Origin: Candidatus Poribacteria bacterium
GTDB lineage: Bacteria > Poribacteria > WGA-4E > WGA-3G
Length of the DNA: 64,000 nt
NCBI GenBank assembly: GCA_022821965.1
Contig: JAJECN010000058.1
Location: 62,001 to 126,000 of the forward strand
Direction of reading: 5' to 3'
The translations under genes and the position numbers were made by a program. Shown here piece by piece: positions 1-64,000 of the stretch. Position 1 is the stretch's first letter. Each line of letters begins with the position of its first letter. The notes under the pieces were generated by a model that made no database searches, was not told the DNA's origin, and saw only the letters and a program-made list of their open reading frames with translations.

Positions 1-767
1 CACGTTTTCACCGGCAATGGGACATTCCAATTGCGATTATTGGACGCGGGTCAAATCTACTCGTGAGCGATACCGGCTTCAACGGTATCAGCGTCAGGTT
101 AATCGGTGAGTTAGCGAAATCAGAGGTTGATGGTAATACTGTCTCAGTCGGTGCGGGACTTTCACTGCCGCGTCTCTCAAAAACGATGTCACGACAGGGC
201 TTGAGCGGTGTGGAATTTGCGCTTGGTATTCCCGGCTCCGTCGGCGGTGCCTTGATTATGAACGCCGGTGCATGGGGAAGCAGTTTCGGAGATGTCATCA
301 CAAACGTCACAGTTATGGACGATACCGGTGAACTCGTCAACCTATCTCACGCCGAGGCAGCGTTTGAGTATCGACACAGCGGTTTAGATACCTATTTCTG
401 TGTTACCGGTGCAACGCTCGAACTTGAATCGGGAGATGCTGAGACAATCACAGCGCGGATGCAAGCGTTCTATAAGCAGAAAGTCGAGACGCAACCTTTC
501 GCCGAAGAAAATGCTGGGTGTATGTTCAAAAACCCACCCGGTGACTCCGCAGGACGGTTGATTGACATCAGCGGGTTGAAAGGTTATCGCATCGGTGGCG
601 CAGAAGTATCCACGGTGCACGGGAATTTTATTCTCAACATCGACAATGCAACAGCGACAGATGTGTTGAACTTAGTCACGCATATCCAACAGCAGGTGCG
701 TGAAAAGACCGGCATCTCGCTCCAGACAGAAGTCAAACGATTAGGGTTTGATGCTAAGGTCGAATAA
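1..767 (+). CDS. murB: UDP-N-acetylmuramate dehydrogenase (MurB), 5' end outside window
   Basis: MurB reduces UDP-GlcNAc-enolpyruvate to UDP-MurNAc in cytoplasmic peptidoglycan precursor synthesis, using FAD and NADPH. The reading frame is open from base 3 and already carries the FAD-binding GRGSNLLVSD stretch, so the first in-frame ATG at 63 is internal and the true start lies upstream of the window. Further family marks are GIPGSVGGALIMNAGAWG, the YRHSGL loop, and the C-terminal SAGRLID...GLKGYRIGGAEVS block with HGNFI. The C-terminus is intact. The gene ends tail to tail with the next minus-strand gene, overlapping it by 14 bases. Confidence 0.95.
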   Translation, partial: RFHRQWDIPIAIIGRGSNLLVSDTGFNGISVRLIGELAKSEVDGNTVSVGAGLSLPRLSKTMSRQGLSGVEFALGIPGSVGGALIMNAGAWGSSFGDVITNVTVMDDTGELVNLSHAEAAFEYRHSGLDTYFCVTGATLELESGDAETITARMQAFYKQKVETQPFAEENAGCMFKNPPGDSAGRLIDISGLKGYRIGGAEVSTVHGNFILNIDNATATDVLNLVTHIQQQVREKTGISLQTEVKRLGFDAKVE

Positions 768-1947
768 CCGTTCCATCCATCCGACGTACCGGTGCCCAAC
801 TGCCGTTGAGTGGGTCTTCCGGGAATGGGAATCGCGCCGCGAGTTCCTCGTCTAAATCAATACCGAGTCCCGGTGCCTCATTTACCCAAAAACAGCCATC
901 TCGAATTTCAGGACAACCGGGAAAGACCTCTTTGGTATTCTCACCGAAGACGTGCTGCTCCTGAATACCGAAGTTATAGCACGCCAAATCCAGTGCGACA
1001 TTCGCCGCATGCCCGACTGGAGAGACATCGCCTGGTCCGTGCCATGCGGTGCGTACGCCGAAGAATTCACAGAACGCAGCAAGTTTACGTGCCGGACTGA
1101 TACCACCAATCTGTGAGATATGCACCCGGATAAAATCGATAAGTCGATCCTTGATGAGGTGGACGTACTCATTCGGATTATTGAACAATTCACCCATCGC
1201 AATCGGGATACTCGTCTGCTGGCGCATCAGTTGGAAATAGTCAACATCCTCTGGAGCAAACGGGTCTTCAAGAAAAAAGAGGTTATACGGCTCCAATCCT
1301 TTAGCAAGATTAATTGCTTGGATAGGTGGGATCCGCTCATGCACATCGTGGAGGAGTTCCACCTCATCGCCGAGGTGTGTCCGCAAATGATCGAAGAGTT
1401 TGATGATGGTATTGACATAAGGGGTCGGTTCAAAGGCAGGTGAACTCCGCTTTCCACCGCCTGCGCCGTAAGTTGAATAGCCGGGTATTGCCACTTGTGC
1501 GCGGACATAGCGATAGCCTTGCTCCATATAAGCGCGGATGCTCTCCTCTACCTCCTCAAAGGTGCCGCCGCCTGCATGTGCATAAAGCGTTGCAGCCTCA
1601 CGACATTTACCGCCGAGCAGTTGATAGACAGGCATGTTGGCACGCTTGCCCATGATGTCCCACAAGGCGATGTCTACACCGCTGAGCGCATTGTTTAAGA
1701 CGGGTCCATTTCGCCAATAGGAACTGACAAAACTGGTCTGGAAGATGTCCTCTATATTCGCTGGATCTTTCCCAATGAGGAAGGGCTTGAGATATTCATC
1801 GACTGCTGTCGCCACGGCAAGTGGACGCTGTGTAAACGTCGCACAACCGATGCCGTATAAGCCAGGTTCACTCGTTTCAATTTTAACAACAACGAGTCGG
1901 GTGCCATTCGGTGCTGTCAGAATCGTTTTTACATCAGTAATTTTCAT
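754..1947 (-). CDS. Enolase-superfamily protein, RspA / mannonate dehydratase-like
   Basis: A mandelate racemase/muconate lactonizing fold protein of 397 aa. The start is placed at ATG 1947 (MKITDVKT), preceded by AAGGAAA; the frame runs 26 codons further upstream without a ribosome site. The metal ligands of the barrel are visible in LLHDVHER and FLEDPF, with the GEL turn after it. The HISQIGG and AWHGPGDVSPVGHAAN stretches are typical of the RspA/D-mannonate dehydratase branch. That branch dehydrates sugar acids, some members with very low activity, so the substrate is not assignable here. A second superfamily member at 35254-36399 starts with the same MKITDVKT. Confidence 0.85.
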   Translation of the reverse strand: MKITDVKTILTAPNGTRLVVVKIETSEPGLYGIGCATFTQRPLAVATAVDEYLKPFLIGKDPANIEDIFQTSFVSSYWRNGPVLNNALSGVDIALWDIMGKRANMPVYQLLGGKCREAATLYAHAGGGTFEEVEESIRAYMEQGYRYVRAQVAIPGYSTYGAGGGKRSSPAFEPTPYVNTIIKLFDHLRTHLGDEVELLHDVHERIPPIQAINLAKGLEPYNLFFLEDPFAPEDVDYFQLMRQQTSIPIAMGELFNNPNEYVHLIKDRLIDFIRVHISQIGGISPARKLAAFCEFFGVRTAWHGPGDVSPVGHAANVALDLACYNFGIQEQHVFGENTKEVFPGCPEIRDGCFWVNEAPGLGIDLDEELAARFPFPEDPLNGSWAPVRRMDGTVIRP

Positions 1948-2146
1948 GTTTTTAATTTTCCTTGCGGTTAAATAGCATGCGATTGCTAATAGATGTGCGT
2001 TTCTTAAATCCGTCCTCCATTTCATTTCGGACTACGCGATATTGGTTTTAATTCTTGTAACAGCGCGGCCGCTTCTTCTTGATAATTTCTGCCATGTTGA
2101 AAGTATATCAAACAGGATGCGCCGTGTCAAAGGAATTTACACAGCC

Positions 2147-4303
2147 CTATTTCTTTGTCAAAATTAGATTCTGATACGCGTCAACAACGGCAGAAAAATC
2201 TGGCGGGACTACAGTCGTCGCACTAAATTCCGTTACAATCGCAGGACCTACAATTTGATTCCCAGGACGCAATGCCTCGCGGCGATAGAAATTGGTTGGG
2301 AGCATCTCACCCTCAAATATGACAGGATTTTGAAGGGTAAACGCTTCAGAAGCATCAGCATCCGTAAGCGGCAACGCTTGGATGTGGGGCTTGTCTGTCT
2401 CTCCAGTGGCTGTCAGCCGAAGATTCACGACTTCAACCGGTGCATCAGTTCGAGCATAGCCAAATCGCTGACTGTGTGCAGCGTGAAATTTCTCAACAAG
2501 TGTCTCTATTTCGTTCGAGTGAACACGTTTCTCAGGAAAATAGGGGATATTTAACTCATAAGACTGCCCCTCATACCGCATATCAAGAGAACGATCAATC
2601 TTAAGTTGATCTGGCGTGAAACCTTCTACTTCCATTTCGTCTTCAGCACGCGTTAAGAGTTCGTCAAACCCCGCGCTTAACGCTTCAACAAGTCCTTCGC
2701 CACCGGTTTCAAACTGCCATAGCACCGTTTGTGAATAATCCTTGACGACATCTGCGAAAAGCATTCCATAAGCAGAGAGTAAACCGCCGTTCGGTGGGAT
2801 TAGGATTGTCCCGATGCCGAGGTTCTCCGCTATAAACGCGGCGTGCAAACCACCAGCACCACCAAAGGAAACGAGTATGAAATCGCGCGTATCAAATCCG
2901 CGCTCCACAGAGATAACCTTGATCGCGCGTTCCATCGCTGCATTGGCAACTTTGAGAATACCGTCTGCAGCTTGCAGTGGTGGGATACCGAGACGCGCTG
3001 CGAACTTTTCAATGTGCACGCGTGGCTTATCGGTGTCAAGAGACATCGCACCGCCCAAAAACTGCGTTGCTGCGATACGTCCCAAATAGAGGTTCGCGTC
3101 GGTTACCGTGATGTCTTCGCCATTATTCCCATAGCAGATTGGACCCGGGGCTGCTCCTGCACTCTCCGGCCCGACACGTAGCGCACCGCCAGCATCCACG
3201 GTTGCGATGGAGCCGCCGCCTGCACCGACAGTGTGGATGTCAATGAGCGGCACCTTGATCGGAAGTCCACTAATCGTGCTTTCCGTCGTCAGTGATATGC
3301 CGTCATGACAGAGGCTCACATCCGTTGAAGTGCCGCCCATATCAAACGTAATGATCTGGTCGTATCCAGCAGTTTTGGCAATCTGATACGCACCGAGAAC
3401 ACCGCCAGCGGGACCAGAGAGAACAGTGCGGATACCAGCAGCCTTGCCTCTGTATAGCAAGTTTTCAGCTTGTAAACTACGCTGAAAAACCCTTGCAGAA
3501 ACGCTGCCGCCGTTGGAAAGCATCAGACGGAATGATTTTGGGAATTGTTCTGATTCTATCAGTGTAGAGAGATGCCGTTCCAAAGTGGGACGGATGTACG
3601 CATTCGCAACAGTGGTACTGAAACGCGCATATTCTCGGTACTCAGGTAGGACTTCGTGTGAACACGAAATCGGTATCCCAAATTGCGCGAGGTGTTTCGC
3701 AACAATTTGTTCATTTTGTGGGTTGACATAAGCAAAGAGGAAACAGATCGCGATGGCATCAAGTTCCAATTCGGAGAGTTTGGACGCGAGCACGTCCAAA
3801 TCAGTGGGTTTAATCTCGGTTTGGATTTCACCGGTGTGCAGCGTTCGTTCCGATACACCGAAACGTCTGTCGGCAGGAACGAGCGGTGCTGGACGTTCCA
3901 CGAAGAAATCGTAGAGGCTTGGGCGTGCCTGTCTGCCTATTTCCAAGATGTCCTCAAAACCTTTCGTCGTGACGAGGGCAATACGCGCGCCTCTCCGCTC
4001 CAATAGTGCGTTTGTCGCTACCGTAGAACCGTGGACAATCTCCAATTGTTCAGCATCGGTATTATTGTGCAGGCGCAAGATTTCATCTACGCCTTGTATC
4101 ACCGCGTAGGCAGGATTTTGGGGGGTCGAAAGGACTTTGTGCGTAAACAGGTCACCATCAATACGCATCACAATGTCTGTGAAAGTGCCACCCGTATCGA
4201 CACCTATAATTTTTAGTAGAGGCGGGGGCACCTCGCCCCTACGGCTCTCAAGACGTTCGTTACGTTCATTCTCGGCTAAAAAGACTGTGTCGTGGTTGTC
4301 CAT
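2147..4303 (-). CDS. Hydantoinase/oxoprolinase A-family protein (HyuA)
   Basis: A 718-aa HyuA-type subunit. The family opens with an actin-like ATPase fold, seen in GVDTGGTFTDIV near residue 34, with HGSTVATNALLER, DMGGTSTDVSL and VSFGGAGGLHA following. Relatives hydrolyse 5-oxoproline or hydantoins with ATP, usually together with a HyuB subunit. No HyuB is present in the window. The gene lies 30 bases after a D-2-hydroxyacid dehydrogenase on the same strand, so the two are probably co-transcribed. The first 30 residues are odd: residues 21-30 are read from a GC-rich palindromic repeat (4216-4242) seen again at 46030-46056, and the ATG at 4303 has no clear ribosome site. Confidence 0.88.
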   Translation of the reverse strand: MDNHDTVFLAENERNERLESRRGEVPPPLLKIIGVDTGGTFTDIVMRIDGDLFTHKVLSTPQNPAYAVIQGVDEILRLHNNTDAEQLEIVHGSTVATNALLERRGARIALVTTKGFEDILEIGRQARPSLYDFFVERPAPLVPADRRFGVSERTLHTGEIQTEIKPTDLDVLASKLSELELDAIAICFLFAYVNPQNEQIVAKHLAQFGIPISCSHEVLPEYREYARFSTTVANAYIRPTLERHLSTLIESEQFPKSFRLMLSNGGSVSARVFQRSLQAENLLYRGKAAGIRTVLSGPAGGVLGAYQIAKTAGYDQIITFDMGGTSTDVSLCHDGISLTTESTISGLPIKVPLIDIHTVGAGGGSIATVDAGGALRVGPESAGAAPGPICYGNNGEDITVTDANLYLGRIAATQFLGGAMSLDTDKPRVHIEKFAARLGIPPLQAADGILKVANAAMERAIKVISVERGFDTRDFILVSFGGAGGLHAAFIAENLGIGTILIPPNGGLLSAYGMLFADVVKDYSQTVLWQFETGGEGLVEALSAGFDELLTRAEDEMEVEGFTPDQLKIDRSLDMRYEGQSYELNIPYFPEKRVHSNEIETLVEKFHAAHSQRFGYARTDAPVEVVNLRLTATGETDKPHIQALPLTDADASEAFTLQNPVIFEGEMLPTNFYRREALRPGNQIVGPAIVTEFSATTVVPPDFSAVVDAYQNLILTKK
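4216..4242. repeat. 27-bp GC-rich imperfect palindrome, copy 1
   Basis: An imperfect palindrome running GTAGAGGCGGGGGC-ACCTCGCCCCTAC on the plus strand. A second 27-bp copy lies at 46030-46056 between aapM and aapP. This copy is inside the hyuA reading frame, where it encodes RRGEVPPPL just ahead of the conserved GVDTGG motif. Confidence 0.75.
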
Positions 4304-4333
4304 TGATTTTCTTTTGCTGGCTGCTGATGGCTG

Positions 4334-5293
4334 TTAGACAACCACATTTTGCGGTGTACCTTCCAGAAAGGCGATGATATTGTCCACGGCACCTTCGTTA
4401 AGGAGTTCAACACCCTCTGGTGTCATATCGGCACAATGCGGTGTTAGAATCACCTGCTCGCATTCCAAAAGCGGATGGTTCGCAGGGAGTGGCTCTTCGT
4501 CATAGACATCAATCGCAGCACCACCGAGATGCCCACTGCTCAAAGCGTCAATCAACGCCTCTGTATGAATTACACCACCGCGCGCGACGTTGATTAAGAG
4601 TGTGCCCTGTTTCATCAAACTGAGTTCACGTGCCCCGATGAGGTGTTGACTCTCCTCCGTCAGTCTAACATGCAAACTGACGACATCGGAAATCTGGAGC
4701 AGTTCATCCAGAGAAACAAACCGAACGCCCAACGCCTCTGCGCGTGCTTCTGAAGGGTTATACGTCCATGCGATCACATCCATTCCAATCGCACGTCCGA
4801 GGCGTGCCATCTCCGCACCGATATGTCCCGTGCCAACAATCCCTAAGGTTTTCCCTTGGAGGTAAACGTTATCCATACGGGGCCATCCACCTGCCTTCAT
4901 AGACGCAGTAAGGAACGCCGCTCGTTTGGCAAGTGCAAACATCAGTCCAAATCCATGTTCCGCCACAACCGGAGCGGTACGTCCGGGTTGATTACAAACC
5001 GTAATTCCTCGCGTCTTTGCCTCATCAAGCGCAATCATATCAGTGCCGATGGAGCAGAGCGAGATTAACTTGAGTTTGGGAAGTTGACGTAAGATTTCGG
5101 CGGGCCATTTGACGATTCCGCGTGAATTGATGAGGATATCCGCATCTTCGGCACGGTGAATTTTCTCTTCAGGGGTTTCGGGTCGATCAGTGTAGAGAAC
5201 AACCTCGCCATAAGGTTTCAGGCGTTCCAGATGCGGTGAGCCTTGGATTTGCGGTGGTAAATCACCGGGTACAACAATCTTGAGACGGTTCAC
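4334..5293 (-). CDS. D-2-hydroxyacid dehydrogenase family protein
   Basis: A 319-aa NAD-dependent D-isomer 2-hydroxyacid dehydrogenase related to phosphoglycerate and glyoxylate/hydroxypyruvate reductases. The Rossmann motif is GIVGTGHIGAEMARLGRAIG. The catalytic Arg lies in NVARGGVI, the Glu in DVYDEEPLP and the His in LTPHCADMT. The start is GTG 5293, preceded by GGAAGGAA; an ATG is absent. HyuA follows 30 bases downstream, so the pair may act on one catabolic route. The exact 2-oxo acid cannot be told from sequence. Confidence 0.88.
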   Translation of the reverse strand: MNRLKIVVPGDLPPQIQGSPHLERLKPYGEVVLYTDRPETPEEKIHRAEDADILINSRGIVKWPAEILRQLPKLKLISLCSIGTDMIALDEAKTRGITVCNQPGRTAPVVAEHGFGLMFALAKRAAFLTASMKAGGWPRMDNVYLQGKTLGIVGTGHIGAEMARLGRAIGMDVIAWTYNPSEARAEALGVRFVSLDELLQISDVVSLHVRLTEESQHLIGARELSLMKQGTLLINVARGGVIHTEALIDALSSGHLGGAAIDVYDEEPLPANHPLLECEQVILTPHCADMTPEGVELLNEGAVDNIIAFLEGTPQNVVV

Positions 5294-5323
5294 AAGGTAT
5301 TCCTTCCCTGAATCGCAGCCAAA

Positions 5324-5764
5324 CTAAGACCGTTTATTTTTGGGAGGTTCAGGACGGGGTTCGTTAAATTCAATCCCTTTCGCTTCTGCCTCTCTACGGC
5401 GCTGCTCCCAGGCATCTTGCATCTCTTGATATGCCTCTTGATACGCCTCTTGATACGCCTCCGCTCTACCTTTTGAAATTAGTCTTTTGTCTCTCTTCAG
5501 AGATTCTCGCAGACGTATAAACATAATATCAATTCCCTCCTCAAATAGAATGAAAATTGTAGCGTTTGCTATGAAAGTTGGGCCATTTTTATAGACGGAG
5601 ACAAGAGTCTCAACCCAACTTTTTCCCATCAGATTTTTCTGGTATAGCATGCCGATAATTAGATAACCAAGTGTGAGCATTGCAAAGGTTAGGACAGCCA
5701 CTTCAGCACTACGAACAGTAAATAGCGATGTTCGTTGATTTTCTTCTGTGTTTTTGTCTTCCAT
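5324..5764 (-). CDS. Small membrane protein with coiled-coil tail
   Basis: A 146-aa protein not recognised as a named family. Residues about 23-45 (VAVLTFAMLTLGYLIIGML) and 64-84 form two hydrophobic segments, so the protein probably sits in the membrane with a charged C-terminal tail. The tail begins with a threefold repeat of EAYQ encoded by 12-base direct repeats near 5425-5460, followed by an Arg/Glu-rich coiled-coil-like stretch ending in EPRPEPPKNKRS. There is no clear Shine-Dalgarno sequence. A TGC-TAAAAT -10-like box lies only 9 bases upstream of the ATG, so the mRNA could be almost leaderless. Confidence 0.6.
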   Translation of the reverse strand: MEDKNTEENQRTSLFTVRSAEVAVLTFAMLTLGYLIIGMLYQKNLMGKSWVETLVSVYKNGPTFIANATIFILFEEGIDIMFIRLRESLKRDKRLISKGRAEAYQEAYQEAYQEMQDAWEQRRREAEAKGIEFNEPRPEPPKNKRS

Positions 5765-5824
5765 AGGTACTCTATTTTAGCATAGAAACAACAGGCATTC
5801 CAGATAAATTTCTGAGGGCTGTAG

Positions 5825-6997
5825 TTAGACGCAACGGGCGGCGAAGCATTTCCGATACAGCACCACTATATCTTCAACCGTAGCCTGCCGCGGATTATTC
5901 GCCGGACTCCCGCTTGCAATGGCATCCGCTGCCATCTGTTCGATAACCTCTTCAAATTTTTCCATATCAATACCGATTTCACCGAGCCGCGGCATCTGAA
6001 TATCGGTGACAAGTCGTTCCACAGCGGAAATCGCTGCGTCCGCTTGCTCCATTGGGGACAATCCATCAATCGGTTCACCCATCGCCCATGCAATATCAGC
6101 GAAACGCGTGGGGGCACCGACAACGCTAAATTCCATCACATCGCATAACAGCACCGAGTTTGACAGTCCATGGTGAATGTGGAAATAGGCACCGATTGGA
6201 CGGGACATCCCGTGGACTAAAGCGACAGACGAATTGCTGAACGCCATCCCTGCGATAGACGCACCGATCATCATATCCGTGCGGGCAGGGACGTTTTCGC
6301 CATCCGCCCATGCCTGCCGTAACGAACCCGAAATCATTTCAATCGCTTTCAACGCGAATGCATCGGTTATCGGTTGGGCGCGCTTGGAGATGTACGCCTC
6401 TATTGCGTGCGTCAACGCGTCAACACCGACTGCTGCAGTCAAGTGCGGTGGCGTTGTGAGGGAAAGCAACGGATCTACCAAAGCGACATGTGCCAGTAGA
6501 CAAGCACTACTGAGCATCATCTTGACATTTCGTTCAGTGTCGGTAATGACAGTAACCTTGGAGACCTCGCTGCCTGTCCCGCCTGTCGTCGGTATCGCAA
6601 TCAAGGGGCCCCCCGGATTCGGAATCTTGTCTACACCCATGTAATCGGCAAAATCACCATCGTTCGTCAGTTTCATGGCGATGCCTTTTCCACAGTCAAT
6701 CGCGCTGCCACCACCGATGCTCACAATCACATCGCAGGCTTCGTCAAGGTATTGTTTTAAGCCGTCCCGCACGTTCTGTAAAGTTGGATCGGGTGTTACA
6801 TCGGAGAAGCAAGTGCTACTGACTCCAGTACTTTGTAAATTTCGCGCAATGTTATCAGCGTATCCGATTTCAGCGATCCCCGGATCGGTTACGATAAGTG
6901 CGTTCGTTGCACCGAGCTGCTTCGCCTGTTCACCGACGTTCTCGGATGCACCTGCACCTGTAATTATTGTGGGTGGGAGTGTTAGTGTCGTAGGCAA
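5825..6997 (-). CDS. Iron-containing alcohol dehydrogenase
   Basis: A 390-aa group III (Fe-dependent) alcohol dehydrogenase. The NAD-binding GGGSAIDCGK and PTTGGTGSEVS motifs are present. The metal ligands are the Asp in the AVGVDALTHAIEAY segment, its His, and the two His in ALVHGMSRPIGAYFHIHHGLSN. The family oxidises primary alcohols, diols or hydroxy acids to carbonyls. The likely start is TTG 6997 with AGAGG 8 bases upstream; no nearby ATG fits the family N-terminus PTTLTLPPTIITGAGA. It follows purH on the same strand after 167 bases. Confidence 0.9.
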   Translation of the reverse strand: MPTTLTLPPTIITGAGASENVGEQAKQLGATNALIVTDPGIAEIGYADNIARNLQSTGVSSTCFSDVTPDPTLQNVRDGLKQYLDEACDVIVSIGGGSAIDCGKGIAMKLTNDGDFADYMGVDKIPNPGGPLIAIPTTGGTGSEVSKVTVITDTERNVKMMLSSACLLAHVALVDPLLSLTTPPHLTAAVGVDALTHAIEAYISKRAQPITDAFALKAIEMISGSLRQAWADGENVPARTDMMIGASIAGMAFSNSSVALVHGMSRPIGAYFHIHHGLSNSVLLCDVMEFSVVGAPTRFADIAWAMGEPIDGLSPMEQADAAISAVERLVTDIQMPRLGEIGIDMEKFEEVIEQMAADAIASGSPANNPRQATVEDIVVLYRKCFAARCV

Positions 6998-7164
6998 TTT
7001 TCAACCTCTTGTATGTTTCAATTGTCTGAGTCAGGATTTTCAGGATTTTAAGATTTCCAAGATAAGAGGGTTTTAGGTATTACCCGCACCGTTCAGAAAT
7101 TCCGCAATATTTTTACCGATAGTAGGTGGTGGAAGTGCCTCATTGTCGCGATGCAAAATTTCGA

Positions 7165-8775
7165 CTAATGCCTGAAATGTCGAACACCTGTCAGCACCAT
7201 CGCCATGCCGTAAGCGTCCGCGGTTTCAATCACAGGTGCATCGTTGACAGAACCACCAGGCTGAATAATCGCCGTGATGCCTGCCTCACCGGCAATCTCA
7301 ACACCGTCGGGAAATGGGAAATAGGCATCCGAGGCTAACACCGCACCCTTCGCTTTCTCCCCTGCCTTACGGATCGCGATAATAGCGGCATCCACGCGGC
7401 TCATCTGTCCTGCCCCGATCCCGACGCTTTGCGTACCTTGTGCCAACAGGATGCAGTTGGACTTGACGTGCTTACACGCCTTCCACGCGAAAAGTAGGGA
7501 TTCTATCTCCGCTTCCGTTGGTGCGCGGGAAGTCGCCACCTCTAAATCATCAGCACGCAAGTCGTGAACATCCGGGTCTTGAACCAGCACCCCGCCGGTA
7601 ACATTACGAATCTGCAAGACAGGTTCCGTACCCGAAAGTGATCCAGCTTCAAGAATAGGTCTGCGTTTGACACGAGACAAGGCACGCAGTGCTTTCTCGG
7701 TATAACTCGGTGCGATAATCGCATCAATCTTCACGCCTGCGTTTGCGGCTTCGCGGATTATGTTCGCAGTCTGGATTGTTACCTTACGATTTAAACCCAC
7801 AATCGAACCGAAAGCAGAGGTGCGGTCACATTCCAATGCGTTTGTGAAGGCATCTTGTAGGTTGCCAGCCGTCGCGAGTCCACACGGGTTGTTATGCTTT
7901 ATGATAGTACATGTGGGGCTCTCGAAGTCTTTGACGATCTCTAAGGCGGCTTCTAAATCGAGCAGATTATTGAAGGAGAGAGGTTGTCCGCTTAATTGTT
8001 TCGCCCATGCCGCGCATGCCCCTGGATCGGTTTCAGTCTTATAGAAAGCGGCGCGCTGATGCGGATTTTCGCCATAGCGGAGTGTGCGTTCTTTCTTGAA
8101 ATGAAGGGTTAGGTTATCTGTGAATGCGTCTGTTTCGGAGTCCTTTGCTTTATCAACCCCCCTAACCCCCCTTATCAGGGGGGAATCATTGTTGATGAAA
8201 TAGGCGGCGATTGCGGTGTCATACTGTGCGGTATGCGTAAACGCTGTTTTTGCCAGTTCAAATCGTCTCTCCTCGGAAAGGCAACCATCATTAGCATCAA
8301 GGTCAGCGATAACTTGTGGGTATTGGTTCGCAGCTGTGAGGACAGCAACATGCCGATAATTTTTCGCTGCAGCGCGGATCATCGTTGGACCGCCGATGTC
8401 AATGTTCTCAATCGCTTCGGGGAGTGTTACATCGGGTTTAGCGACGGTTGCCTCAAACGGATATAGATTGCATATTACCATATCAATGGGGGTGATACCC
8501 TGCGCTTCCGTTTGGACACTGTGTTCCGCATTATCCCGTTCAGCGAGGAGTCCTCCATGAATTTTCGGATGGAGCGTCTTGACTCTACCATCCAGCATTT
8601 CAGGGAAGCCGGTGTAATCGGAAACATCAAGAATGTCGATTCCTGCGTCTCGGAGGTGCCGGGCGGTGCCGCCGGTGGAGAGAATTTCTACACCACGTTG
8701 GGCAAATGCAGTTGCTATTTCCAAAAGGTTCGTTTTGTCGTAGACGCTGATCAAAGCGCGCTCTATTTTTTTCAT
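7165..8775 (-). CDS. purH: Bifunctional AICAR formyltransferase / IMP cyclohydrolase
   Basis: Catalyses the last two steps of IMP synthesis: AICAR is formylated with 10-formyl-THF and then cyclised. The 536-aa protein begins with the MGS-like cyclohydrolase domain (ALISVYDKTNL, STGGTARHL, GRVKTLHPKIHGG) and continues with the formyltransferase domain (RYGENPHQRAAFY, SFNNLLDLEAAL, the catalytic Lys-His of CTIIKHNNPCG, TGVRHFRH at the end). Residues 198-209 (SPLIRGVRGVDK) are not conserved family sequence. They are read from a C/G-tract palindromic repeat at about 8154-8184 that falls in the linker between the two domains. The enzyme otherwise looks intact. Confidence 0.97.
   Translation of the reverse strand: MKKIERALISVYDKTNLLEIATAFAQRGVEILSTGGTARHLRDAGIDILDVSDYTGFPEMLDGRVKTLHPKIHGGLLAERDNAEHSVQTEAQGITPIDMVICNLYPFEATVAKPDVTLPEAIENIDIGGPTMIRAAAKNYRHVAVLTAANQYPQVIADLDANDGCLSEERRFELAKTAFTHTAQYDTAIAAYFINNDSPLIRGVRGVDKAKDSETDAFTDNLTLHFKKERTLRYGENPHQRAAFYKTETDPGACAAWAKQLSGQPLSFNNLLDLEAALEIVKDFESPTCTIIKHNNPCGLATAGNLQDAFTNALECDRTSAFGSIVGLNRKVTIQTANIIREAANAGVKIDAIIAPSYTEKALRALSRVKRRPILEAGSLSGTEPVLQIRNVTGGVLVQDPDVHDLRADDLEVATSRAPTEAEIESLLFAWKACKHVKSNCILLAQGTQSVGIGAGQMSRVDAAIIAIRKAGEKAKGAVLASDAYFPFPDGVEIAGEAGITAIIQPGGSVNDAPVIETADAYGMAMVLTGVRHFRH
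8154..8184. repeat. C/G-tract palindromic repeat read in frame within purH
   Basis: The stretch has two C-tracts, then TTATCA, then a G-tract, and resembles the repeat at 27328-27355 (C-tract, TTTATC, C-tract, TTTATCAA, G-tract). Here it adds about 12 codons to the purH interdomain linker without breaking the frame. Confidence 0.7.
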
Positions 8776-8817
8776 ACTGCCTCATATTTTTCTGACGACG
8801 GGCGGGAATGGTTATAC

Positions 8818-9072
8818 TTAATAGACTTTGCTCCGGTGTCCGATTTGATGAATAGTAATTTCTCTAACACGTTTATTAAAAGAATAAAGGACGCGGTAGT
8901 CGTTCATTTTCAAAGTAAATTTCCCTTTGTGTTTACCCTTCAGTGCCTTGTGCCGATGTCTATCGCAGTTCTCACAAAGCCAATTCACTTTACTCCGTAT
9001 TCCGCGGGCTATTGTAGGATCCAAACGCCGTAAATCCGATTGAGCGCGTGAGTCTAATACTAATGTATACAC
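8818..9072 (-). CDS. RelE/ParE-family toxin
   Basis: An 84-aa protein with the RelE-superfamily outline: a beta strand MYTLVLDSRAQSDLRRLD, two helices, then LKGKHKGKFTLKMNDYRVLYSF and a final strand ITIHQIGHRSKVY. RelE-type toxins cleave mRNA on the ribosome; ParE-type toxins hit gyrase. The basic Lys/Arg set and the R-Y-x-H-like tail fit RelE better. The start lies two bases after the stop of the upstream antitoxin-like gene, so the pair is translated together. Antitoxin first, toxin second is the usual order. Confidence 0.82.
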   Translation of the reverse strand: MYTLVLDSRAQSDLRRLDPTIARGIRSKVNWLCENCDRHRHKALKGKHKGKFTLKMNDYRVLYSFNKRVREITIHQIGHRSKVY

Positions 9073-9074
9073 TA

Positions 9075-9764
9075 TTAATCTATCCCTAATTTCTTGAACA
9101 CCTCATCTGCCGGAATTAGTTTCGCCTCTCCGGCTTCGTAATCGGCTATACGCCGATCCAACTCCTCAAGGAATTCCGGACGCATTTCCAACCCGTCATC
9201 TGGATCATAATGATACTCTTCCAATGCAAGTTCCAAGAGTTCGTAGGCGACGAAAAACTCTCGAAACGCAACATCTAATTCAGTAAGGGGAGCATTCTGC
9301 TCCAGCAACGCGAGGAAACCTTCGCGCACCGAGAAAAGTTCCAAACTCACGAGCATACGTAACAGTTTTCTATATTCGTCTGCTGGCAGCTCCGAGATTT
9401 TCTTCTCCGGCATCGGATCGCTGTTCATGTAAGCACCAGCGCGTCTGGACATCCGCTCTTGCAGGGTCGTCTTTCGGTTGGCGAGGATGTATTCACGTTG
9501 CCGCTTTAATTTTTTCGATAGTGATGTGTGCAGCGGCAGCCCCTCCAATGGGTCCTCCTCGTACGTTTCAAGAAAGAATGCAAGACTTTCATAACCACAA
9601 TAGAATTCACGGAACTCTGTCTCAAGTTTCTGTCTGTTCTCAGCAGAAGAGGGGTCGTTGAGCAATGCCACGAGCCGCTCACGCGCAGCAAAAATCTGGT
9701 CATCCACGAGAATCTGCAACAGCTCAAGGGCTTCAATGGGATCCATCTCCATAATATTTTTCAT
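9075..9764 (-). CDS. Tandem-duplicated antitoxin-like protein, partner of RelE-like toxin
   Basis: A 229-aa protein directly upstream of the RelE-like toxin. It contains two related modules: residues about 8-90 (EALELLQILVDDQIFAARER ... EFREFYCGYESL ... EDPLEGLPL) and about 131-205 (EYRKLLRMLVSLELFSVREG ... AFREFFVAYELL ... DPDDGLEMR). The C-terminal tail IADYEAGEAKLIPADEVFKKLG looks like the toxin-neutralising tail of common addiction-module antitoxins. Those are usually 70-90 aa, so this one has an extra duplicated, helix-rich region. No classical DNA-binding motif was recognised. The ATG at 9764 has a GGAGAAAAAAG ribosome site. The gene follows the CysE-like gene by 23 bases. Confidence 0.7.
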   Translation of the reverse strand: MKNIMEMDPIEALELLQILVDDQIFAARERLVALLNDPSSAENRQKLETEFREFYCGYESLAFFLETYEEDPLEGLPLHTSLSKKLKRQREYILANRKTTLQERMSRRAGAYMNSDPMPEKKISELPADEYRKLLRMLVSLELFSVREGFLALLEQNAPLTELDVAFREFFVAYELLELALEEYHYDPDDGLEMRPEFLEELDRRIADYEAGEAKLIPADEVFKKLGID

Positions 9765-9787
9765 CTTTTTTCTCCATTTTTTAAAAG

Positions 9788-11068
9788 TCAGACCACATAT
9801 CGTGGGAATCCAAATCCATCGTTTGCGACGTGGCTTCGTGCTGGAATCTGTGAGCGGTCCGGGATGATTAAATCCATCTCTGAAGTGTTTTCAATAACAG
9901 TACCATCTCCGATACGGACACCTTCTCCGATGTAGATTTTACCGGGTGCCTCGGAGGCACCGCGGATAGTGCCGATCACAACGGAAGAACTAATTCGGCA
10001 CCGGGGGGCCGTTTCAACAAACCCATATATCTCCGTGTTAGTACCAACAGTAGAGTGCTCAGCAATCTGAACAGGGCCAAGAAGACTCGTGTCTGTACCT
10101 ATCTCAACGAAGTCCCCGATGACAGGGTGACGCTGCTTAACTTTAACACTCAAGCCACCAAGGGTACAAGGATAGATAACACACCCAGAACCGATAATAC
10201 CTGTTTGACCGGTTGTTACGCCACGATGCGGGTGTTCCAAGAAATTGGCATCACCTATCTGTGTTTCAGGATGTAAGTCTGCTTGATAGTAGCGTCCACC
10301 GAGTTCCGAAATAGCACGCGGTAACAACGGAACAGGGACCCTTTGAATATTTGGACTCTCCTCAGGAGCATCACTTCGTGTTAAAGCGTGTGCGACATCG
10401 TGGTAAAAGAGAACGCGCCACCCCGGATATGTACTCCCTACTAATTGGAGTTGATAGTCCAAAACGGAGGCGAGATTTAGAGTGCCGAGGAAATCTTGGT
10501 ACGGTTCAAAGGTGCGTTCCTGAATTGCGATGTCAATCTGTGCCCGAAAATCGATGGCTGCGAGTTTTTCACGGGAGATACCGTTGTGGAGGAGGTACGC
10601 ATCCCAAACAGCAGGGTCTTTGAGAGAGGCGAAGCGATTCCAGAGTGCCCGACTCTTAAACCGCGGCAGTTCCCAGAGAAGTGAAAAAACGGTTTCAAGG
10701 GCAGCATCGAGATGCGTTTCGTCTGTGACAGCCAAAAAGGATTGTGCGACCATCGCATATAGTTGATCTGCGACCTCTTCAATCGCTTCTGAGAGTTCGC
10801 GTTTCTGGTGCTCAAGATGCGGCGCATTATGGGACCCGGGCGCAACACATTCTAACAAATTACCGAGCACAGTTTCAAGAATGTCCCGATTGACGAACCC
10901 GCGTCCGGAGCGTTGCGCCAAACCTTCTCGACTCATACCATCAATACGCAAAGCGTTCAATTCCGATTTGCTATAGATAGGACCGAGCCGTTTCAGCGTT
11001 TGGGTTAGCAACGGCTTTTTTCGGTGTTCATAAGAAGCATCAAAAAGTGTTGTTTCAGTCATTTTCAA
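9788..11068 (-). CDS. Serine acetyltransferase-like hexapeptide-repeat protein
   Basis: A 426-aa protein. The C-terminal part from about residue 250 has a left-handed beta-helix (IGDANFLEHPHRGVTTGQTGIIGSG, TLGGL, VIGDFVEIGTDTSLLG) with the His pair typical of serine O-acetyltransferases, which make O-acetylserine from serine and acetyl-CoA for cysteine synthesis. The N-terminal part is helical like CysE but much longer than the usual approximately 270 aa total. After the helix comes an unusual C-terminal extension (VVIGTIRGASEAPGKIYIGEGVRIGDG). A class V aminotransferase lies 9 bases upstream on the same strand, consistent with serine/cysteine metabolism. Substrate assignment is by family only. 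Confidence 0.75.
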   Translation of the reverse strand: MKMTETTLFDASYEHRKKPLLTQTLKRLGPIYSKSELNALRIDGMSREGLAQRSGRGFVNRDILETVLGNLLECVAPGSHNAPHLEHQKRELSEAIEEVADQLYAMVAQSFLAVTDETHLDAALETVFSLLWELPRFKSRALWNRFASLKDPAVWDAYLLHNGISREKLAAIDFRAQIDIAIQERTFEPYQDFLGTLNLASVLDYQLQLVGSTYPGWRVLFYHDVAHALTRSDAPEESPNIQRVPVPLLPRAISELGGRYYQADLHPETQIGDANFLEHPHRGVTTGQTGIIGSGCVIYPCTLGGLSVKVKQRHPVIGDFVEIGTDTSLLGPVQIAEHSTVGTNTEIYGFVETAPRCRISSSVVIGTIRGASEAPGKIYIGEGVRIGDGTVIENTSEMDLIIPDRSQIPARSHVANDGFGFPRYVV

Positions 11069-11077
11069 CTCTGGTTA

Positions 11078-12211
11078 CTATCTGGCAAAAGCCTCCTGAG
11101 CGGCGGTGACACCCGCGCCAAGAGGGATGTCGTAACCAATTTCTGCTAAGCCCCGCTCAAACGCAGAGATGGCAACGATAACGTCATTCTCATTCATCCA
11201 ACCGAGATGCGCAATTCGGACGATCTTTCCACTTAACTGACTCTGTCCACCGGCATAAGTTATACCGTATTTGTCGAGCATCAGTTTGAGAAACGCTTTT
11301 CCATCAATTTCTGTGGGGAGACGGATTGAGGTTAAGGTATTCGCCGGTGATACCGCAAAGAGAGGGAGTCCTAATGCCTTAACTGCGCTTCGGGTTGCAG
11401 TCGCCAGACGGCTATGACGCGCAATTGTATTGCGAATACCCTCTGCACAGATACGATCCAAGGCACATTGAAGTGCTGTAAGCAGTGTTACTGCGGGTGT
11501 GTAGGGGACAGATCCCTCTAATCCGCTCTCATAAGCCTTTCGGTAATCTAAGTAGTATTTCGGGAGGTCCGAATGTTCGATTGCGTTCCACGCGCGCTGA
11601 TTGAGTGCAGCGAACGCCAAACCGGGCGGTGTCATCAACCCTTTCTGAGAGCAGGACACGACAACATCCACACCCCAATTGTCCATCTGTAAGTCATCCG
11701 CGCCGAGTGCGCTAACGGCATCAACAACGAGGAGCGTCGGACGAACTCGTGTTAGACCTGCCAATGCCTCAATGTCGTGTAAAGCCCCCGTCGAAGTCTC
11801 ACAGAGCGTTGCGTAAACCGCTTTAACATCAGGATGCTCAGTCAAAAGCCTTCCCACCGTTTGTGGGTCAACAGAATTTCCATACGTTACGTCAATCGGT
11901 ATAACTTCAACGCCGAAAGCGGTGCAGATTTCGCTCCACCGTTCCCCAAATTTACCACTTCGGATCACAACTACTTTGTCCCCACGAGAGAGTAGATTCG
12001 CAACCGCGCCTTCCATACCACCAGTTCCAGATGATGTTAAAAAGAGGACATCGTTCTCGGTTTGGAAAACGTGTTTGAGTTTTTCAAGAACGTCTTTAAT
12101 GAGTGCTACAGTATCCGCGCTGCGGTGGTAATCAATCGGTTGCGCCATCGCCAATGACGCTTCAGGCGGAATCGGTGTGGGTCCGGGTGTAAAAAGCCAT
12201 TTCTTTTTCAT
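11078..12211 (-). CDS. Class V aminotransferase (alanine/serine-glyoxylate type)
   Basis: A 377-aa PLP enzyme of the AGXT/serine-pyruvate aminotransferase group. It starts with LFTPGPTPIPPEASLAMAQP, has the SSGTGGMEGAVAN phosphate-binding loop, the VDAVSALGA Asp strand and the PLP lysine in VVSCSQKGLMTPPG. The family transfers amino groups between alanine or serine and glyoxylate or pyruvate. It is followed after 9 bases by a serine acetyltransferase-like gene, suggesting that both handle serine. No Shine-Dalgarno sequence precedes ATG 12211; instead a repeat of the CAGTTATCAGTTA type lies 7 bases upstream. Confidence 0.88.
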   Translation of the reverse strand: MKKKWLFTPGPTPIPPEASLAMAQPIDYHRSADTVALIKDVLEKLKHVFQTENDVLFLTSSGTGGMEGAVANLLSRGDKVVVIRSGKFGERWSEICTAFGVEVIPIDVTYGNSVDPQTVGRLLTEHPDVKAVYATLCETSTGALHDIEALAGLTRVRPTLLVVDAVSALGADDLQMDNWGVDVVVSCSQKGLMTPPGLAFAALNQRAWNAIEHSDLPKYYLDYRKAYESGLEGSVPYTPAVTLLTALQCALDRICAEGIRNTIARHSRLATATRSAVKALGLPLFAVSPANTLTSIRLPTEIDGKAFLKLMLDKYGITYAGGQSQLSGKIVRIAHLGWMNENDVIVAISAFERGLAEIGYDIPLGAGVTAAQEAFAR

Positions 12212-12218
12212 ATTAGAA

Positions 12219-12265
12219 TAGTAACCAGTTATCAGTTACCAGTTACTCGTAACTCGTAACTATTA
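12219..12265. repeat. Intercistronic CAGTTATCAGTTA-type repeat, copy 1
   Basis: A short array of CCAGTTA/TCAGTTA/CGTAACT units between two co-directional minus-strand genes, ending 7 bases before the aminotransferase start codon. It is the shortest and most diverged of six related copies; the others are at 36404, 44719, 54489, 57679 and 61009. Confidence 0.6.
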
Positions 12266-12267
12266 AA

Positions 12268-12483
12268 TTAGGCAGTGTTGACAGCGACGACCGTTTTACC
12301 TTCAACCTCTACAACAATCCATTCTTGGTCGAGGAGTTCACACAGGTTCATAACTGCGGCACGTTGCCCTGTGCTATCCATCGGTACCTCAATGGTAAGC
12401 GTAGCGAACTCTTCCCGCTGTATTTCGCCCTGTTTATCGAATTTCATTGGTGTAATCTGAATTTTTCTCAATCTTGCATCCAT
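12268..12483 (-). CDS. Conserved small hypothetical protein
   Basis: A 71-aa acidic protein (MDARLRKIQITPMKFDKQG...). It is not recognised as a named family. The predicted pattern alternates short beta strands (FATLTIEVPM, WIVVEVEGKTVVAV) with one helix (RAAVMNLCELLD). The strong ribosome site AAAGGAG seven bases before the ATG supports that it is translated. It lies between a Gfo/Idh gene (30 bases upstream) and the aminotransferase on the same strand. Confidence 0.6.
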   Translation of the reverse strand: MDARLRKIQITPMKFDKQGEIQREEFATLTIEVPMDSTGQRAAVMNLCELLDQEWIVVEVEGKTVVAVNTA

Positions 12484-12512
12484 ATTTTTCTCCTTTGTTA
12501 ATATAATTTTAA

Positions 12513-13523
12513 TTATACGTCGTCCATGAACGACACGAGATCAATGCACTCTCCACAGCGGCGAGAAGACTCCCAACCTGCCAAAATAGGGGCTAAAGAG
12601 AAGAGTCCATCGTGATAATCGCTTTGTAAAAAGCTCGCATCCCCGGATTGAACAGCATGGACAAAGATTTTATCCTGTTCCAACCACGGATCAAATTCCT
12701 CTGCCTGATAAAACACCTCGCCATTCACCACAATCCTATCGTACCCATAAATCTCAAGGCATCCGCCTTCATAGAAAATGACAAACCAAGGTTCATCCTT
12801 CGGGCTTGAACCCGCTGAGACAAAACTGAGTGTCATCGTCGCACCGTTCTCAAAGCAGTAATTGAAACTGGTAGAAAGCGGATTCGCATAAGCCGGGCGT
12901 TCACAATAAAACGCTTGGACTTTGGCAACGTTCAAACCTGTCATGAAGCGGGTGTAATCTGTTGCGTGAACGCCCCAATCAAGGGCGCGACCACCAGATT
13001 TATCCATATCTTCCCACCACGTTTTGGGTCCACCACTCGTTGAGGGTGGTAAGCCTCCAAAACTCTGGAATCGGACATGCACGATGGTCTTATCAGTCAA
13101 ATACTGGCGCGCTTCTTGAAAAATTGGACGATACCGCTCTCGAAATCCAACGGTGCTGATAACGCCTGCTTGCTGAATGGCATTGTTGATTCGGTGTGCC
13201 ACCTGCATCGTGAGTGCTTGCGGCTTTTCACTGAAGATATGGATACCTTTCTGTGCAGCAGTTGCTTCAACATCGGTTCGGACGTACGCCGGCATGATAG
13301 AGTATAGCACGTCAATTTTTTCGGTGTCAAGCATTTCGTGTGCATCTTGGTAGACGCTCGGAATCTTGAAATGTGTCGCCGTTTCTTGCGCTGTCTGTAA
13401 GTTGCTATCGCACGCTGCGACGATGTCAACCGACTTTGTTTCCAATAGGTTCGGCATTCGGGTTCGGTTCGCGAAATTCCCACATCCATAGAAAGCGACG
13501 CGAACGCGTGATGCTGTAGACAC
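12513..13523 (-). CDS. Gfo/Idh/MocA-family oxidoreductase
   Basis: A 336-aa NAD(P)-dependent sugar-type oxidoreductase. The Rossmann start VRVAFYGCGNFANRTRMPNL and the family EKP lysine motif (HIFSEKPQAL) are visible. Later stretches WGVHATDYTRFMTGL and WEDMDKSGGRALDWG fit the C-terminal substrate domain. Substrates in the family include inositols, amino sugars and other cyclic polyols; this one cannot be assigned. The start is GTG 13523 with GGAGAA 10 bases upstream. A second member is at 22281-23300. Confidence 0.88.
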   Translation of the reverse strand: MSTASRVRVAFYGCGNFANRTRMPNLLETKSVDIVAACDSNLQTAQETATHFKIPSVYQDAHEMLDTEKIDVLYSIMPAYVRTDVEATAAQKGIHIFSEKPQALTMQVAHRINNAIQQAGVISTVGFRERYRPIFQEARQYLTDKTIVHVRFQSFGGLPPSTSGGPKTWWEDMDKSGGRALDWGVHATDYTRFMTGLNVAKVQAFYCERPAYANPLSTSFNYCFENGATMTLSFVSAGSSPKDEPWFVIFYEGGCLEIYGYDRIVVNGEVFYQAEEFDPWLEQDKIFVHAVQSGDASFLQSDYHDGLFSLAPILAGWESSRRCGECIDLVSFMDDV

Positions 13524-13572
13524 AATAAACGTTCTCCAAATTTTTTGAGATAAAGGTTTCTATTGCCCCTTG

Positions 13573-15618
13573 TTAATTCTGCCCGAAATTCGATGCGACC
13601 AGCACTAAATCTTGGATGTTCACCACGCCATCGCCATTCACATCCGCTGGATTCGCGCCAGTCTGTCCGAAATTCGATGCGACCAGCACTAAATCTTGGA
13701 TGTTCACCACGTCATCACCGTTTACATCCTCTACAACTCGTAGCACAATAGGTGTGAATTCCCACAAGAGAATCGTGCCGTCAGTACTTCCACTGGCAAG
13801 CGTCCCACCATCGCGAGCGCGCGCGAGCGTATTAACACCCAATACATGTCCCGTGAGTGTTGCTTGGAGTTCTCCAGTCTCTGTATCCCACAACCGAATC
13901 GTATTGTCCCAACTTCCGCTCGCAAGCCGCTTACCATCTGGAAAGAACACAACCGACTTAATACGAAACTTATGCCCGATGAGGGTTGTGTAGGATTGCT
14001 CCGTCTGTATATTCCACAATCGGACTGTGTTATCTCGACTACCACTGGCAAGTGTGACACCATCCGGACTAAACGCAACAGAATCAACAGGGCGTGAATG
14101 CCCCCTCAAAGTTGCTTGGCGTTCTCTGCTTTCTACATCCCACAAATGAATTGTGTTGTCCTGACCGCCACTGGCAAGCGTGTGACTATCTGGACTGAAC
14201 GTTACAGAATAGACGTTGGCACCAGTTCTGAAAGTCGCTTTGTGACCACTTGTATCCACATCCCACAATCGAACTGTGCTGTCCCAACTTCCACTCGCAA
14301 GTGCTTTACCGTCTCGGCTGAACACGATGGACTCAACACCAAATTTATGGCTTGTGATAGGTTCCTTAGGTTGGCGAGCGTGTACATCCCACAATCGGAT
14401 TGCAGTATCCGGTTTCGCTCCGCCACTCGCAAGTGTTTCACCATCTGGACTGAACGCAACGGAAAAGACGCGTCCTCCATGTCCAGTGAGTGTATCTTGA
14501 AGCTGCCCCGTATGCGCGTCCCACAAACGAATTGCCTTGCCATCATCTACACTTGCGAAAATCCTTCCATTAGGAGCGAACGCAATATCATTAACCGGAA
14601 AAGTATGTCCGGTGAGCGTAGATTTGTGTTGGAAGATGGTATAATCCCAAAATTGAATTACTTGGTCATTACCTGAACTGGCAAGCGTTTGTCCATCTGA
14701 ACGGAATGCAATAGACCTGACCGAATCCGTATGCTTTGTGCGGGTTGCTCTGTGTCCAAAAGTTTGTGCATCCCACAATCGAATTGTATTATCCGCACTC
14801 CCACTCGCAAGGGTGCGACCATCCGGACTGAACGCAACAGAGGTGACCGAACCCGTATGTTCGGTGATAGCTGCCTCGCGTTTAAAAGTTTGTGTATCCC
14901 ACAATCGAATTGTATTATCCGCACTCCCACTCGCAAGGGTACGACCATCCGGACTGAACGCAACGGACACAACCGCTTGTGTGTGTCCAGCGAGGGTAGT
15001 AGACTGGAAACCATCTTCCGTACCACTCCATAACCGAATCTTGTTGTCTCCGCGGCCGCCACCACTGGCAAATGTTATACCATCCGGACTGAACGCAACG
15101 GAAGTGACCGCCCCACTATGTTCTCTGGCGACCGTTATACGTTCACCGGTATCCGTATCCCACCATCGAACCGTTTTGTCCAAACTGCCACTTGCCAGTA
15201 AGTTAATCTGTGGCGAAAACGCGATGGAAAGAACATCGTTCCTATGCTCTTCAAGCTTCAATTTCTGCTCGCCTGTATGCGGATTCCATAACTGAATTGT
15301 GTTATCCGAACTTCCACTCGCAAGCGTTTCGCCATCCGGAGAAAATGCAACGACCAAAACCGGTTCTGTATGTCCGATGAGCAAGTCAATCTCTTGATGG
15401 GTCTCCCCATCGTAAAGCCAGACACCGATGGAACTGGCAACCGCAAACAGATTGCCATCCGGAGAATACGCAATGTTTCCTGTTATTACACCTTTACCGA
15501 GACGTGCTCTGGCACCCTCGGGTAAATGCCATTGGGTATAATCCTGCGCGGAAACGCTCACATGAAACAGGATTGGAACAAGAAACAGCGTTAAAATCAA
15601 AAATCGTGTCAGTCTCAT
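13573..15618 (-). CDS. Secreted 14-blade WD40 protein with dockerin-type repeats
   Basis: A 681-aa exported protein with an N-terminal signal peptide (FLILTLFLVPILFHVSVSAQ). Residues about 40-610 hold 14 WD40 repeats of the form GHxxxVxSVAFSPDGxTLASGSxDNTIRLWD, enough for two seven-bladed propellers. The C-terminus has two near-identical calcium-binding dockerin-type units (DVNGDGVVNIQDLVLVASNF). WD40 propellers are protein-binding scaffolds; the ligand is unknown. Blades five and six and the two dockerin units are also nearly identical in DNA, which points to recent duplication or gene conversion. The start has GAGGAG at 9 bases. Confidence 0.93.
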   Translation of the reverse strand: MRLTRFLILTLFLVPILFHVSVSAQDYTQWHLPEGARARLGKGVITGNIAYSPDGNLFAVASSIGVWLYDGETHQEIDLLIGHTEPVLVVAFSPDGETLASGSSDNTIQLWNPHTGEQKLKLEEHRNDVLSIAFSPQINLLASGSLDKTVRWWDTDTGERITVAREHSGAVTSVAFSPDGITFASGGGRGDNKIRLWSGTEDGFQSTTLAGHTQAVVSVAFSPDGRTLASGSADNTIRLWDTQTFKREAAITEHTGSVTSVAFSPDGRTLASGSADNTIRLWDAQTFGHRATRTKHTDSVRSIAFRSDGQTLASSGNDQVIQFWDYTIFQHKSTLTGHTFPVNDIAFAPNGRIFASVDDGKAIRLWDAHTGQLQDTLTGHGGRVFSVAFSPDGETLASGGAKPDTAIRLWDVHARQPKEPITSHKFGVESIVFSRDGKALASGSWDSTVRLWDVDTSGHKATFRTGANVYSVTFSPDSHTLASGGQDNTIHLWDVESRERQATLRGHSRPVDSVAFSPDGVTLASGSRDNTVRLWNIQTEQSYTTLIGHKFRIKSVVFFPDGKRLASGSWDNTIRLWDTETGELQATLTGHVLGVNTLARARDGGTLASGSTDGTILLWEFTPIVLRVVEDVNGDDVVNIQDLVLVASNFGQTGANPADVNGDGVVNIQDLVLVASNFGQN

Positions 15619-15660
15619 CAGGAAACTCCTCGCTCTAAAAAATCGCCTGATAGCATAATT

Positions 15661-16551
15661 TTACTCCCGCCACGGTGGCACCGTCCATGTGTTAAACCAC
15701 TCCCATTTCCAAATAACCTGTTTCTCAGGCATTTTCACCTCATATTCTATACCTGCGGTGAAAGGAAGAAGGCACGACCTATTACCAACGATGGCACGCA
15801 TCGACTCAATAAACGCCATTTCGTCGGTGACGTTTGGGGGCCAATGCCCTGCTGGTATCGGATCGGATTTCCGATCAGTCCGATAATGTGTCGGTATGAT
15901 GAAGCGCGGCTGAATCAATTCCACCAATTCAATGAGACGCGGGGCGAGTCCTTCACCGAGACCGAGTTTCATGTGAATCAGGAAATCTACTTTACCTCGG
16001 AGGTTTGCTAACGCTGGGTAGGGTTCATGCAAATCACCGGTGTGTAAAATCGAGACATTCTTTGCGGTGTGCGTTATCAGATAGCCGTTTGTTGGGATAT
16101 CTGGCGTCTGATTTTCGCCACTCTCAATTGTTTCGACCTGTATATCACCGAGATCAAGCGTGTTTGAACCTTGAAAGGCGCGCGACGTACCCTGATTTTC
16201 GTTGAGATGCTTGGGATAGAGCACCTGCACCTTATCAGCGGGGACATGCTTCGTAATAGGTAGGTCCCGCGCAAACGCAGCATCCCCATATTTTTCAGCA
16301 ATGGGTTCTGCCGGTGTAATGCATCCGGGATTGACAAATAGTTTTTTGAAACGCTCGCCGCGACATAACTTCCGCAGGGTTACGGGATGGCAGTGGTCGA
16401 AGTGTTCGTGGGAAATAAAGATGTAATCGTATATTGGCTCGGCATCCGCTAAATTCTGATTGAACAGATACGGATCGAACGCAATATTGACATCACCGAA
16501 GCAAGCATCGAACGCGCCGCATCCCCACCATCTCAAAAATATGTTTTCCAT
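15661..16551 (-). CDS. Metallo-beta-lactamase-fold hydrolase (UlaG-like)
   Basis: A 296-aa protein of the MBL superfamily. The metal-binding motif is FISHEHFDHCHP (HxHxDH), with later metal ligands in LHTGDLHEP and PTHYRTD. UlaG-type relatives open lactones such as L-ascorbate-6-phosphate, but many family members have other substrates. The start is ATG 16551. The gene follows the VapC-like toxin by 6 bases, so it may be read through from that TA operon. Function beyond hydrolase is not assigned. Confidence 0.82.
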   Translation of the reverse strand: MENIFLRWWGCGAFDACFGDVNIAFDPYLFNQNLADAEPIYDYIFISHEHFDHCHPVTLRKLCRGERFKKLFVNPGCITPAEPIAEKYGDAAFARDLPITKHVPADKVQVLYPKHLNENQGTSRAFQGSNTLDLGDIQVETIESGENQTPDIPTNGYLITHTAKNVSILHTGDLHEPYPALANLRGKVDFLIHMKLGLGEGLAPRLIELVELIQPRFIIPTHYRTDRKSDPIPAGHWPPNVTDEMAFIESMRAIVGNRSCLLPFTAGIEYEVKMPEKQVIWKWEWFNTWTVPPWRE

Positions 16552-16557
16552 AACGAT

Positions 16558-16956
16558 TCAGTAGGGTTGACTAACTTTTAATTGTGGAATCATACGGAAG
16601 TGCCGTATGTTCCTTGTATAGAGCGTCAAATTACGCTCCAAAGCCGTTGCTGCAATAAGAGCATCCGCCATAATGAGCCCGTGACTTAGGTAAAGCGATT
16701 CTACAAGTTGATAAGCAATTTGTGAGCCAGTTGCTGTGACAGGTAGAACGGTGCAGTCTTGAAGGAATTTCTGTGTCTGAGTCAGCTCAACTTTGTCCCG
16801 ACAACCAACAACTAATTCTATAGCAGATATGATGCTAATTTGAATTTCCAGTACCTGCTGTCTTACCAAAAAGGAAGTTGCATCTTTGTGTCCCTTTGTA
16901 GCATCAATAAGGATATCAGTATCAATTATTCCGTTCGTGTAAGTCGTTCCTTCCAT
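16558..16956 (-). CDS. VapC-like PIN-domain toxin
   Basis: A 132-aa PIN-domain protein, a probable RNase toxin. The acidic active-site residues are visible in NGIIDTDILID, ISAIELVVG and GLIMADALIAATAL, followed by LYTRNIRHF. VapC toxins cleave specific RNAs and need Mg2+. The start chosen is ATG 16956 with AGGGA five bases upstream; it overlaps the end of the upstream antitoxin by 31 bases, as is common for these pairs. Confidence 0.85.
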   Translation of the reverse strand: MEGTTYTNGIIDTDILIDATKGHKDATSFLVRQQVLEIQISIISAIELVVGCRDKVELTQTQKFLQDCTVLPVTATGSQIAYQLVESLYLSHGLIMADALIAATALERNLTLYTRNIRHFRMIPQLKVSQPY

Positions 16957-17210
16957 TTTTCCCTCTGTTTTCGTACCCATGCGACACTGTCACGCATCTC
17001 CTCCCGATCTGCCCACATCCCAAAGAAAGGCTGGTTGGCAAAGTCTTCAGACTCATTAGAATCGGTGTTTTGAGCATCATCTTTGTTAACAGGAACTGGA
17101 TCGACAGGCTCTATTTGTACGCGAACTTCAGTTCCCTCGGCCAACGAGAGAGGATTGGATAATATAATGTGCCCATTGATTACCTTACCTTCCTCTATTA
17201 TTAAAGCCAT
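16926..17210 (-). CDS. Antitoxin partner of VapC-like toxin
   Basis: A 94-aa protein. The N-terminal part (ALIIEEGKVINGHIILSNPLSLAEGTEVRVQIEP) is a small beta-barrel of the type used in AbrB/DUF104-like antitoxins. The C-terminal part FFGMWADREEMRDSVAWVRKQREKW is the acidic/helical toxin-binding tail found with PIN toxins. The start is the ATG at 17210, preceded by GGAG at the right distance; an ATG 12 bases earlier lacks a ribosome site. It overlaps the toxin gene. Confidence 0.8.
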   Translation of the reverse strand: MALIIEEGKVINGHIILSNPLSLAEGTEVRVQIEPVDPVPVNKDDAQNTDSNESEDFANQPFFGMWADREEMRDSVAWVRKQREKWKERLTRTE

Positions 17211-17270
17211 TTTTTTCTCCATTCTGAATCTACTCCGCTTAAATTAGGTGTCCCCGCTAAAGAACCGTGA

Positions 17271-19127
17271 TTACTTCATTAGCCACATTTTCCGAACACT
17301 GTGGGTATTACCTGCCCGGAACTGGTAAAAATAGATACCACTGGCGACGGTTTCCCCAACGCGGTTCTTGCCATCCCAATAAAGCACCTTTTCACCGTGA
17401 GGCTGATGTCCGAGGTTAAAGTCCCGAATTAGCTCACCATTTTGGGAATAGATCGAAATCTGAACATCAGTAGACTCGAAAAGCTGGTATGGAATCCAAG
17501 TTTCAGGATTAAACGGATTAGGATAGTTCTGAAAGACCTCTGCAGCTTTCACCTTTCCCCATATCGTGCTCTGTTTTCCAGTGGGTTCAACGGCTACCGT
17601 TACTGTTCCGCCCTCAACGAAAGTAAAGAGTGTTTTATTCCATCTCGGAAGTGAGAGGTCATGATAAGTGTCCACAGTGCCGGAGGGCCACTCTAAGGTG
17701 ACAGAATCAATTTGATAAGCGGATGAGAGTCCGAATTCAAGTTCTAAACTATCGCCACCCAAGAAACCTGTACCGCAGATTAACTCTTGTGTCTGAACAA
17801 GGTTGTCGGTGACCACGGTGACTCTGGTGCCGATACCGTCGCGGTTGCTTTTTGTTCCGCGCAATCGAAACTTCGTCCAAGTCCTATCTGATTTTGTGTT
17901 CGGGTTGACATCGTTCTGAAGAAGGGTATTACTGGTGTTATTGACGACGTAAAAATCGACATCGCCATCGTTATCAAAATCACCAGCGGTTGCACCACGT
18001 GCGACAGCATCAACGGTGACATTGAGTGCGTCTGCGCGGTCAACAAATTGTCCGTTCTGGTTGTGATAGAGACGATTACGATTTGTTTTCTGTGAATTAT
18101 CAACATCCCCATTGACAACGTATAAGTCGCGAAAACCGTCGTTATCGTAATCAACAAAACTGGCATACCACCCTACACCTTCGTTTGCGACACCAACAGC
18201 CTCAGCCACGTTTGTGAAGGTGCCATCACCGTTATTACGCCAGAGGAGATCGGCATCATAGTTCGTGATGAAAAAGTCTAAGTCAGCGTCGTTATCATAG
18301 TCTCCGACACAGAGTCCCATCGCGCCCGTCGGTTTCCCGTTGATTTGGGTTACGATGCCGGATTGTTCCGAAACATCCTGAAATGTTCCATCGCCTCTAT
18401 TTCGATAGAGTTTATCGGGACCGTGATCATTCGCAACGAACAGGTCTGCCCAGGTGTCGTTGTCATAATCAAAAAAGATAGCACCCCAAGCGATGCCGTC
18501 ATCGGCGACACCAGCGGCTTGCGTAACCTCTTCAAAGGTGCCGTTTCCTCGGTTTCGATAGAGAACGTTGGTTTTCGGAGCGGGATTCGGGTTTAAGAGG
18601 GAGGGTGCTCGTCCCCAATTCGCGATGTAAATGTCAAGCCAACCGTCGTGATCATAATCCGCGATTACGGGACCAGTGCCGTGTTTTTCGTCACCAACAC
18701 CGGCTTGCCGTGTGACATCCGTGAAAGTGCCGTCTCTATTGTTGTGATAGAGATAATTGGGACCAGCGCACGTAACATAAAGGTCTCGCCAACCGTCGTT
18801 ATTGTAGTCAAACCAGACGCATCCACGTCCCCTTGGTGTGTCTGCGACCCCTGCCTTGGCGGCTACGTCCGTGAATGTTCCATCGCCATTATTGTGGTAA
18901 AGCGCATTGGGTAAGCCGCCATCGCCAACAACGAAGATGTCGAGCCAGCAGCCATCGTTATCATAATCCACAGCAGCGGTACCGGGACCTAACCAAGCCC
19001 CGGATTCCGCGTCAACCGGAATTTCACGTTGATAGACATTTGCAGTGAGACTGACATCGGTGAAGGTTGACGCTGCTGCAGCAGAGACACCAAAAAGCAT
19101 CAAAAAAACAATCAGACGATACTGCAT
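17271..19127 (-). CDS. Secreted FG-GAP/ASPIC (CRTAC1-like) protein with C-terminal sorting domain
   Basis: A 618-aa exported protein with signal peptide (LIVFLMLFGVSAAAAS). It contains many FG-GAP/VCBS units (AAVDYDNDGCWLDIFVVGDGG, VWFDYNNDGWRDLYV, ADYDHDGWLDIYI), predicted to fold as a calcium-binding beta-propeller. An ASPIC/UnbV module follows (TQELICGTGFLGGDS ... LEWPSGTVDT). The tail holds a linker GKQSTIWGKVK and a FlgD/T9SS-like sorting domain starting at NYPNPFNPETWIPYQL and ending in SVRKMWLMK. These parts indicate cell-surface or secreted attachment; no enzyme activity is seen. Confidence 0.92.
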   Translation of the reverse strand: MQYRLIVFLMLFGVSAAAASTFTDVSLTANVYQREIPVDAESGAWLGPGTAAVDYDNDGCWLDIFVVGDGGLPNALYHNNGDGTFTDVAAKAGVADTPRGRGCVWFDYNNDGWRDLYVTCAGPNYLYHNNRDGTFTDVTRQAGVGDEKHGTGPVIADYDHDGWLDIYIANWGRAPSLLNPNPAPKTNVLYRNRGNGTFEEVTQAAGVADDGIAWGAIFFDYDNDTWADLFVANDHGPDKLYRNRGDGTFQDVSEQSGIVTQINGKPTGAMGLCVGDYDNDADLDFFITNYDADLLWRNNGDGTFTNVAEAVGVANEGVGWYASFVDYDNDGFRDLYVVNGDVDNSQKTNRNRLYHNQNGQFVDRADALNVTVDAVARGATAGDFDNDGDVDFYVVNNTSNTLLQNDVNPNTKSDRTWTKFRLRGTKSNRDGIGTRVTVVTDNLVQTQELICGTGFLGGDSLELEFGLSSAYQIDSVTLEWPSGTVDTYHDLSLPRWNKTLFTFVEGGTVTVAVEPTGKQSTIWGKVKAAEVFQNYPNPFNPETWIPYQLFESTDVQISIYSQNGELIRDFNLGHQPHGEKVLYWDGKNRVGETVASGIYFYQFRAGNTHSVRKMWLMK

Positions 19128-19142
19128 AAACCTTGTCCATTC

Positions 19143-19931
19143 TTAATACTGGGTTTTTACTGCTGCCCACGTTGTTGTCGCTTTTCCACCGGGTTCAACA
19201 GGGAAAGGGTTCAGGTTATCATTGAAATATTCGTATTCAACCTCCAGACTCCCCGCGCCTGCCGCGACACCGGCATAAATCCCGAGCCACAAGGGCGGAG
19301 TCAGTTCAAATTCACCTTGTCCAATATCTTCCCAATCCTTATCTTCTGCTGCTTTATACCAAGCAGTGTATGTATCGCCCTCTTTTTTGAGTCGGAGGGA
19401 CATTTCGATGTCACCCCAATCACCAAATCTCCATTGGATATCAGGCGGTCCCATCCCGGCTTGCTTAGTTTGATACTGGATGTGTCCTTTCGCTCCTGCA
19501 TCTCTTGACCAGAATTTAATGGTTACCCAATTATCGTCCTTGGGGCTTTTCACGACCAGTCCATTAACGCCAGAACTGGTATCCCATTTGGCAAAGAAGT
19601 GAGTTTCGACATCAAACATATCTGTGTCGGTTTCCTGATACAGGAAATGCGACATATCGTTTGCCCAGAGGTTCCGGTTCGGTTCGCTGTCAATATACAA
19701 GAAATTTTCACGTGTTTCACCGACATCCCATTTCGGGGGTTCGTTTTGCCATTTCCAATTTGGATTCTGCAATTTGCCTTTTTCAAACGGGTCACCGAAT
19801 GAATCTGCGGCGACCGCAACGCCTCCGAAAAGGAAAACGAGAAGACATACACTCATACTATATTTCAGAATTCTTTCAAATTTTGGCGTAACTTGCCAGC
19901 CAAAACTTGTTGTTAAAAGTCGGGTTTGCAT
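19143..19931 (-). CDS. Secreted concanavalin/lectin-fold (DUF1349-like) protein
   Basis: A 262-aa exported protein. A hydrophobic signal segment (CLLVFLFGGVAVAA) is followed by a beta-rich domain with WKWQNEPPKWDVGETRENFL, FFAKWDTSSGVNGLVV and WLGIYAGVAAGAGSLEVEYEYF, like DUF1349/laminin-G type carbohydrate-binding folds. The C-terminus is GGKATTTWAAVK, a motif shared with two other secreted proteins here. The start is uncertain: ATG 19931 is used, ATG 19856 lies directly ahead of the signal peptide, and neither has a strong ribosome site. The IsrB element ends within about 30 bases upstream and may have replaced the original 5' region. Confidence 0.75.
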   Translation of the reverse strand: MQTRLLTTSFGWQVTPKFERILKYSMSVCLLVFLFGGVAVAADSFGDPFEKGKLQNPNWKWQNEPPKWDVGETRENFLYIDSEPNRNLWANDMSHFLYQETDTDMFDVETHFFAKWDTSSGVNGLVVKSPKDDNWVTIKFWSRDAGAKGHIQYQTKQAGMGPPDIQWRFGDWGDIEMSLRLKKEGDTYTAWYKAAEDKDWEDIGQGEFELTPPLWLGIYAGVAAGAGSLEVEYEYFNDNLNPFPVEPGGKATTTWAAVKTQY

Positions 19932-19957
19932 AAATTTATCTAAAGTTGCGTTCAAAA

Positions 19958-19977
19958 CCCAATCCTTTAGGTTTGGG
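19958..19977 (-). repeat. Right-end hairpin of the IsrB element
   Basis: On the minus strand the sequence reads CCCAAACCTAAAGGATTGGG, a stem-loop that overlaps the isrB stop codon. It closely resembles the hairpin at the other end of the element (21183-21202), as expected for subterminal hairpins of IS200/IS605-type elements. Confidence 0.7.
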
Positions 19978-20998
19978 ATGTAGAACGGTTCATCTCCTTA
20001 TATTTGAGGTTGAGTCGTTTCAAAAGAGTATAATCGTCTTTTTTCGCTTGTAGGACGACTTGTTTACTGCTATTGATTTCACTGAGGGTTAATTTACCTT
20101 TCTGGTATCCTGATACACGGAGTAATCCGTGTCTAACATGTTTGACGAGTGCGTTCTTGACGGTATGCAAACACCGCGTGCCACCGTATCTATTCCGTTT
20201 CCTGTCTTTCGCCTCTTGTTCGCGGTGCAGACACCTGCGTTTGATAGGGATAGGCGCTATACAGAATATATCGGTGTTATCAGGTATGCTTTTACCGCCA
20301 ATCGTCCGATAAGCAAGACACCAACTATCAACACAATGTGCATCAAATGTTTCTGATAGTTTGTCAGACGACTTTTTGAGTCCAAGTCTATCCCGTATCT
20401 CTTTCGTTTCCCAGCCTTGAAGTGTGAGGAGTTCCCAACGCTTTTCAACTTCAGAATAGAACCACTGCTTACCGACTTCAAGGGGACTAAACGATTGATT
20501 CCATTTTTTCGCACGTTCTATGGTTCGTGCCTTAATATCTTCAACACAGACATGCGTAACAGGATAGAGTTTCGATAACCAGTCAAGAATACGAAGTTTC
20601 CACTCCCACCTCGCACGCGTGCCAGCAGGAATACGCGCTTTGTTCGCAAGTCGGTTCGGACGGTTCGGACGGTTCGGACATTTCCGTGAACGCCGACCTC
20701 TCCGCAACTCACGACGTTTCGCAACTTTTTTACCGACTTTATCATGTGCGTCAGCCTGCACATTCAAGTAAGTGTGTGATTCTGATTTGACAGTAAAACC
20801 CTCTTTCTTGCTACCGGGGTCTACACCTACGGCAATCTCTTGTGTTTCTCTATCAGAAGGTTCTTTGTTCAAACGGATACAATAGATACCATTATCCCAA
20901 TAAGGTGTTGCCTCACCGCGTTTAATCAGTTTCCTCGCACGCGCAGCATGCATAGGCATAAGTTGCTGTCCGTCTTTTGTTTTTACAGGCACAAACAT
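19967..20998 (-). CDS. isrB: IsrB-type RuvC nuclease (HNH-less IscB relative)
   Basis: A 343-aa protein of the IscB/IsrB group, RNA-guided relatives of Cas9. It opens with a PLMP-like domain (VPVKTKDGQQLMP, residues 3-15), then RuvC-I (AVGVDPGSKKEGF, Asp60), an Arg-rich bridge helix (about 90-110), RuvC-II (HVCVEDIKA, Glu153) and RuvC-III (AHCVDSWCLAY, His221/Asp224). Only 68 residues separate RuvC-II and RuvC-III and they hold no CxxC or HNH motif, which marks IsrB rather than IscB. IsrB proteins are omega-RNA-guided nickases. The start ATG 20998 has AAGGAG upstream and matches the IscB start; the frame runs 20 codons further upstream. All three RuvC parts are intact. The bridge helix carries a small 9-base tandem repeat. 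No TnpA transposase is nearby. Confidence 0.85.
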   Translation of the reverse strand: MFVPVKTKDGQQLMPMHAARARKLIKRGEATPYWDNGIYCIRLNKEPSDRETQEIAVGVDPGSKKEGFTVKSESHTYLNVQADAHDKVGKKVAKRRELRRGRRSRKCPNRPNRPNRLANKARIPAGTRARWEWKLRILDWLSKLYPVTHVCVEDIKARTIERAKKWNQSFSPLEVGKQWFYSEVEKRWELLTLQGWETKEIRDRLGLKKSSDKLSETFDAHCVDSWCLAYRTIGGKSIPDNTDIFCIAPIPIKRRCLHREQEAKDRKRNRYGGTRCLHTVKNALVKHVRHGLLRVSGYQKGKLTLSEINSSKQVVLQAKKDDYTLLKRLNLKYKEMNRSTSQT

Positions 20999-21210
20999 AA
21001 GTTTTGTAGTCTCCTTTTTACAGGGTATATGTTGCCCCTTCCAGATCGCAATATCCAAGTGGAATTAGACGAGGGGAGTATCCGAAACATTGAACTGGCT
21101 ACCACGCCAAGATACTGCGATATATTACTGTAGAAAACCGTTTAACTTGTGGAGTGGACGCTTGGTGTGCGCTTCGCACAAGCCCAAGTCTTTAGGCTTG
21201 GGTAGTTGAC
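20999..21210 (-). ncRNA. Probable omega-RNA of the IsrB element (left end)
   Basis: The 210 bases upstream of isrB encode no protein. Read on the minus strand they begin with CAACTACCCAAGCC and a stem-loop at 21183-21202 (CCCAAG/CTTGGG), followed by a second stem-loop at 21166-21180 (TGTGCG-AAG-CGCACA). This is the position and start of the omega-RNA in known IscB/IsrB loci, where the guide is taken from the DNA just outside the left end. The guide would then be read from about 21211-21230. The exact 5' and 3' ends are inferred, not seen. Confidence 0.6.
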
Positions 21211-21265
21211 TTGTAACCTCCTATCCTTAATTTTAAAATAGATTACCGAGATTGTCAAGATAAAT

Positions 21266-21419
21266 TGGAGGGTAAGCCAGGGCCATTCAATTTTAAGAAA
21301 TTATTGGATTTCACGTCTTTTTTCAAGGATCCGGTTCGTTTAGGAAACCGAACCTACCGGGCCTGGTGGGTGAAAATTCGAGCGAAAAATGGACAATTGA
21401 ATGACCCTGGAGGGTAAGC
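21266..21419. mobile_element. MITE-like element with terminal inverted and flanking direct repeats
   Basis: Inverted ends lie at 21277-21294 (CCAGGGCCATTCAATTTT) and 21393-21410 (its complement with one or two mismatches). Outside them the 12-base direct repeat TGGAGGGTAAGC occurs at 21266-21277 and 21408-21419. The interior of about 100 bases has no reading frame and contains a smaller palindrome (GGTTCG...CGAACC, 21332-21353). This is the layout of a small non-autonomous transposable element, but the direct repeats partly overlap the inverted ends, so the exact boundary is unclear. Confidence 0.55.
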
Positions 21420-21514
21420 AGGGAGAAACCGTTCAGAGAAAAACGGAAAGGAAGTGGAAAATCAAATATTATTGGCGTGTGCGGGCACGATATGATTTAT
21501 AGTTTCGGGACATT

Positions 21515-21934
21515 TTAATCGCGCTTTATCCCAACCACCACATTCTCAGAAGACACGTCCGCCGGGATGACGACAAAAATCTTTCCAGATTCACAGTTTT
21601 CGCTCTGTTTTTTCAGATACTGCGATATTTCATTAGCATCAAGGAGAACCACACCATCGGCAGCAGCATCTGGTGTAGGTCCAAGTGGGGTACCAAACTT
21701 TCGCACCCATTTGAAGACGGTACTCGGTGAGACCGAGAACATCCGAGCGATTGTGCTTATAGAAATCCCCCGACAGTATAGGAAAACCGCTAAAGCTCTT
21801 TGCCATGGCGGTCTCCCACGAGAGGTAAGTCGCGTAAACTGAAAACCACAGGCTTTACACTTATAGCGTTGGCTTCCTCTGGCTTTCCCATTCTTGACAG
21901 CATCTTCCCGTTTGCAACGCGGACAGTTCATCAC
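21515..21934 (-). CDS. IS1-family transposase-derived zinc-ribbon/HTH protein
   Basis: A 139-aa protein matching the N-terminal DNA-binding half of IS1-type transposases. It has a zinc ribbon (NCPRCKRED ... YKCKACGFQFTR) and a helix-turn-helix (SISTIARMFSVSPSTVFKWVRKFG). The C-terminal 45 residues (VVLLDANEISQYLKKQ ... KIFVVIPADV) look like the first strand of a DDE domain, but the catalytic core is missing. It has its own promoter-like sequence and an AAGGAGAGG ribosome site, and no terminal inverted repeats were found. It may be a truncated transposase or a domesticated DNA-binding regulator. Confidence 0.7.
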   Translation of the reverse strand: MMNCPRCKREDAVKNGKARGSQRYKCKACGFQFTRLTSRGRPPWQRALAVFLYCRGISISTIARMFSVSPSTVFKWVRKFGTPLGPTPDAAADGVVLLDANEISQYLKKQSENCESGKIFVVIPADVSSENVVVGIKRD

Positions 21935-21970
21935 GAAGCACCTCTCCTTAACAAAATGTGATTAGGAAAA

Positions 21971-21999
21971 AGTATACCACAAAAATTATTACGATGCAA
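21971..21999 (-). promoter_or_regulatory. Sigma70-like promoter for the IS1-derived gene
   Basis: On the minus strand TTGCAT and TATACT are separated by 17 bases, with a TGG just before the -10 box. A start site near 21964 would give a 30-base leader holding the AAGGAGAGG ribosome site. Confidence 0.5.
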
Positions 22000-22111
22000 C
22001 AAACTCAGTCTTAGGTTCGGGCTTCCTGAAATTTCGTCAGCGGTGTGCCGATGAGATAAATGGTTACACACTTTCAGATTCTACGCTAAGGAAACCTGCA
22101 GAAATTTTTTC

Positions 22112-22140
22112 TTGTTATTTTTTTCTGCATCTTATATTAT
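22112..22140 (+). promoter_or_regulatory. Candidate promoter for the Gfo/Idh-GH127 module
   Basis: TTGTTA and TATTAT are separated by 17 bases in a T-rich stretch. It lies about 140 bases ahead of the first gene of a three-gene plus-strand run. The rest of the 346-base gap 21935-22280 shows no gene. Confidence 0.4.
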
Positions 22141-22280
22141 ATGTTTAGGTAGAGTTCATAAGCCAATATCAGAAAAAGAAGGCGAATTTCTTTCAAACAG
22201 AAGGTTGCAGATCCCCATTAGAACTTTAGCAGGAGCCGCTGTGCTCGCGACGCGTCCAGCGCGTAAAGGAGAATACAATT

Positions 22281-23300
22281 ATGGCAGGGAAACTGAAAGT
22301 TGCAGCAGTTGGGTGCGGTGGCATTGGCCGCCTTCATCAACTGGGTTATCTTCAGCATCCGGGTGCGGAATTGGTAGCAGTGTGCGACATAGATACCGCT
22401 AAAGCAGAGGCACGTGCTAAAGAACTTGGCATAGCGAATTGGTACCCCTCCATCCAAGAGATGCTCGCGCATGAAGAATGCGACCTTGTAGACGTTGTAA
22501 CTGCTGATTATCTGCACTTTGAACCTGTAATGGAATGTCTGGAAGCAGGCAAACACGTTATCTCCGAAAAACCTCTGTCCCTCTACATCAATGAAGCAGA
22601 AGAAATGGTCGCGAAGGCTGAAGAAAAGGGTGTATACCTCGCTATTGATTACAACCGCCGGTTCGCACCGGGGTATGTCCAAGCGCGGAAATGGTTCGAC
22701 GCGGGGACTATCGGGCAAACTTATTACTTAGATATGAAATTATCTCAAGGTGGACCCGCCTCAACATGGAAGGGAGAATATTACCTTCTCTACGAACTCG
22801 AAACCCATGCGATCGATCTGCTCCGATGGTTCGGGGGTGAGATTGTTGCTGTTTGCGTCCAAATGGCGAAACCGCGGGAAAATGAAGTGCGCGAAGGCGA
22901 AGACGCATGTTATACCAGCATGGCCATCTCCTGCCGCTACGAAACCGAAGTGGTTGCTACGTTGATGGCGAGTTGGGATAGTGACTTCATCCATCCAATT
23001 GAGCGTCTTGAAATCTGCGGCTCTGATGGCGAAATCGTCGTTGATAATGTCCTGACACGCGCAACTTTAATGAAACGGGATAATCAGGTCGTTGAAGAAT
23101 ATCGTCCCTCTATTTTTAGAGCCGAACAACTTGCATTCGACGGAACATTTGCCTTACGGATGGCTGCTCTCGTCGATGACTTACTCGCCGACCGGTCACC
23201 CGCCCCAACAGGGAAAGATGGTTTGCAAGCGTTACGAATTACCGAAGCCATTGTAGAATCGTGGAAAGAAAAACGGGAAGTTGAGGTTAAAATCGACTAA
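22281..23300 (+). CDS. Gfo/Idh/MocA-family oxidoreductase
   Basis: A 339-aa NAD(P)-dependent oxidoreductase. The Rossmann motif is VAAVGCGGIGRLHQ, the family lysine is in HVISEKPLSL, and the second domain has YNRRFAPGYVQAR and ELETHAIDLLRWFGG. The AAAGGAG site is well placed before ATG 22281. It is the first gene of a run with a lipoprotein and a GH127 arabinofuranosidase-like enzyme. It may therefore act on a released sugar, but the substrate is inferred from neighbourhood only. Confidence 0.88.
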   Translation: MAGKLKVAAVGCGGIGRLHQLGYLQHPGAELVAVCDIDTAKAEARAKELGIANWYPSIQEMLAHEECDLVDVVTADYLHFEPVMECLEAGKHVISEKPLSLYINEAEEMVAKAEEKGVYLAIDYNRRFAPGYVQARKWFDAGTIGQTYYLDMKLSQGGPASTWKGEYYLLYELETHAIDLLRWFGGEIVAVCVQMAKPRENEVREGEDACYTSMAISCRYETEVVATLMASWDSDFIHPIERLEICGSDGEIVVDNVLTRATLMKRDNQVVEEYRPSIFRAEQLAFDGTFALRMAALVDDLLADRSPAPTGKDGLQALRITEAIVESWKEKREVEVKID

Positions 23301-23356
23301 CAATGCGTAAACCGTTTCTCACGCAAATCGTTTCTATATGCAAGGAGGATAAAATC

Positions 23357-24043
23357 ATGAAACGTCAAATGTCTTTTTTAAGAGAAATCCGCCAGACATT
23401 ACTCGCGGGTTCTTCACATTCAACGGTGCGAGCGTGTGTTGCATTGCTCGCTTTCGCACTCCTTGCAATAAACTGTGGTCCGCCGCCGCAAGGACAGTTC
23501 CACGTCCCTGAAACAGCACTCGCCGCTGCTGAGAAGAATGTAACACAGCAAGCAAAACAGAACCAAGCAGTTAGTTTACCTACAAATGCTATCGCCCGTT
23601 TGGACAGGATGCCTTACCTTAGAAACGCTTTCAAAGAACCGCCGACGACCAGTAAAGGTGGACTCGATGATTTTTATGCCAGAACCCGCGGGAAAGTACA
23701 GCATGCCGCTATCATCTCCGGCGGATCGTTCGATGTTCTCAAGGCATTTGTTGCCAAAGGGTGGGCTCCCATTGTAAGGGTTCAGTTGGAAGGACGAAAC
23801 CCAGAAATCTTGCCGTTGTCCGATTATAGCGATCAAGCAAGTGAGGTACACCTCCAAAATCCAATGAGTCGCACGAAGCGGCGGATTAGCTACAGTGACT
23901 TTGAGAAGTATTGGGAGAAGGATTCACGGGGTAAATGTGTCTTAATCACACCACAGCAACTCACCGAAGTAGATGTTCAGAACGTGCTGAGAAAATATTT
24001 ACCCGCGGAGGCGTATCAGCAAATCAGTGTAAGAAGCCGTTAA
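23357..24043 (+). CDS. Putative lipoprotein with C39-peptidase-like domain
   Basis: A 228-aa protein. The start ATG 23357 has AAGGAGG upstream; the frame is open 18 codons earlier but without a site. A hydrophobic stretch ending in LLAINCGPPPQG looks like a lipobox, so the protein is probably lipid-anchored. Residues about 110-220 (HAAIISGGSFDVLKAFVAKGWAPIVRVQL ... ISYSDFEKYWEKDSRGKCVLITP) resemble the papain-like fold of C39-like peptidases, but no obvious catalytic Cys/His pair is present. Its role is unknown. It lies 35 bases before GH127. Confidence 0.5.
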   Translation: MKRQMSFLREIRQTLLAGSSHSTVRACVALLAFALLAINCGPPPQGQFHVPETALAAAEKNVTQQAKQNQAVSLPTNAIARLDRMPYLRNAFKEPPTTSKGGLDDFYARTRGKVQHAAIISGGSFDVLKAFVAKGWAPIVRVQLEGRNPEILPLSDYSDQASEVHLQNPMSRTKRRISYSDFEKYWEKDSRGKCVLITPQQLTEVDVQNVLRKYLPAEAYQQISVRSR

Positions 24044-24078
24044 GAGCCTCACCACACTACCAGAAAGAGAACCACATT

Positions 24079-25965
24079 GTGAAAGCAATTCCATTTACGG
24101 CTGTTACCATTAACGACCGATTTTGGAGCCCACGACAGAAAACGAATTCCGAGGCAACGATCCCACACGAATTGGCGCAGTGCCGAACAACCGGTAGAAT
24201 TGATAACTTCGCTAAAGCCGCTGGCTTGATGTCCGGAGACTTTGAAGGTATTTTCTTCAACGATTCTGACGTTCATAAATGGGTAGAGGCGGCATCGTAT
24301 ACACTCTGGACACACCCGAATCCACAATGGGAAGCGGAACTGGATGAGGTCATCGCAAAGATCGCCGCGAGCCAACAGTCCGACGGTTATCTGAACTCCT
24401 ATTTCACACTGGTTGAACCGACAAAGCGGTGGCAGAACCTCGGTATGATGCACGAACTGTATTGCGCCGGACACCTGTTTGAGGCAGCAGTTGCACACTA
24501 CCAAGCCACAGGGAAACAGACGCTGTTAGACGTTGCATGCCGGTTTGCAGATCTGATCGACAACACCTTTGGACCCGACAAACGAGATGGGCTTCCAGGA
24601 CATGAAGGTATCGAACTCGCGCTCGTGAAATTGGCGCGCTTGACAGGCGAAGCACGCTACATGTCGCTCGCGGAATACTTTGTGAGACGACGTGGGCATT
24701 CCCCATCAATTTTTGAGAAAGAATTAGAGAACCCCGACCTTCCGGGCGGGCTTGGCGCGTATCAGCACCACTTCACACGCGACGGAAAATTTGAAGGACA
24801 TTACGCGCAAGCACATCTTCCGATACAGGAACAGACAGAATGCGTTGGGCATGCGGTGCGTGCGATGTATCTCTATAGTGGTGCCGCCGATATCGCTTAT
24901 GAAACTGATGATACTTCTATCGTTAGTGCACTGGAGGCACTCTGGCGGAACGTAGAGAAGCGTTTATATATCACCGGCGGTGTGGGTCCCTCTGGACACA
25001 ATGAAGGTTTCACGCAAGATTACGAACTGCCCAATTTTTCTGCCTACGCTGAAACGTGCGCTTCAATCGGACTCATATTTTGGGCGCATCGGATGTTCTT
25101 GCTGCGGGGTGAGTCCCGCTTTGTTGATGTCTTGGAGACGGCTCTTTACAACGGCGCGCTCGCTGGAATCTCGCTTGATGGCACCGGTTTCTTCTACCAG
25201 AATCCACTGGCGAGCCACGGGGATAGGCATCGACATGAATGGTTCGGATGCGCCTGTTGTCCGCCGAATATTGCTCGACTTCTCGCCTCCGTTGGAGAGT
25301 ACATCTATACGCAATCCGGCGAAGGTTTATGGGTGAACCTGTATATCGGTGGGACAGCCAACGCAACTGTTGCTGGAAATATCCCAGTGAAAGTGACCCA
25401 AGAGACCGATTACCCGTGGTCGGGTGATGTGACACTGACGATCGCGCCAGAAGCACCGGTCTCTTTTGCTCTGAATTTACGGATTCCGGACTGGTGCGAG
25501 CAGTTCGAGGCGCGCGTCAATGGGGAAGTCTACAAACCACAAGTGAATTCCGACGGTTATCTTTCAATCGCGCGCGCATGGCACGCTGGCGACCGTGTAG
25601 AACTCCAGTTGACTATGCCTGTTACAAGCGTTCACGCGCATCCACTTGTGAGAGAAAATCTTGGACGTTCCGCTTTACGTCGGGGTCCGCTTGTCTACTG
25701 TTTTGAAGATATTGATAATCCTAATGAAGCTTTTCAGACGCTGTCCCTCACTAATGATGGTGGGTTGGAAACTACATTCAATAGCGAGTTACTGGGCGGC
25801 GTGACGCTCATCCGTGGGACAGGCAGCGTGCTGGATGATGCCGAGTGGGGAGACAACCTCTACTTAGACACAAAACCCAATGTGAAGCAGGTAGACGTTA
25901 CCGCAATCCCGTATTATGCGTGGTGTAATCGTGGCACGGGCAAGATGGCTGTGTGGGTTCTGTAA
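24079..25965 (+). CDS. GH127-family beta-L-arabinofuranosidase-like enzyme
   Basis: A 628-aa glycoside hydrolase of family 127 (DUF1680). The start is GTG 24079 (VKAIPFTAVTINDRFWSPR); the open frame continues 48 codons upstream across the lipoprotein end and is not real. The family's zinc and catalytic residues are present: Glu325 and Cys327 in YAETCASIG, and Cys393/Cys394 in GCACCPPNIARLL. The cysteine acts as nucleophile in characterised members, which release L-arabinofuranose. The enzyme has no signal peptide. A clear terminator follows it. Confidence 0.9.
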   Translation: MKAIPFTAVTINDRFWSPRQKTNSEATIPHELAQCRTTGRIDNFAKAAGLMSGDFEGIFFNDSDVHKWVEAASYTLWTHPNPQWEAELDEVIAKIAASQQSDGYLNSYFTLVEPTKRWQNLGMMHELYCAGHLFEAAVAHYQATGKQTLLDVACRFADLIDNTFGPDKRDGLPGHEGIELALVKLARLTGEARYMSLAEYFVRRRGHSPSIFEKELENPDLPGGLGAYQHHFTRDGKFEGHYAQAHLPIQEQTECVGHAVRAMYLYSGAADIAYETDDTSIVSALEALWRNVEKRLYITGGVGPSGHNEGFTQDYELPNFSAYAETCASIGLIFWAHRMFLLRGESRFVDVLETALYNGALAGISLDGTGFFYQNPLASHGDRHRHEWFGCACCPPNIARLLASVGEYIYTQSGEGLWVNLYIGGTANATVAGNIPVKVTQETDYPWSGDVTLTIAPEAPVSFALNLRIPDWCEQFEARVNGEVYKPQVNSDGYLSIARAWHAGDRVELQLTMPVTSVHAHPLVRENLGRSALRRGPLVYCFEDIDNPNEAFQTLSLTNDGGLETTFNSELLGGVTLIRGTGSVLDDAEWGDNLYLDTKPNVKQVDVTAIPYYAWCNRGTGKMAVWVL

Positions 25966-25981
25966 TCCACTTTTTTCTTTC

Positions 25982-26015
25982 GATGGGCGGATGTGAAAAT
26001 CCGCCCATCTTTTTT
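25982..26015 (+). terminator. Rho-independent terminator after GH127
   Basis: An 11-bp perfect stem (GATGGGCGGAT / ATCCGCCCATC) with a six-base loop is followed by a T-run at 26010-26015. It closes the plus-strand run that starts at 22281. Confidence 0.9.
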
Positions 26016-26021
26016 GCATAA

Positions 26022-26297
26022 AATTCGCGCCTTATTTTTGGAAGTTACATCACGGCGAAACCGGAACCGAATGATATTGATATTGTCCTTATCTTTGATG
26101 ACGATTTCAACACGGCAGCTTGTAGCGAGGAAGTGAAAAAACTTTTAAGCCACCAACACGCAGCAACCGAATTCGGTGCCAGTATTTTCTGGATACGTCC
26201 ATCATTACTTTTTTTACAAACCTTAGATGAGTTTATTAAAGGCTGGCAGGTCAAACGTGACGGAACGCTCCGAGGCATTGTAGAGGTAGAAGCATGA
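26022..26297 (+). pseudogene. 5'-truncated nucleotidyltransferase-like (DUF6932-type) gene
   Basis: The frame reads FGSYITAKPEPNDIDIVLIF and on to GWQVKRDGTLRGIVEVEA before the stop. The GSx9DxD nucleotidyltransferase signature is intact, but the normal N-terminal part is missing: an in-frame stop at 26019-26021 lies 9 codons upstream and there is no start codon or ribosome site. It directly follows the GH127 terminator, so a deletion or insertion has removed the 5' end. Its stop overlaps the start of the next small gene (ATGA), as in an intact two-gene cassette. Confidence 0.65.
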
Positions 26298-26509
26298 TTC
26301 ACGATGATAAAGAACTCAAAACAAGTCAACAACGTATAGCCTACTTTCAAGATCTGCTCTTGCAATCGCGGGTTAAAGCCACCCCTGAAGAATTTTCCCT
26401 CGTTTCAAGTGGGTATCGGGCAGAAATAGAGAAAATGCAAGCAGAAGTCCTTGAGTATTTAACCCAATACGCTGGTGAACCCTCTGTGAGGTGTGATGGC
26501 AAACCTTAA
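26294..26509 (+). CDS. Small antitoxin-like partner of the truncated nucleotidyltransferase
   Basis: A 71-aa charged helical protein (MIHDDKELKTSQQRIAYFQDLL ... EIEKMQAEVLEYLTQYAGEP). Similar short proteins are found next to DUF6932-type nucleotidyltransferases and may act as antitoxin or partner. It overlaps the stop of the broken upstream gene by ATGA coupling. As its partner is truncated, it may be an orphan. Its 3' end overlaps the convergent decayed muramidase-like gene. Confidence 0.5.
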   Translation: MIHDDKELKTSQQRIAYFQDLLLQSRVKATPEEFSLVSSGYRAEIEKMQAEVLEYLTQYAGEPSVRCDGKP

Positions 26510-27217
26510 GAAATAGGATTTGTTATCAAAATGGCGTTTTCCATCATTTTTACCCGTCAAAACCGGTTGCATATAGGTCTTCAAGTCATCCGAGCGTTTG
26601 AGCCACTTCTGGAGATGATTGGCGTATTTCTCTGGATTCTCTTTTGCCAACGATTGAAAGACCTCCCGCTTTTGGGCATCAAAACGGAGAAAGACCTCCC
26701 ATGCATAGTCCGGGTTCTGAGAACGTTTTGCTTCAAAATCAGCATTGAACGCTCTGACAGCATCCGCAGTGCCCATCCCTCATTGACCGTCCGCCGTAAC
26801 ACCTACAAGTTTCTGAACCTCCTTGACCGCCTCTCTACCAACCAACGTAACGAAATCGGCATAAATCAGTTGGAGTGCAGGGTGGATGTCCCAGGCGTAC
26901 CATCTGCGAAGCGTGTCATAATAGTAGCGTTTGATGATGGTAATATCGACTTTTGGGTCCTTTAGCGGATTGAGTTTTGGATTTCCAGCAAGCTCCCGAA
27001 CATATCTGGGTAAGTGGCGGATATCGCCTTGTTTGCTGCGCCATATCTCCCATTTTTTCTGCGTGATACCAGCATAATTGTTAGCATCGTTAACACCCTC
27101 ATCGTGTGCGATGATGAATACGAGCGCGTGATCGTGGTCAATCGGCACGCCGCGGTAACTTGTCAATATGGCGTACACCGTAAACAAGGAGCAAACCACG
27201 ATAATGGGTTTAGTCAT
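26459..27217 (-). pseudogene. GH108/peptidoglycan-binding-like gene with one in-frame TGA
   Basis: Two reading frames (27217-26780 and 26776-26459) are in the same phase and separated only by a TGA at 26780-26782 and a Gly codon. Read through, they form one protein of about 252 aa. It has a signal-like N-terminus (PIIVVCSLFTVYAILTS), a GH108-like segment (ALVFIIAHDEGVNDANNYAGITQ) and a PG_binding_3-like part (YYDTLRRWYAWDIHP ... VQKLVGVTADGQ-stop-GMGTADAVRAFN). The family often has Trp at this position (DGxWGxxT), so the TGA is probably a TGG mutation. TGA is an ordinary stop elsewhere in the window. The GGAAGAAC site before the ATG remains. Confidence 0.6.
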
Positions 27218-27279
27218 TTTTGTTCTTCCAATTTTTCTTATTAGGACTCAAGAGAGGCTTGAAGTATCCAAGGTAAAAT

Positions 27280-27400
27280 CCGGTGCGGTTGGGAATGCAG
27301 ATCGCGAGAAACACCCCAGCAAAAACACCCCCTTTATCCCCCTTTATCAAGGGGGCAGGTGAGTACACAGCAAAACCGCACCTACCGGACCTAGCGGAGA
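27280..27400. repeat. Composite repeat region upstream of mutL 3' end
   Basis: A gap of 183 bases between two minus-strand genes. It holds an outer inverted pair (TCCGGTGCGGTT near 27281, AACCGCACCTACCGGA near 27373). Inside it lies a C/G-tract palindrome at 27328-27355 that resembles the insert within purH. No gene is seen. Confidence 0.5.
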
Positions 27401-29305
27401 TTATCGGTGAAATCGGCGTTCCAATTCATCGCGTCCCATCTCAACAATAATAGGACGGGAGTGCGGGCAATTGAAGGGGAGCTTCGCTTCGGATAATTCT
27501 TTGATGAGGTTCGTCATCTCTTTCATATCCAACGTATCCCCTGCCTTAACGGCTGACTTACATGCGAGCGTTACCAAGGCGTTGTCAATCGCTTCCGGCA
27601 GTTGCACATCGGTATGTGGCTCTTCAGGGAGTTTATCGAGCAGATCAGTGACAGTCTGCGAGGCGACGCGGGTTGGTAACGGTGATGGGATTGCCCGGAT
27701 TAGAATAGTATTCCCCCCAAATTCCTCCAAATCAAAACCGAGTTTCTTGAAGATGTCGCCGTGGATCTTGAGGATCCCAAGCTGCTGCGGTGTGGCTTCC
27801 ACAGTGACCGGCAGTAGCAATCCCTGTACAGGAATGCCATCGGTTTTTAAGTGGTTGACAAAACGCTCATAAAGCACTCGCTCGGCGGCAACGTGCTGGT
27901 CAATGAAGAAGATTTTATCTCCCGCCTCAGCGATAATATAAGTCTTAAAGAGGTTCGCCTTGAGTTGGACGTTCTCAAAGTCGAGTAGACTGAGATTCAC
28001 ACCTTCAGGAATCTGCTGTTGTGGGGGTTGCACGACGACTTCAGGGGGTATAGACGGAGCTTGCGCTTCCGAAGAAGTGTCAAGTGTCTCAGTCTCTTGT
28101 CCGCTGTCCACTGCCCTCTGTGTGGGAACAACTTGTTCGATGTCTGTTGTCTCCTGTGTCGGGACAGAAGGTGTTTGTCCGCGCTGTGTCTGTACGACCC
28201 GTTGCCCCCTTCCAGTAACGGGTGTGGAAACCCGTCGTGATAAACCGGCATCGCGGGTTTCAGCGTCCTCCTCGGATTGCGTCGGTTCAACGGACGTTTC
28301 GATTTTAGGGATATACTTCGTTTTATGGACGGCGTTGCGAATCATCCGGACGACACCACTATAAATCGTCCGCTCGTTCCGAAAGCGCACCTCGATTTTA
28401 GCAGGATGCACATTCACATCAACCGCTTCGGGGTCAAGCGTTAAGAAAAGCAGGGCAACGGGCTGCCGATCCTTAGCAATCATCGAATCAAGTGCCTCTG
28501 TCAACGCTGCTCCAATGATACGACTGCGAATAGGACGCTGATTGAGGAAAAAGAGTTGATACTCCCGGTTTGGCTTCGTGAATTCGGGTTTCCCGAGCAA
28601 ACCGTAAATCTTCAGGTCAGGCAGTTCCTCTGTAAACTCGATGAGGTTTTCGGCAAATTCTCTGCCGTAGAGGAGACGGACCCGCTCAAGATATGAATCG
28701 CACGCGCGGACATCAAGAATTGATCTGCCGTTGTGCGTCAATGAAAAATGGATTTTCGGATGCGCCAGAGCAGCCCACGTTACCTGATTCGTGACATGAT
28801 TCATCTCTGTGGTATCGGTTTTCAGAAACTTCAGGCGCGCGGGGACATTGTAAAAGAGGTTGTTAACAGACATGTGGGTGCCGGGAGAGCATCCGCTCTC
28901 TTGGACAGAACGAAAAACACCACCCTCAACGTCAACCTTTGTCCCTTCAAGCGCGTCAGCCGTACGGGTGAGGAGCTCAAATTGTGAGACCGAGGCGATA
29001 CTTGCCAGTGCCTCGCCACGGAACCCAAAGGTTTGAATAGATTCAAGGTCTTCAATACGGTTCACTTTACTGGTTGCGTGGCGTTCTAAGGCGAGGAGCG
29101 CGTCCTCGCGTTCCATGCCGCCCCCATTATCGGAGACGCGGATGAGGCGTTTTCCGCCTGCACGGACCTCGACGCGGATAGAGGTGCTGCCTGCGTCCAG
29201 CGCGTTTTCGATGAGTTCCTTGACGACCGAGGCAGGACGCTCGACGACCTCGCCCGCGGCGATTTTATTGGCAACATCTGCAGAAAGTATTTTAATGTTT
29301 GGCAT
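27401..29305 (-). CDS. mutL: DNA mismatch repair protein MutL (endonuclease type)
   Basis: A 634-aa mismatch repair ATPase that links MutS to strand removal. The N-terminal GHKL ATPase is clear: NKIAAGEVVERPASVVKELIENALDAG, DNGGGM, TFGFRGEAL. The C-terminal dimer/endonuclease domain has DQHVAAERVLYE, ACKSAVKAGD, CPHSRPI and the last RRFHR. The first matches the DQHAx2Ex4E metal site, so this MutL probably nicks DNA itself, as in organisms without MutH. The Gln/Thr-rich linker (about 345-430) holds a short repeat (VPTQRAVDSGQ) also encoded at the end of the sulfatase at 36646. Confidence 0.97.
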   Translation of the reverse strand: MPNIKILSADVANKIAAGEVVERPASVVKELIENALDAGSTSIRVEVRAGGKRLIRVSDNGGGMEREDALLALERHATSKVNRIEDLESIQTFGFRGEALASIASVSQFELLTRTADALEGTKVDVEGGVFRSVQESGCSPGTHMSVNNLFYNVPARLKFLKTDTTEMNHVTNQVTWAALAHPKIHFSLTHNGRSILDVRACDSYLERVRLLYGREFAENLIEFTEELPDLKIYGLLGKPEFTKPNREYQLFFLNQRPIRSRIIGAALTEALDSMIAKDRQPVALLFLTLDPEAVDVNVHPAKIEVRFRNERTIYSGVVRMIRNAVHKTKYIPKIETSVEPTQSEEDAETRDAGLSRRVSTPVTGRGQRVVQTQRGQTPSVPTQETTDIEQVVPTQRAVDSGQETETLDTSSEAQAPSIPPEVVVQPPQQQIPEGVNLSLLDFENVQLKANLFKTYIIAEAGDKIFFIDQHVAAERVLYERFVNHLKTDGIPVQGLLLPVTVEATPQQLGILKIHGDIFKKLGFDLEEFGGNTILIRAIPSPLPTRVASQTVTDLLDKLPEEPHTDVQLPEAIDNALVTLACKSAVKAGDTLDMKEMTNLIKELSEAKLPFNCPHSRPIIVEMGRDELERRFHR

Positions 29306-29446
29306 ATTTTTAATTATTGGGTTTTCGCTCCGATTTTTTCGATGTCAAAATCGGGTTCTCGCTTAGATCGGCGTTCATTTGAAGAAATTACGTTTTCTCT
29401 ATCTCTCACAATTCACCACTGGCGAGATTCTAACCCTATTCCATAT

Positions 29447-31495
29447 TTATTGTGCGTTTTGATACAAGAAGCATTGGCACGAATGCGTCTGTGTGAAACT
29501 GGTTTCATCCGGATATTCGTCTTTACACATCGACATTACTTCCGGGCACCGCGGATGAAAATAACACCCAGTCGGACGATTGATTGGGGAAGGCACATCA
29601 CCCTCCAACTGAATTTTTTCGACCCCTGTCTTCTCATCCATCTTCGGTACGGCGGAAAGGAGCGCACGCGTATAAGGATGCTTGGGCGAATCGAAAATTT
29701 CCTCTGTTGCGCCGCGCTCAACGATTCTACCGAGATACATCACCGCCACTTCATCCGCAAAATACTCGACAACGGAAAGATTGTGCGTAATAAAGAGATA
29801 GGTGAGATCAAAATCAGCTTGCAGCGATTTGAGGAGATTCAGTATTTGTGCTTGCACGGATACATCCAACGCACTGGTTGCTTCATCACAGACGATAAAC
29901 TCTGGATCGACAGCAAGACATCGCGCGATACCGATGCGCTGCCTTTGACCGCCAGAGAACTCATGGGGGTAGCGGTTTACCATATCCGGCGATAAGCCGA
30001 CGCGCTGCATCAGTTCTGCGACCCGATCATGGCGTTCATCGGCGGACTCACCGATGTTGTGTGCTTGCATTCCTTCCTGAATAATAGCCCCCACCATCAT
30101 TCGAGGGTTGAGAGACGCATAAGGGTCCTGAAAGATAATCTGCATACGTTTCCGATAGGGATGCATAAGTTCCCGCGTCGCAGTCGCGATGTTAGTCCCG
30201 TCATAGATGAGGTCACCCTCAACAGGCACGCCTAATCGGAGGATGGCTTTGCCAAACGAGGTCTTGCCGGATCCTGATTCACCAACAAGTGCGAGTGTTT
30301 TGCCGCGTGGAATCTCAAGTGTAACATTGTCAACAGCATAAACATAACCGACGGTTCGTTTGAAGATGCCCTTCTGAATAGGGTAGTGAACACAGAGGTC
30401 CTTCACCTGAAGTTGCGGCTGCGCCGCTGTCGGTTGTGTCGAAGAATCCACATTTTTTGAGTCAATTTCTGTTTCGAGTTCAAGCCTTGCAGCCGAAGTC
30501 TTTATAGCGTTAAAAGGCGGTTCAGGATTGTAGAGGTGACAGGCGACGTTGTGCTCACCACCGTTAACAGCATGCAGCGTCGGGGCAATACTTTCGCACC
30601 CATCCATAACCTTTGGACAACGAGCAGCGAATCGACAGCCATCATTATACTCGGTGGCTTTCGGGACCCGCCCGGTAATTGTGTGCAACTGTGTTCCGCG
30701 TTTATCCCGTGCGGGGGTCGATTCAAGGAGTTTCACTGTGTATGGATGCTGTGGGGTTTCGTAGAGTTGCTCCCATGTCCCTATCTCAGCGATCTTTCCA
30801 GCGTACATAACAGCAACACGGTCAGCGATATTAGCAACAACCCCCAAGTCATGCGTAATCAGGAGAACCGCCATCTGCAACTCCTGCTGGAGTCGCTGGA
30901 TGAGTTCAAGAATCTGTGCCTGTATGGTAACATCCAGTGCGGTTGTCGGTTCATCAGCGATGAGGAGCCCTGGGCGACAGGAGAGTGCCATCGCAATCAT
31001 GACACGTTGTTTCATGCCACCCGACATTTGGTGCGGGTATTCATCGTAACGGGCAGCAGGTTCCGGAATACCGACGAGGTCGAGCATTTCAATCGCAGCA
31101 TTCCTTGCAGCGGTACCGCGTAGGTTTTGGTGTTGTTGGATTGCCTCTGAAATCTGGTTGCCGATGGTGAAAACGGGGTTGAGACTCGTCATCGGTTCTT
31201 GGAACACCATGGCGATGTCGTTGCCCTGAATCTTCCGTTTCTCAACCTCAGACAAGCGTGTGATGTCTTGTCCTTTGTAATAGATAGCACCGTCTGCGAT
31301 GAACCCAGCAGGTTGCGCGACGAGTTGAATCACGGAGAGGGCGGTGACGCTCTTACCACACCCCGACTCTCCGACGAGTGCAAAAATCTCGTTCGGTTTG
31401 ATGTCGAAAGAGATACCATCAACCGCACGAGCAAGCCCTTCCGGCGTGCGGAAATAGGTTTTGAGGTTTTGGACACTGAGCAATGCATCGTTCAT
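29447..31495 (-). CDS. Fused oligopeptide/dipeptide ABC transporter ATPase (DppD-DppF type)
   Basis: A 682-aa protein with two complete ABC ATPase domains in one chain. Domain 1 (1-310) has Walker A GESGCGKS, signature MSGGMKQR and Walker B LLIADEPTTALD, then the oligopeptide C-terminal region with CRFAARCPKV. Domain 2 (about 345-680) has GESGSGKT, FSGGQRQRIG and FIVCDEATSALD with CYFHPRCPEV. Such proteins energise import of peptides, nickel or glutathione (GsiA type). No permease or binding protein gene is adjacent, so the partners are elsewhere. A strong promoter places the transcription start at or next to the ATG, which lacks a ribosome site. Confidence 0.93.
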   Translation of the reverse strand: MNDALLSVQNLKTYFRTPEGLARAVDGISFDIKPNEIFALVGESGCGKSVTALSVIQLVAQPAGFIADGAIYYKGQDITRLSEVEKRKIQGNDIAMVFQEPMTSLNPVFTIGNQISEAIQQHQNLRGTAARNAAIEMLDLVGIPEPAARYDEYPHQMSGGMKQRVMIAMALSCRPGLLIADEPTTALDVTIQAQILELIQRLQQELQMAVLLITHDLGVVANIADRVAVMYAGKIAEIGTWEQLYETPQHPYTVKLLESTPARDKRGTQLHTITGRVPKATEYNDGCRFAARCPKVMDGCESIAPTLHAVNGGEHNVACHLYNPEPPFNAIKTSAARLELETEIDSKNVDSSTQPTAAQPQLQVKDLCVHYPIQKGIFKRTVGYVYAVDNVTLEIPRGKTLALVGESGSGKTSFGKAILRLGVPVEGDLIYDGTNIATATRELMHPYRKRMQIIFQDPYASLNPRMMVGAIIQEGMQAHNIGESADERHDRVAELMQRVGLSPDMVNRYPHEFSGGQRQRIGIARCLAVDPEFIVCDEATSALDVSVQAQILNLLKSLQADFDLTYLFITHNLSVVEYFADEVAVMYLGRIVERGATEEIFDSPKHPYTRALLSAVPKMDEKTGVEKIQLEGDVPSPINRPTGCYFHPRCPEVMSMCKDEYPDETSFTQTHSCQCFLYQNAQ

Positions 31496-31501
31496 GAGAT
31501 T

Positions 31502-31530
31502 ACTATAGCATGGAAATTTGTGAAAGTCAA
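31502..31530 (-). promoter_or_regulatory. Promoter for the fused ABC ATPase; likely leaderless mRNA
   Basis: On the minus strand TTGACT and TATAGT are 17 bases apart, with TGC before the -10 box. Only six bases separate the -10 box from ATG 31495, so transcription should start at the A of the start codon or next to it. There is no room for a Shine-Dalgarno sequence. Confidence 0.6.
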
Positions 31531-31556
31531 GGTAAATTCTCGTTTTTGGGTTGAAT

Positions 31557-31586
31557 TTGCAATCAGAAACCTTCTCGTGCTAAAAT
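31557..31586 (+). promoter_or_regulatory. Promoter for the esterase gene
   Basis: TTGCAA and TAAAAT are 18 bases apart, with TGC before the -10 box. The expected leader is about 37 bases and holds the AGAGGAG ribosome site of the gene at 31630. It is divergent from the promoter at 31502-31530. Confidence 0.5.
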
Positions 31587-31629
31587 AGGCACAATTGGTG
31601 CAAAATAGAAAACCAGAGGAGACACGATT

Positions 31630-32646
31630 ATGGCAGTCCAGCGATTTTTGACAGTAGAGCAAAGCACTGAACAACTTCTGAAAGCAGTCCCACCCCTCCA
31701 CTTCAATGGAGCGACAAAAACGGAATGGCAAGAGTGGCGAAAAAGATTCCGACGTAATCTCGTTAAAGACCTGGGTCCCTCGCCAGAAGCGATACCGTTG
31801 GAAGTTGAAACTTTGGAACAGACACAGTATGACGGCTACACACGGGAAAAGATTATCTTCAACCCGGATCCGTTTTCTTCAATACCAGCTTATGTCTTAA
31901 TTCCAGATACTGCAAGCGCAGAAAATCCAGCACCTGCGGTCCTCTGTGCACACGGACACGGAGTTGGTAAAGATGGCGCGGTCGGTATTGTAGAGGATTA
32001 TCAGAAACAATACGCCGTGGAATTAGCAAAGCGTGGATTTGTAACGCTTGCACCAGATTGGCGATGCTTCGGTGAACGGAAGGATCGGGATGAGTGGGCG
32101 CGCCGTCCGGGTCGTGACGGATGCAATGTTGCCTACCTCGCGCTTGGATACTTCGGCTATCAACTGCTGCAACTGAACGTCTCAGATGGGAAACGATGTT
32201 TGGATTACCTACAGTCGCGCCCTGAAGTCGATGGTCGTCGCTTGGGGTGCATGGGGTGTTCGTTCGGCGGCACGATGACGACATACATTTCAGCCTTAGA
32301 TCAGCGGGTTAAGGCAGCGGTTATTGTCTGTTATCTCAGCACATTGACGGACGCATTGAATGATCGCGGGCGTGGGAATACGTGTGGTTCACAGTTCATG
32401 TTTGGACTGAGAAAAGCAGGCGACATCGCGGACGTGGCGGGATTGATTGCACCGCGATCCTGTATGGTGCAAATCGGTTCGGATGATATGTGTTTTATTG
32501 AGGCGGATGCCCTCAAAGCATTTAGGCAAGTAGAGAAAATCTACGCGGCATCAGGGCGAGGCGATCAGTTGGTTCTGGATCATTTTCAGGGCGAACACGA
32601 GATTGATTTGGAGGCGGGGATTACGTTCTTGGAGGAACGACTGTAA
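31630..32646 (+). CDS. Alpha/beta-hydrolase, acetyl-xylan esterase/dienelactone hydrolase type
   Basis: A 338-aa serine hydrolase. The nucleophile elbow is GCSFGG (in LGCMGCSFGGTMTTYI), with the oxyanion region VLCAHGHGVGKDG. The charge-relay Asp and His are probably in VQIGSDDMCF and DHFQGEHEID. Members remove acetyl groups from polysaccharides or open lactones; the substrate is not known here. There is no signal peptide, so it is probably cytoplasmic. AGAGGAG precedes the ATG. Confidence 0.82.
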   Translation: MAVQRFLTVEQSTEQLLKAVPPLHFNGATKTEWQEWRKRFRRNLVKDLGPSPEAIPLEVETLEQTQYDGYTREKIIFNPDPFSSIPAYVLIPDTASAENPAPAVLCAHGHGVGKDGAVGIVEDYQKQYAVELAKRGFVTLAPDWRCFGERKDRDEWARRPGRDGCNVAYLALGYFGYQLLQLNVSDGKRCLDYLQSRPEVDGRRLGCMGCSFGGTMTTYISALDQRVKAAVIVCYLSTLTDALNDRGRGNTCGSQFMFGLRKAGDIADVAGLIAPRSCMVQIGSDDMCFIEADALKAFRQVEKIYAASGRGDQLVLDHFQGEHEIDLEAGITFLEERL

Positions 32647-32653
32647 GCGTAAA

Positions 32654-32675
32654 GGGTAGGAAGAAAAACCTACCC
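32654..32675. terminator. Hairpin between convergent esterase and lysA fragment
   Basis: A 7-bp stem (GGGTAGG / CCTACCC) with an eight-base A-rich loop lies between a plus-strand and a minus-strand gene end. In the minus direction the loop and tail are T-rich. It could stop transcription from either side, but there is no long U-run. Confidence 0.4.
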
Positions 32676-32693
32676 AAACACCGATTCCCGCGT

Positions 32694-33099
<406 letters not shown>

Positions 33100-33103
<4 letters not shown>

Positions 33104-33342
33104 GGTTTGAACCCTCGATCTGGAAAAGCGTTATGAATCGTGATTTTATCTTCGAGCGTAATAACCCTTAGATAACGACCTCCGATTTCAGGAATTGCTG
33201 CCCAAAATCGGAATCTGTTGTGTTCCTGTGGTTCAACATGAACAGCATTTTCAACAACATAAACGCCCCATTCTTTTTTTAAATAAGGGCGTTTCTGCAG
33301 AACTTGCTGCTCAAAATAGTCTGTGAATTTGTACGCTGTCAT
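33100..33342 (-). CDS. DUF4258-like toxin candidate
   Basis: An 80-aa protein (YKFTDYFEQQVLQKRPYLKKEWGVYVVENAVH ... GRYLRVITLEDKITIHNAFPD). It has the RelE-like beta-sheet outline described for DUF4258 proteins, which are often paired with DUF2283 proteins. It is the first gene of a two-gene cassette lying between intact lysA (29 bases upstream) and the lysA fragment. Function as toxin is inferred from the pairing. Confidence 0.6.
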
Positions 33343-33371
33343 TCCGTTATTAAATTAACGCATCCGCACGT

Positions 33372-34643
<1,272 letters not shown>

Positions 34644-34688
34644 TTATTAATTAGTCGTACGATTCATCACATGTTCGTTATCTGACTA

Positions 34689-35102
34689 TTACCATGCATC
34701 TTCAATCCAGTCGTCCCCGTGGTCTGGATTATAGATGAGCCCTTTTCTGATATCTAAGCAGAGGTCCAATTGTTCTAAGACCATGTGTCCAACAAGGACG
34801 GGTGCATCGGCTGGCAGGTCGGTTATGGGGAGCGATCCTTCCCGCGCTAATATCGTAAACCGGACTTCTGAATAAATGGTACGGTTTACAATGCCAGCAG
34901 CGGTTCTCGCCCTCGCGTTCCCGAAGGGTCTCAAGCCAAGTTGTTCGATGATCGGTTTCGGTAAACAGAGCCGTGTTGCCCCCGTATCCACGAGGGCATC
35001 TTCAACAGTGACACGGCGGACCTCTTCGGGGGCGATAACGCCTCTGTTTGCCAAAGCCATATCTTCAAGATTTGCGAGTTCGATTTCTGTTGTATGTCTC
35101 AT
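34689..35102 (-). CDS. Retropepsin-like aspartic protease family protein
   Basis: A 137-aa protein. DALVDTGATRLCLP carries the DTG active-site motif of retroviral-type aspartic proteases, and VLVGHMVLEQLDLCLD matches the later conserved loop. Bacterial members are single-domain and must dimerise to make an active site. The GAGGAG ribosome site is 7 bases before the ATG. No partner gene is obvious; the physiological target is unknown. Confidence 0.8.
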   Translation of the reverse strand: MRHTTEIELANLEDMALANRGVIAPEEVRRVTVEDALVDTGATRLCLPKPIIEQLGLRPFGNARARTAAGIVNRTIYSEVRFTILAREGSLPITDLPADAPVLVGHMVLEQLDLCLDIRKGLIYNPDHGDDWIEDAW

Positions 35103-35253
35103 GTTCTTTCTCCTCAGAACTGCTGAATCAGGGAATATTTCAAAAGTATTATGTGGTCATGTTTTTTGTTTTCAATGTTCCTATTTAAAAAGATACCACA
35201 CAACGCTTCCGAAATTCAAGTTTCCCACACAAATCTCTCAACCACAGTTCTGA

Positions 35254-36399
35254 CTAATACTCGCGCTTGTGCCAGTCGTCTTCCCAGAGGTTGAACGAAC
35301 CTTCGCGATACGGGTGTTCGGCGATAAGGTCCTCATTCAATTCCATACCGAGTCCAGGTCCATTTGGCAGACTAAAATAACCGTCAATGACTTCAGGACA
35401 CCCGGTGGCAGCCTCTTTCACCCACGCTTCTGAGAAATCGTTGAAGTGTTCCTGAATTTTGAAGTTTGTGGTACACGTCGCGAAGTGCAAGGCAATCGCG
35501 GTAGAAACGGGTCCACCGACATTGTGCGGTGCTACCGTCATATAACACATATCTCCCATCGCTGCGATTTTCTTAGTCTCCAAAAAGCCGCCTGTTTGCG
35601 TAATATCGGGTTGCAGGATGTCCGCTGCTTGTAAGTTAATCAACTCACGATATTCATACTTATTGTGGAGCCGCTCACCTGTGGCAACAGGGAGGTTAAT
35701 ATGGTCAGATGCTTTTGCGAGGGCAGCGATATTATCGGGAGGCACGGGTTCTTCAACCCAACTCGGTTGGAATTTTTCCAATTCCGCGGCAATCTCAATC
35801 GCCATATACGGACTAAATCTACCGTGCATCTCAACGAGAATTTCGACATCCGGTCCGACAGCATCACGTACCGCTTCAACGAGTCCGACAGACTTCAACT
35901 TCTCCTCATACGAGAGTTCATAATAGCCAGCACCGAACGGATCAAACTTGAGCGCTCGGTAGCCTTTTTCAAGTACCCTTTTGGCAGCGGCATGAAACTC
36001 TTCAACTGTGCGCTCAACACGATACCAGCCGTTCGCATACGCTTTGATTTTATCACGACAGGCACCACCAAGTAAGCGATAGACCGGTTGATTCAGTGCT
36101 TTACCAATAATATCCCAGCACGCGATTTCAATAACGCTGATACCGGTTGCGACGATTTCACCAGCGCGACCGTAATCGTCCCGAAATAGGCGTTGGTAGA
36201 GGTCTTCCGTATCGAACGGATCGCTTCCGATGACATGCCGTTTCTTTGCCCCGTCAATATAGGCAACGAGTGCGTCGGTGCGGTTGTTCATCCGCACCTC
36301 ACTGATACCAGTTAAGCCTTCATCGGTTTCAACTTTGACGAAGGTTAAATTACGCCAACTGGTCCCCATGACCAAGGTTTTGACATCTGTAATTTTCAT
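35254..36399 (-). CDS. Enolase-superfamily dehydratase, galactonate dehydratase-like
   Basis: A 381-aa mandelate racemase/muconate lactonizing family protein starting MKITDVKTLVMGTSWRNL. The metal-binding residues lie in EILVEMHGRF, SWVEEPVPPDN and ATGERLHNKYEY; the histidine of VAPHNVGGPVS fits the acid-sugar dehydratase group. It probably dehydrates a sugar acid to a 2-keto-3-deoxy acid. A sulfatase gene lies upstream on the same strand, separated by a 240-base repeat. ATG 36399 has no strong ribosome site, and the repeat starts four bases upstream. Confidence 0.87.
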   Translation of the reverse strand: MKITDVKTLVMGTSWRNLTFVKVETDEGLTGISEVRMNNRTDALVAYIDGAKKRHVIGSDPFDTEDLYQRLFRDDYGRAGEIVATGISVIEIACWDIIGKALNQPVYRLLGGACRDKIKAYANGWYRVERTVEEFHAAAKRVLEKGYRALKFDPFGAGYYELSYEEKLKSVGLVEAVRDAVGPDVEILVEMHGRFSPYMAIEIAAELEKFQPSWVEEPVPPDNIAALAKASDHINLPVATGERLHNKYEYRELINLQAADILQPDITQTGGFLETKKIAAMGDMCYMTVAPHNVGGPVSTAIALHFATCTTNFKIQEHFNDFSEAWVKEAATGCPEVIDGYFSLPNGPGLGMELNEDLIAEHPYREGSFNLWEDDWHKREY

Positions 36400-36403
36400 G
36401 AAT

Positions 36404-36643
36404 AGTTGTCGGTTGTTGGTTGTCAGTTATCGGTTACGTCAGAAATAGCTGTCAGTAGTCGTTTAAAAGCGTTTTCGTTTAACAAAAGCATCCCTTAACC
36501 AAAAACCGAGAACCAAAGACTGAGAACTATTAAGACACGAGTATCTCTGACAAAAATAACGACTTTCCTCCTTTTTTCCATTTAGGTTATCATCATCGGG
36601 AACCTCTTTAACCGACAACCGACAACTGATAACTGACAACCAC
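36404..36643. repeat. Intercistronic inverted repeat, copy 2 (240 bp)
   Basis: The two ends (36404-36434 and 36610-36643) are inverted copies built from GTTGTCAGTTATCGGTTA-like units. The copy fills the gap between the sulfatase stop codon and the dehydratase start. The centre has A/T-rich sequence and no gene. Confidence 0.7.
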
Positions 36644-36645
36644 TT

Positions 36646-38010
36646 TTAATTTCTCGCCTCTGCTTCAGAGACGCTGCGTTGTCCACTCCTTTGTGTGGGT
36701 GCCGGTTCAACTGTTGGTGCCTCCTCGCCTGCTTCCAACATCCGCCGAATGAGCCGTTCCTGCATCACCGCTGTCACAGGTTCATGCGACTGCAATCCAA
36801 CAAGGTTCCGCAACTCGTAGGGGTCCGCTTGAAGGTCGTAGAGATATTGCTCAACATATCGATCGGATCCGGCATCGCTGCCGCCGCTTTTATTGGGGGC
36901 ATCTACACCGTATTTCCAGCGTTGGGTGCGGACGGCACGCCCGACCTGTGCCTCACTAATTTGGACGAAAACCTCTTCTGGCCAGTCGTCTGTTTCCCCG
37001 CGTACCAGCGGCAGAATAGACCTCCCTTGCATTTCAGCGGGGACTTCCAAACCCGCGGCATCAAGGAGCGTCGGTGGGAGATCTACGAGACTGACGAGTT
37101 CCTGAATCTGCCCACCACCGATGAACTCAGCTCCGTGGAACGCCGTCGGTACACGGATGGAACTCTCGTGGCATGAGCGTTTGTATTCACCATTCCGTGT
37201 TTTGAAGTGACATCCGTGATCAGAAGTAAAGAGGATAATAGTATTATCAAGGAGGTGGAGACTCTTGAGTGCGTCTAAAAGTCTACCGAGTGCTTCATCC
37301 AGTCTTTTCACCATGCCGTAGTAGCCGCCTAAGTGCTGGTGCGTCGAGCCACCGAGCGCGGCAAGATCCGGTGGTATCCATTTCCCCGCGTACCGCTCTC
37401 GATACCCGTCTGGTGGCGGATAATCGTCCAGATGGTTTTGGTGATGCGGTTCAATGTATGACGTGAAGAGATAAAAGGGCTCGTTTTGATGCCGGTCAAC
37501 ATAACGAATTACCGCATCGGTGAGTGCGTCTACGCGATAACCAGGGAGATCAACAGGTTTATTGTCGTTATCGTAAAGTGTTGTCTGATACGCATCAGAA
37601 GTGAATTCGAGGACGTTGGATGCTAACCAGTAATCATACCCACCGCGGTGTTCTGCTGGCACAGGTCCTGGTCCAGTGCCGCCGCTATAGAGGTGCCACT
37701 TGCCGATGTACCCAGTGGCATAACCTGCTTCACCAAAGTGGTGTGCGAGGGTCTTGAGATTCGGCGATAAAGGGATGCCGTTTCGGAAGCACCCTGTACG
37801 CGTCGCATATAATCCCGTTTGTAAACATGAGCGAGCGGGCCCGCAGACAGGTTGACATGTAAAAGATCGGTGGACATGCGTTCCACGTTGTGCCATCCGA
37901 TCGAAGTTGGGGGTCAGGTCGAGCGGATTGCCGTGTAGACCAGAAGTGTCCCACCGCTGCTGGTCGGTGAAAAAGACGATGACGTTCGGTTGATTTGAGT
38001 CTTGTGGCAT
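36646..38010 (-). CDS. Sulfatase (type I, Cys-type)
   Basis: A 454-aa sulfatase of the alkaline-phosphatase fold. The metal-binding start is NVIVFFTDQQRWD; the active-site motif is C-G-P-A-R at Cys56, the residue that must be converted to formylglycine. FTSDHG and GKWHLYSGG are also conserved. ATG 38010 with AGAGGAAA is preferred over a TTG eight codons upstream. The C-terminus PTQRSGQRSVSEAEARN is non-family sequence with a short repeat also in mutL. No signal peptide is seen, so the enzyme may be cytoplasmic. Confidence 0.92.
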   Translation of the reverse strand: MPQDSNQPNVIVFFTDQQRWDTSGLHGNPLDLTPNFDRMAQRGTHVHRSFTCQPVCGPARSCLQTGLYATRTGCFRNGIPLSPNLKTLAHHFGEAGYATGYIGKWHLYSGGTGPGPVPAEHRGGYDYWLASNVLEFTSDAYQTTLYDNDNKPVDLPGYRVDALTDAVIRYVDRHQNEPFYLFTSYIEPHHQNHLDDYPPPDGYRERYAGKWIPPDLAALGGSTHQHLGGYYGMVKRLDEALGRLLDALKSLHLLDNTIILFTSDHGCHFKTRNGEYKRSCHESSIRVPTAFHGAEFIGGGQIQELVSLVDLPPTLLDAAGLEVPAEMQGRSILPLVRGETDDWPEEVFVQISEAQVGRAVRTQRWKYGVDAPNKSGGSDAGSDRYVEQYLYDLQADPYELRNLVGLQSHEPVTAVMQERLIRRMLEAGEEAPTVEPAPTQRSGQRSVSEAEARN

Positions 38011-38109
38011 ATCTTTGCTTTCCTCTCTGTTCAAGTTTGGCTGCTCCCATTTTACGGGATTTTCGGATAGGTGTCAAGCGGAAAATTCGGATAATAAGAA
38101 GATAGGTGT

Positions 38110-38138
38110 TTGAAAATTGAAGCAAGGCATGTTATACT
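38110..38138 (+). promoter_or_regulatory. Promoter of the restriction-modification operon
   Basis: TTGAAA and TATACT are 17 bases apart with TGT before the -10 box. The expected start is near 38145. A hairpin (GTGCTT-GAGTT-AAGCAC, 38152-38168) lies just downstream and could be an operator or leader structure. Confidence 0.6.
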
Positions 38139-38195
38139 TTAAGTAGTGGATGTGCTTGAGTTAAGCACTCATAAATTTTTCCCAAGGAGGATTCA

Positions 38196-39338
38196 ATGAC
38201 AAATCTCTCTCTTGAAGGTTTCGTTAGAGATGTAAGATACACACCATGTCTTAGTCCTGATACACTCAACGCGCGCGATATAGCACAATTTGATGTAAAC
38301 AAAGCACAAGCGTACGGACTGATTAATTTGGGAAGTTCCGAAAACAATCTTGCATTTTCAAAATGGGTTTCACCCAAACGAACACGCTCTTATCCCTTTG
38401 CCCGGATTTATAACACATATCATCTTAATACAAAAAAGGTCACGATTATTCCAATCATTAAAGACGAGGGCGCAGGTACACAGAACAATGATCGAATCAA
38501 CTTCATCACGTTTTCATGGATGAATCTCTTAAACATCTACATTATCTTAGCGTGGTACGAAGATGCAGAGAAGAAACCGGGCACAACCGATCGAATTACC
38601 AATCAGATTCTAAATGCTGAAGGCGTGCGTAAAAAATTACGTGAGGTAAGTCAGTATCAGATGACTGCGTTACACTGGAACACAACCCATTTTGAGAAAG
38701 ATTTTGAGTCGATTTATTTGAATGCTGTTAGCGGATATAAGAAAATATCTAAGGAGAAAAATGTCGCTGTCCACAGTCCCAAAAACCACCTACAAACTCT
38801 TGAAAAATTTAAGGTTGATGGTCGTTTCAGTCTAACATACTTCAAGGAGGCGAGTCTCCCGCGCTCGCTCGAGGCTGCTCATAGGGAATCTATAACGACG
38901 CATCTCTTAGAATCTCTCGGCGGGAATGCTAAAGGAACCTTCCGTATCTCAAATTACCTCGGCGGGATGTACTATCTAACCGCCGACGAAGTTTATTGGG
39001 AGAACGATCAATTAATCATACAAGAATCAAAGAATAGCAGCAAAGGAAAATTACCATCCGAAGATGACATAAAGGACGGTCTGTTCAAACTGATTCTTTT
39101 CGCGAATATGGAGGAAGTATCGGTTGATGAAAGAACAAACATCCAATTTATCACACGATTAAAACTAACGGGCGATCTCATTGGAAGTCTATTCTTACCA
39201 TGTGCACCAGACGACATATTTGGCTTCTGTGCAGAAAACCGCTTGACCCAAACGCATCAAAAAAGAATCGCCCTACTCAATCAAGAAGCGAGTGAAAATA
39301 ACAAATTACAGATATGGATAACAGGTCGTCATGGCTAA
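38196..39338 (+). CDS. Candidate type II restriction endonuclease
   Basis: A 380-aa protein not recognised as a named enzyme. It overlaps by eight bases a Dam-type adenine methyltransferase, a common restriction-modification layout. A possible PD-(D/E)XK core is at TADEVYWENDQLIIQESKNSS (about residues 262-282), with Asp, Glu and the Lys of ESK in suitable order. The rest is mixed alpha/beta. A good AAGGAGG site precedes ATG 38196. The upstream promoter and lack of neighbours on the same strand suggest the pair arrived as a unit. The recognition site cannot be told. Confidence 0.6.
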   Translation: MTNLSLEGFVRDVRYTPCLSPDTLNARDIAQFDVNKAQAYGLINLGSSENNLAFSKWVSPKRTRSYPFARIYNTYHLNTKKVTIIPIIKDEGAGTQNNDRINFITFSWMNLLNIYIILAWYEDAEKKPGTTDRITNQILNAEGVRKKLREVSQYQMTALHWNTTHFEKDFESIYLNAVSGYKKISKEKNVAVHSPKNHLQTLEKFKVDGRFSLTYFKEASLPRSLEAAHRESITTHLLESLGGNAKGTFRISNYLGGMYYLTADEVYWENDQLIIQESKNSSKGKLPSEDDIKDGLFKLILFANMEEVSVDERTNIQFITRLKLTGDLIGSLFLPCAPDDIFGFCAENRLTQTHQKRIALLNQEASENNKLQIWITGRHG

Positions 39339-40164
39339 ATTAGCAAAAAGCCCACTGCGGTACCCGGGTGGTAAATCAAGGGCTTTAAAACAGATTCTAC
39401 CGCTTATTCCCGTGAATATAGCTGAATTCCGAGAACCTTTTGTCGGTGGCGGCTCTGTCTTTTTTGCAATCCGAAACCTCTTTCAAGACCGTATCAAATC
39501 CTATTGGATTAATGACCTCAACTACGATCTCTACTGTTTCTGGAAACAGACAAGAGACAATAGCCCAAATTTGGTTGAAGCCTTAACAGATACGCACGCG
39601 ACAACTACAGACGGACGCGCCTTGTTTGAGGAATTGACAAAGGCGAAAGATTTATTGAATAAGAACCCTGATATGCTCTCTGAGTTTGAGCGTGCTGTGC
39701 GTTTCTTCGTCCTCAATCGCATTACCTTTTCCGGCGTTGTAGATTCTGGCGGATATTCGCAATCTGCTTACGAAAAACGTTTTACGGAGTCGTCCATTGA
39801 ACGCGTCAAAAATATCTCACCCTATCTTTCCGGTGTCAAAATCACAAACGGAGATTATACCGATGCACTTTTTCAAGATGGCGACGATGTGTTGATCTTT
39901 CTGGACCCGCCCTATTGGAAAGCAACTGAGTCGAAACTATATGGAGTGAGAGGCGAACTGCATACCACCTTTGACCATGCACAATTCGCTGAGAATATGA
40001 GAAAGTGTCCTCACAAATGGCTTATCACTTATGATGATTCACCTACCATCAGAGAACTCTTCGATTTTGCTGAGACTCAGGAGTGGACATTGCAATACGG
40101 CATGAACAATTATCGGAAGAAAAGCGCAGCAAGAGGGAAAGAACTATTCATCAAAAATTACTGA
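39331..40164 (+). CDS. D12-class DNA adenine N6-methyltransferase (Dam-like)
   Basis: A 277-aa enzyme. The SAM-binding start SPLRYPGGKSRALKQILPLIP and the EPFVGGGSVFF motif I are typical of the Dam/D12 class; the catalytic motif IV is LIFLDPPYW. Such enzymes methylate adenine in short sites. Overlap with the upstream gene suggests it protects the host from that candidate nuclease. It ends 9 bases from a convergent gene. Confidence 0.93.
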   Translation: MAKLAKSPLRYPGGKSRALKQILPLIPVNIAEFREPFVGGGSVFFAIRNLFQDRIKSYWINDLNYDLYCFWKQTRDNSPNLVEALTDTHATTTDGRALFEELTKAKDLLNKNPDMLSEFERAVRFFVLNRITFSGVVDSGGYSQSAYEKRFTESSIERVKNISPYLSGVKITNGDYTDALFQDGDDVLIFLDPPYWKATESKLYGVRGELHTTFDHAQFAENMRKCPHKWLITYDDSPTIRELFDFAETQEWTLQYGMNNYRKKSAARGKELFIKNY

Positions 40165-40173
40165 CAGACATCT

Positions 40174-41085
40174 CTATGGCATATCCTTCGCACATCGAAA
40201 ACCAACGACGTTCAGACTATTATTCGGATAATCACTGATCCGTTCAGCATTGCGTATCGTGTGCGCAGCACGATACCACGCTCCACCGCGCAAAACGCGC
40301 CGTTCGCCGGTGTCAGGTCCCTTCGGGTTTCGGAGTGGACGCTCCGCACCTTGCACGTCGCTGTAGTAAGTTGCACTGTACCAATCCGAACACCACTCCC
40401 ATACATTTCCCGCCATATCAAACAAACCGTAACCGTTGGGCGCAAATGTCCCAACAGGCGCAGTGAAAAGGTATCCATCGTTCACATCGGCACTCCGCCA
40501 CTCAAATTCCGTTTGGCTGTCGGCAAAGTTGGCAGTCGTGTCATTCGGTTCAGCATTGCCCCAAGAGTAGCGTGTCCCTTCCAAACCACCGCGGGCTGCT
40601 TTTTCCCATTCCGCCTCCGTCGGTAACCGTTTACCTGCCCATCCACAGTAGGCAGCAGCATCAAACCATGTCACCGTTGTGACGGGTTGATCTGGATGGT
40701 TGAAATCCGGATCGTTCCACGGTTCGTAACCCTGCTTGAGAAGTTCGTAGACAGCAGTATAGCCGATCCCTCGTGGCGGAGGGTATCCAGTAACAGCAAC
40801 GAACGTCCGATACTCGGCGTTTGTCACTTCATGCTGGTCGATGTAAAACGCATCAAGTTCCACCATGTGCACAGGTGCCTCATCAACATCTCCGGTGGTA
40901 CTCCCCATCTGAAAGGTGCCTGCGGGAATTAGCACCATGCCTTCGGGCGTTTGTACCTTCTCCTCTTCGGAACAGGCAAAACACGCAAAAACAAGGGCGA
41001 AATGGAGCAAACACCACATCGGAAATCTTTGTTGCGCTCCACTGCGCCCTTTTTCTGTATTAGCAACTATTCTGATTTGAACCAT
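40174..41085 (-). CDS. FGE-sulfatase-fold (SUMF1-like) lipoprotein without the cysteine pair
   Basis: A 303-aa protein with an N-terminal hydrophobic segment ending in a lipobox-like FACFAC. The formylglycine-generating-enzyme fold is clear: MVLIPAGTFQMGS, DAFYIDQHEVTNAEY, RLPTEAEWEKAARGG, GNVWEWCSDW, RVLRGGAWYRAA, GFRCA. True FGEs hold two reactive cysteines in the segment after RGGSW; here that stretch has none (AWYRAAHTIRNAERI). So it probably does not activate the sulfatases nearby and may have another role, such as binding or a different oxidation. The start may also be ATG 41019. Confidence 0.85.
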   Translation of the reverse strand: MVQIRIVANTEKGRSGAQQRFPMWCLLHFALVFACFACSEEEKVQTPEGMVLIPAGTFQMGSTTGDVDEAPVHMVELDAFYIDQHEVTNAEYRTFVAVTGYPPPRGIGYTAVYELLKQGYEPWNDPDFNHPDQPVTTVTWFDAAAYCGWAGKRLPTEAEWEKAARGGLEGTRYSWGNAEPNDTTANFADSQTEFEWRSADVNDGYLFTAPVGTFAPNGYGLFDMAGNVWEWCSDWYSATYYSDVQGAERPLRNPKGPDTGERRVLRGGAWYRAAHTIRNAERISDYPNNSLNVVGFRCAKDMP

Positions 41086-41095
41086 AGATGTCAGG

Positions 41096-41881
41096 TTATC
41101 GTTCCGCCTTCATTTTGCCCCAGACGGTTGTTAACTTCCCGCGCGCTTCAACATCAAGTGCCTCATCAATGTTGCCGCTCGCCTCTTTAACCTGACCCTC
41201 ATCCAAAGCAACTGAAAACACTGCAACATCATCAAGTAAACCGTTGTACCAATGGCCACTTCCACCTCGATGACCGAGCCGCAAATCTTGATCTCCAGCA
41301 ACCAATTTGAGTCCATGAGGTGCTTCATTTATTAGATCGCCATCAATATAGATTTTGGCATCTTTGCCATCGTATGTACAGACACAGTGGGTCCATTTTT
41401 CAGGTTCGGTTGTACCGGCACCTGAATTCATCACCTTATGGGCACCTTCACCACCTGCTGAGAGTGTAAAATAGAAGTAACGGCTACCACGGTTAACAAA
41501 AAGTCCGTAGTTCTCCCATGGTCCACCTTGTGACCCGTTTGCCATTATACACAACCAGCCGTTGCCAGGCGCATCGTTCCAGTTAACCCAAGCGGAAATT
41601 GTAACTTCATCCGCAATCGAAAGCGATTTTGAATTCTTAATCAGTACGTGGTTATCTCCACCTTTGAATTCCATTGCGTCGCCGTACTTCCCTTTACCCT
41701 TCGCAACGGATGCCTTCATAATCGCGCCATCGTTCCCATTTTCTGAACCGTCCATTACTTTGTTGCCCTGAATGTCATCAAAAGACATATAAAGGGCAAG
41801 TTTATCAAGGGGCAGTTCTGCCCACGTCGCCACCGGTAATAGGCAACAGAGCAAGACGATTACGCTTATCGTTAATTTCAT
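41096..41881 (-). CDS. Secreted LamG-domain protein
   Basis: A 261-aa exported protein with a signal peptide (ISVIVLLCCLLPVATWA). A concanavalin-like LamG domain follows: LYMSFDDIQGNKVMDGSENGN, FKGGDNHVLIKNS, VTISAWVNW, THCVCTYDGKDAKIYIDG, NGLLDDVAVFSVALDEGQV. Such domains bind glycans. The C-terminus GKLTTVWGKMKAER repeats a motif seen at the end or near the end of two other secreted proteins in the window. It ends 10 bases from the FGE-fold lipoprotein gene, so they are probably co-transcribed. Confidence 0.88.
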   Translation of the reverse strand: MKLTISVIVLLCCLLPVATWAELPLDKLALYMSFDDIQGNKVMDGSENGNDGAIMKASVAKGKGKYGDAMEFKGGDNHVLIKNSKSLSIADEVTISAWVNWNDAPGNGWLCIMANGSQGGPWENYGLFVNRGSRYFYFTLSAGGEGAHKVMNSGAGTTEPEKWTHCVCTYDGKDAKIYIDGDLINEAPHGLKLVAGDQDLRLGHRGGSGHWYNGLLDDVAVFSVALDEGQVKEASGNIDEALDVEARGKLTTVWGKMKAER

Positions 41882-42263
41882 CTGTTACGCCTCCTTGTGT
41901 TGACTTATTCAGATTTTAGCAGATTTTCAGACAGATGTCAAGTAGGAAATTACGAAACCTCTGAACAATTTTCTAAGGGTTTTCGGTTTTCTACCCGTTT
42001 TAGGCGGGGTGAGGCAATCAGGAGATCACCCCCACAGAAGAACTGAATGAGTTTGCCTTCCTCAATTAATTCGCTTGACAACATGAGAATCGTTTGGTAA
42101 AATGTATGAAAGTATAATAACCGCTTTTCTGTTACTTTATTTACTAAAGAGCGGCACACATGAGATTTTGATAAAATTGTTAACAACGATAACAGACCTT
42201 AATCAAAGGGCTTCGTTATAATGCCCTCTGGAATAGAGGTCCCATGAAAAAGAGAGGATTTCT
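41882..42263. other. Intergenic region upstream of aapJ, no gene seen
   Basis: A 382-base divergent gap between the LamG gene and aapJ. It holds the aap promoter (42075-42103) and short repeats such as GGTTTTCGGTTTTCTACCCG. A 78-codon open frame on the minus strand has no start signal and no family resemblance. Confidence 0.6.
42075..42103 (+). promoter_or_regulatory. Promoter of the aapJQMP operon
   Basis: A consensus TTGACA box, 17 bases, and TAAAAT, with TGG directly before the -10 box. The leader to aapJ would be about 155 bases. A second TATAAT at 42113 has no matching -35 box. Confidence 0.65.
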
Positions 42264-43289
42264 GTGCGTAATAAATTTTTGTTCCGCGTTTCCGCGTTAG
42301 TTTTAGCGATTTCATTGGTAGCACCTCTACTCGCAAGAGGCGAAGAGAGTGTATTGGATAGAGTCAAAAATAGAGGACGTTTAATCTGTGGTGTGAACAA
42401 AGAATTGCCCGGTTTCGGTTTCCTCAGTCAGGATGGTAAATGGAAAGGCTTCGACGTAGACTACGGCAGAGCGATTGCCGCTGCTGTTTTGGGTGACCCA
42501 GACAAAGTTGAGTTCCGTCCCTTAAAGGCTGCTGATCGGTTTCCCGCCCTTCAGACAGGTGAAATAGATGTTTTAATCCGCAACACCACTTGGACACTGA
42601 CTCGTGATACCGACTTGGGTGCTGACTTCGCACCGCCAACCTTTTATGACGGTCAAGGATTTATGCTCCGCAAGGATCTCGGTATAACTTCGCTCAAGGA
42701 GTTGGCAGGTGCCACTATCGGTGTCACCGCTGGTAGCACGACTGAGTTAAACCTCGCCGATACCACCCGCGCCTTAAGGATCGAAGTTGAACCTATTGTT
42801 TTTGCAGAAACTGAGACGCTTTACCAGAGTTACGACCAGGGACGTTGCGATGCGGTGACAAGTGATAAGTCGCAATTAGTTTCCCGCCGCCAATCCTTAA
42901 AAAATCCAGACGACCATGTTATTCTTGACGTAACCATTTCAAAGGAACCGTTGGGTCCCGTTACCGTCCACGGAGATAACAAGTGGAATGATGTCGTGAG
43001 CTGGGTTGTTTATGCCACATTCTTTGCCGAAGAGCATGGCATTACGCAAGCCAACGTCAACACTTTTGAAACAGAGAACCCCGAAATCAAGCGTTTTTTG
43101 GGGACAGATGATGGTACGGGTATGGGTGGAAAACTCGGTCTGCCGAAAGACTGGGCGCGTCAAGTTATTGCTGCTGTCGGCAACTATGGCGAGCTTTTTG
43201 AACGCAACCTGACACCGTTAGGTCTACCGCGTGGGGTCAACAAACCGTGGACGCAGGGCGGCTTACTCTACGCGATACCGTTCCGTTAG
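42264..43289 (+). CDS. aapJ: General L-amino acid ABC transporter, substrate-binding protein
   Basis: A 341-aa periplasmic binding protein of the AapJ/BztA type, which binds a wide range of L-amino acids. After a signal peptide (ALVLAISLVAPLLARG) come VKNRGRLICGVN, GFLSQDGKWKGFDVDYGRAIAAAV, LIRNTTWTLTRD and EPLGPVTVHGDNKW. The start is GTG 42264 with GAGAGG upstream; an ATG 20 bases earlier is in another frame. First gene of a complete four-gene transporter. A hairpin follows it, which often protects the abundant binding-protein mRNA. Confidence 0.93.
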   Translation: MRNKFLFRVSALVLAISLVAPLLARGEESVLDRVKNRGRLICGVNKELPGFGFLSQDGKWKGFDVDYGRAIAAAVLGDPDKVEFRPLKAADRFPALQTGEIDVLIRNTTWTLTRDTDLGADFAPPTFYDGQGFMLRKDLGITSLKELAGATIGVTAGSTTELNLADTTRALRIEVEPIVFAETETLYQSYDQGRCDAVTSDKSQLVSRRQSLKNPDDHVILDVTISKEPLGPVTVHGDNKWNDVVSWVVYATFFAEEHGITQANVNTFETENPEIKRFLGTDDGTGMGGKLGLPKDWARQVIAAVGNYGELFERNLTPLGLPRGVNKPWTQGGLLYAIPFR

Positions 43290-43339
43290 ATAGCGTCTGT
43301 ACGTGTGGATCACACCAATGACAGGCTGCACTTTTTGTA

Positions 43340-43379
43340 TTGCTGCAGAGTGAGGCACTGCGCCTTGCTACTGCAGCAA
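43340..43379 (+). promoter_or_regulatory. Intercistronic hairpin between aapJ and aapQ
   Basis: A 9-bp perfect inverted pair (TTGCTGCAG / CTGCAGCAA) with a 22-base loop lies in the 213-base gap. It is placed where binding-protein operons often have an mRNA-stabilising or partial termination structure. No U-run follows. Confidence 0.5.
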
Positions 43380-43502
43380 GTCTTGCAAAGCGTCAATTGA
43401 AGATATATAATAGAGTTCCTCGACTACACATAACATTGCTCCGGTATACCTGAAGCTATAGTATGTAAGGGGCATTTCCGAATGATGTTTCGACAGTAAA
43501 AT

Positions 43503-44690
43503 ATGGAAAATAATTCACTTACAACTGGATCGGGAAAAATCCCCTTTTGGCGAGATGTCCGAGTTCTACGGGTCTTGTTTCAGGGTATCTTCTTGCTCGG
43601 TGTGATTCTGTTGTTGGCTATTCTTTATAGGAACATGTTAGAGGGACTTCGTGGGCTTGGACTGACGTTGAATCTCAATTTCTTCCAAGATGAAGCCGGG
43701 TTTGACATTTCAGAGGGAGCAATCCCTTATGATCCTTCGGATACCTACTTGAAGGCGTTCTGGGTTGGGATCCTGAACACCCTTAGCGTCAGTATCATAG
43801 GGATCGTCTGTGCGACGCTTATCGGGCTCCTTTTCGGTATCGCTCGCCTGTCGAGCAACTGGTTAATCCGGACGGTAGCGGCTGCTTACGTGGAATGTTT
43901 CCGAAATATTCCGCTTCTTCTCCAGATTATATTTTGGTATACTGCCGTAGTCGCACAACTTCCGAATGTCAGGGAGAGTATTTCGCTTTTCGGGGGTGCG
44001 TTCATCAATAACCGAGGGATATATCTCCCTGCGCCTGAACCGACTTCAAGTCTGAAAATTTGGCTATGGTTTCTCGGTGCGGGTTTACTCCTTGCGGTGA
44101 TTCTCTATATTGTGCGGTGGCGGCAACTTCAACAGTTAGATCGCCCCGGTTTCCGTGCGAAGTGGGCACTGCCTGCGTTCCTTATCGTTGCACTCTGTGG
44201 ATGGTTTTTGACACCCGGTAGCCCCTTTACGCTGGATTTACCAGCACTTCAAGGCTTTAACTATCAAGGCGGCATGCGTTTTACACCAGAGTTCTCTTCC
44301 CTTCTCATTGGACTCTCCATATATACAAGCGCGTTTATCGCCGAAGTCGTGCGAAGCGGTATACAATCGGTGGTCAAGGGACAACGAGAAGCCGCGAAAG
44401 CCGTCGGTTTGAAGGAGGGGCAGACCTTACGCTTAGTTGTTCTACCTCAGGCCATCCCTATCATCGTGCCGCCGCTCACAAGTCAGTATTTGAACCTCGC
44501 GAAAAATTCAAGTCTGGCTACTGCGGTTGCTTTCCCCGATCTATTTCACGTAGGAGATACCATGATGAATCAGACCGGACAATCAATTCCGGTTTTTGCG
44601 ATGATTATGGTAAGCTATCTGGTTATGAGTTTAACGACATCAGCAGCCATGAATTGGTACAACCGTTGGATTACTCGAATCGGACGATGA
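43503..44690 (+). CDS. aapQ: Amino acid ABC transporter permease AapQ
   Basis: A 395-aa inner-membrane permease of the His/Glu/Gln family. It contains TLSVSIIGIVCATLIGLLFGIARLSSN, ECFRNIPLLLQIIFWYT and, near the end, the EAA loop (SGIQSVVKGQREAAKAVGLKEGQ...VVLPQAIPIIVPPL) that contacts the ATPase. The large middle insert with extra membrane segments is typical of AapQ/BztB. A weak ribosome site precedes ATG 43503. Confidence 0.93.
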   Translation: MENNSLTTGSGKIPFWRDVRVLRVLFQGIFLLGVILLLAILYRNMLEGLRGLGLTLNLNFFQDEAGFDISEGAIPYDPSDTYLKAFWVGILNTLSVSIIGIVCATLIGLLFGIARLSSNWLIRTVAAAYVECFRNIPLLLQIIFWYTAVVAQLPNVRESISLFGGAFINNRGIYLPAPEPTSSLKIWLWFLGAGLLLAVILYIVRWRQLQQLDRPGFRAKWALPAFLIVALCGWFLTPGSPFTLDLPALQGFNYQGGMRFTPEFSSLLIGLSIYTSAFIAEVVRSGIQSVVKGQREAAKAVGLKEGQTLRLVVLPQAIPIIVPPLTSQYLNLAKNSSLATAVAFPDLFHVGDTMMNQTGQSIPVFAMIMVSYLVMSLTTSAAMNWYNRWITRIGR

Positions 44691-44718
44691 CAGCAGAATG
44701 GTTTTCAATTTATTTCGT

Positions 44719-44814
44719 TCTCAGTACTCAGTTTTCAGTTAAGAGACTATGGAATAAACGGAAACCTCTTTTAATGATAACTCTCACTGCGAAGCAAACC
44801 GGTAACTGATAACC
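44719..44814. repeat. Intercistronic repeat, copy 3 (aapQ-aapM)
   Basis: The left end has TCAGTACTCAGTTTTCAGTTAAGAG and the right end CCTCTTTTAATGATAACTC...GGTAACTGATAACC, which are loosely inverted. It fills the gap between two operon genes and ends 23 bases before the aapM start. Confidence 0.65.
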
Positions 44815-44837
44815 AAATTGGAAAGGGACATCACCCA

Positions 44838-46019
44838 GTGGAAGATCAAGAGCTCACACAAGAAATTAAACCACCCGCTAACACAAAAGGGGCAGCGCGA
44901 TGGCTCAAGGACAACTTATTTAACACTTGGTACAACACGCTCTTGACCTGTTTGGCACTTGTGTTCCTATTCTTTGCTCTTAAAGGGTTTCTGACATGGG
45001 CGTTCACCGAAGCGGAATGGGATGTGATCCCAGCGAATTTTCGGCTCTTTATGGTCGGGTCTTATCCACAAGAACAGCTATGGCGCGTATGGAACGCGAT
45101 TTATATCTTAAGTGTGCTCATGGGTTTGAGTGCTGGGCTCTGGGGTGGTTTGGTACTCCGATTTGCTGTTGCTCTCAGTGGTGTTTGGTTTATCAGCGCG
45201 CTTCTCCCCGTTGAACTCTCAACGCGGGGATGGTGTTTAGGTGCGATTGCTATGATAGCGGTTTCATTCTTCCTTGGACGCGGCAGAACAGGTTTGCGAC
45301 CTTGGATTTTGGGAGGGTGGATACTCTCTTTCCCAGTAATCATGGTAGTGTTACGTGGGTTCGGGGAGAATGGCGTTCTGACAAGCAATTGGGGTGGACT
45401 GCTTCTCACGTTAATCTTAGCGGTCGTAGGTATCGTCGTCTCTTTCCCGCTTGGCGTATTTTTAGCACTCTGTCGCCAGAGCAACCTCCCCGCTATCCGA
45501 TGGGTTTCAACAACTTACATTGAGACAGTTCGCGGGGTGCCGTTGATAACAATCCTATTCATGGGCAACGTCCTCATACCGATATTCATGCCGGGGCTTG
45601 ATATTAACCAAGTTTTACGGATGATGATCGGTATAACCTTCTTTTCCGGTGCCTACATGGCAGAGAATGTGCGTGGCGGACTTCAAGGAATCCCCAGAGG
45701 ACAACACGAAGCTGCACAAGCCGTAGGACTTAACTATGCGCAGACGACGTTATTTATCGTCTTACCGCAAGCACTCCGATCCGTCATCCCAGCGATTGTT
45801 GGACAATTCATCGCGTTGTTTAAGGACACATCTCTCGTCTCTATCATCGGACTCATTGATCTCTTGGGTGTTGCCAAAAGTGTCATCGCGAATCCGGACT
45901 GGCTCGGACTGCAAGCGGAGGTCTATCTGTTTGCCGCAGTTATCTATTTTGTTTTCTGTTATGCGATGTCCTATGCCAGCCAGGACATTGAAACAGACTT
46001 GGGCGTTGGAATACACTAA
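44838..46019 (+). CDS. aapM: Amino acid ABC transporter permease AapM
   Basis: A 393-aa permease partner of AapQ. It has multiple membrane segments, SFPLGVFLALCRQSNLPAIRWVSTTYIETVRGVPLITILFMG and the EAA loop GGLQGIPRGQHEAAQAVGLNYAQT with LPQALRSVIPAIVGQ. It forms the membrane channel with AapQ. The start is GTG 44838 with AAAGGGA upstream. A palindromic repeat follows in the 63-base gap before aapP. Confidence 0.93.
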   Translation: MEDQELTQEIKPPANTKGAARWLKDNLFNTWYNTLLTCLALVFLFFALKGFLTWAFTEAEWDVIPANFRLFMVGSYPQEQLWRVWNAIYILSVLMGLSAGLWGGLVLRFAVALSGVWFISALLPVELSTRGWCLGAIAMIAVSFFLGRGRTGLRPWILGGWILSFPVIMVVLRGFGENGVLTSNWGGLLLTLILAVVGIVVSFPLGVFLALCRQSNLPAIRWVSTTYIETVRGVPLITILFMGNVLIPIFMPGLDINQVLRMMIGITFFSGAYMAENVRGGLQGIPRGQHEAAQAVGLNYAQTTLFIVLPQALRSVIPAIVGQFIALFKDTSLVSIIGLIDLLGVAKSVIANPDWLGLQAEVYLFAAVIYFVFCYAMSYASQDIETDLGVGIH

Positions 46020-46029
46020 AACTTGTAGA

Positions 46030-46056
46030 GTAGGGGCGAGGTCCCCTCGCCCCTAC
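46030..46056. repeat. 27-bp GC-rich palindrome, copy 2 (aapM-aapP)
   Basis: GTAGGGGCGAGG-TCC-CCTCGCCCCTAC: a nearly perfect palindrome, extended by CTTGTAG/CTACAAG. It is the same family as the one inside hyuA at 4216-4242. It would form a strong stem in the operon mRNA. Confidence 0.8.
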
Positions 46057-46082
46057 AAGAATATCTAACAAGGAATCAAAAA

Positions 46083-46844
46083 ATGGCAGCACAGGAAAAC
46101 GCGTTGAACGATCCGATTATTATGTGCGAAGATGTCCATAAATGGTTCGACGATTTCCATGTCCTCAAAGGGATTACCACCTCGTTCCAAAAAGGCGAAA
46201 GGGCGGTGATATGCGGTCCCTCAGGGTCAGGCAAATCCACGTTTATTCGGACATTAAACCGACTGGAGGAGCATCAGCGCGGCACTATTACCATTGATGG
46301 GGTAGAACTCACCGACGATCTGCGCAATATCAATCTTATCCGTCAAGAAGTCGGTATGGTGTTTCAGCAATTCAACCTGTTTCCGCATCTAACAAACTTG
46401 GAGAATATAACCTTAGGTCCGATTCGGGTCAGGAAGCTGACAAAGAGTGAAGCAGAAGAGTTCGCTTTATCACTTCTGGAACGCGTGGATATTGCAGATC
46501 AGGCGTACAAGTACCCTGCTGAAATTTCGGGTGGACAACAGCAGCGCGTCGCAATTGCAAGAGCATTAGCAATGGAACCGAAGATTATGCTCTTTGATGA
46601 ACCGACAAGTGCGCTTGACCCAGAAATGATTTCGGAAGTTTTAGATGTGATGCGTGAACTTGCACACTCCGGCATGACGATGCTCGTCGTTACCCACGAA
46701 ATGGGGTTTGCCCGTGAAGTCGCCGATCGGGTACTTTTTTTTGATGAAGGGTTGATTGTAGAGGAGGCACCACCGGCAGATTTCTTTGATAACCCACAGC
46801 ACGAACGCACGAAACTTTTCATCTCACAGACACTGCAACATTAG
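46083..46844 (+). CDS. aapP: Amino acid ABC transporter ATPase AapP
   Basis: A 253-aa cytoplasmic ATPase. It has Walker [10 protein letters not shown], the Q-loop [12 protein letters not shown], signature [18 protein letters not shown], Walker [13 protein letters not shown] and the switch His in [12 protein letters not shown]. It powers the AapQM permease. AAGGAAT precedes the ATG. It is the last gene of the operon. Confidence 0.95.
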
Positions 46845-46845
46845 G

Positions 46846-46864
46846 GACATATTACAAATATGTC
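46846..46864. terminator. Hairpin between convergent aapP and DUF2283 gene
   Basis: An 8-bp stem (GACATATT / AATATGTC) with a three-base loop, followed by TGTTT. It lies in the 23-base gap of two convergent genes and could act as a weak bidirectional terminator. Confidence 0.4.
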
Positions 46865-46867
46865 TGT

Positions 46868-47224
46868 TTAGCAGGCTGCTTGCAGAAGCGTAATTGGAAT
46901 GGCTTCGGAAATTGAGGGTGTGTACGATGAAAGCAAAAGCACATCACTGACCGGCGGGCGTTGGAGAATATCTAAGACGATCTCTCGGAGGTCATCGGAT
47001 AATTCGGTGAAGCCTGTGAGCGGAAAACTTCGGGGCCCCATGTCTGTCTTGTGGGCAAGTAAAGAGTACTCCAGAAAAGTCAGTCCAATAGCCTTACGCT
47101 CTTGTATGTTAAGCCGTAGCAAGATATGGGGAGTCAATTCAATGCCTGTTACGTGTTCACTGGAGGCAAACGAGATGTATAACGTATCGCTCATTTCATC
47201 GTAGTTAGAAACTGGTTGCGTCAT
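46868..47224 (-). CDS. DUF2283 family protein
   Basis: A 118-aa protein beginning VSNYDEMSDTLYISFASSEHVTGIELTPHILLRLNIQERKAIGLTFLEYSLL, the DUF2283 pattern. It is longer than the 77-aa member at 32870 because of a C-terminal extension (SDDLREIVLDILQRPPVSDVLLLSS). No DUF4258 partner is adjacent. A good promoter lies just upstream, so it is transcribed alone. Confidence 0.75.
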   Translation of the reverse strand: MTQPVSNYDEMSDTLYISFASSEHVTGIELTPHILLRLNIQERKAIGLTFLEYSLLAHKTDMGPRSFPLTGFTELSDDLREIVLDILQRPPVSDVLLLSSYTPSISEAIPITLLQAAC

Positions 47225-47252
47225 AATTTTTTACCAAATCCTTTTCGCTTTT

Positions 47253-47281
47253 ATTATACCATAGAAAACAAGTGAAAGCAA
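47253..47281 (-). promoter_or_regulatory. Promoter of the DUF2283 gene
   Basis: On the minus strand TTGCTT and a perfect TATAAT are 17 bases apart, with TGG before the -10 box. The leader would be about 22 bases. Confidence 0.6.
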
Positions 47282-47375
47282 AATATGATTTTCAAAAGGT
47301 GAACGCGGCAAATTCTATAATTCAAAAACTGTTTTTCAATATCCTCAACACTCACGAAAAGATGTAGGACAAAAG

Positions 47376-48134
47376 ATGCGGTTGAATAACAAAATAGCCA
47401 TTGTCACAGGAGCGGGACGCGGTATCGGTAGAGCCGTAGCACTTCGGTTTGCCGAGGAAGGGGCGAAAGTCGTCGTTGATGATGTCAACGATGCCATCGG
47501 CACCGAAACCGTCGCTGCAATCACCGATGCAGGCGGCGATGCAACGTTTGTCAACGCCGATGTCTCCGATGCAGCGGATGCTGAAAGACTCATTACTGAA
47601 ACCGTTGATACCTACGGAACAGTCGATATTTTGGTAAACAATGCCATCTGTTCGACAGCCGACGTGCTGAACAACAACTGGGAAGCAAACTTAGCGGTCG
47701 CGCTCCAAGGCACCAGCCACTGTTCTAATGCCGTTATCCCTATAATGCAGGAGGTTGGCGGCGGAAGCATTGTTAATATCGCTTCTGTCAATGGACTTAT
47801 CGGGTTACAGGCGATCCATGCGTATTCTGCTGCGAAAGGTGGTGTTATCGCACTGACCCGCTCAATGGCAGTCGCACATGGCAAGGACAATATACGGATC
47901 AACTGCATTTGTCCCGGCACAATCCAAACCGAAGTCTGGGAACCGATGATCGAACGCAATCCTCAAATCTTGGACGAAATAACGCCGTGGTATCCATTAG
48001 GACGGATTGGGCAGCCGGTTGACATCGCGAACGCCGCACTCTTTCTCGCCTCCGATGAAGCCAGTTTTGCAACGGGCGCAGTCTTCGTCATTGATGGCGG
48101 GCTAACTGCAGGCAATCACCAATTCCCAATTTAA
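47376..48134 (+). CDS. Short-chain dehydrogenase/reductase (SDR)
   Basis: A 252-aa classical SDR. The nucleotide motif is VTGAGRGIGRAVALRF, with NADVSD, DILVNNAICS, the Ser of NIASVNGL and the catalytic Tyr-Lys in HAYSAAKGGVIALTRS. The C-terminal SDEASFATGAVFVIDGGLTAG is typical of the FabG/glucose dehydrogenase group. Substrate unknown. AGGACAAAAG precedes ATG 47376. Confidence 0.92.
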   Translation: MRLNNKIAIVTGAGRGIGRAVALRFAEEGAKVVVDDVNDAIGTETVAAITDAGGDATFVNADVSDAADAERLITETVDTYGTVDILVNNAICSTADVLNNNWEANLAVALQGTSHCSNAVIPIMQEVGGGSIVNIASVNGLIGLQAIHAYSAAKGGVIALTRSMAVAHGKDNIRINCICPGTIQTEVWEPMIERNPQILDEITPWYPLGRIGQPVDIANAALFLASDEASFATGAVFVIDGGLTAGNHQFPI

Positions 48135-48160
48135 CGGTTAGTAGGAAAGGAGGAAAACAG

Positions 48161-48790
48161 ATGGCATTTACGGATTTCACATCAATTGCACAGGTACAGG
48201 AAACCTTCGACATCAAATATGTTGAAGAAGAATACATTCGATACGATGTTGATATTGAACCTTCCCCGGCGTTTTTGGAAGAGTTCACGTTTAGCCAGCA
48301 ATATATTGATGTGTTTGCATCAGAAACATCCCGTTGTGAGAATGTTATCTATCCGATTCTCAGAGATGTTTACAAAAAATATGCTGACCTTTTTTCGCTG
48401 TGGAGCCATAAATCTATTGCTTACGATGTGCAACTTAGTGGTACCCCGGACTACCTCATTTCAACAAAATCAGCGTTGGGAAAAACGGTGCTTGGCACCC
48501 CTATCATTGTTGTTGTTGAGGCGAAACGAAACGACTTTATAGCAGGTTGGGGGCAGTGTTTGGCGGAACTCGTTGCCATCCAGCGGATCAATAATGACGC
48601 TTTGCAGCCTGTTTATGGTATTGTAACAGATGGTGAGATGTGGCAATTCGGCAAATTAGCTGAGGACCTATTTACGCGAAACACGTCTCCTCTCGCTATC
48701 GGCGAGTTGCGGAAAGTATTTGGGGCGATTGGGCATTTAATGCAAGCCAATTTACCCGAAACCGGAGAACCAAATACCCAAACAGCCTAA
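48161..48790 (+). CDS. PD-(D/E)XK-like hypothetical protein
   Basis: A 209-aa protein without a known name. The middle has GTPDYLIST followed 20 residues later by IIVVVEAKRNDFIAGWGQCLAELVAIQ, the D...ExK...Q order seen in PD-(D/E)XK nuclease folds. The end (PVYGIVTDGEMWQFGKL) looks like the closing strands of that fold. GGAAAGGAGG precedes the ATG. It lies directly upstream of a broken adenine methyltransferase gene and may be a leftover restriction component or an unrelated nuclease. Confidence 0.55.
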   Translation: MAFTDFTSIAQVQETFDIKYVEEEYIRYDVDIEPSPAFLEEFTFSQQYIDVFASETSRCENVIYPILRDVYKKYADLFSLWSHKSIAYDVQLSGTPDYLISTKSALGKTVLGTPIIVVVEAKRNDFIAGWGQCLAELVAIQRINNDALQPVYGIVTDGEMWQFGKLAEDLFTRNTSPLAIGELRKVFGAIGHLMQANLPETGEPNTQTA

Positions 48791-48816
48791 AAATCACGGA
48801 CAGAAAGGATGTCCCC

Positions 48817-49346
48817 ATGTCAAAAGAAAAATTTGATAAAAAGCTGATTAAACGACTTGAATCCAACCCCGACTTTGTTGATGAAGCAGAAGAATTCCAC
48901 CGCGCAAAAGTCAGGGACAGTGCTTTGGAACTTAACAAAGCCCTTATCAAACCGACTCCTATACCAAATTCCGCAACAAGATTGGGTTAAATATTGATAA
49001 TAAATATCTCCGTGAACAGGGCGAGGTATCACTCGTCTGACCCTATAAGGATTGCGTCTTGGAGGGCGGGCAAACGCGTGAATAAGAGAAACGCAAAGAG
49101 ATTTTCTTCAACGAACTCCTTGCACAAGACGAAATCAACCGTATGTTCGATCCGCAGGTACTTACGAACTGGAAACGCCACGCCGCCGCAATTGAAGATT
49201 TTGATCAATGGAAAGAAATTGATACCGAACGTAAAAGTGAACTCATAATAGAGGATAAGAATTATCGCATTATCGGTTTATCCTTTTATCAGGAGAAAAA
49301 CCAAAATCAATTCCGGGAAACTCTTGATGAAATATTAAAATTATGA
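48817..49346 (+). pseudogene. Decayed type III-like adenine methyltransferase N-terminus
   Basis: Two frames hold pieces of one protein. First, MSKEKFDKKLIKRLESNPDF ... ALIKP (57 codons, 48817-48990, with a good ribosome site). Then, in another frame, KFRNKIGLNIDNKYLREQGEVSLV-stop-PYKDCVLEGGQTRE-stop-EKRKEIFFNELLAQDEINRMFDPQVLTNWKRH. These resemble the N-terminal region of type III/adenine-specific methyltransferases as remembered. The TGA (49038-49040) sits where Trp is expected and a TAA (49083-49085) follows. A deletion removed the part between the pieces, and the catalytic half is absent. The last 50 residues are unrecognised. Confidence 0.55.
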
Positions 49347-49372
49347 ACATTAAATTCAGGTGGAGAAATACA

Positions 49373-50224
49373 ATGGTAACACAAGAACAGATCGACTTTT
49401 TTCAGGAAAACGGGTATGTGAAGTTTGGTAGAGTTTTAGACAGCGATGGCGTTGAAGCTATGCGTGCAGGGTTGGATGCTGTCATTGAACTGGAACTCAG
49501 CGAAGGTGACGACTCCTCACCGGAGTTCAAATATGGACATGACCGGCGTGAAGACAAACTCAATCGGGGTAGCGGTCACCCACGCGCGATTCATCAATAC
49601 GTGAACATGTGGAAGCGGGAACCTCATTATGAGGCAGCGATTCACCATCCGCTTATCGCTGGAACGGCACGCGCACTGCTTGATACGCCTGAAGTCCGTC
49701 TCTGGCACGATCAGGTGATTTCCAAACCACCGCACGACAATGGGCATTTCGGATTTCACCACGATTTCTTCTTTTGGCCCCTCAGCCCGCCGAACATTGT
49801 CAGCTGTTGGCTCGCTCTCGACGATGCAACAGTCGATAGCGGTTGCATGCACGTTATGCCGAAGAGTCATAAAGACGAACGCTTCTCGGTTGCAGCAAGA
49901 GCGGCATTCAATGCGGAATCAGCAAAAGCGAATGAAGCAGGGCACGAACTGCCGCCAAACCCATGGACAGAGAGAGGAAAGTTGGACATCAGCCACGGCA
50001 TCCCCGTGGAGTTGAAAGCCGGTGAGTGTATGTTCCATCACTGCCTTAATTGGCACGGCACACCACCAAATGTTACCGACCATCAACGTCGCGCATTTGT
50101 CATGATTTTCATGGCGCAGGATGTTTGCTATAACAACGCACAAGCACCCGGACATATCCTCGTTTCAACCATCAAAGTTGAGGATGGCGAACCTCTCGTC
50201 GGTGATGCATTCCCAGTAGCGTAA
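49373..50224 (+). CDS. Phytanoyl-CoA dioxygenase (PhyH) family protein
   Basis: A 283-aa Fe(II)/2-oxoglutarate-dependent oxygenase. The start ATG 49373 has GGTGGAG upstream. ENGYVKFGRVLD opens the family; the metal site is in HFGFHHDFFFWPL with the later His near CLNWHGTPPNVTDHQRRAF, which also has the Arg for 2-oxoglutarate. VSCWLALDDATVDSGCMHVMPKSHK is a typical stretch. Members hydroxylate diverse small molecules; PhyH proteins are very numerous in Poribacteria-type genomes. Substrate unknown. Confidence 0.9.
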   Translation: MVTQEQIDFFQENGYVKFGRVLDSDGVEAMRAGLDAVIELELSEGDDSSPEFKYGHDRREDKLNRGSGHPRAIHQYVNMWKREPHYEAAIHHPLIAGTARALLDTPEVRLWHDQVISKPPHDNGHFGFHHDFFFWPLSPPNIVSCWLALDDATVDSGCMHVMPKSHKDERFSVAARAAFNAESAKANEAGHELPPNPWTERGKLDISHGIPVELKAGECMFHHCLNWHGTPPNVTDHQRRAFVMIFMAQDVCYNNAQAPGHILVSTIKVEDGEPLVGDAFPVA

Positions 50225-50252
50225 CTGTGTCTCTGTTATACCGTTCGTAGTA

Positions 50253-50268
50253 GCGCAATTCATTGCGC
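50253..50268. repeat. Short perfect palindrome before the AAA ATPase gene
   Basis: GCGCAAT-TC-ATTGCGC, a 7-bp stem with a two-base loop in the 64-base gap between PhyH and the ATPase gene, 20 bases before ATG 50289. It could be an operator or a leader hairpin. Confidence 0.45.
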
Positions 50269-50288
50269 ATCCAAAAAGGTTTAATGAC

Positions 50289-51476
50289 ATGAAAGATTCA
50301 ACGTTTATTACAAGAGTTATTCTGAAAAATTATAAGAGCATCGCAGCGTGTGATGTGCAGTTGCAACCCTTGACGTTCCTTGTAGGACGTAACGGCGCGG
50401 GCAAGAGCAACTTTCTTGATGCGTTGCGATTTGTTGCTGATGCCTTGAATTCATCGCTTGACCATGCCGTACGCGCTCGTGGAGGTATTAATGATGTGTG
50501 TAAACGATCTGACAGGCCTATAACCGCGCCAGACCATTTCAGCATTCGTCTTGAATTCGTTCTACCTGATGGTTCTACGGGATACTACTCCTTCCAAATC
50601 CAAACGCGTTTGACAAGGTACGTGGTACAAACAGAAGAATGTAAATTTCAGAATAAGAACCCTACTACCGCTGATACTTACTTCAATGTTGTTAACGGCA
50701 ATGTGACAGACACAAGTGTAAAAGTTGCACCCGCAGCTGCACGGGATCGCCTCTACTTAGTAAACGCCTCAGGTTTGCCGGAATTTCGTCCTATCTATGA
50801 TGCGTTCTCTCGGATGGGATTTTACAATCTCAACCCCGACATAATCCGAGACCTGCAAGATCCCGATTCCGGTGACATGTTGGTTCAAGACGGGAGCAAT
50901 CTGACCAGTATCTTCAACGAACTTCCATCTGAAGTGAAGAGAGACATTCAGGAATATCTGCAAGTGGTAGTACCTGGTGTGCAAAGCGTACATGTCAAGA
51001 AGTTTGGACCAAAGGAAACATTATATTTTAGACAAGAAGTTGTAAGAGACAAACGCCGATTGCAATTTCTTGCAAACAACATGTCTGATGGAACACTCCG
51101 GGCATTAGGGATTCTCGTAGCACTATTTCAAGGAGATGGCGACGCTCAAAAACGCGTGATGCTTGTTGGAATTGAAGAACCCGAAACAGCACTTCATCCA
51201 GGAGCGGTAGCGGTACTGCTTGACGGTCTTCGGGATGCTGCCAACAGAACACAGGTTATCGTCACTACTCACAGTCCAGAGCTGCTTGATGACAAGCATT
51301 TGGATGTGGAATCAATTCTTGCAGTTGAAGCAGATGATGGTAATACAGTGATCGCCCCAGTGGATGAGGCAAGCAGATCTGTGGTGCAAGATCGACTGTT
51401 TACGGCCGGGGAACTTTTACGCAGTAATCAATTGCAACCGGATCCAGCAATTCTTCCTGCTGGAAAGGAAAAATAA
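50289..51476 (+). CDS. AAA_21/RecF-like ATPase of a two-gene candidate defence system
   Basis: A 395-aa ATPase of the OLD/RecF-like group. Walker A is VGRNGAGKSNF (residues 33-40 for the loop), the signature is ANNMSDGTLRALGIL, Walker B is VGIEEPETALHPG (around 294-300), and the His switch is VTTHSPELLD. Between them lies a dimerisation/coil region. The next gene (62 bases downstream) encodes a DUF4276 Toprim-like protein. ATPase plus Toprim pairs such as PARIS, or the fused OLD nucleases, defend against phage. The defence role here is inferred from this layout. No strong ribosome site precedes the ATG. Confidence 0.8.
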   Translation: MKDSTFITRVILKNYKSIAACDVQLQPLTFLVGRNGAGKSNFLDALRFVADALNSSLDHAVRARGGINDVCKRSDRPITAPDHFSIRLEFVLPDGSTGYYSFQIQTRLTRYVVQTEECKFQNKNPTTADTYFNVVNGNVTDTSVKVAPAAARDRLYLVNASGLPEFRPIYDAFSRMGFYNLNPDIIRDLQDPDSGDMLVQDGSNLTSIFNELPSEVKRDIQEYLQVVVPGVQSVHVKKFGPKETLYFRQEVVRDKRRLQFLANNMSDGTLRALGILVALFQGDGDAQKRVMLVGIEEPETALHPGAVAVLLDGLRDAANRTQVIVTTHSPELLDDKHLDVESILAVEADDGNTVIAPVDEASRSVVQDRLFTAGELLRSNQLQPDPAILPAGKEK

Positions 51477-51538
51477 CTATCTCTGCCTGATTTTGATAAG
51501 CCGAAGTCTGGTAAAGCGAAGAGTAGAGGAAAACATAA

Positions 51539-52162
51539 ATGACAGTCAAAATCGGTTGCATTGTTGAAGGGAAGAGCGAAGTAGAATCCGTACCGATTCT
51601 GATTCGCCGGGTCTTAGAGAACTGTTATCCTGAATTGGACGTTGGCATCCCACGCCCTATCCGTATTTCGAGAAGTAAGGTTGTTAAGGTAGGTGAACTT
51701 GAACGAGCAGTCGAATTAGCAGCTCGGAATATACGAAGGCAAGGGGCTATATTCATCATTCTTGACAGCGATGACGACTGCCCTGCACAGCTGGGGCCCG
51801 AGCTGCTTCATCGAGCATCACAAACTCGTAGCGATTTGCTAATTGCTGTTGTACTTGCAAAACATGAATTTGAGGCATGGTTCCTTGCGGCAGCAGCGTC
51901 GCTCGGTGGACAAAAAGGGTTAAATAACGATATCTACCCACCAAACGACCCGGAAGCAATTAGGGATGCTAAAGGGTGGCTAAGTCAGCAAATGGAAAGG
52001 AACAGAACGTATCGTGAAACGCGCGACCAACCTGCACTTGCTACACTTTTCGATATAGAACAAGCACGTCGCGCAGATTCATTCGACAAATGCTACCGCG
52101 ACATCGTGCGCCTTCTTGATGAATTACGAAAAACAAGCGGTTTAACCAGTGAACAAACATAA
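51539..52162 (+). CDS. DUF4276 Toprim-like protein
   Basis: A 207-aa protein of DUF4276. The Toprim-like outline is a first strand with Glu (IGCIVEGKSEVE, Glu10/Glu14) and an acidic pair (FIILDSDDDCP, around 76-80), followed by HEFEAWFLAAAASLGG. In OLD and PARIS-type systems the Toprim part is the nuclease effector. AGAGGAAAA precedes ATG 51539. It depends on the ATPase upstream for its likely function. Family assignment is firm; activity is not shown. Confidence 0.75.
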   Translation: MTVKIGCIVEGKSEVESVPILIRRVLENCYPELDVGIPRPIRISRSKVVKVGELERAVELAARNIRRQGAIFIILDSDDDCPAQLGPELLHRASQTRSDLLIAVVLAKHEFEAWFLAAAASLGGQKGLNNDIYPPNDPEAIRDAKGWLSQQMERNRTYRETRDQPALATLFDIEQARRADSFDKCYRDIVRLLDELRKTSGLTSEQT

Positions 52163-52213
52163 GAACGAAATATAATCTACCGCCCATTCTATTGGTAAAA
52201 CGGAGGACTCAAT

Positions 52214-53617
52214 ATGGAAAACAAACCAAATGTTATTTTTATTCTAACAGACGATCAGGGACCGTGGGCTGCGGGCTGCTGCGGCAATGACGAAGTACGG
52301 ACACCCTACCTCGATCAGTTGGCTTCAGAAGGCACCCGCTTTCCCAATTTCTTCTGCACAAGTCCCGTCTGTTCGCCAGCACGTGCGAGTCTCATGACTG
52401 GACGCATTCCTTCAGCACACGGTGTACACGACTGGATCCGCGACGGAAATATGCCGCCTGATCCTGCACGATACCTCGATGGATTAACCTGTTATACCGA
52501 TGTTTTAGCCGATAATAATTATACCGTCGGATTGAGCGGCAAATGGCACCTCGGCGATAGTTTAACACCGCAACACGGGTTCAGTCACTGGTTTACCTTG
52601 CTCACTGGCGGAAGTCAGTACAACGATGCGGATATGATTCGAGATGGACAGGTAGAAATGCAACCCGGTTACCTTACCGACGTAATCACCGATGACGCCT
52701 TGGAGTTTATTTCGGCGAACCAAGAGGGTCCATTCTACCTCAGCGTCAACTATAACGCACCGCATACACCGTTTACAGGACATCCGCAAGACATCGTTGA
52801 CTCTTATGACGATTGCCCGTTCAAGACCTGCCCACAAGAAGCGTTACATCCATGGGCGGTACAGGGTGCAGCCGTTCACATGGGCAATCGTGAATCGTTA
52901 AAAGGCTATTTCGCAGCGATAACAGCACTCGATTTAAATGTCGGACGAATTCTGGAACGACTTACACAGTTGGGTATCCGTGAGAATACGCTCGTCGTTT
53001 TCAGCAGCGACAACGGCTATTCGTGTGGACATCACGGATTTTGGCATAAAGGTAACGGCACCTTCCCACTGAACATGTATGAAAACTCTGTCAAAGTTCC
53101 GTTCATCGTCAGCCACCCCGGCAGCATCCCGGAAGGACGCGTTAGCGAGGCGATGGTCAGCCAATACGATTTCATGCCAACACTTCTCGATTATCTCGGC
53201 TTATCCGATCCGAACGATGATATGTCTCCCGGCAGAAGCTTTGTCTCTGCGCTTTCTGGAGAGACAAACGACGCGAAAGAGGAAATCGTCGTCTTCGATG
53301 AATACGGTCCCGTCCGCATGATCCGTACACAAGAGTGGAAATACGTCCATAGATACCCTTACGGTCCACATGAGTTATACGATCTTGTAAACGATCCGGC
53401 GGAACGGAAAAACCTGATAGATGACAAGTCTCAGAATGCTCGCATAGATGACATGCGTCAACAGATGGGAGCTTGGTTTGAAAGATACGTCCTACCAGAA
53501 TTAGATGGTGCGAGATGCTCCGTTACCGGTGGTGGGCAAGCAGCAAAAATTGAAGAAGGACAATGTGGTGAAGGTGCCTTTCATCCGCGATACGCTGCAC
53601 CTCGACAGAATGTGTAA
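52214..53617 (+). CDS. Sulfatase (type I, Cys-type)
   Basis: A 467-aa sulfatase. NVIFILTDDQGPWAAG gives the metal ligands; the formylglycine motif is C-S-P-A-R at Cys53. Further marks are SGKWHLGD, FSSDNGYSCGHHG and HRYPYGPHELYDL. It removes sulfate from a sugar or other ester; the target is unknown. There is no signal peptide. GGAGGA precedes the ATG. It starts a plus-strand run with a pantoate-kinase-like gene 28 bases on. Confidence 0.94.
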   Translation: MENKPNVIFILTDDQGPWAAGCCGNDEVRTPYLDQLASEGTRFPNFFCTSPVCSPARASLMTGRIPSAHGVHDWIRDGNMPPDPARYLDGLTCYTDVLADNNYTVGLSGKWHLGDSLTPQHGFSHWFTLLTGGSQYNDADMIRDGQVEMQPGYLTDVITDDALEFISANQEGPFYLSVNYNAPHTPFTGHPQDIVDSYDDCPFKTCPQEALHPWAVQGAAVHMGNRESLKGYFAAITALDLNVGRILERLTQLGIRENTLVVFSSDNGYSCGHHGFWHKGNGTFPLNMYENSVKVPFIVSHPGSIPEGRVSEAMVSQYDFMPTLLDYLGLSDPNDDMSPGRSFVSALSGETNDAKEEIVVFDEYGPVRMIRTQEWKYVHRYPYGPHELYDLVNDPAERKNLIDDKSQNARIDDMRQQMGAWFERYVLPELDGARCSVTGGGQAAKIEEGQCGEGAFHPRYAAPRQNV

Positions 53618-53644
53618 CAGCATTTGCTAAAGGGAAGGAACGAA

Positions 53645-54490
53645 ATGGCGAGAGCTTTTGCCCCCGGCAACATTTCGTGTGTTTTCAAGGTTATTCCGCA
53701 CGCCGATGCTGCCCGTATGCACTCGCTCGGTATGGGTTTCACTGTTAAAGAAGGTGTAGAGGTCACCGTCTCCGAGCATCATGAGATGGAAGTGCTATTC
53801 AATGAACAGCGCATCAGCTTTCCGACGGTACGTGCTGTTGTCAGCAGATTAACCCAAAATAGTGGTATCGCAGGCATCCAAGTAGATATTACCTCTCCAC
53901 TGCCCCTCGGTTGTGGTTTTGGACTCAGCGGTGCCGCAGCACTCGCAACGGCTTACGCACTCAATGAACTGCTTCAAACTCACAAAGATACTGAGGAACT
54001 CGCGATGATAGCACACATCGCAGAGGTTGAAAACCGCACTGGATTGGGTGATGTCTGTTCACAATACCATGGTGGTTGTCTCGTTAAGTTGAAGGAGGGT
54101 GCGCCGTTAGTTGCCGATAGGCTACCGATTGCCGAACAACCCATCTATTACCGCTACTTCGGACCGATCCAGACAAGCGAGGTGCTTGGAAACAGAGAAC
54201 AGACTGCACGTATCAATCGTGCCGCCGATGTTGCCTTGAATGTTTTGCAAACGCTTACGAGTGCCGAATCAAGCCCTGAACTCTTTAATGCCTGTTTTGC
54301 GGTCTCAAAACGGTTTTCAGTCGAGAGCGGTTTACTCAGCGATGTACGGGTGATAGACACAATCGCACAGATTGAGGCAGAGGGAGGCGTTGCATCGATG
54401 ATTATGTTAGGGAACGGCGTTTTTAGCACACATCCTTTTGAGGACGCGGTGGAGACAAAGCTCGTTCATAACCCAGCACGTCTCAAATAG
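53645..54490 (+). CDS. GHMP kinase, archaeal-type pantoate kinase-like
   Basis: A 281-aa GHMP-fold kinase closest, by pattern, to archaeal pantoate kinase (COG1829). It begins ARAFAPGNISCVFKV, has the ATP loop PLPLGCGFGLSGAAALATAYALN and the family strand NRTGLGDVCSQYHGGCLVKLKEG. Archaeal enzymes phosphorylate pantoate for coenzyme A synthesis; bacteria normally use pantothenate kinase. Its presence in a bacterium suggests transfer or another substrate. The start is ATG 53645 with AAGGAA upstream; the open frame begins seven codons earlier. Confidence 0.78.
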   Translation: MARAFAPGNISCVFKVIPHADAARMHSLGMGFTVKEGVEVTVSEHHEMEVLFNEQRISFPTVRAVVSRLTQNSGIAGIQVDITSPLPLGCGFGLSGAAALATAYALNELLQTHKDTEELAMIAHIAEVENRTGLGDVCSQYHGGCLVKLKEGAPLVADRLPIAEQPIYYRYFGPIQTSEVLGNREQTARINRAADVALNVLQTLTSAESSPELFNACFAVSKRFSVESGLLSDVRVIDTIAQIEAEGGVASMIMLGNGVFSTHPFEDAVETKLVHNPARLK

Positions 54491-54650
54491 TTGTCAGTTG
54501 TCGGTTTTCAGTTTTCAGTTATAGTAAAGCCCGAAAATAAGTGGACACTCTCAAGAACACAAAACACCTCTCCTTCGCTGGCGAGGATTGTATCCTCGCC
54601 CTTGTGTTGGTGTATAAGTAATTATGGGTTTTACTATAAAACTGATAACC
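54489..54650. repeat. Intercistronic repeat, copy 4 (composite)
   Basis: The outer ends read AGTTGTCGGTTTTCAGTTTTCAGTTATAG and CTATAAAACTGATAACC (inverted). Inside them an inner pair (ATAGTAAAGCCC / GGGTTTTACTAT) and a hairpin (GGCGAGGAT / ATCCTCGCC) suggest a second element nested within. It starts at the stop codon of the kinase gene and ends 17 bases before the next ATG. Confidence 0.7.
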
Positions 54651-54667
54651 ATGTGGGTGATAATCCT

Positions 54668-56590
54668 ATGAACCCTTTAATCGTGATACTTCTGATTCTC
54701 TCTACAGCATCTACTGCTTTTGGCGCGGTAGAAGTTGGGGATTTGAGATTCGGGTTCGGTGACGGTTACAAAATAGGAACATGGGCACCCTTAACCATTA
54801 CTGTGCGGAATCAGGATGAACGCGCCGTATTTAGTGGCAATTTGGCTGTGGAAGTGCGAAACTTTTCTTCAGACACGCCCATTGAGCGTTACACGACTCC
54901 TCTGAGGCTCATCGGAGCCGAACCGAAACGGAAAAATCTCCATGTTTACTGTCCGAGAAATGCGACACAGCTTGTTATTCAAATTGTCCCAGCAACGTCT
55001 TCGGGAGACACGGCGTTAGACGACACACCGTTAGAAACAACACAGGATATGTTATTACCGACACCGCTCGCGCGTAAAGACTATTTCGTGTTGGCATTGG
55101 CACCGAGCGGTGACAAGTTAAAACGATTTATTGACAAAAAACAGTTAAAGGGTTCCGATGGTGCGAAGGCGCATGTAAGGTATCTTCCGACTTCGAGATC
55201 ACTGCCGAACAGATGGATAGCCTACAGTGCGGTCGATGTGCTCGTTATTCGTGGAATCCGTTTGACAGAACGGCGTATCTCAAAAGCACAACAAGCAGCC
55301 ATGCTTGATTGGGTCCAACGCGGTGGCACGCTTATTATCTCTGGTGGCAGTAATTTTAACTATCTGCGGGGTAGTTTTATAGAACCCTACCTCCCTGTTG
55401 AATTGAAGCGTGTGGAAATGGATACGCTCCCAACTGGTGTGCGAGAGCAGCTCGGTTTTCAGTCATCCGGTAGCAACGAAAACCCGTTTGAACGTATCCA
55501 GTTTGTTCCGAAAGTCGGGTGTGAAACGCTGATCGGCACAGAAGAGCAGCTCTACGTCGCAAAACGGAACTTCGGAGACGGGCAGATTCTCTGTCTTGCG
55601 TTTGATTACAACGTCCCTCCATTCTCGGAACAACAGATAGGTGAGATGTTCTGGCACGGATTACTGAGCAGATCCGGTAAATCACCAAAGCACCTCGCAG
55701 ACCGATATGCACTCGCTCTTCAACATGAGGAAAAGATTTATAAAGAATTTCTGTCGAAAATGCCGACACAGGTGCCGCTCATCAAGCTGCTCTCTATAGT
55801 CTTACCGGTATATCTGCTTAGCTTTGGGGGTTGCTTATTCTATTTCAGCAAATCGAAGCAAAAGCCACGCACCTATTGGATAGGCGGGTGTCTTTTCGTT
55901 TTGCTTTCAGTGAGTACGATTGGCGTAGGAGGACATATCTTTCCTAATAATATAACGGCAGACCGGTTATCAATTCTATCAGTTTACGCTGAACGACAGC
56001 GCGCACACTTACAGAGTTATGTTTCTCTCAGAGCTACAAGACGTACCGAAACATCTTTTGAATTTGCCAATAGAACCCTCGTTCGTCAGCAAGAAGTCGG
56101 AAACTCCGGGAATCAGCCCTCTCACAAGATTGGGACATTCGTTCAAGATTCAGGTTCTCAACTACAGGATCTATCCGTGGAGCCGTGGCAACCTACGACC
56201 TATGTGGAAGAAACATTTTTGGACGCTCAAAGACTTCCACGCCTCCTTGAAAACGCTTGGTATGTTACGGGCAAAGAAATGATTTACTTAGGAAACGTCA
56301 CACTCAATGCCAAGTCGGTTCCCGAATCTTCAACAGAAACTCTTCGGTTGCGAGTGACACCAAAAATGCTGCCTGATGAAGAACTGACCGGCACGCGAAA
56401 ACAGTTTGCACAAATCTTACGGCAGGAGTATGTCTTACGATATTTGGATTTAGCAGCAAATGCCAATGCAAATCCTCCACCCTATTTTCTTGGATGGACT
56501 CCTCAAAGTTTTAACGATATAGTAGCAGATGGAAACGTTAGCACCAACGATGAAACTTTAGTAATCTTCCGACCTGGTGTTGGACCTTGA
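54668..56590 (+). CDS. Membrane protein with glutamine-amidotransferase-like fold
   Basis: A 640-aa protein. The start chosen is ATG 54668, a signal peptide follows (PLIVILLILSTASTAFG), and upstream frame is repeat DNA. The N-terminal part is beta-rich (VEVGDLRFGFGDGYKIGTWAPLTITVRN). Residues about 160-340 contain DVLVIRGIRLTERRISKAQQAAMLDWVQRGGTLIISGG, the class I amidotransferase-like fold without a catalytic Cys. Two membrane spans follow (LLSIVLPVYLLSFGGCLFYF, TYWIGGCLFVLLSVSTIGVGG), then a large soluble tail. Function unknown; similar proteins occur beside MoxR/aerotolerance-type loci in some bacteria. Confidence 0.7.
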   Translation: MNPLIVILLILSTASTAFGAVEVGDLRFGFGDGYKIGTWAPLTITVRNQDERAVFSGNLAVEVRNFSSDTPIERYTTPLRLIGAEPKRKNLHVYCPRNATQLVIQIVPATSSGDTALDDTPLETTQDMLLPTPLARKDYFVLALAPSGDKLKRFIDKKQLKGSDGAKAHVRYLPTSRSLPNRWIAYSAVDVLVIRGIRLTERRISKAQQAAMLDWVQRGGTLIISGGSNFNYLRGSFIEPYLPVELKRVEMDTLPTGVREQLGFQSSGSNENPFERIQFVPKVGCETLIGTEEQLYVAKRNFGDGQILCLAFDYNVPPFSEQQIGEMFWHGLLSRSGKSPKHLADRYALALQHEEKIYKEFLSKMPTQVPLIKLLSIVLPVYLLSFGGCLFYFSKSKQKPRTYWIGGCLFVLLSVSTIGVGGHIFPNNITADRLSILSVYAERQRAHLQSYVSLRATRRTETSFEFANRTLVRQQEVGNSGNQPSHKIGTFVQDSGSQLQDLSVEPWQPTTYVEETFLDAQRLPRLLENAWYVTGKEMIYLGNVTLNAKSVPESSTETLRLRVTPKMLPDEELTGTRKQFAQILRQEYVLRYLDLAANANANPPPYFLGWTPQSFNDIVADGNVSTNDETLVIFRPGVGP

Positions 56591-56745
56591 AAACCAAAGA
56601 AATCGTCAGCCATTCTTAGGGGCATTGGCTCAAAGTATATAGTCTGAAACGAAGTGGAAGGGTTTTGCTTGGGTGTTTCCTCAGATTTAAGAAAAGAACG
56701 TTAAGCCCAAAACCTCGTGCCTTAACCGCAAGGAATAATTAGAAA

Positions 56746-57693
56746 ATGGATGTACTATCACTCGGCATTTACGTCGTTGATGTGTTAGGACGACCGATAG
56801 ATCAGTTTCCCGAAAAAGGGAAATTAGCACTCTTTGAGGAACTCGAAATCCATACCGGCGGTTGTGCCAACAACACGGCTATCGCGCTCGCGCGCTTGGG
56901 CATCTCTGCTGGCGCAATGGGTAAAGTTGGTGGTGATGCTTTCGGCGACCTGATCTTGCAAACGCTCGCAGATAACGATGTTGACACAGTGGGTATGCAA
57001 CAGGATGCAAACAGCAGCACCTCATTTACATTCGTAGCGGTTGCCTCCGATGGGGAACGGACCTTCTACCATTACATCGGCGCGAACGGTGAACTCTGTG
57101 AGATTGACCTCAATTGGGAAATCATCAAGCGCGCCAAGATTCTGCACATCGCCGGTGCGCTTGTCATGCCACGCTTTGATGGAGCACCGATGGCGAACGT
57201 CCTCCAAGGGGCAAAAGCATTGGGGATAACGACCTCACTTGACACAGCGTATGATGCCACTGGAAAGTGGATGGAGACACTCGAACCGTGTTTGCCTTAT
57301 GTAGACATGTTTATGCCGAGTATTGTCGAAGCACAACACCTTACCGGTCTATCTGAGTATCAAGAAATCACCCAATTTTTGCGGAATAACTACGGTATCC
57401 ACACCATCGTCATTAAAATGGGTGAAAACGGCAGTTACGCCTCTACGCCAGAAACCGAATACTTAGCACCAGCATACCCTGTAAATGCCGTTGACGCAAC
57501 GGGCGCTGGGGACGCTTACGTCGCTGGTTTTCTCGCAGGGACCATCATGGATTGGGACCTGAAGGCGACAGCGGAATTGGCAGCCGCAACGGGCGCGGCT
57601 TGTGTCACTGCTATCGGCACAACCGCCGGCATCCAAAATCTTGAAGAGACATTGAAAATAGCCGTCAGTCATCGGCTACCGGTTATCAGTTAA
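56746..57693 (+). CDS. PfkB-family carbohydrate kinase
   Basis: A 315-aa ribokinase-type kinase. It has HTGGCANNTAIALARLG, GKVGGDAFGDLI and the catalytic/anion-hole motif DATGAGDAYVAGFLAG. It phosphorylates a sugar or nucleoside; the substrate is not assigned. AAGGAAT precedes the ATG. The last codons (LPVIS plus stop) are read from the palindromic repeat at 57679, so the natural C-terminus has been replaced or extended by repeat DNA. Confidence 0.9.
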   Translation: MDVLSLGIYVVDVLGRPIDQFPEKGKLALFEELEIHTGGCANNTAIALARLGISAGAMGKVGGDAFGDLILQTLADNDVDTVGMQQDANSSTSFTFVAVASDGERTFYHYIGANGELCEIDLNWEIIKRAKILHIAGALVMPRFDGAPMANVLQGAKALGITTSLDTAYDATGKWMETLEPCLPYVDMFMPSIVEAQHLTGLSEYQEITQFLRNNYGIHTIVIKMGENGSYASTPETEYLAPAYPVNAVDATGAGDAYVAGFLAGTIMDWDLKATAELAAATGAACVTAIGTTAGIQNLEETLKIAVSHRLPVIS

Positions 57694-57743
57694 AGAGGTG
57701 CTTTGTTTACCCAAAATCCTCTTTTAACCGACAACTGATAACT
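57679..57743. repeat. Intercistronic repeat, copy 5
   Basis: An inverted repeat: GGTTATCAGTTAAAGAGG at one end and CCTCTTTTAACCGACAACTGATAAC at the other. It contains the stop codon of the kinase gene and ends 16 bases before the next start codon. Its AAAAAAGGAA tail supplies the ribosome site of the ABC gene. Confidence 0.75.
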
Positions 57744-57759
57744 AAAAAAGGAACATTAA

Positions 57760-58713
57760 ATGATCGTTCAAACAGAAAATCTATCCAAATGGTACGGCGA
57801 AGTCATGGGGGTAAACGACATATCCCTTACAATTCATCCCGGAATTACCGGTTTGTTGGGTCCAAATGGTGCCGGAAAAACGACTCTAATCAAACTCATG
57901 ACGGGTCAACTTAAACCTAACCAAGGCGAAGTCAAAGTGCTGAACCAAACGGTATGGAACAACCCCGAACTGACGAGACAGGTCGGTTACTGTCCGGACA
58001 TCGAATTGGCATATCAATTCATGAGTGGTCACGAGTTTATCACGTTTTTTGCGACATTGAGTGGATACGACGAAACAGAAGTGGAATCTCGGAGCCTACA
58101 AGTCCTCGAAACGGTGGATATGCTCCCAGCAAAAGATCGACCCATCGCCTCCTATAGCAAAGGAATGCGGCAGCGGATTAAGCTCGCGCAAGCATTAGTG
58201 CATGAGCCAGAACTCCTTTTCTTAGACGAACCTCTCACCGGATTAGACCCGAACGGAAGAAGGTACGTCCTCTCACTCCTGAAGGAACTTGCTGACAAAG
58301 GCATCAGCATCATCGTTTCCAGCCATATCCTCTACGAGATTGAGGCACTAACAGAGACAATTCTACTCATCCATCAAGGGCGAATCCTCGCGGAGGGGAC
58401 TATCTCTGATATCCGCGAACTGATTGATGAACACCCGCACAAAGTCTATCTAAGTACAGATGAACCGCGCCGCTTAGCGCAAGTTTGTCTCCCTTTCGCA
58501 GATATTTTGAGCGTTACCTTTGTCGATAGCAGTGATATTCCCAGCGAACCACAGGAAGAAGAAGAATCAAGCGATATCATTATCGAAACTGCCAAGCCTG
58601 ACGCTTTTTATGCGCGACTCCCTGAACTCCTCATAGAAAATGAGTTGAATGTCTCCCAACTCTATTCCCCCGACGACAATCTCTCTTCTGTGTTTAAATA
58701 TCTTGTTGGCTAA
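57760..58713 (+). CDS. ABC transporter ATPase (exporter/gliding type, GldA-like)
   Basis: A 317-aa ABC ATPase of the CcmA/COG1131 type. Walker A is GPNGAGKTT, signature YSKGMRQRIKLAQAL, Walker B LLFLDEPLTGLD, with a His switch in VSSHILYEIEAL. The C-terminal 80 residues are the extra domain of this group. It normally works with ABC-2 permeases, but none follows: the next 220 bases (58714-58933) show no gene. AAGGAA precedes the ATG. Confidence 0.9.
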   Translation: MIVQTENLSKWYGEVMGVNDISLTIHPGITGLLGPNGAGKTTLIKLMTGQLKPNQGEVKVLNQTVWNNPELTRQVGYCPDIELAYQFMSGHEFITFFATLSGYDETEVESRSLQVLETVDMLPAKDRPIASYSKGMRQRIKLAQALVHEPELLFLDEPLTGLDPNGRRYVLSLLKELADKGISIIVSSHILYEIEALTETILLIHQGRILAEGTISDIRELIDEHPHKVYLSTDEPRRLAQVCLPFADILSVTFVDSSDIPSEPQEEEESSDIIIETAKPDAFYARLPELLIENELNVSQLYSPDDNLSSVFKYLVG

Positions 58714-58933
58714 CCTCTCCGACAAATGGCGAGATGTTTTTATCTTGTACCTGTAGACCACAGTCAGCGTTTCCAAGAAAGTATGTAACGGTAATTGAGA
58801 TTATGCTATCTTTTCGCGCACAATTGTATCTATAACAATAAGAAGGATTCCCTTTCTTACGTTAAGTGCATTGAACTCACAATAAACTCGGTTATCCTAT
58901 TGATGTACCTCACACTAACAAAAGGATCCCCAA

Positions 58934-59818
58934 ATGACAAAGTCTAAGCGGTTAGTCGCTTTTCTGGTCTTTCCTCTCCTGTTCCTATCAGGGGTTATCT
59001 TTGTCCTATTCGTAGGAGACATCGAAAACTCACAGAACAACCGATCAGGTTTTGCTGTTAATCCTACCGGACGTTTAACAGTTGATCTGCAGTTTGGTAC
59101 AATTAATATAGAAACCACAGATGAGGATCATATCAATATCGCTTACACAAAGAAATGGAAAGCAAAGTTTCGGGAACTGCGACTAAAGTCTGGTGAATGG
59201 ATTAAGGAATTGCCTAATGATTTTGAGATCACAACCAAATCTAACGACTCAGACACCCAATCAGATATTCGAGTTGAGGGAAAGTTTAAGCAATGGCAAG
59301 AACATTGGCAAGACGGATTGAAGTGGTTTACTGTTGACTTTCACGTGACAGTGCCGTCCCAGTATAACGTCACGCTCAAAACCGCATCTTCCGGAGATAT
59401 CCACGTTGACAACTTGATGGGCACAGTAAGCGCAGAGGTCTTAGATGGCAGCCTACACCTCGGTGAGATCCAGGGCGAAGTGTGGGGAAAAACCGATGGG
59501 AGCGGAGATATTACACTCAACGGATGCCAAAGTCGCGTCAACCTGACAGCTGCTATCGGGAATATCCGAGCAGAAATGACAACACAACCAGAACACCCAT
59601 GGATGCTGAGCACATCTGAAAGTGGAGAGATAGAGGTCGCGCTCAGCACCGATATCGCAGTTGAAATAGATGCCCAAACGCAAGGGAACATCTCAAGCGA
59701 CTTTTCCATTCAACCTCACAGATACGTCAAAAATAGGTTAAAAGGAAAGGTTAACGGCGGCGGACCGATCCTGAAATTGCGTGCGGATGTCGGCGAAATC
59801 CGTTTGAGGAGAAAGTAA
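58934..59818 (+). CDS. DUF4097 putative adhesin-like protein
   Basis: A 294-aa protein with an N-terminal membrane or signal segment (LVAFLVFPLLFLSGVIFVLFVG). The rest is a beta-helix-like repeat domain of DUF4097 (GTINIETTDEDHINIAYTK, TLKTASSGDIHVDNLMGTVSAEVLDGSLHLGEIQGEVWGKTDGSGDITLNG). DUF4097 proteins are often membrane-linked and encoded with regulators or ABC genes. AAAAGGA precedes the ATG. Confidence 0.82.
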   Translation: MTKSKRLVAFLVFPLLFLSGVIFVLFVGDIENSQNNRSGFAVNPTGRLTVDLQFGTINIETTDEDHINIAYTKKWKAKFRELRLKSGEWIKELPNDFEITTKSNDSDTQSDIRVEGKFKQWQEHWQDGLKWFTVDFHVTVPSQYNVTLKTASSGDIHVDNLMGTVSAEVLDGSLHLGEIQGEVWGKTDGSGDITLNGCQSRVNLTAAIGNIRAEMTTQPEHPWMLSTSESGEIEVALSTDIAVEIDAQTQGNISSDFSIQPHRYVKNRLKGKVNGGGPILKLRADVGEIRLRRK

Positions 59819-59837
59819 CTCGTTTTTCCCAGAAAGT

Positions 59838-61080
<1,243 letters not shown>

Positions 61081-61106
61081 TATTCCTATGAAAGCTGATA
61101 CGTCAT

Positions 61107-63668
61107 TTAATGGATAATTTTCGCATTGAGGATAGGACTATCCTGTACAAATTCTTTACCATTGATCGTCGCTGAGCCTCGGAATTTGAACTGATACGTC
61201 TTATCTTCTAAAGAACTGAGTACCTGTAGCGGGACCTTGACCTCGGTCTCGTTCACCGGGATAGTAGCCGCTTCCGTGGTGAACCCTTCCGGTAAATCGA
61301 GCGGTGTCAACGTGATTTCATCTGTGAAACCACCTTGCCGGACGATTGTTAACGTCAATATCGCCTCTTTTGTAAGAGGAACGTCACTTTCCGTCGTCTC
61401 GGTGTCCGCTGTTGGATTCGCCGCAATTGCCACAGTGCCACCGTCTGCCAATGCTGCTGTGTTGCCTTTTGAGGCTGTCTTTGCGGGGAAAACAATGCTG
61501 AAGCGCAAAGGCTCAACTGTTACAATAAAGGGTGCCTCAACGATAGTTAGAGGGATAGCAGGGGTCGATTGTTTCACAGTCTCGCCACTGACAGTCGCCG
61601 TTCCAGTAACTGAAATATAATTTGTACCGGTTACCGGCAGGACAGAAAACTGCTCCCTGCGCTCAAAGGTCCCCGCTTTAACCGTAATCGTCGCCGCCGT
61701 TTCACCTTCAGCAATAGTCACAGCGGCTGCGGAAACGCGATTCGGGAGCCCCGATACCGAGAGCGCGATCGGACCAACGAAGCTGCCATGTCGGTTCGCT
61801 GTCACGTGAAGGTCAGCCGTTTTGTTGTGCACAGCACTTAAGCCGATTTCTGCAAGCGTCAGTGTGAACTCCGGTGCGTCCATCACAGTAAGTAGGATCG
61901 GGGACGGGTTGGCGACACGTTCTATCTGGCGATTGCCAACAGCACAAACACCGACGACGGAAAGCGGCAGCAGTCCAAGTGGTGCGTCCCACGGAGCCGT
62001 CACCGTGAGCAGTGCGCGATTTTGACCCACTCCAATAAGCGTCGGACTCACATCAAACGTTTTCGGGAGGTCTGGACAAAGCAGGCGAATTGGACCCTTG
62101 AACTGGTCGAGACGAACAACATCAACCTGCATTGTGACACTACCGCCTCTGCTGACGCGCGGGTTATCCATAGCGGACGGACGGTTTCGATTGTCAAGTG
62201 CTACTACACTGAGTTGGCAGTTTGGCTCTAACGGACGGATGTTTAGGCGGTACGGATAGGTCTCACCACCTTGATTGTTCAGATCCCGGATGGTGATAGA
62301 ATACTTTCCGGCTTCCACAAAATTCCAGTCAATGCGTGCATCGGCACTGCTGGCATCGTCATTCACCATCAAGACCTGCTCTTTCTCACCGTCCCACGCC
62401 ATTTCTTTCGAGGCTTCTTCTTCCATCGACTTTTTGGGACCGTAGAGCGTGAGCAGCGCGTCAAGGTTTGATGACAGTTTACGTGCCTCTACCTCGAAAA
62501 CGAGGAGTTGCGGTTCCGCAATCTCAAATGAAAACCGATCCACATCGCCGGACTTGTCAATTTTCCCGTTGAGCGTTATTGGGGTGGTCACAGCAGTCGC
62601 TTTGTCTGCTGTATTGTTCGGCTCAATTTCTGCCATTTCCGCCCAATTTCCGATAGAGAAAGGACGGGCATTGGTTGCCAATCCAGAGGGTGTCTGTACC
62701 CGTAGAGATTGTTCGCCTGCCGGTGTTTCAGTCCCTATTGAAACCTGTATAGATGTTACTGTTTCAAGGTTCGCACCAGTGACGGTGATTGTATTCTCGG
62801 TGCCGCGTCGTCCACCGAGCGGGAAAATCGTCTCAAGATATGGCAGCTCACCGATACTCAACCGATAGTCATACCCATTTCCACCTTTGTAACGAATATC
62901 GCGAATGTGAAGCGTGTACTTCCCAGTTTCAAGTGCCGTGTAATCCAGAATGGAATCAAATCCATCGCCAAGTCCGCTATTGGCTACCTCAGCACCGTCA
63001 GCATCTTGAAGAACAAGGTAGGAATCCAGCAGTGAACCTATTCGCTGCGCTGTCACTTCGCAGATAAGCTGTGCATCTTTTTTCAACGCAAAGGTAAAAC
63101 TATCTTTGTCGTCAATCGACGCAATTGTGCCATTCACGGTAACTGGCAGCGCGAGCCAGTCGGTTTCCATTGTAGGAGGGGTTTCCGACCCCGATTCCTC
63201 TACCTCCTCCTCCATTACTTCGCGCAGGTTTCCGACGACGAAACTCCGCGCGTTGGAAACACCATACGGAGTAACGATGCGTATCTGTTGGATACCTAAT
63301 GGCGCGTCAGGGGCTATCGTTAGCGAAGCGACCAACTGCGCGTCAGTAGGAATACGTCCAGAAATACCTGCGCCATTGAAAAGAACAGCAGCTTGTCCGG
63401 TTTTCTCCTTAATTTCCCCGGTGATACCACTTCCACTGAACCACACCGCTGTTGCCGTGCCGAGATTTGTGCCTTTGAGCGTGACCTCCACATCTCGTCC
63501 TTGTTGACCGCCTTGTGGAAACACTGCTGTCAGGGTAGGTTGCACCTGCGCGTGCGCGAAACTCATCGTTAGGAGAAAGATGGCTATGACGAGAACAAAC
63601 TGTTTTGTTAAGGGACGAGAAAGCGACGAATTAATCCATCTCTTCTGCCGAAATAACATGTTAGGCAT
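61107..63668 (-). CDS. Exported TIG/PPC-domain protein
   Basis: An 853-aa secreted protein with a signal peptide (FVLVIAIFLLTMSFAHAQ). Two tandem units follow, each with a TIG/IPT-like domain (LTAVFPQGGQQGRDVEVTLKGTNL; LETIFPLGGRRGTENTITVTGANL) and a bacterial pre-peptidase C-terminal (PPC) domain (VTVNGTIASIDDKDSFTFALKK...YTLHIRDI; ITLNGKIDKSGDVDRFSFEIAE...YSITIRDLN). The rest, about 430-853, is Ig-like beta-sandwich. It follows a DUF1501 gene on the same strand. That grouping is known from Planctomycetes-like secreted systems. Function is binding or scaffolding; no catalytic site is seen. Confidence 0.85.
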   Translation of the reverse strand: MPNMLFRQKRWINSSLSRPLTKQFVLVIAIFLLTMSFAHAQVQPTLTAVFPQGGQQGRDVEVTLKGTNLGTATAVWFSGSGITGEIKEKTGQAAVLFNGAGISGRIPTDAQLVASLTIAPDAPLGIQQIRIVTPYGVSNARSFVVGNLREVMEEEVEESGSETPPTMETDWLALPVTVNGTIASIDDKDSFTFALKKDAQLICEVTAQRIGSLLDSYLVLQDADGAEVANSGLGDGFDSILDYTALETGKYTLHIRDIRYKGGNGYDYRLSIGELPYLETIFPLGGRRGTENTITVTGANLETVTSIQVSIGTETPAGEQSLRVQTPSGLATNARPFSIGNWAEMAEIEPNNTADKATAVTTPITLNGKIDKSGDVDRFSFEIAEPQLLVFEVEARKLSSNLDALLTLYGPKKSMEEEASKEMAWDGEKEQVLMVNDDASSADARIDWNFVEAGKYSITIRDLNNQGGETYPYRLNIRPLEPNCQLSVVALDNRNRPSAMDNPRVSRGGSVTMQVDVVRLDQFKGPIRLLCPDLPKTFDVSPTLIGVGQNRALLTVTAPWDAPLGLLPLSVVGVCAVGNRQIERVANPSPILLTVMDAPEFTLTLAEIGLSAVHNKTADLHVTANRHGSFVGPIALSVSGLPNRVSAAAVTIAEGETAATITVKAGTFERREQFSVLPVTGTNYISVTGTATVSGETVKQSTPAIPLTIVEAPFIVTVEPLRFSIVFPAKTASKGNTAALADGGTVAIAANPTADTETTESDVPLTKEAILTLTIVRQGGFTDEITLTPLDLPEGFTTEAATIPVNETEVKVPLQVLSSLEDKTYQFKFRGSATINGKEFVQDSPILNAKIIH

Positions 63669-63698
63669 TGTCGATCACCTTATGTCTTTAGTAGTGAA

Positions 63699-63773
63699 AA
63701 GCCTGCTCATCAGTAAGCATCTACCAATTCGATCAATTCGATCAAACTTTCTTGCTTTACATTGAGCAGGCTT
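63699..63773. repeat. Inverted repeat with internal CAATTCGAT repeats
   Basis: An 11-bp inverted pair (AAGCCTGCTCA / TGAGCAGGCTT) encloses 53 bases with two copies of CAATTCGAT. It lies in the 157-base gap between the DUF1501 end and the PPC gene. It could be a weak attenuator hairpin or a repeat remnant. Confidence 0.5.
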
Positions 63774-63825
63774 AACTAAAATCGGTGTTGATTACGCTAT
63801 ATCAGCGACACCGCTGTAAAACTGT

Positions 63826-64000
63826 TTAGAAAATCCCGGCAATCGGCTCGCCTTTCACCAATTCGCGTGGCTGATCCAAATGGTTATACACGATGGTGTG
63901 CGGGTCAATACCGAGTGTATGATAAACTGTTGCGAGGATATCGCGTGGGTGCACGGGGTTCTCAAGCGGCGTTGAGCCTGTTGCATCGGACTTCCCGTAA
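63826..64000 (-). CDS. DUF1501 family protein, C-terminal end only
   Basis: The last 57 codons of a gene that continues beyond the window. The reading [33 protein letters not shown] and [12 protein letters not shown] matches the C-terminus of DUF1501 (alkaline-phosphatase-like) proteins. Such genes are often followed by PPC-domain genes, as here. Confidence 0.8.

What the first reader, a model, noticed from the sequence alone, without database searches (positions are those of the whole stretch)
19950..21215. Complete IsrB element with omega-RNA-like left end and matching terminal hairpins
Seen: a 343-aa protein with PLMP-like start, three intact RuvC parts (Asp60, Glu153, His221/Asp224), an Arg-rich bridge helix and no HNH. 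It is preceded by 212 non-coding bases with two stem-loops. Hairpins of related sequence mark both ends (19958-19977 and 21183-21202). Known: IsrB proteins are omega-RNA-guided nickases, ancestors of Cas9, spread with IS200/IS605-type ends. Inference: the guide lies at about 21211-21230 and the element is non-autonomous, as no TnpA is near. Few IsrB proteins have been studied, so an intact one in this lineage is worth testing.
Basis: partly seen in the sequence, partly recalled or inferred. Interest (0 to 1): 0.75.

Follow-up and report, generated by a model that had tools for sequence, protein, structure and literature searches.

The report
RNA-guided IsrB transposon splitting gene starts
This is an intact mobile element encoding IsrB, a small RNA-guided DNA nickase related to the ancestors of Cas9, in a Poribacterium; it sits between a gene's ribosome-binding site and its start codon, and its many relatives reveal a natural two-residue code that predicts which DNA motif each version recognises.

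Summary
Confirmed and extended. The minus strand of 19940-21210 holds a complete, non-autonomous IS200/IS605-type element: a 343-aa IsrB (19970-20998) preceded by a ~210-nt omega-RNA (21001-21210). Sequence profile and predicted structure match solved DtIsrB. The omega-RNA is supported by strong covariation in 51 relatives. Twenty-one related genomes show the empty site, which fixes both ends, the 20-nt guide (21211-21230) and the adjacent motif (TAM; ATAA, 19936-19939). (1) About 136 Poribacteria copies show a natural TAM code: residue 313 (DtIsrB R323) tracks TAM base 3 (Arg with G, Gln/Lys with A); residue 316 (DtIsrB Q326) tracks base 4 (Arg with G, others with A). The window copy (Gln313, Leu316) belongs to an NTAA clade; the published IsrB TAMs I could read all have G at base 3. 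(2) The elements lie preferentially between the Shine-Dalgarno sequence and start codon of host genes, including single-copy purD in this genome, so guides copy host ribosome-binding sites and the TAM is often a start codon. How such genes stay expressed is unproven, and nicking activity was not tested.

The parts
19940..21210 (-). whole IsrB element, 1271 bp, left end at 21210, right end at 19940
   Evidence: empty sites in 21 relatives
19970..20998 (-). isrB, 343 aa (stop codon 19967-19969 lies in the right-end hairpin)
21001..21210 (-). omega-RNA scaffold
   Evidence: covariation; model hit
21211..21230 (-). predicted 20-nt guide TTAAGGATAGGAGGTTACAA = 5' leader and Shine-Dalgarno of the host gene
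   Evidence: left boundary from 128 copies and empty sites; guide length taken from DtIsrB
21183..21202 (-). left-end hairpin
19949..19987 (-). right-end hairpin with outer stem CGTTC/GAACG
19936..19939 (-). TAM / target motif ATAA, retained from the target
   Evidence: empty sites; clade pattern
21217..21222 (-). AGGAGG Shine-Dalgarno of the host gene, cut off from its start codon by the element
   Evidence: sequence and empty-site alignment
21230..21258 (-). host promoter-like TTGACA-17-TAAAAT
   Evidence: kept in relatives
19143..19931 (-). host gene (262 aa) whose start codon is 19929-19931; marginal GH43_C2 concanavalin-like match; homologous DNA in all 59 family genomes searched

Best explanation
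A complete, non-autonomous IS200/IS605-type element encoding an IsrB omega-RNA-guided nickase. Shown from sequence: the ends, the guide position, the TAM, a covarying omega-RNA and an intact protein with the DtIsrB fold. Inferred mechanism: transcription entering from the host side yields guide plus omega-RNA; IsrB binds it and nicks the non-target strand of empty alleles (guide match followed by ATAA), which favours retention or copying-in of the element after a trans-acting TnpA, from TnpA/TnpB elements with the same ends, excises it. The window clade uses NTAA instead of NTGA because the Arg that reads TAM base 3 (DtIsrB R323) is Gln. The family lands preferentially between Shine-Dalgarno and start codon, so its guides are often copies of host ribosome-binding sites.
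For: Protein: phmmer 5e-32 and profile 1e-44 to DtIsrB 8dmb; AF2 pLDDT 88 and Foldseek rank 1 = 8dmb, TM 0.80/0.83. Omega-RNA: 223 double-change cells vs 54 in shuffles, 94.6% of cells paired. Ends and guide: 21 uninterrupted homologous sites; empty sites at glnS, dnaN and tnpA; purD site uninterrupted in 36 other genomes. TAM code: R+non-R 99/104 NTGA, Q/K+non-R 15/15 NTAA, R+R 12/13 NTGG, Q/K+R 3/3 NTAG; 8 independent phylogenetic pairs at each position, none opposite; residue correspondence to R323/Q326. Gene starts: 43 start vs 35 other intergenic insertions against 313 vs 1314 null sites, OR 5.2, p 9e-12. Shared ends with TnpA-TnpB elements.
Against: No biochemical test of nicking, guide or TAM. 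The TAM is read from insertion sites, so it reports the transposase's target choice as well as IsrB recognition. The promoter found next to the window copy would start transcription about 13 nt from the left end, giving a guide shorter than 20 nt. Most genomes are metagenome-assembled and gene starts come from ORF rules. The only IS200-like TnpA found in this genome is truncated.
Confidence: 0.9

Rival explanations
1. The element is a decayed remnant: IsrB and omega-RNA are present but no longer expressed or mobile.
For: No intact IS200-like TnpA seen in this genome; the right end of the window copy differs from its clade.
Against: Full-length ORF with all catalytic residues; omega-RNA scores 212 bits and keeps its pairs; right-end hairpin is still formed by a changed outer stem.
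Confidence: 0.2
2. The residue-TAM association reflects only common descent or exchange of the 3' end of the element, not recognition of the TAM by IsrB.
For: The TI-coding region lies next to the right end, so exchange of one segment could move both; target choice belongs to TnpA.
Against: The two residues are exactly those that contact TAM bases 3 and 4 in DtIsrB, and Q326R is known to admit NTGG; 8 independent contrasts at each position agree; the two positions combine freely into all four types.
Confidence: 0.12
3. Gene-start insertion is no preference, only ATGA being common at start codons plus loss of insertions inside genes.
For: Only 10 of 88 insertions are inside ORFs against 76% of null sites, so selection is strong.
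Against: Among non-ORF sites start codons remain enriched, OR 5.2.
Confidence: 0.3
4. The protein is an IscB that lost its HNH domain recently rather than a member of the IsrB lineage.
For: The N-terminal half matches IscB models.
Against: Best sequence and fold match is DtIsrB; IscB structures rank below; the whole Poribacteria family and the viral-contig relatives retrieved have about the same length.
Confidence: 0.05

Closest known systems
DtIsrB (Desulfovirgula thermocuniculi IsrB, PDB 8dmb, PMC9581776)
   Same: Size, PLMP-RuvC-bridge helix-RuvC-WED-TI layout, catalytic residues, fold (TM 0.80/0.83); omega-RNA 5' of the gene, guide outside the left end, TAM on the 3' side
   Different: About 29% identity; scaffold about 210 nt against 262 nt; Gln313/Leu316 in place of R323/Q326; sites have NTAA instead of NTGA
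HEARO RNA (Rfam RF02033)
   Same: Aligns over the whole model at the right place and strand
   Different: 14.1 bits against a gathering score of 83, so a divergent lineage
IscB (OgeuIscB and others)
   Same: PLMP, RuvC I and bridge helix; guide and TAM on the same sides
   Different: No HNH domain here; NCBIfam guided_IscB matches only the N-terminal half, below cut-off
IS605-type TnpA/TnpB elements of the same genus (L247, L224)
   Same: Same terminal hairpins and target motif
   Different: They carry tnpA and/or tnpB in the opposite orientation; the IsrB element has no transposase

Membership tests
IsrB | PLMP domain, RuvC I-III with bridge helix, no HNH, about 350 aa | tested here: met
IsrB | structured omega-RNA immediately 5' of the gene | tested here: met
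   covariation against shuffled and slid controls
IsrB | guide outside the left end and TAM at the right end | tested here: met
   boundaries in 128 copies and empty sites
IsrB | NTG, NTGA or NTGG TAM, as in the six characterised orthologues (typical, not family-defining) | tested here: not met
   window clade sits at NTAA, 15/15 copies with Gln/Lys313 and non-Arg316; marks a variant
IsrB | RNA-guided nicking of the non-target strand | not testable with these tools
   needs purified protein and RNA
IS200/IS605-type element | subterminal hairpins, fixed short target, no target-site duplication | tested here: met
IS200/IS605-type element | own Y1 transposase (TnpA) | tested here: not met
   none in the element or on this contig; cognate TnpA elements in other genomes: non-autonomous derivative
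IscB | HNH domain between RuvC II and III | tested here: not met
   E153 to H221 is a 68-residue stretch without HNH hit

The most novel reading that the evidence does not exclude
An RNA-guided transposon family adapted to live inside ribosome-binding sites: it splits the Shine-Dalgarno from the start codon and its own right end (conserved AGGAG, hairpin, 7-10 nt, then the host ATG) restores translation initiation, so that even single-copy genes tolerate it; its guides therefore match translation starts, giving it both a safe home and a homing target. In addition its TI domain has diversified into NTGA, NTGG, NTAA and NTAG readers.
Probability: 0.3. Interest if true: 0.8.

Novelty: new variant of a known kind. 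Interest (0 to 1): 0.6.

Why it matters
The published IsrB TAM data I could read cover six orthologues with NTG, NTGA or NTGG (PMC9581776). Here one lineage offers more than 130 natural copies whose target motifs can be read from the genome and whose differences fall on the two residues that touch the DNA. That gives a ready prediction for changing target range in a very small nickase (Gln at the 323-equivalent for NTAA, plus Arg at the 326-equivalent for NTAG) and a natural series for asking how a transposon's target choice and its RNA-guided nuclease change together. The gene-start habit poses a testable question: how do genes such as single-copy purD keep working with a 1.27-kb element between ribosome-binding site and start codon?

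Tried and rejected
Rfam alone: nothing at gathering score, HEARO far below it. The first AF2 run on a narrow alignment gave pLDDT 57 and was set aside; with viral-contig relatives it gave 88. A promoter at a fixed distance from the left end was looked for across copies and not found. Bridging of the right-end AGGAG to the start codon by the hairpin: the sequence is conserved and the Arg codon there is AGG in 88/99 copies against 11% elsewhere, but AGGAG is also kept in a TnpB element and a MITE and only 8 of 98 copies leave it fully unpaired in the minimum-energy fold (0-2 in simple shuffles), so it stays a hypothesis. dnaN was dropped as an essential-gene argument because these genomes have 3-6 dnaN matches each. 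Apparent exceptions to the TAM code that were 1-3 nt errors of my right-end calling were corrected by eye (seven copies, plus the window copy from its empty site). The TAM code could not be tested on viral-contig copies because their right ends were not defined.

Full report
Observation. The minus strand at 19970-20998 encodes a 343-aa protein. Pfam finds RRXRR (1.2e-30) and no HNH; NCBIfam guided_IscB matches only residues 5-156, below its cut-off. The best solved relative is DtIsrB, 8dmb (phmmer 5e-32; profile 1e-44). With 62 aligned relatives, including IsrB proteins from viral contigs mostly 40-50% identical, AlphaFold2 gives pLDDT 88 and Foldseek ranks 8dmb first, TM 0.80/0.83, followed by IscB structures. 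D60, E153, H221 and D224 are invariant.

Distribution. The genome belongs to Candidatus Poribacteria, judged from the named relatives. It holds three full copies and a fragment; 41 of 59 family genomes have matches, up to 20 per genome. In a sample of the phylum only one genome outside the family has it.

Omega-RNA. In 51 diverse copies the region from left end to start codon aligns along its length. A structure of 11 helices, including a pseudoknot in which CCCCA/UGGGG and CCCCU/AGGGG change together, has 94.6% of cells paired against 82.5% in shuffles and 223 cells changed on both sides against 54, and it collapses when partners are slid by one column. The scaffold is about 210 nt.

Ends, guide and TAM. 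Nearly all copies start with (G/T)TCA or close variants directly after unrelated sequence and end in a hairpin followed by a short motif, mostly GATGA. For the window copy, joining the flanks gives TTGACA-17-TAAAAT..AGGAGGTTACAA|ATAAATTTATG, and 21 relatives carry this site uninterrupted, two of them with identical sequence at the junction. So the element is 19940-21210, there is no target duplication, the predicted guide is 21211-21230 and the TAM is ATAA at 19936-19939. Sites at glnS, dnaN and tnpA are likewise empty in relatives and join exactly at the ATG. The purD site matches as one uninterrupted stretch in 36 other genomes and is split by the element in this one.

Natural TAM code. Published work on DtIsrB shows R323 reading G3 and Q326 reading A4, Q326R accepting NTGG, and orthologue TAMs of NTG, NTGA or NTGG (PMC9581776). 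The profile alignment puts these residues at window positions 313 and 316 (chain offset of 150 inferred from the PLMP prolines). Across 136 copies: Arg313 with non-Arg316, 99/104 NTGA; Gln/Lys313 with non-Arg316, 15/15 NTAA; Arg313 with Arg316, 12/13 NTGG; Gln313 with Arg316, 3/3 NTAG (right ends of eight copies corrected by hand). On a tree built without the TI domain there are 8 independent contrasts at each position; the base follows the residue in 7.9 and 7.7 of 8 on average and never goes the other way (p about 0.008 each). In the 54 viral-contig relatives that align there, position 313 is always Arg, so the window's Gln313 looks like a local innovation. TAMs were read from insertion sites and also reflect the transposase's target; that IsrB itself reads NTAA is inference until tested.

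Gene starts. Of 100 NTGA/NTGG-type sites, 55 have an ORF of at least 100 aa beginning at the ATG or GTG of the TAM, against 17% of comparable tetranucleotides nearby. Restricting to sites outside ORFs, 43 start and 35 other intergenic insertions compare with 313 and 1314 in the null (OR 5.2, p 9e-12). Shine-Dalgarno-like sequence lies in the left flank of 36/60 long-ORF sites and 4/40 others. All three full copies in this genome lie in a ribosome-binding region: the window copy (insertion point 8 nt before the ATG), purD (single copy; NCBIfam purD) and a galactonate-dehydratase-like gene. Other split starts include glnS (one full-length match in its genome), thiI and dprA. ORF calls are mechanical and most genomes are metagenome-assembled.

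How the split genes are translated is unresolved. The right end carries AGGAG just before its hairpin, and 7-10 nt separate the hairpin from the ATG; the Arg codon there is AGG in 88/99 copies against 11% elsewhere (not corrected for relatedness). But the same sequence is kept in a TnpB element and a MITE with the same ends, so it may serve transposition, and folding gives only weak support. The window copy has no such match close to its start codon.

Guide expression. A good promoter (TTGACA-17-TAAAAT) lies beside the window copy and is kept in relatives, but its expected start would leave only about 13 nt of guide; an upstream start or a shorter guide must be considered.

Mobility. Elements with the same hairpin and target, carrying TnpA and TnpB in the opposite orientation, exist in the genus (L247; L224 with TnpB-type content). 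In one genome an IsrB copy has landed between the Shine-Dalgarno and ATG of such a tnpA gene (L229). This genome's only IS200-like TnpA is truncated; the IsrB elements are therefore non-autonomous and presumably moved in trans (inference).

Literature. Searches of the held library for start-codon or ribosome-binding-site insertion of IscB, IsrB or IS605 elements returned nothing relevant; the library lacks most subscription papers, so this may be described elsewhere. From my own knowledge, HEARO elements were reported next to ATGA/GTGA, which fits.

Verdict. A genuine, intact IsrB element; a new variant of a known kind with two unexpected and testable features.

Noticed in passing
window 21277-21410: MITE-like repeat of about 134 bp with 16-nt imperfect terminal inverted repeats; about 83 bp of it recurs at dozens of places, 85-99% identical, across the genus.
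   Followed up: partly
window 21515-21934 (-): Orphan 139-aa protein with InsA-like zinc ribbon and HTH_23, possibly a transposase remnant.
   Followed up: no
L211 1501-1746 (-), G000:C15: Omega-RNA (164 bits) followed by an IsrB-type right end but no IsrB gene: a guide-only derivative, again at a gene start.
   Followed up: partly
L225 about 509-625, G000:C42: MITE of about 110 bp made only of the two element ends.
   Followed up: partly
L229 190-1460 (G055): IsrB element inserted at the start codon of the tnpA gene of a TnpA/TnpB element.
   Followed up: yes
L214-L217, L224: TnpB-type elements whose right end, on the opposite strand, resembles the IsrB left end.
   Followed up: partly
L327-L396: IsrB genes about 39-53% identical at 70 loci on IMG/VR viral contigs.
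   Followed up: partly
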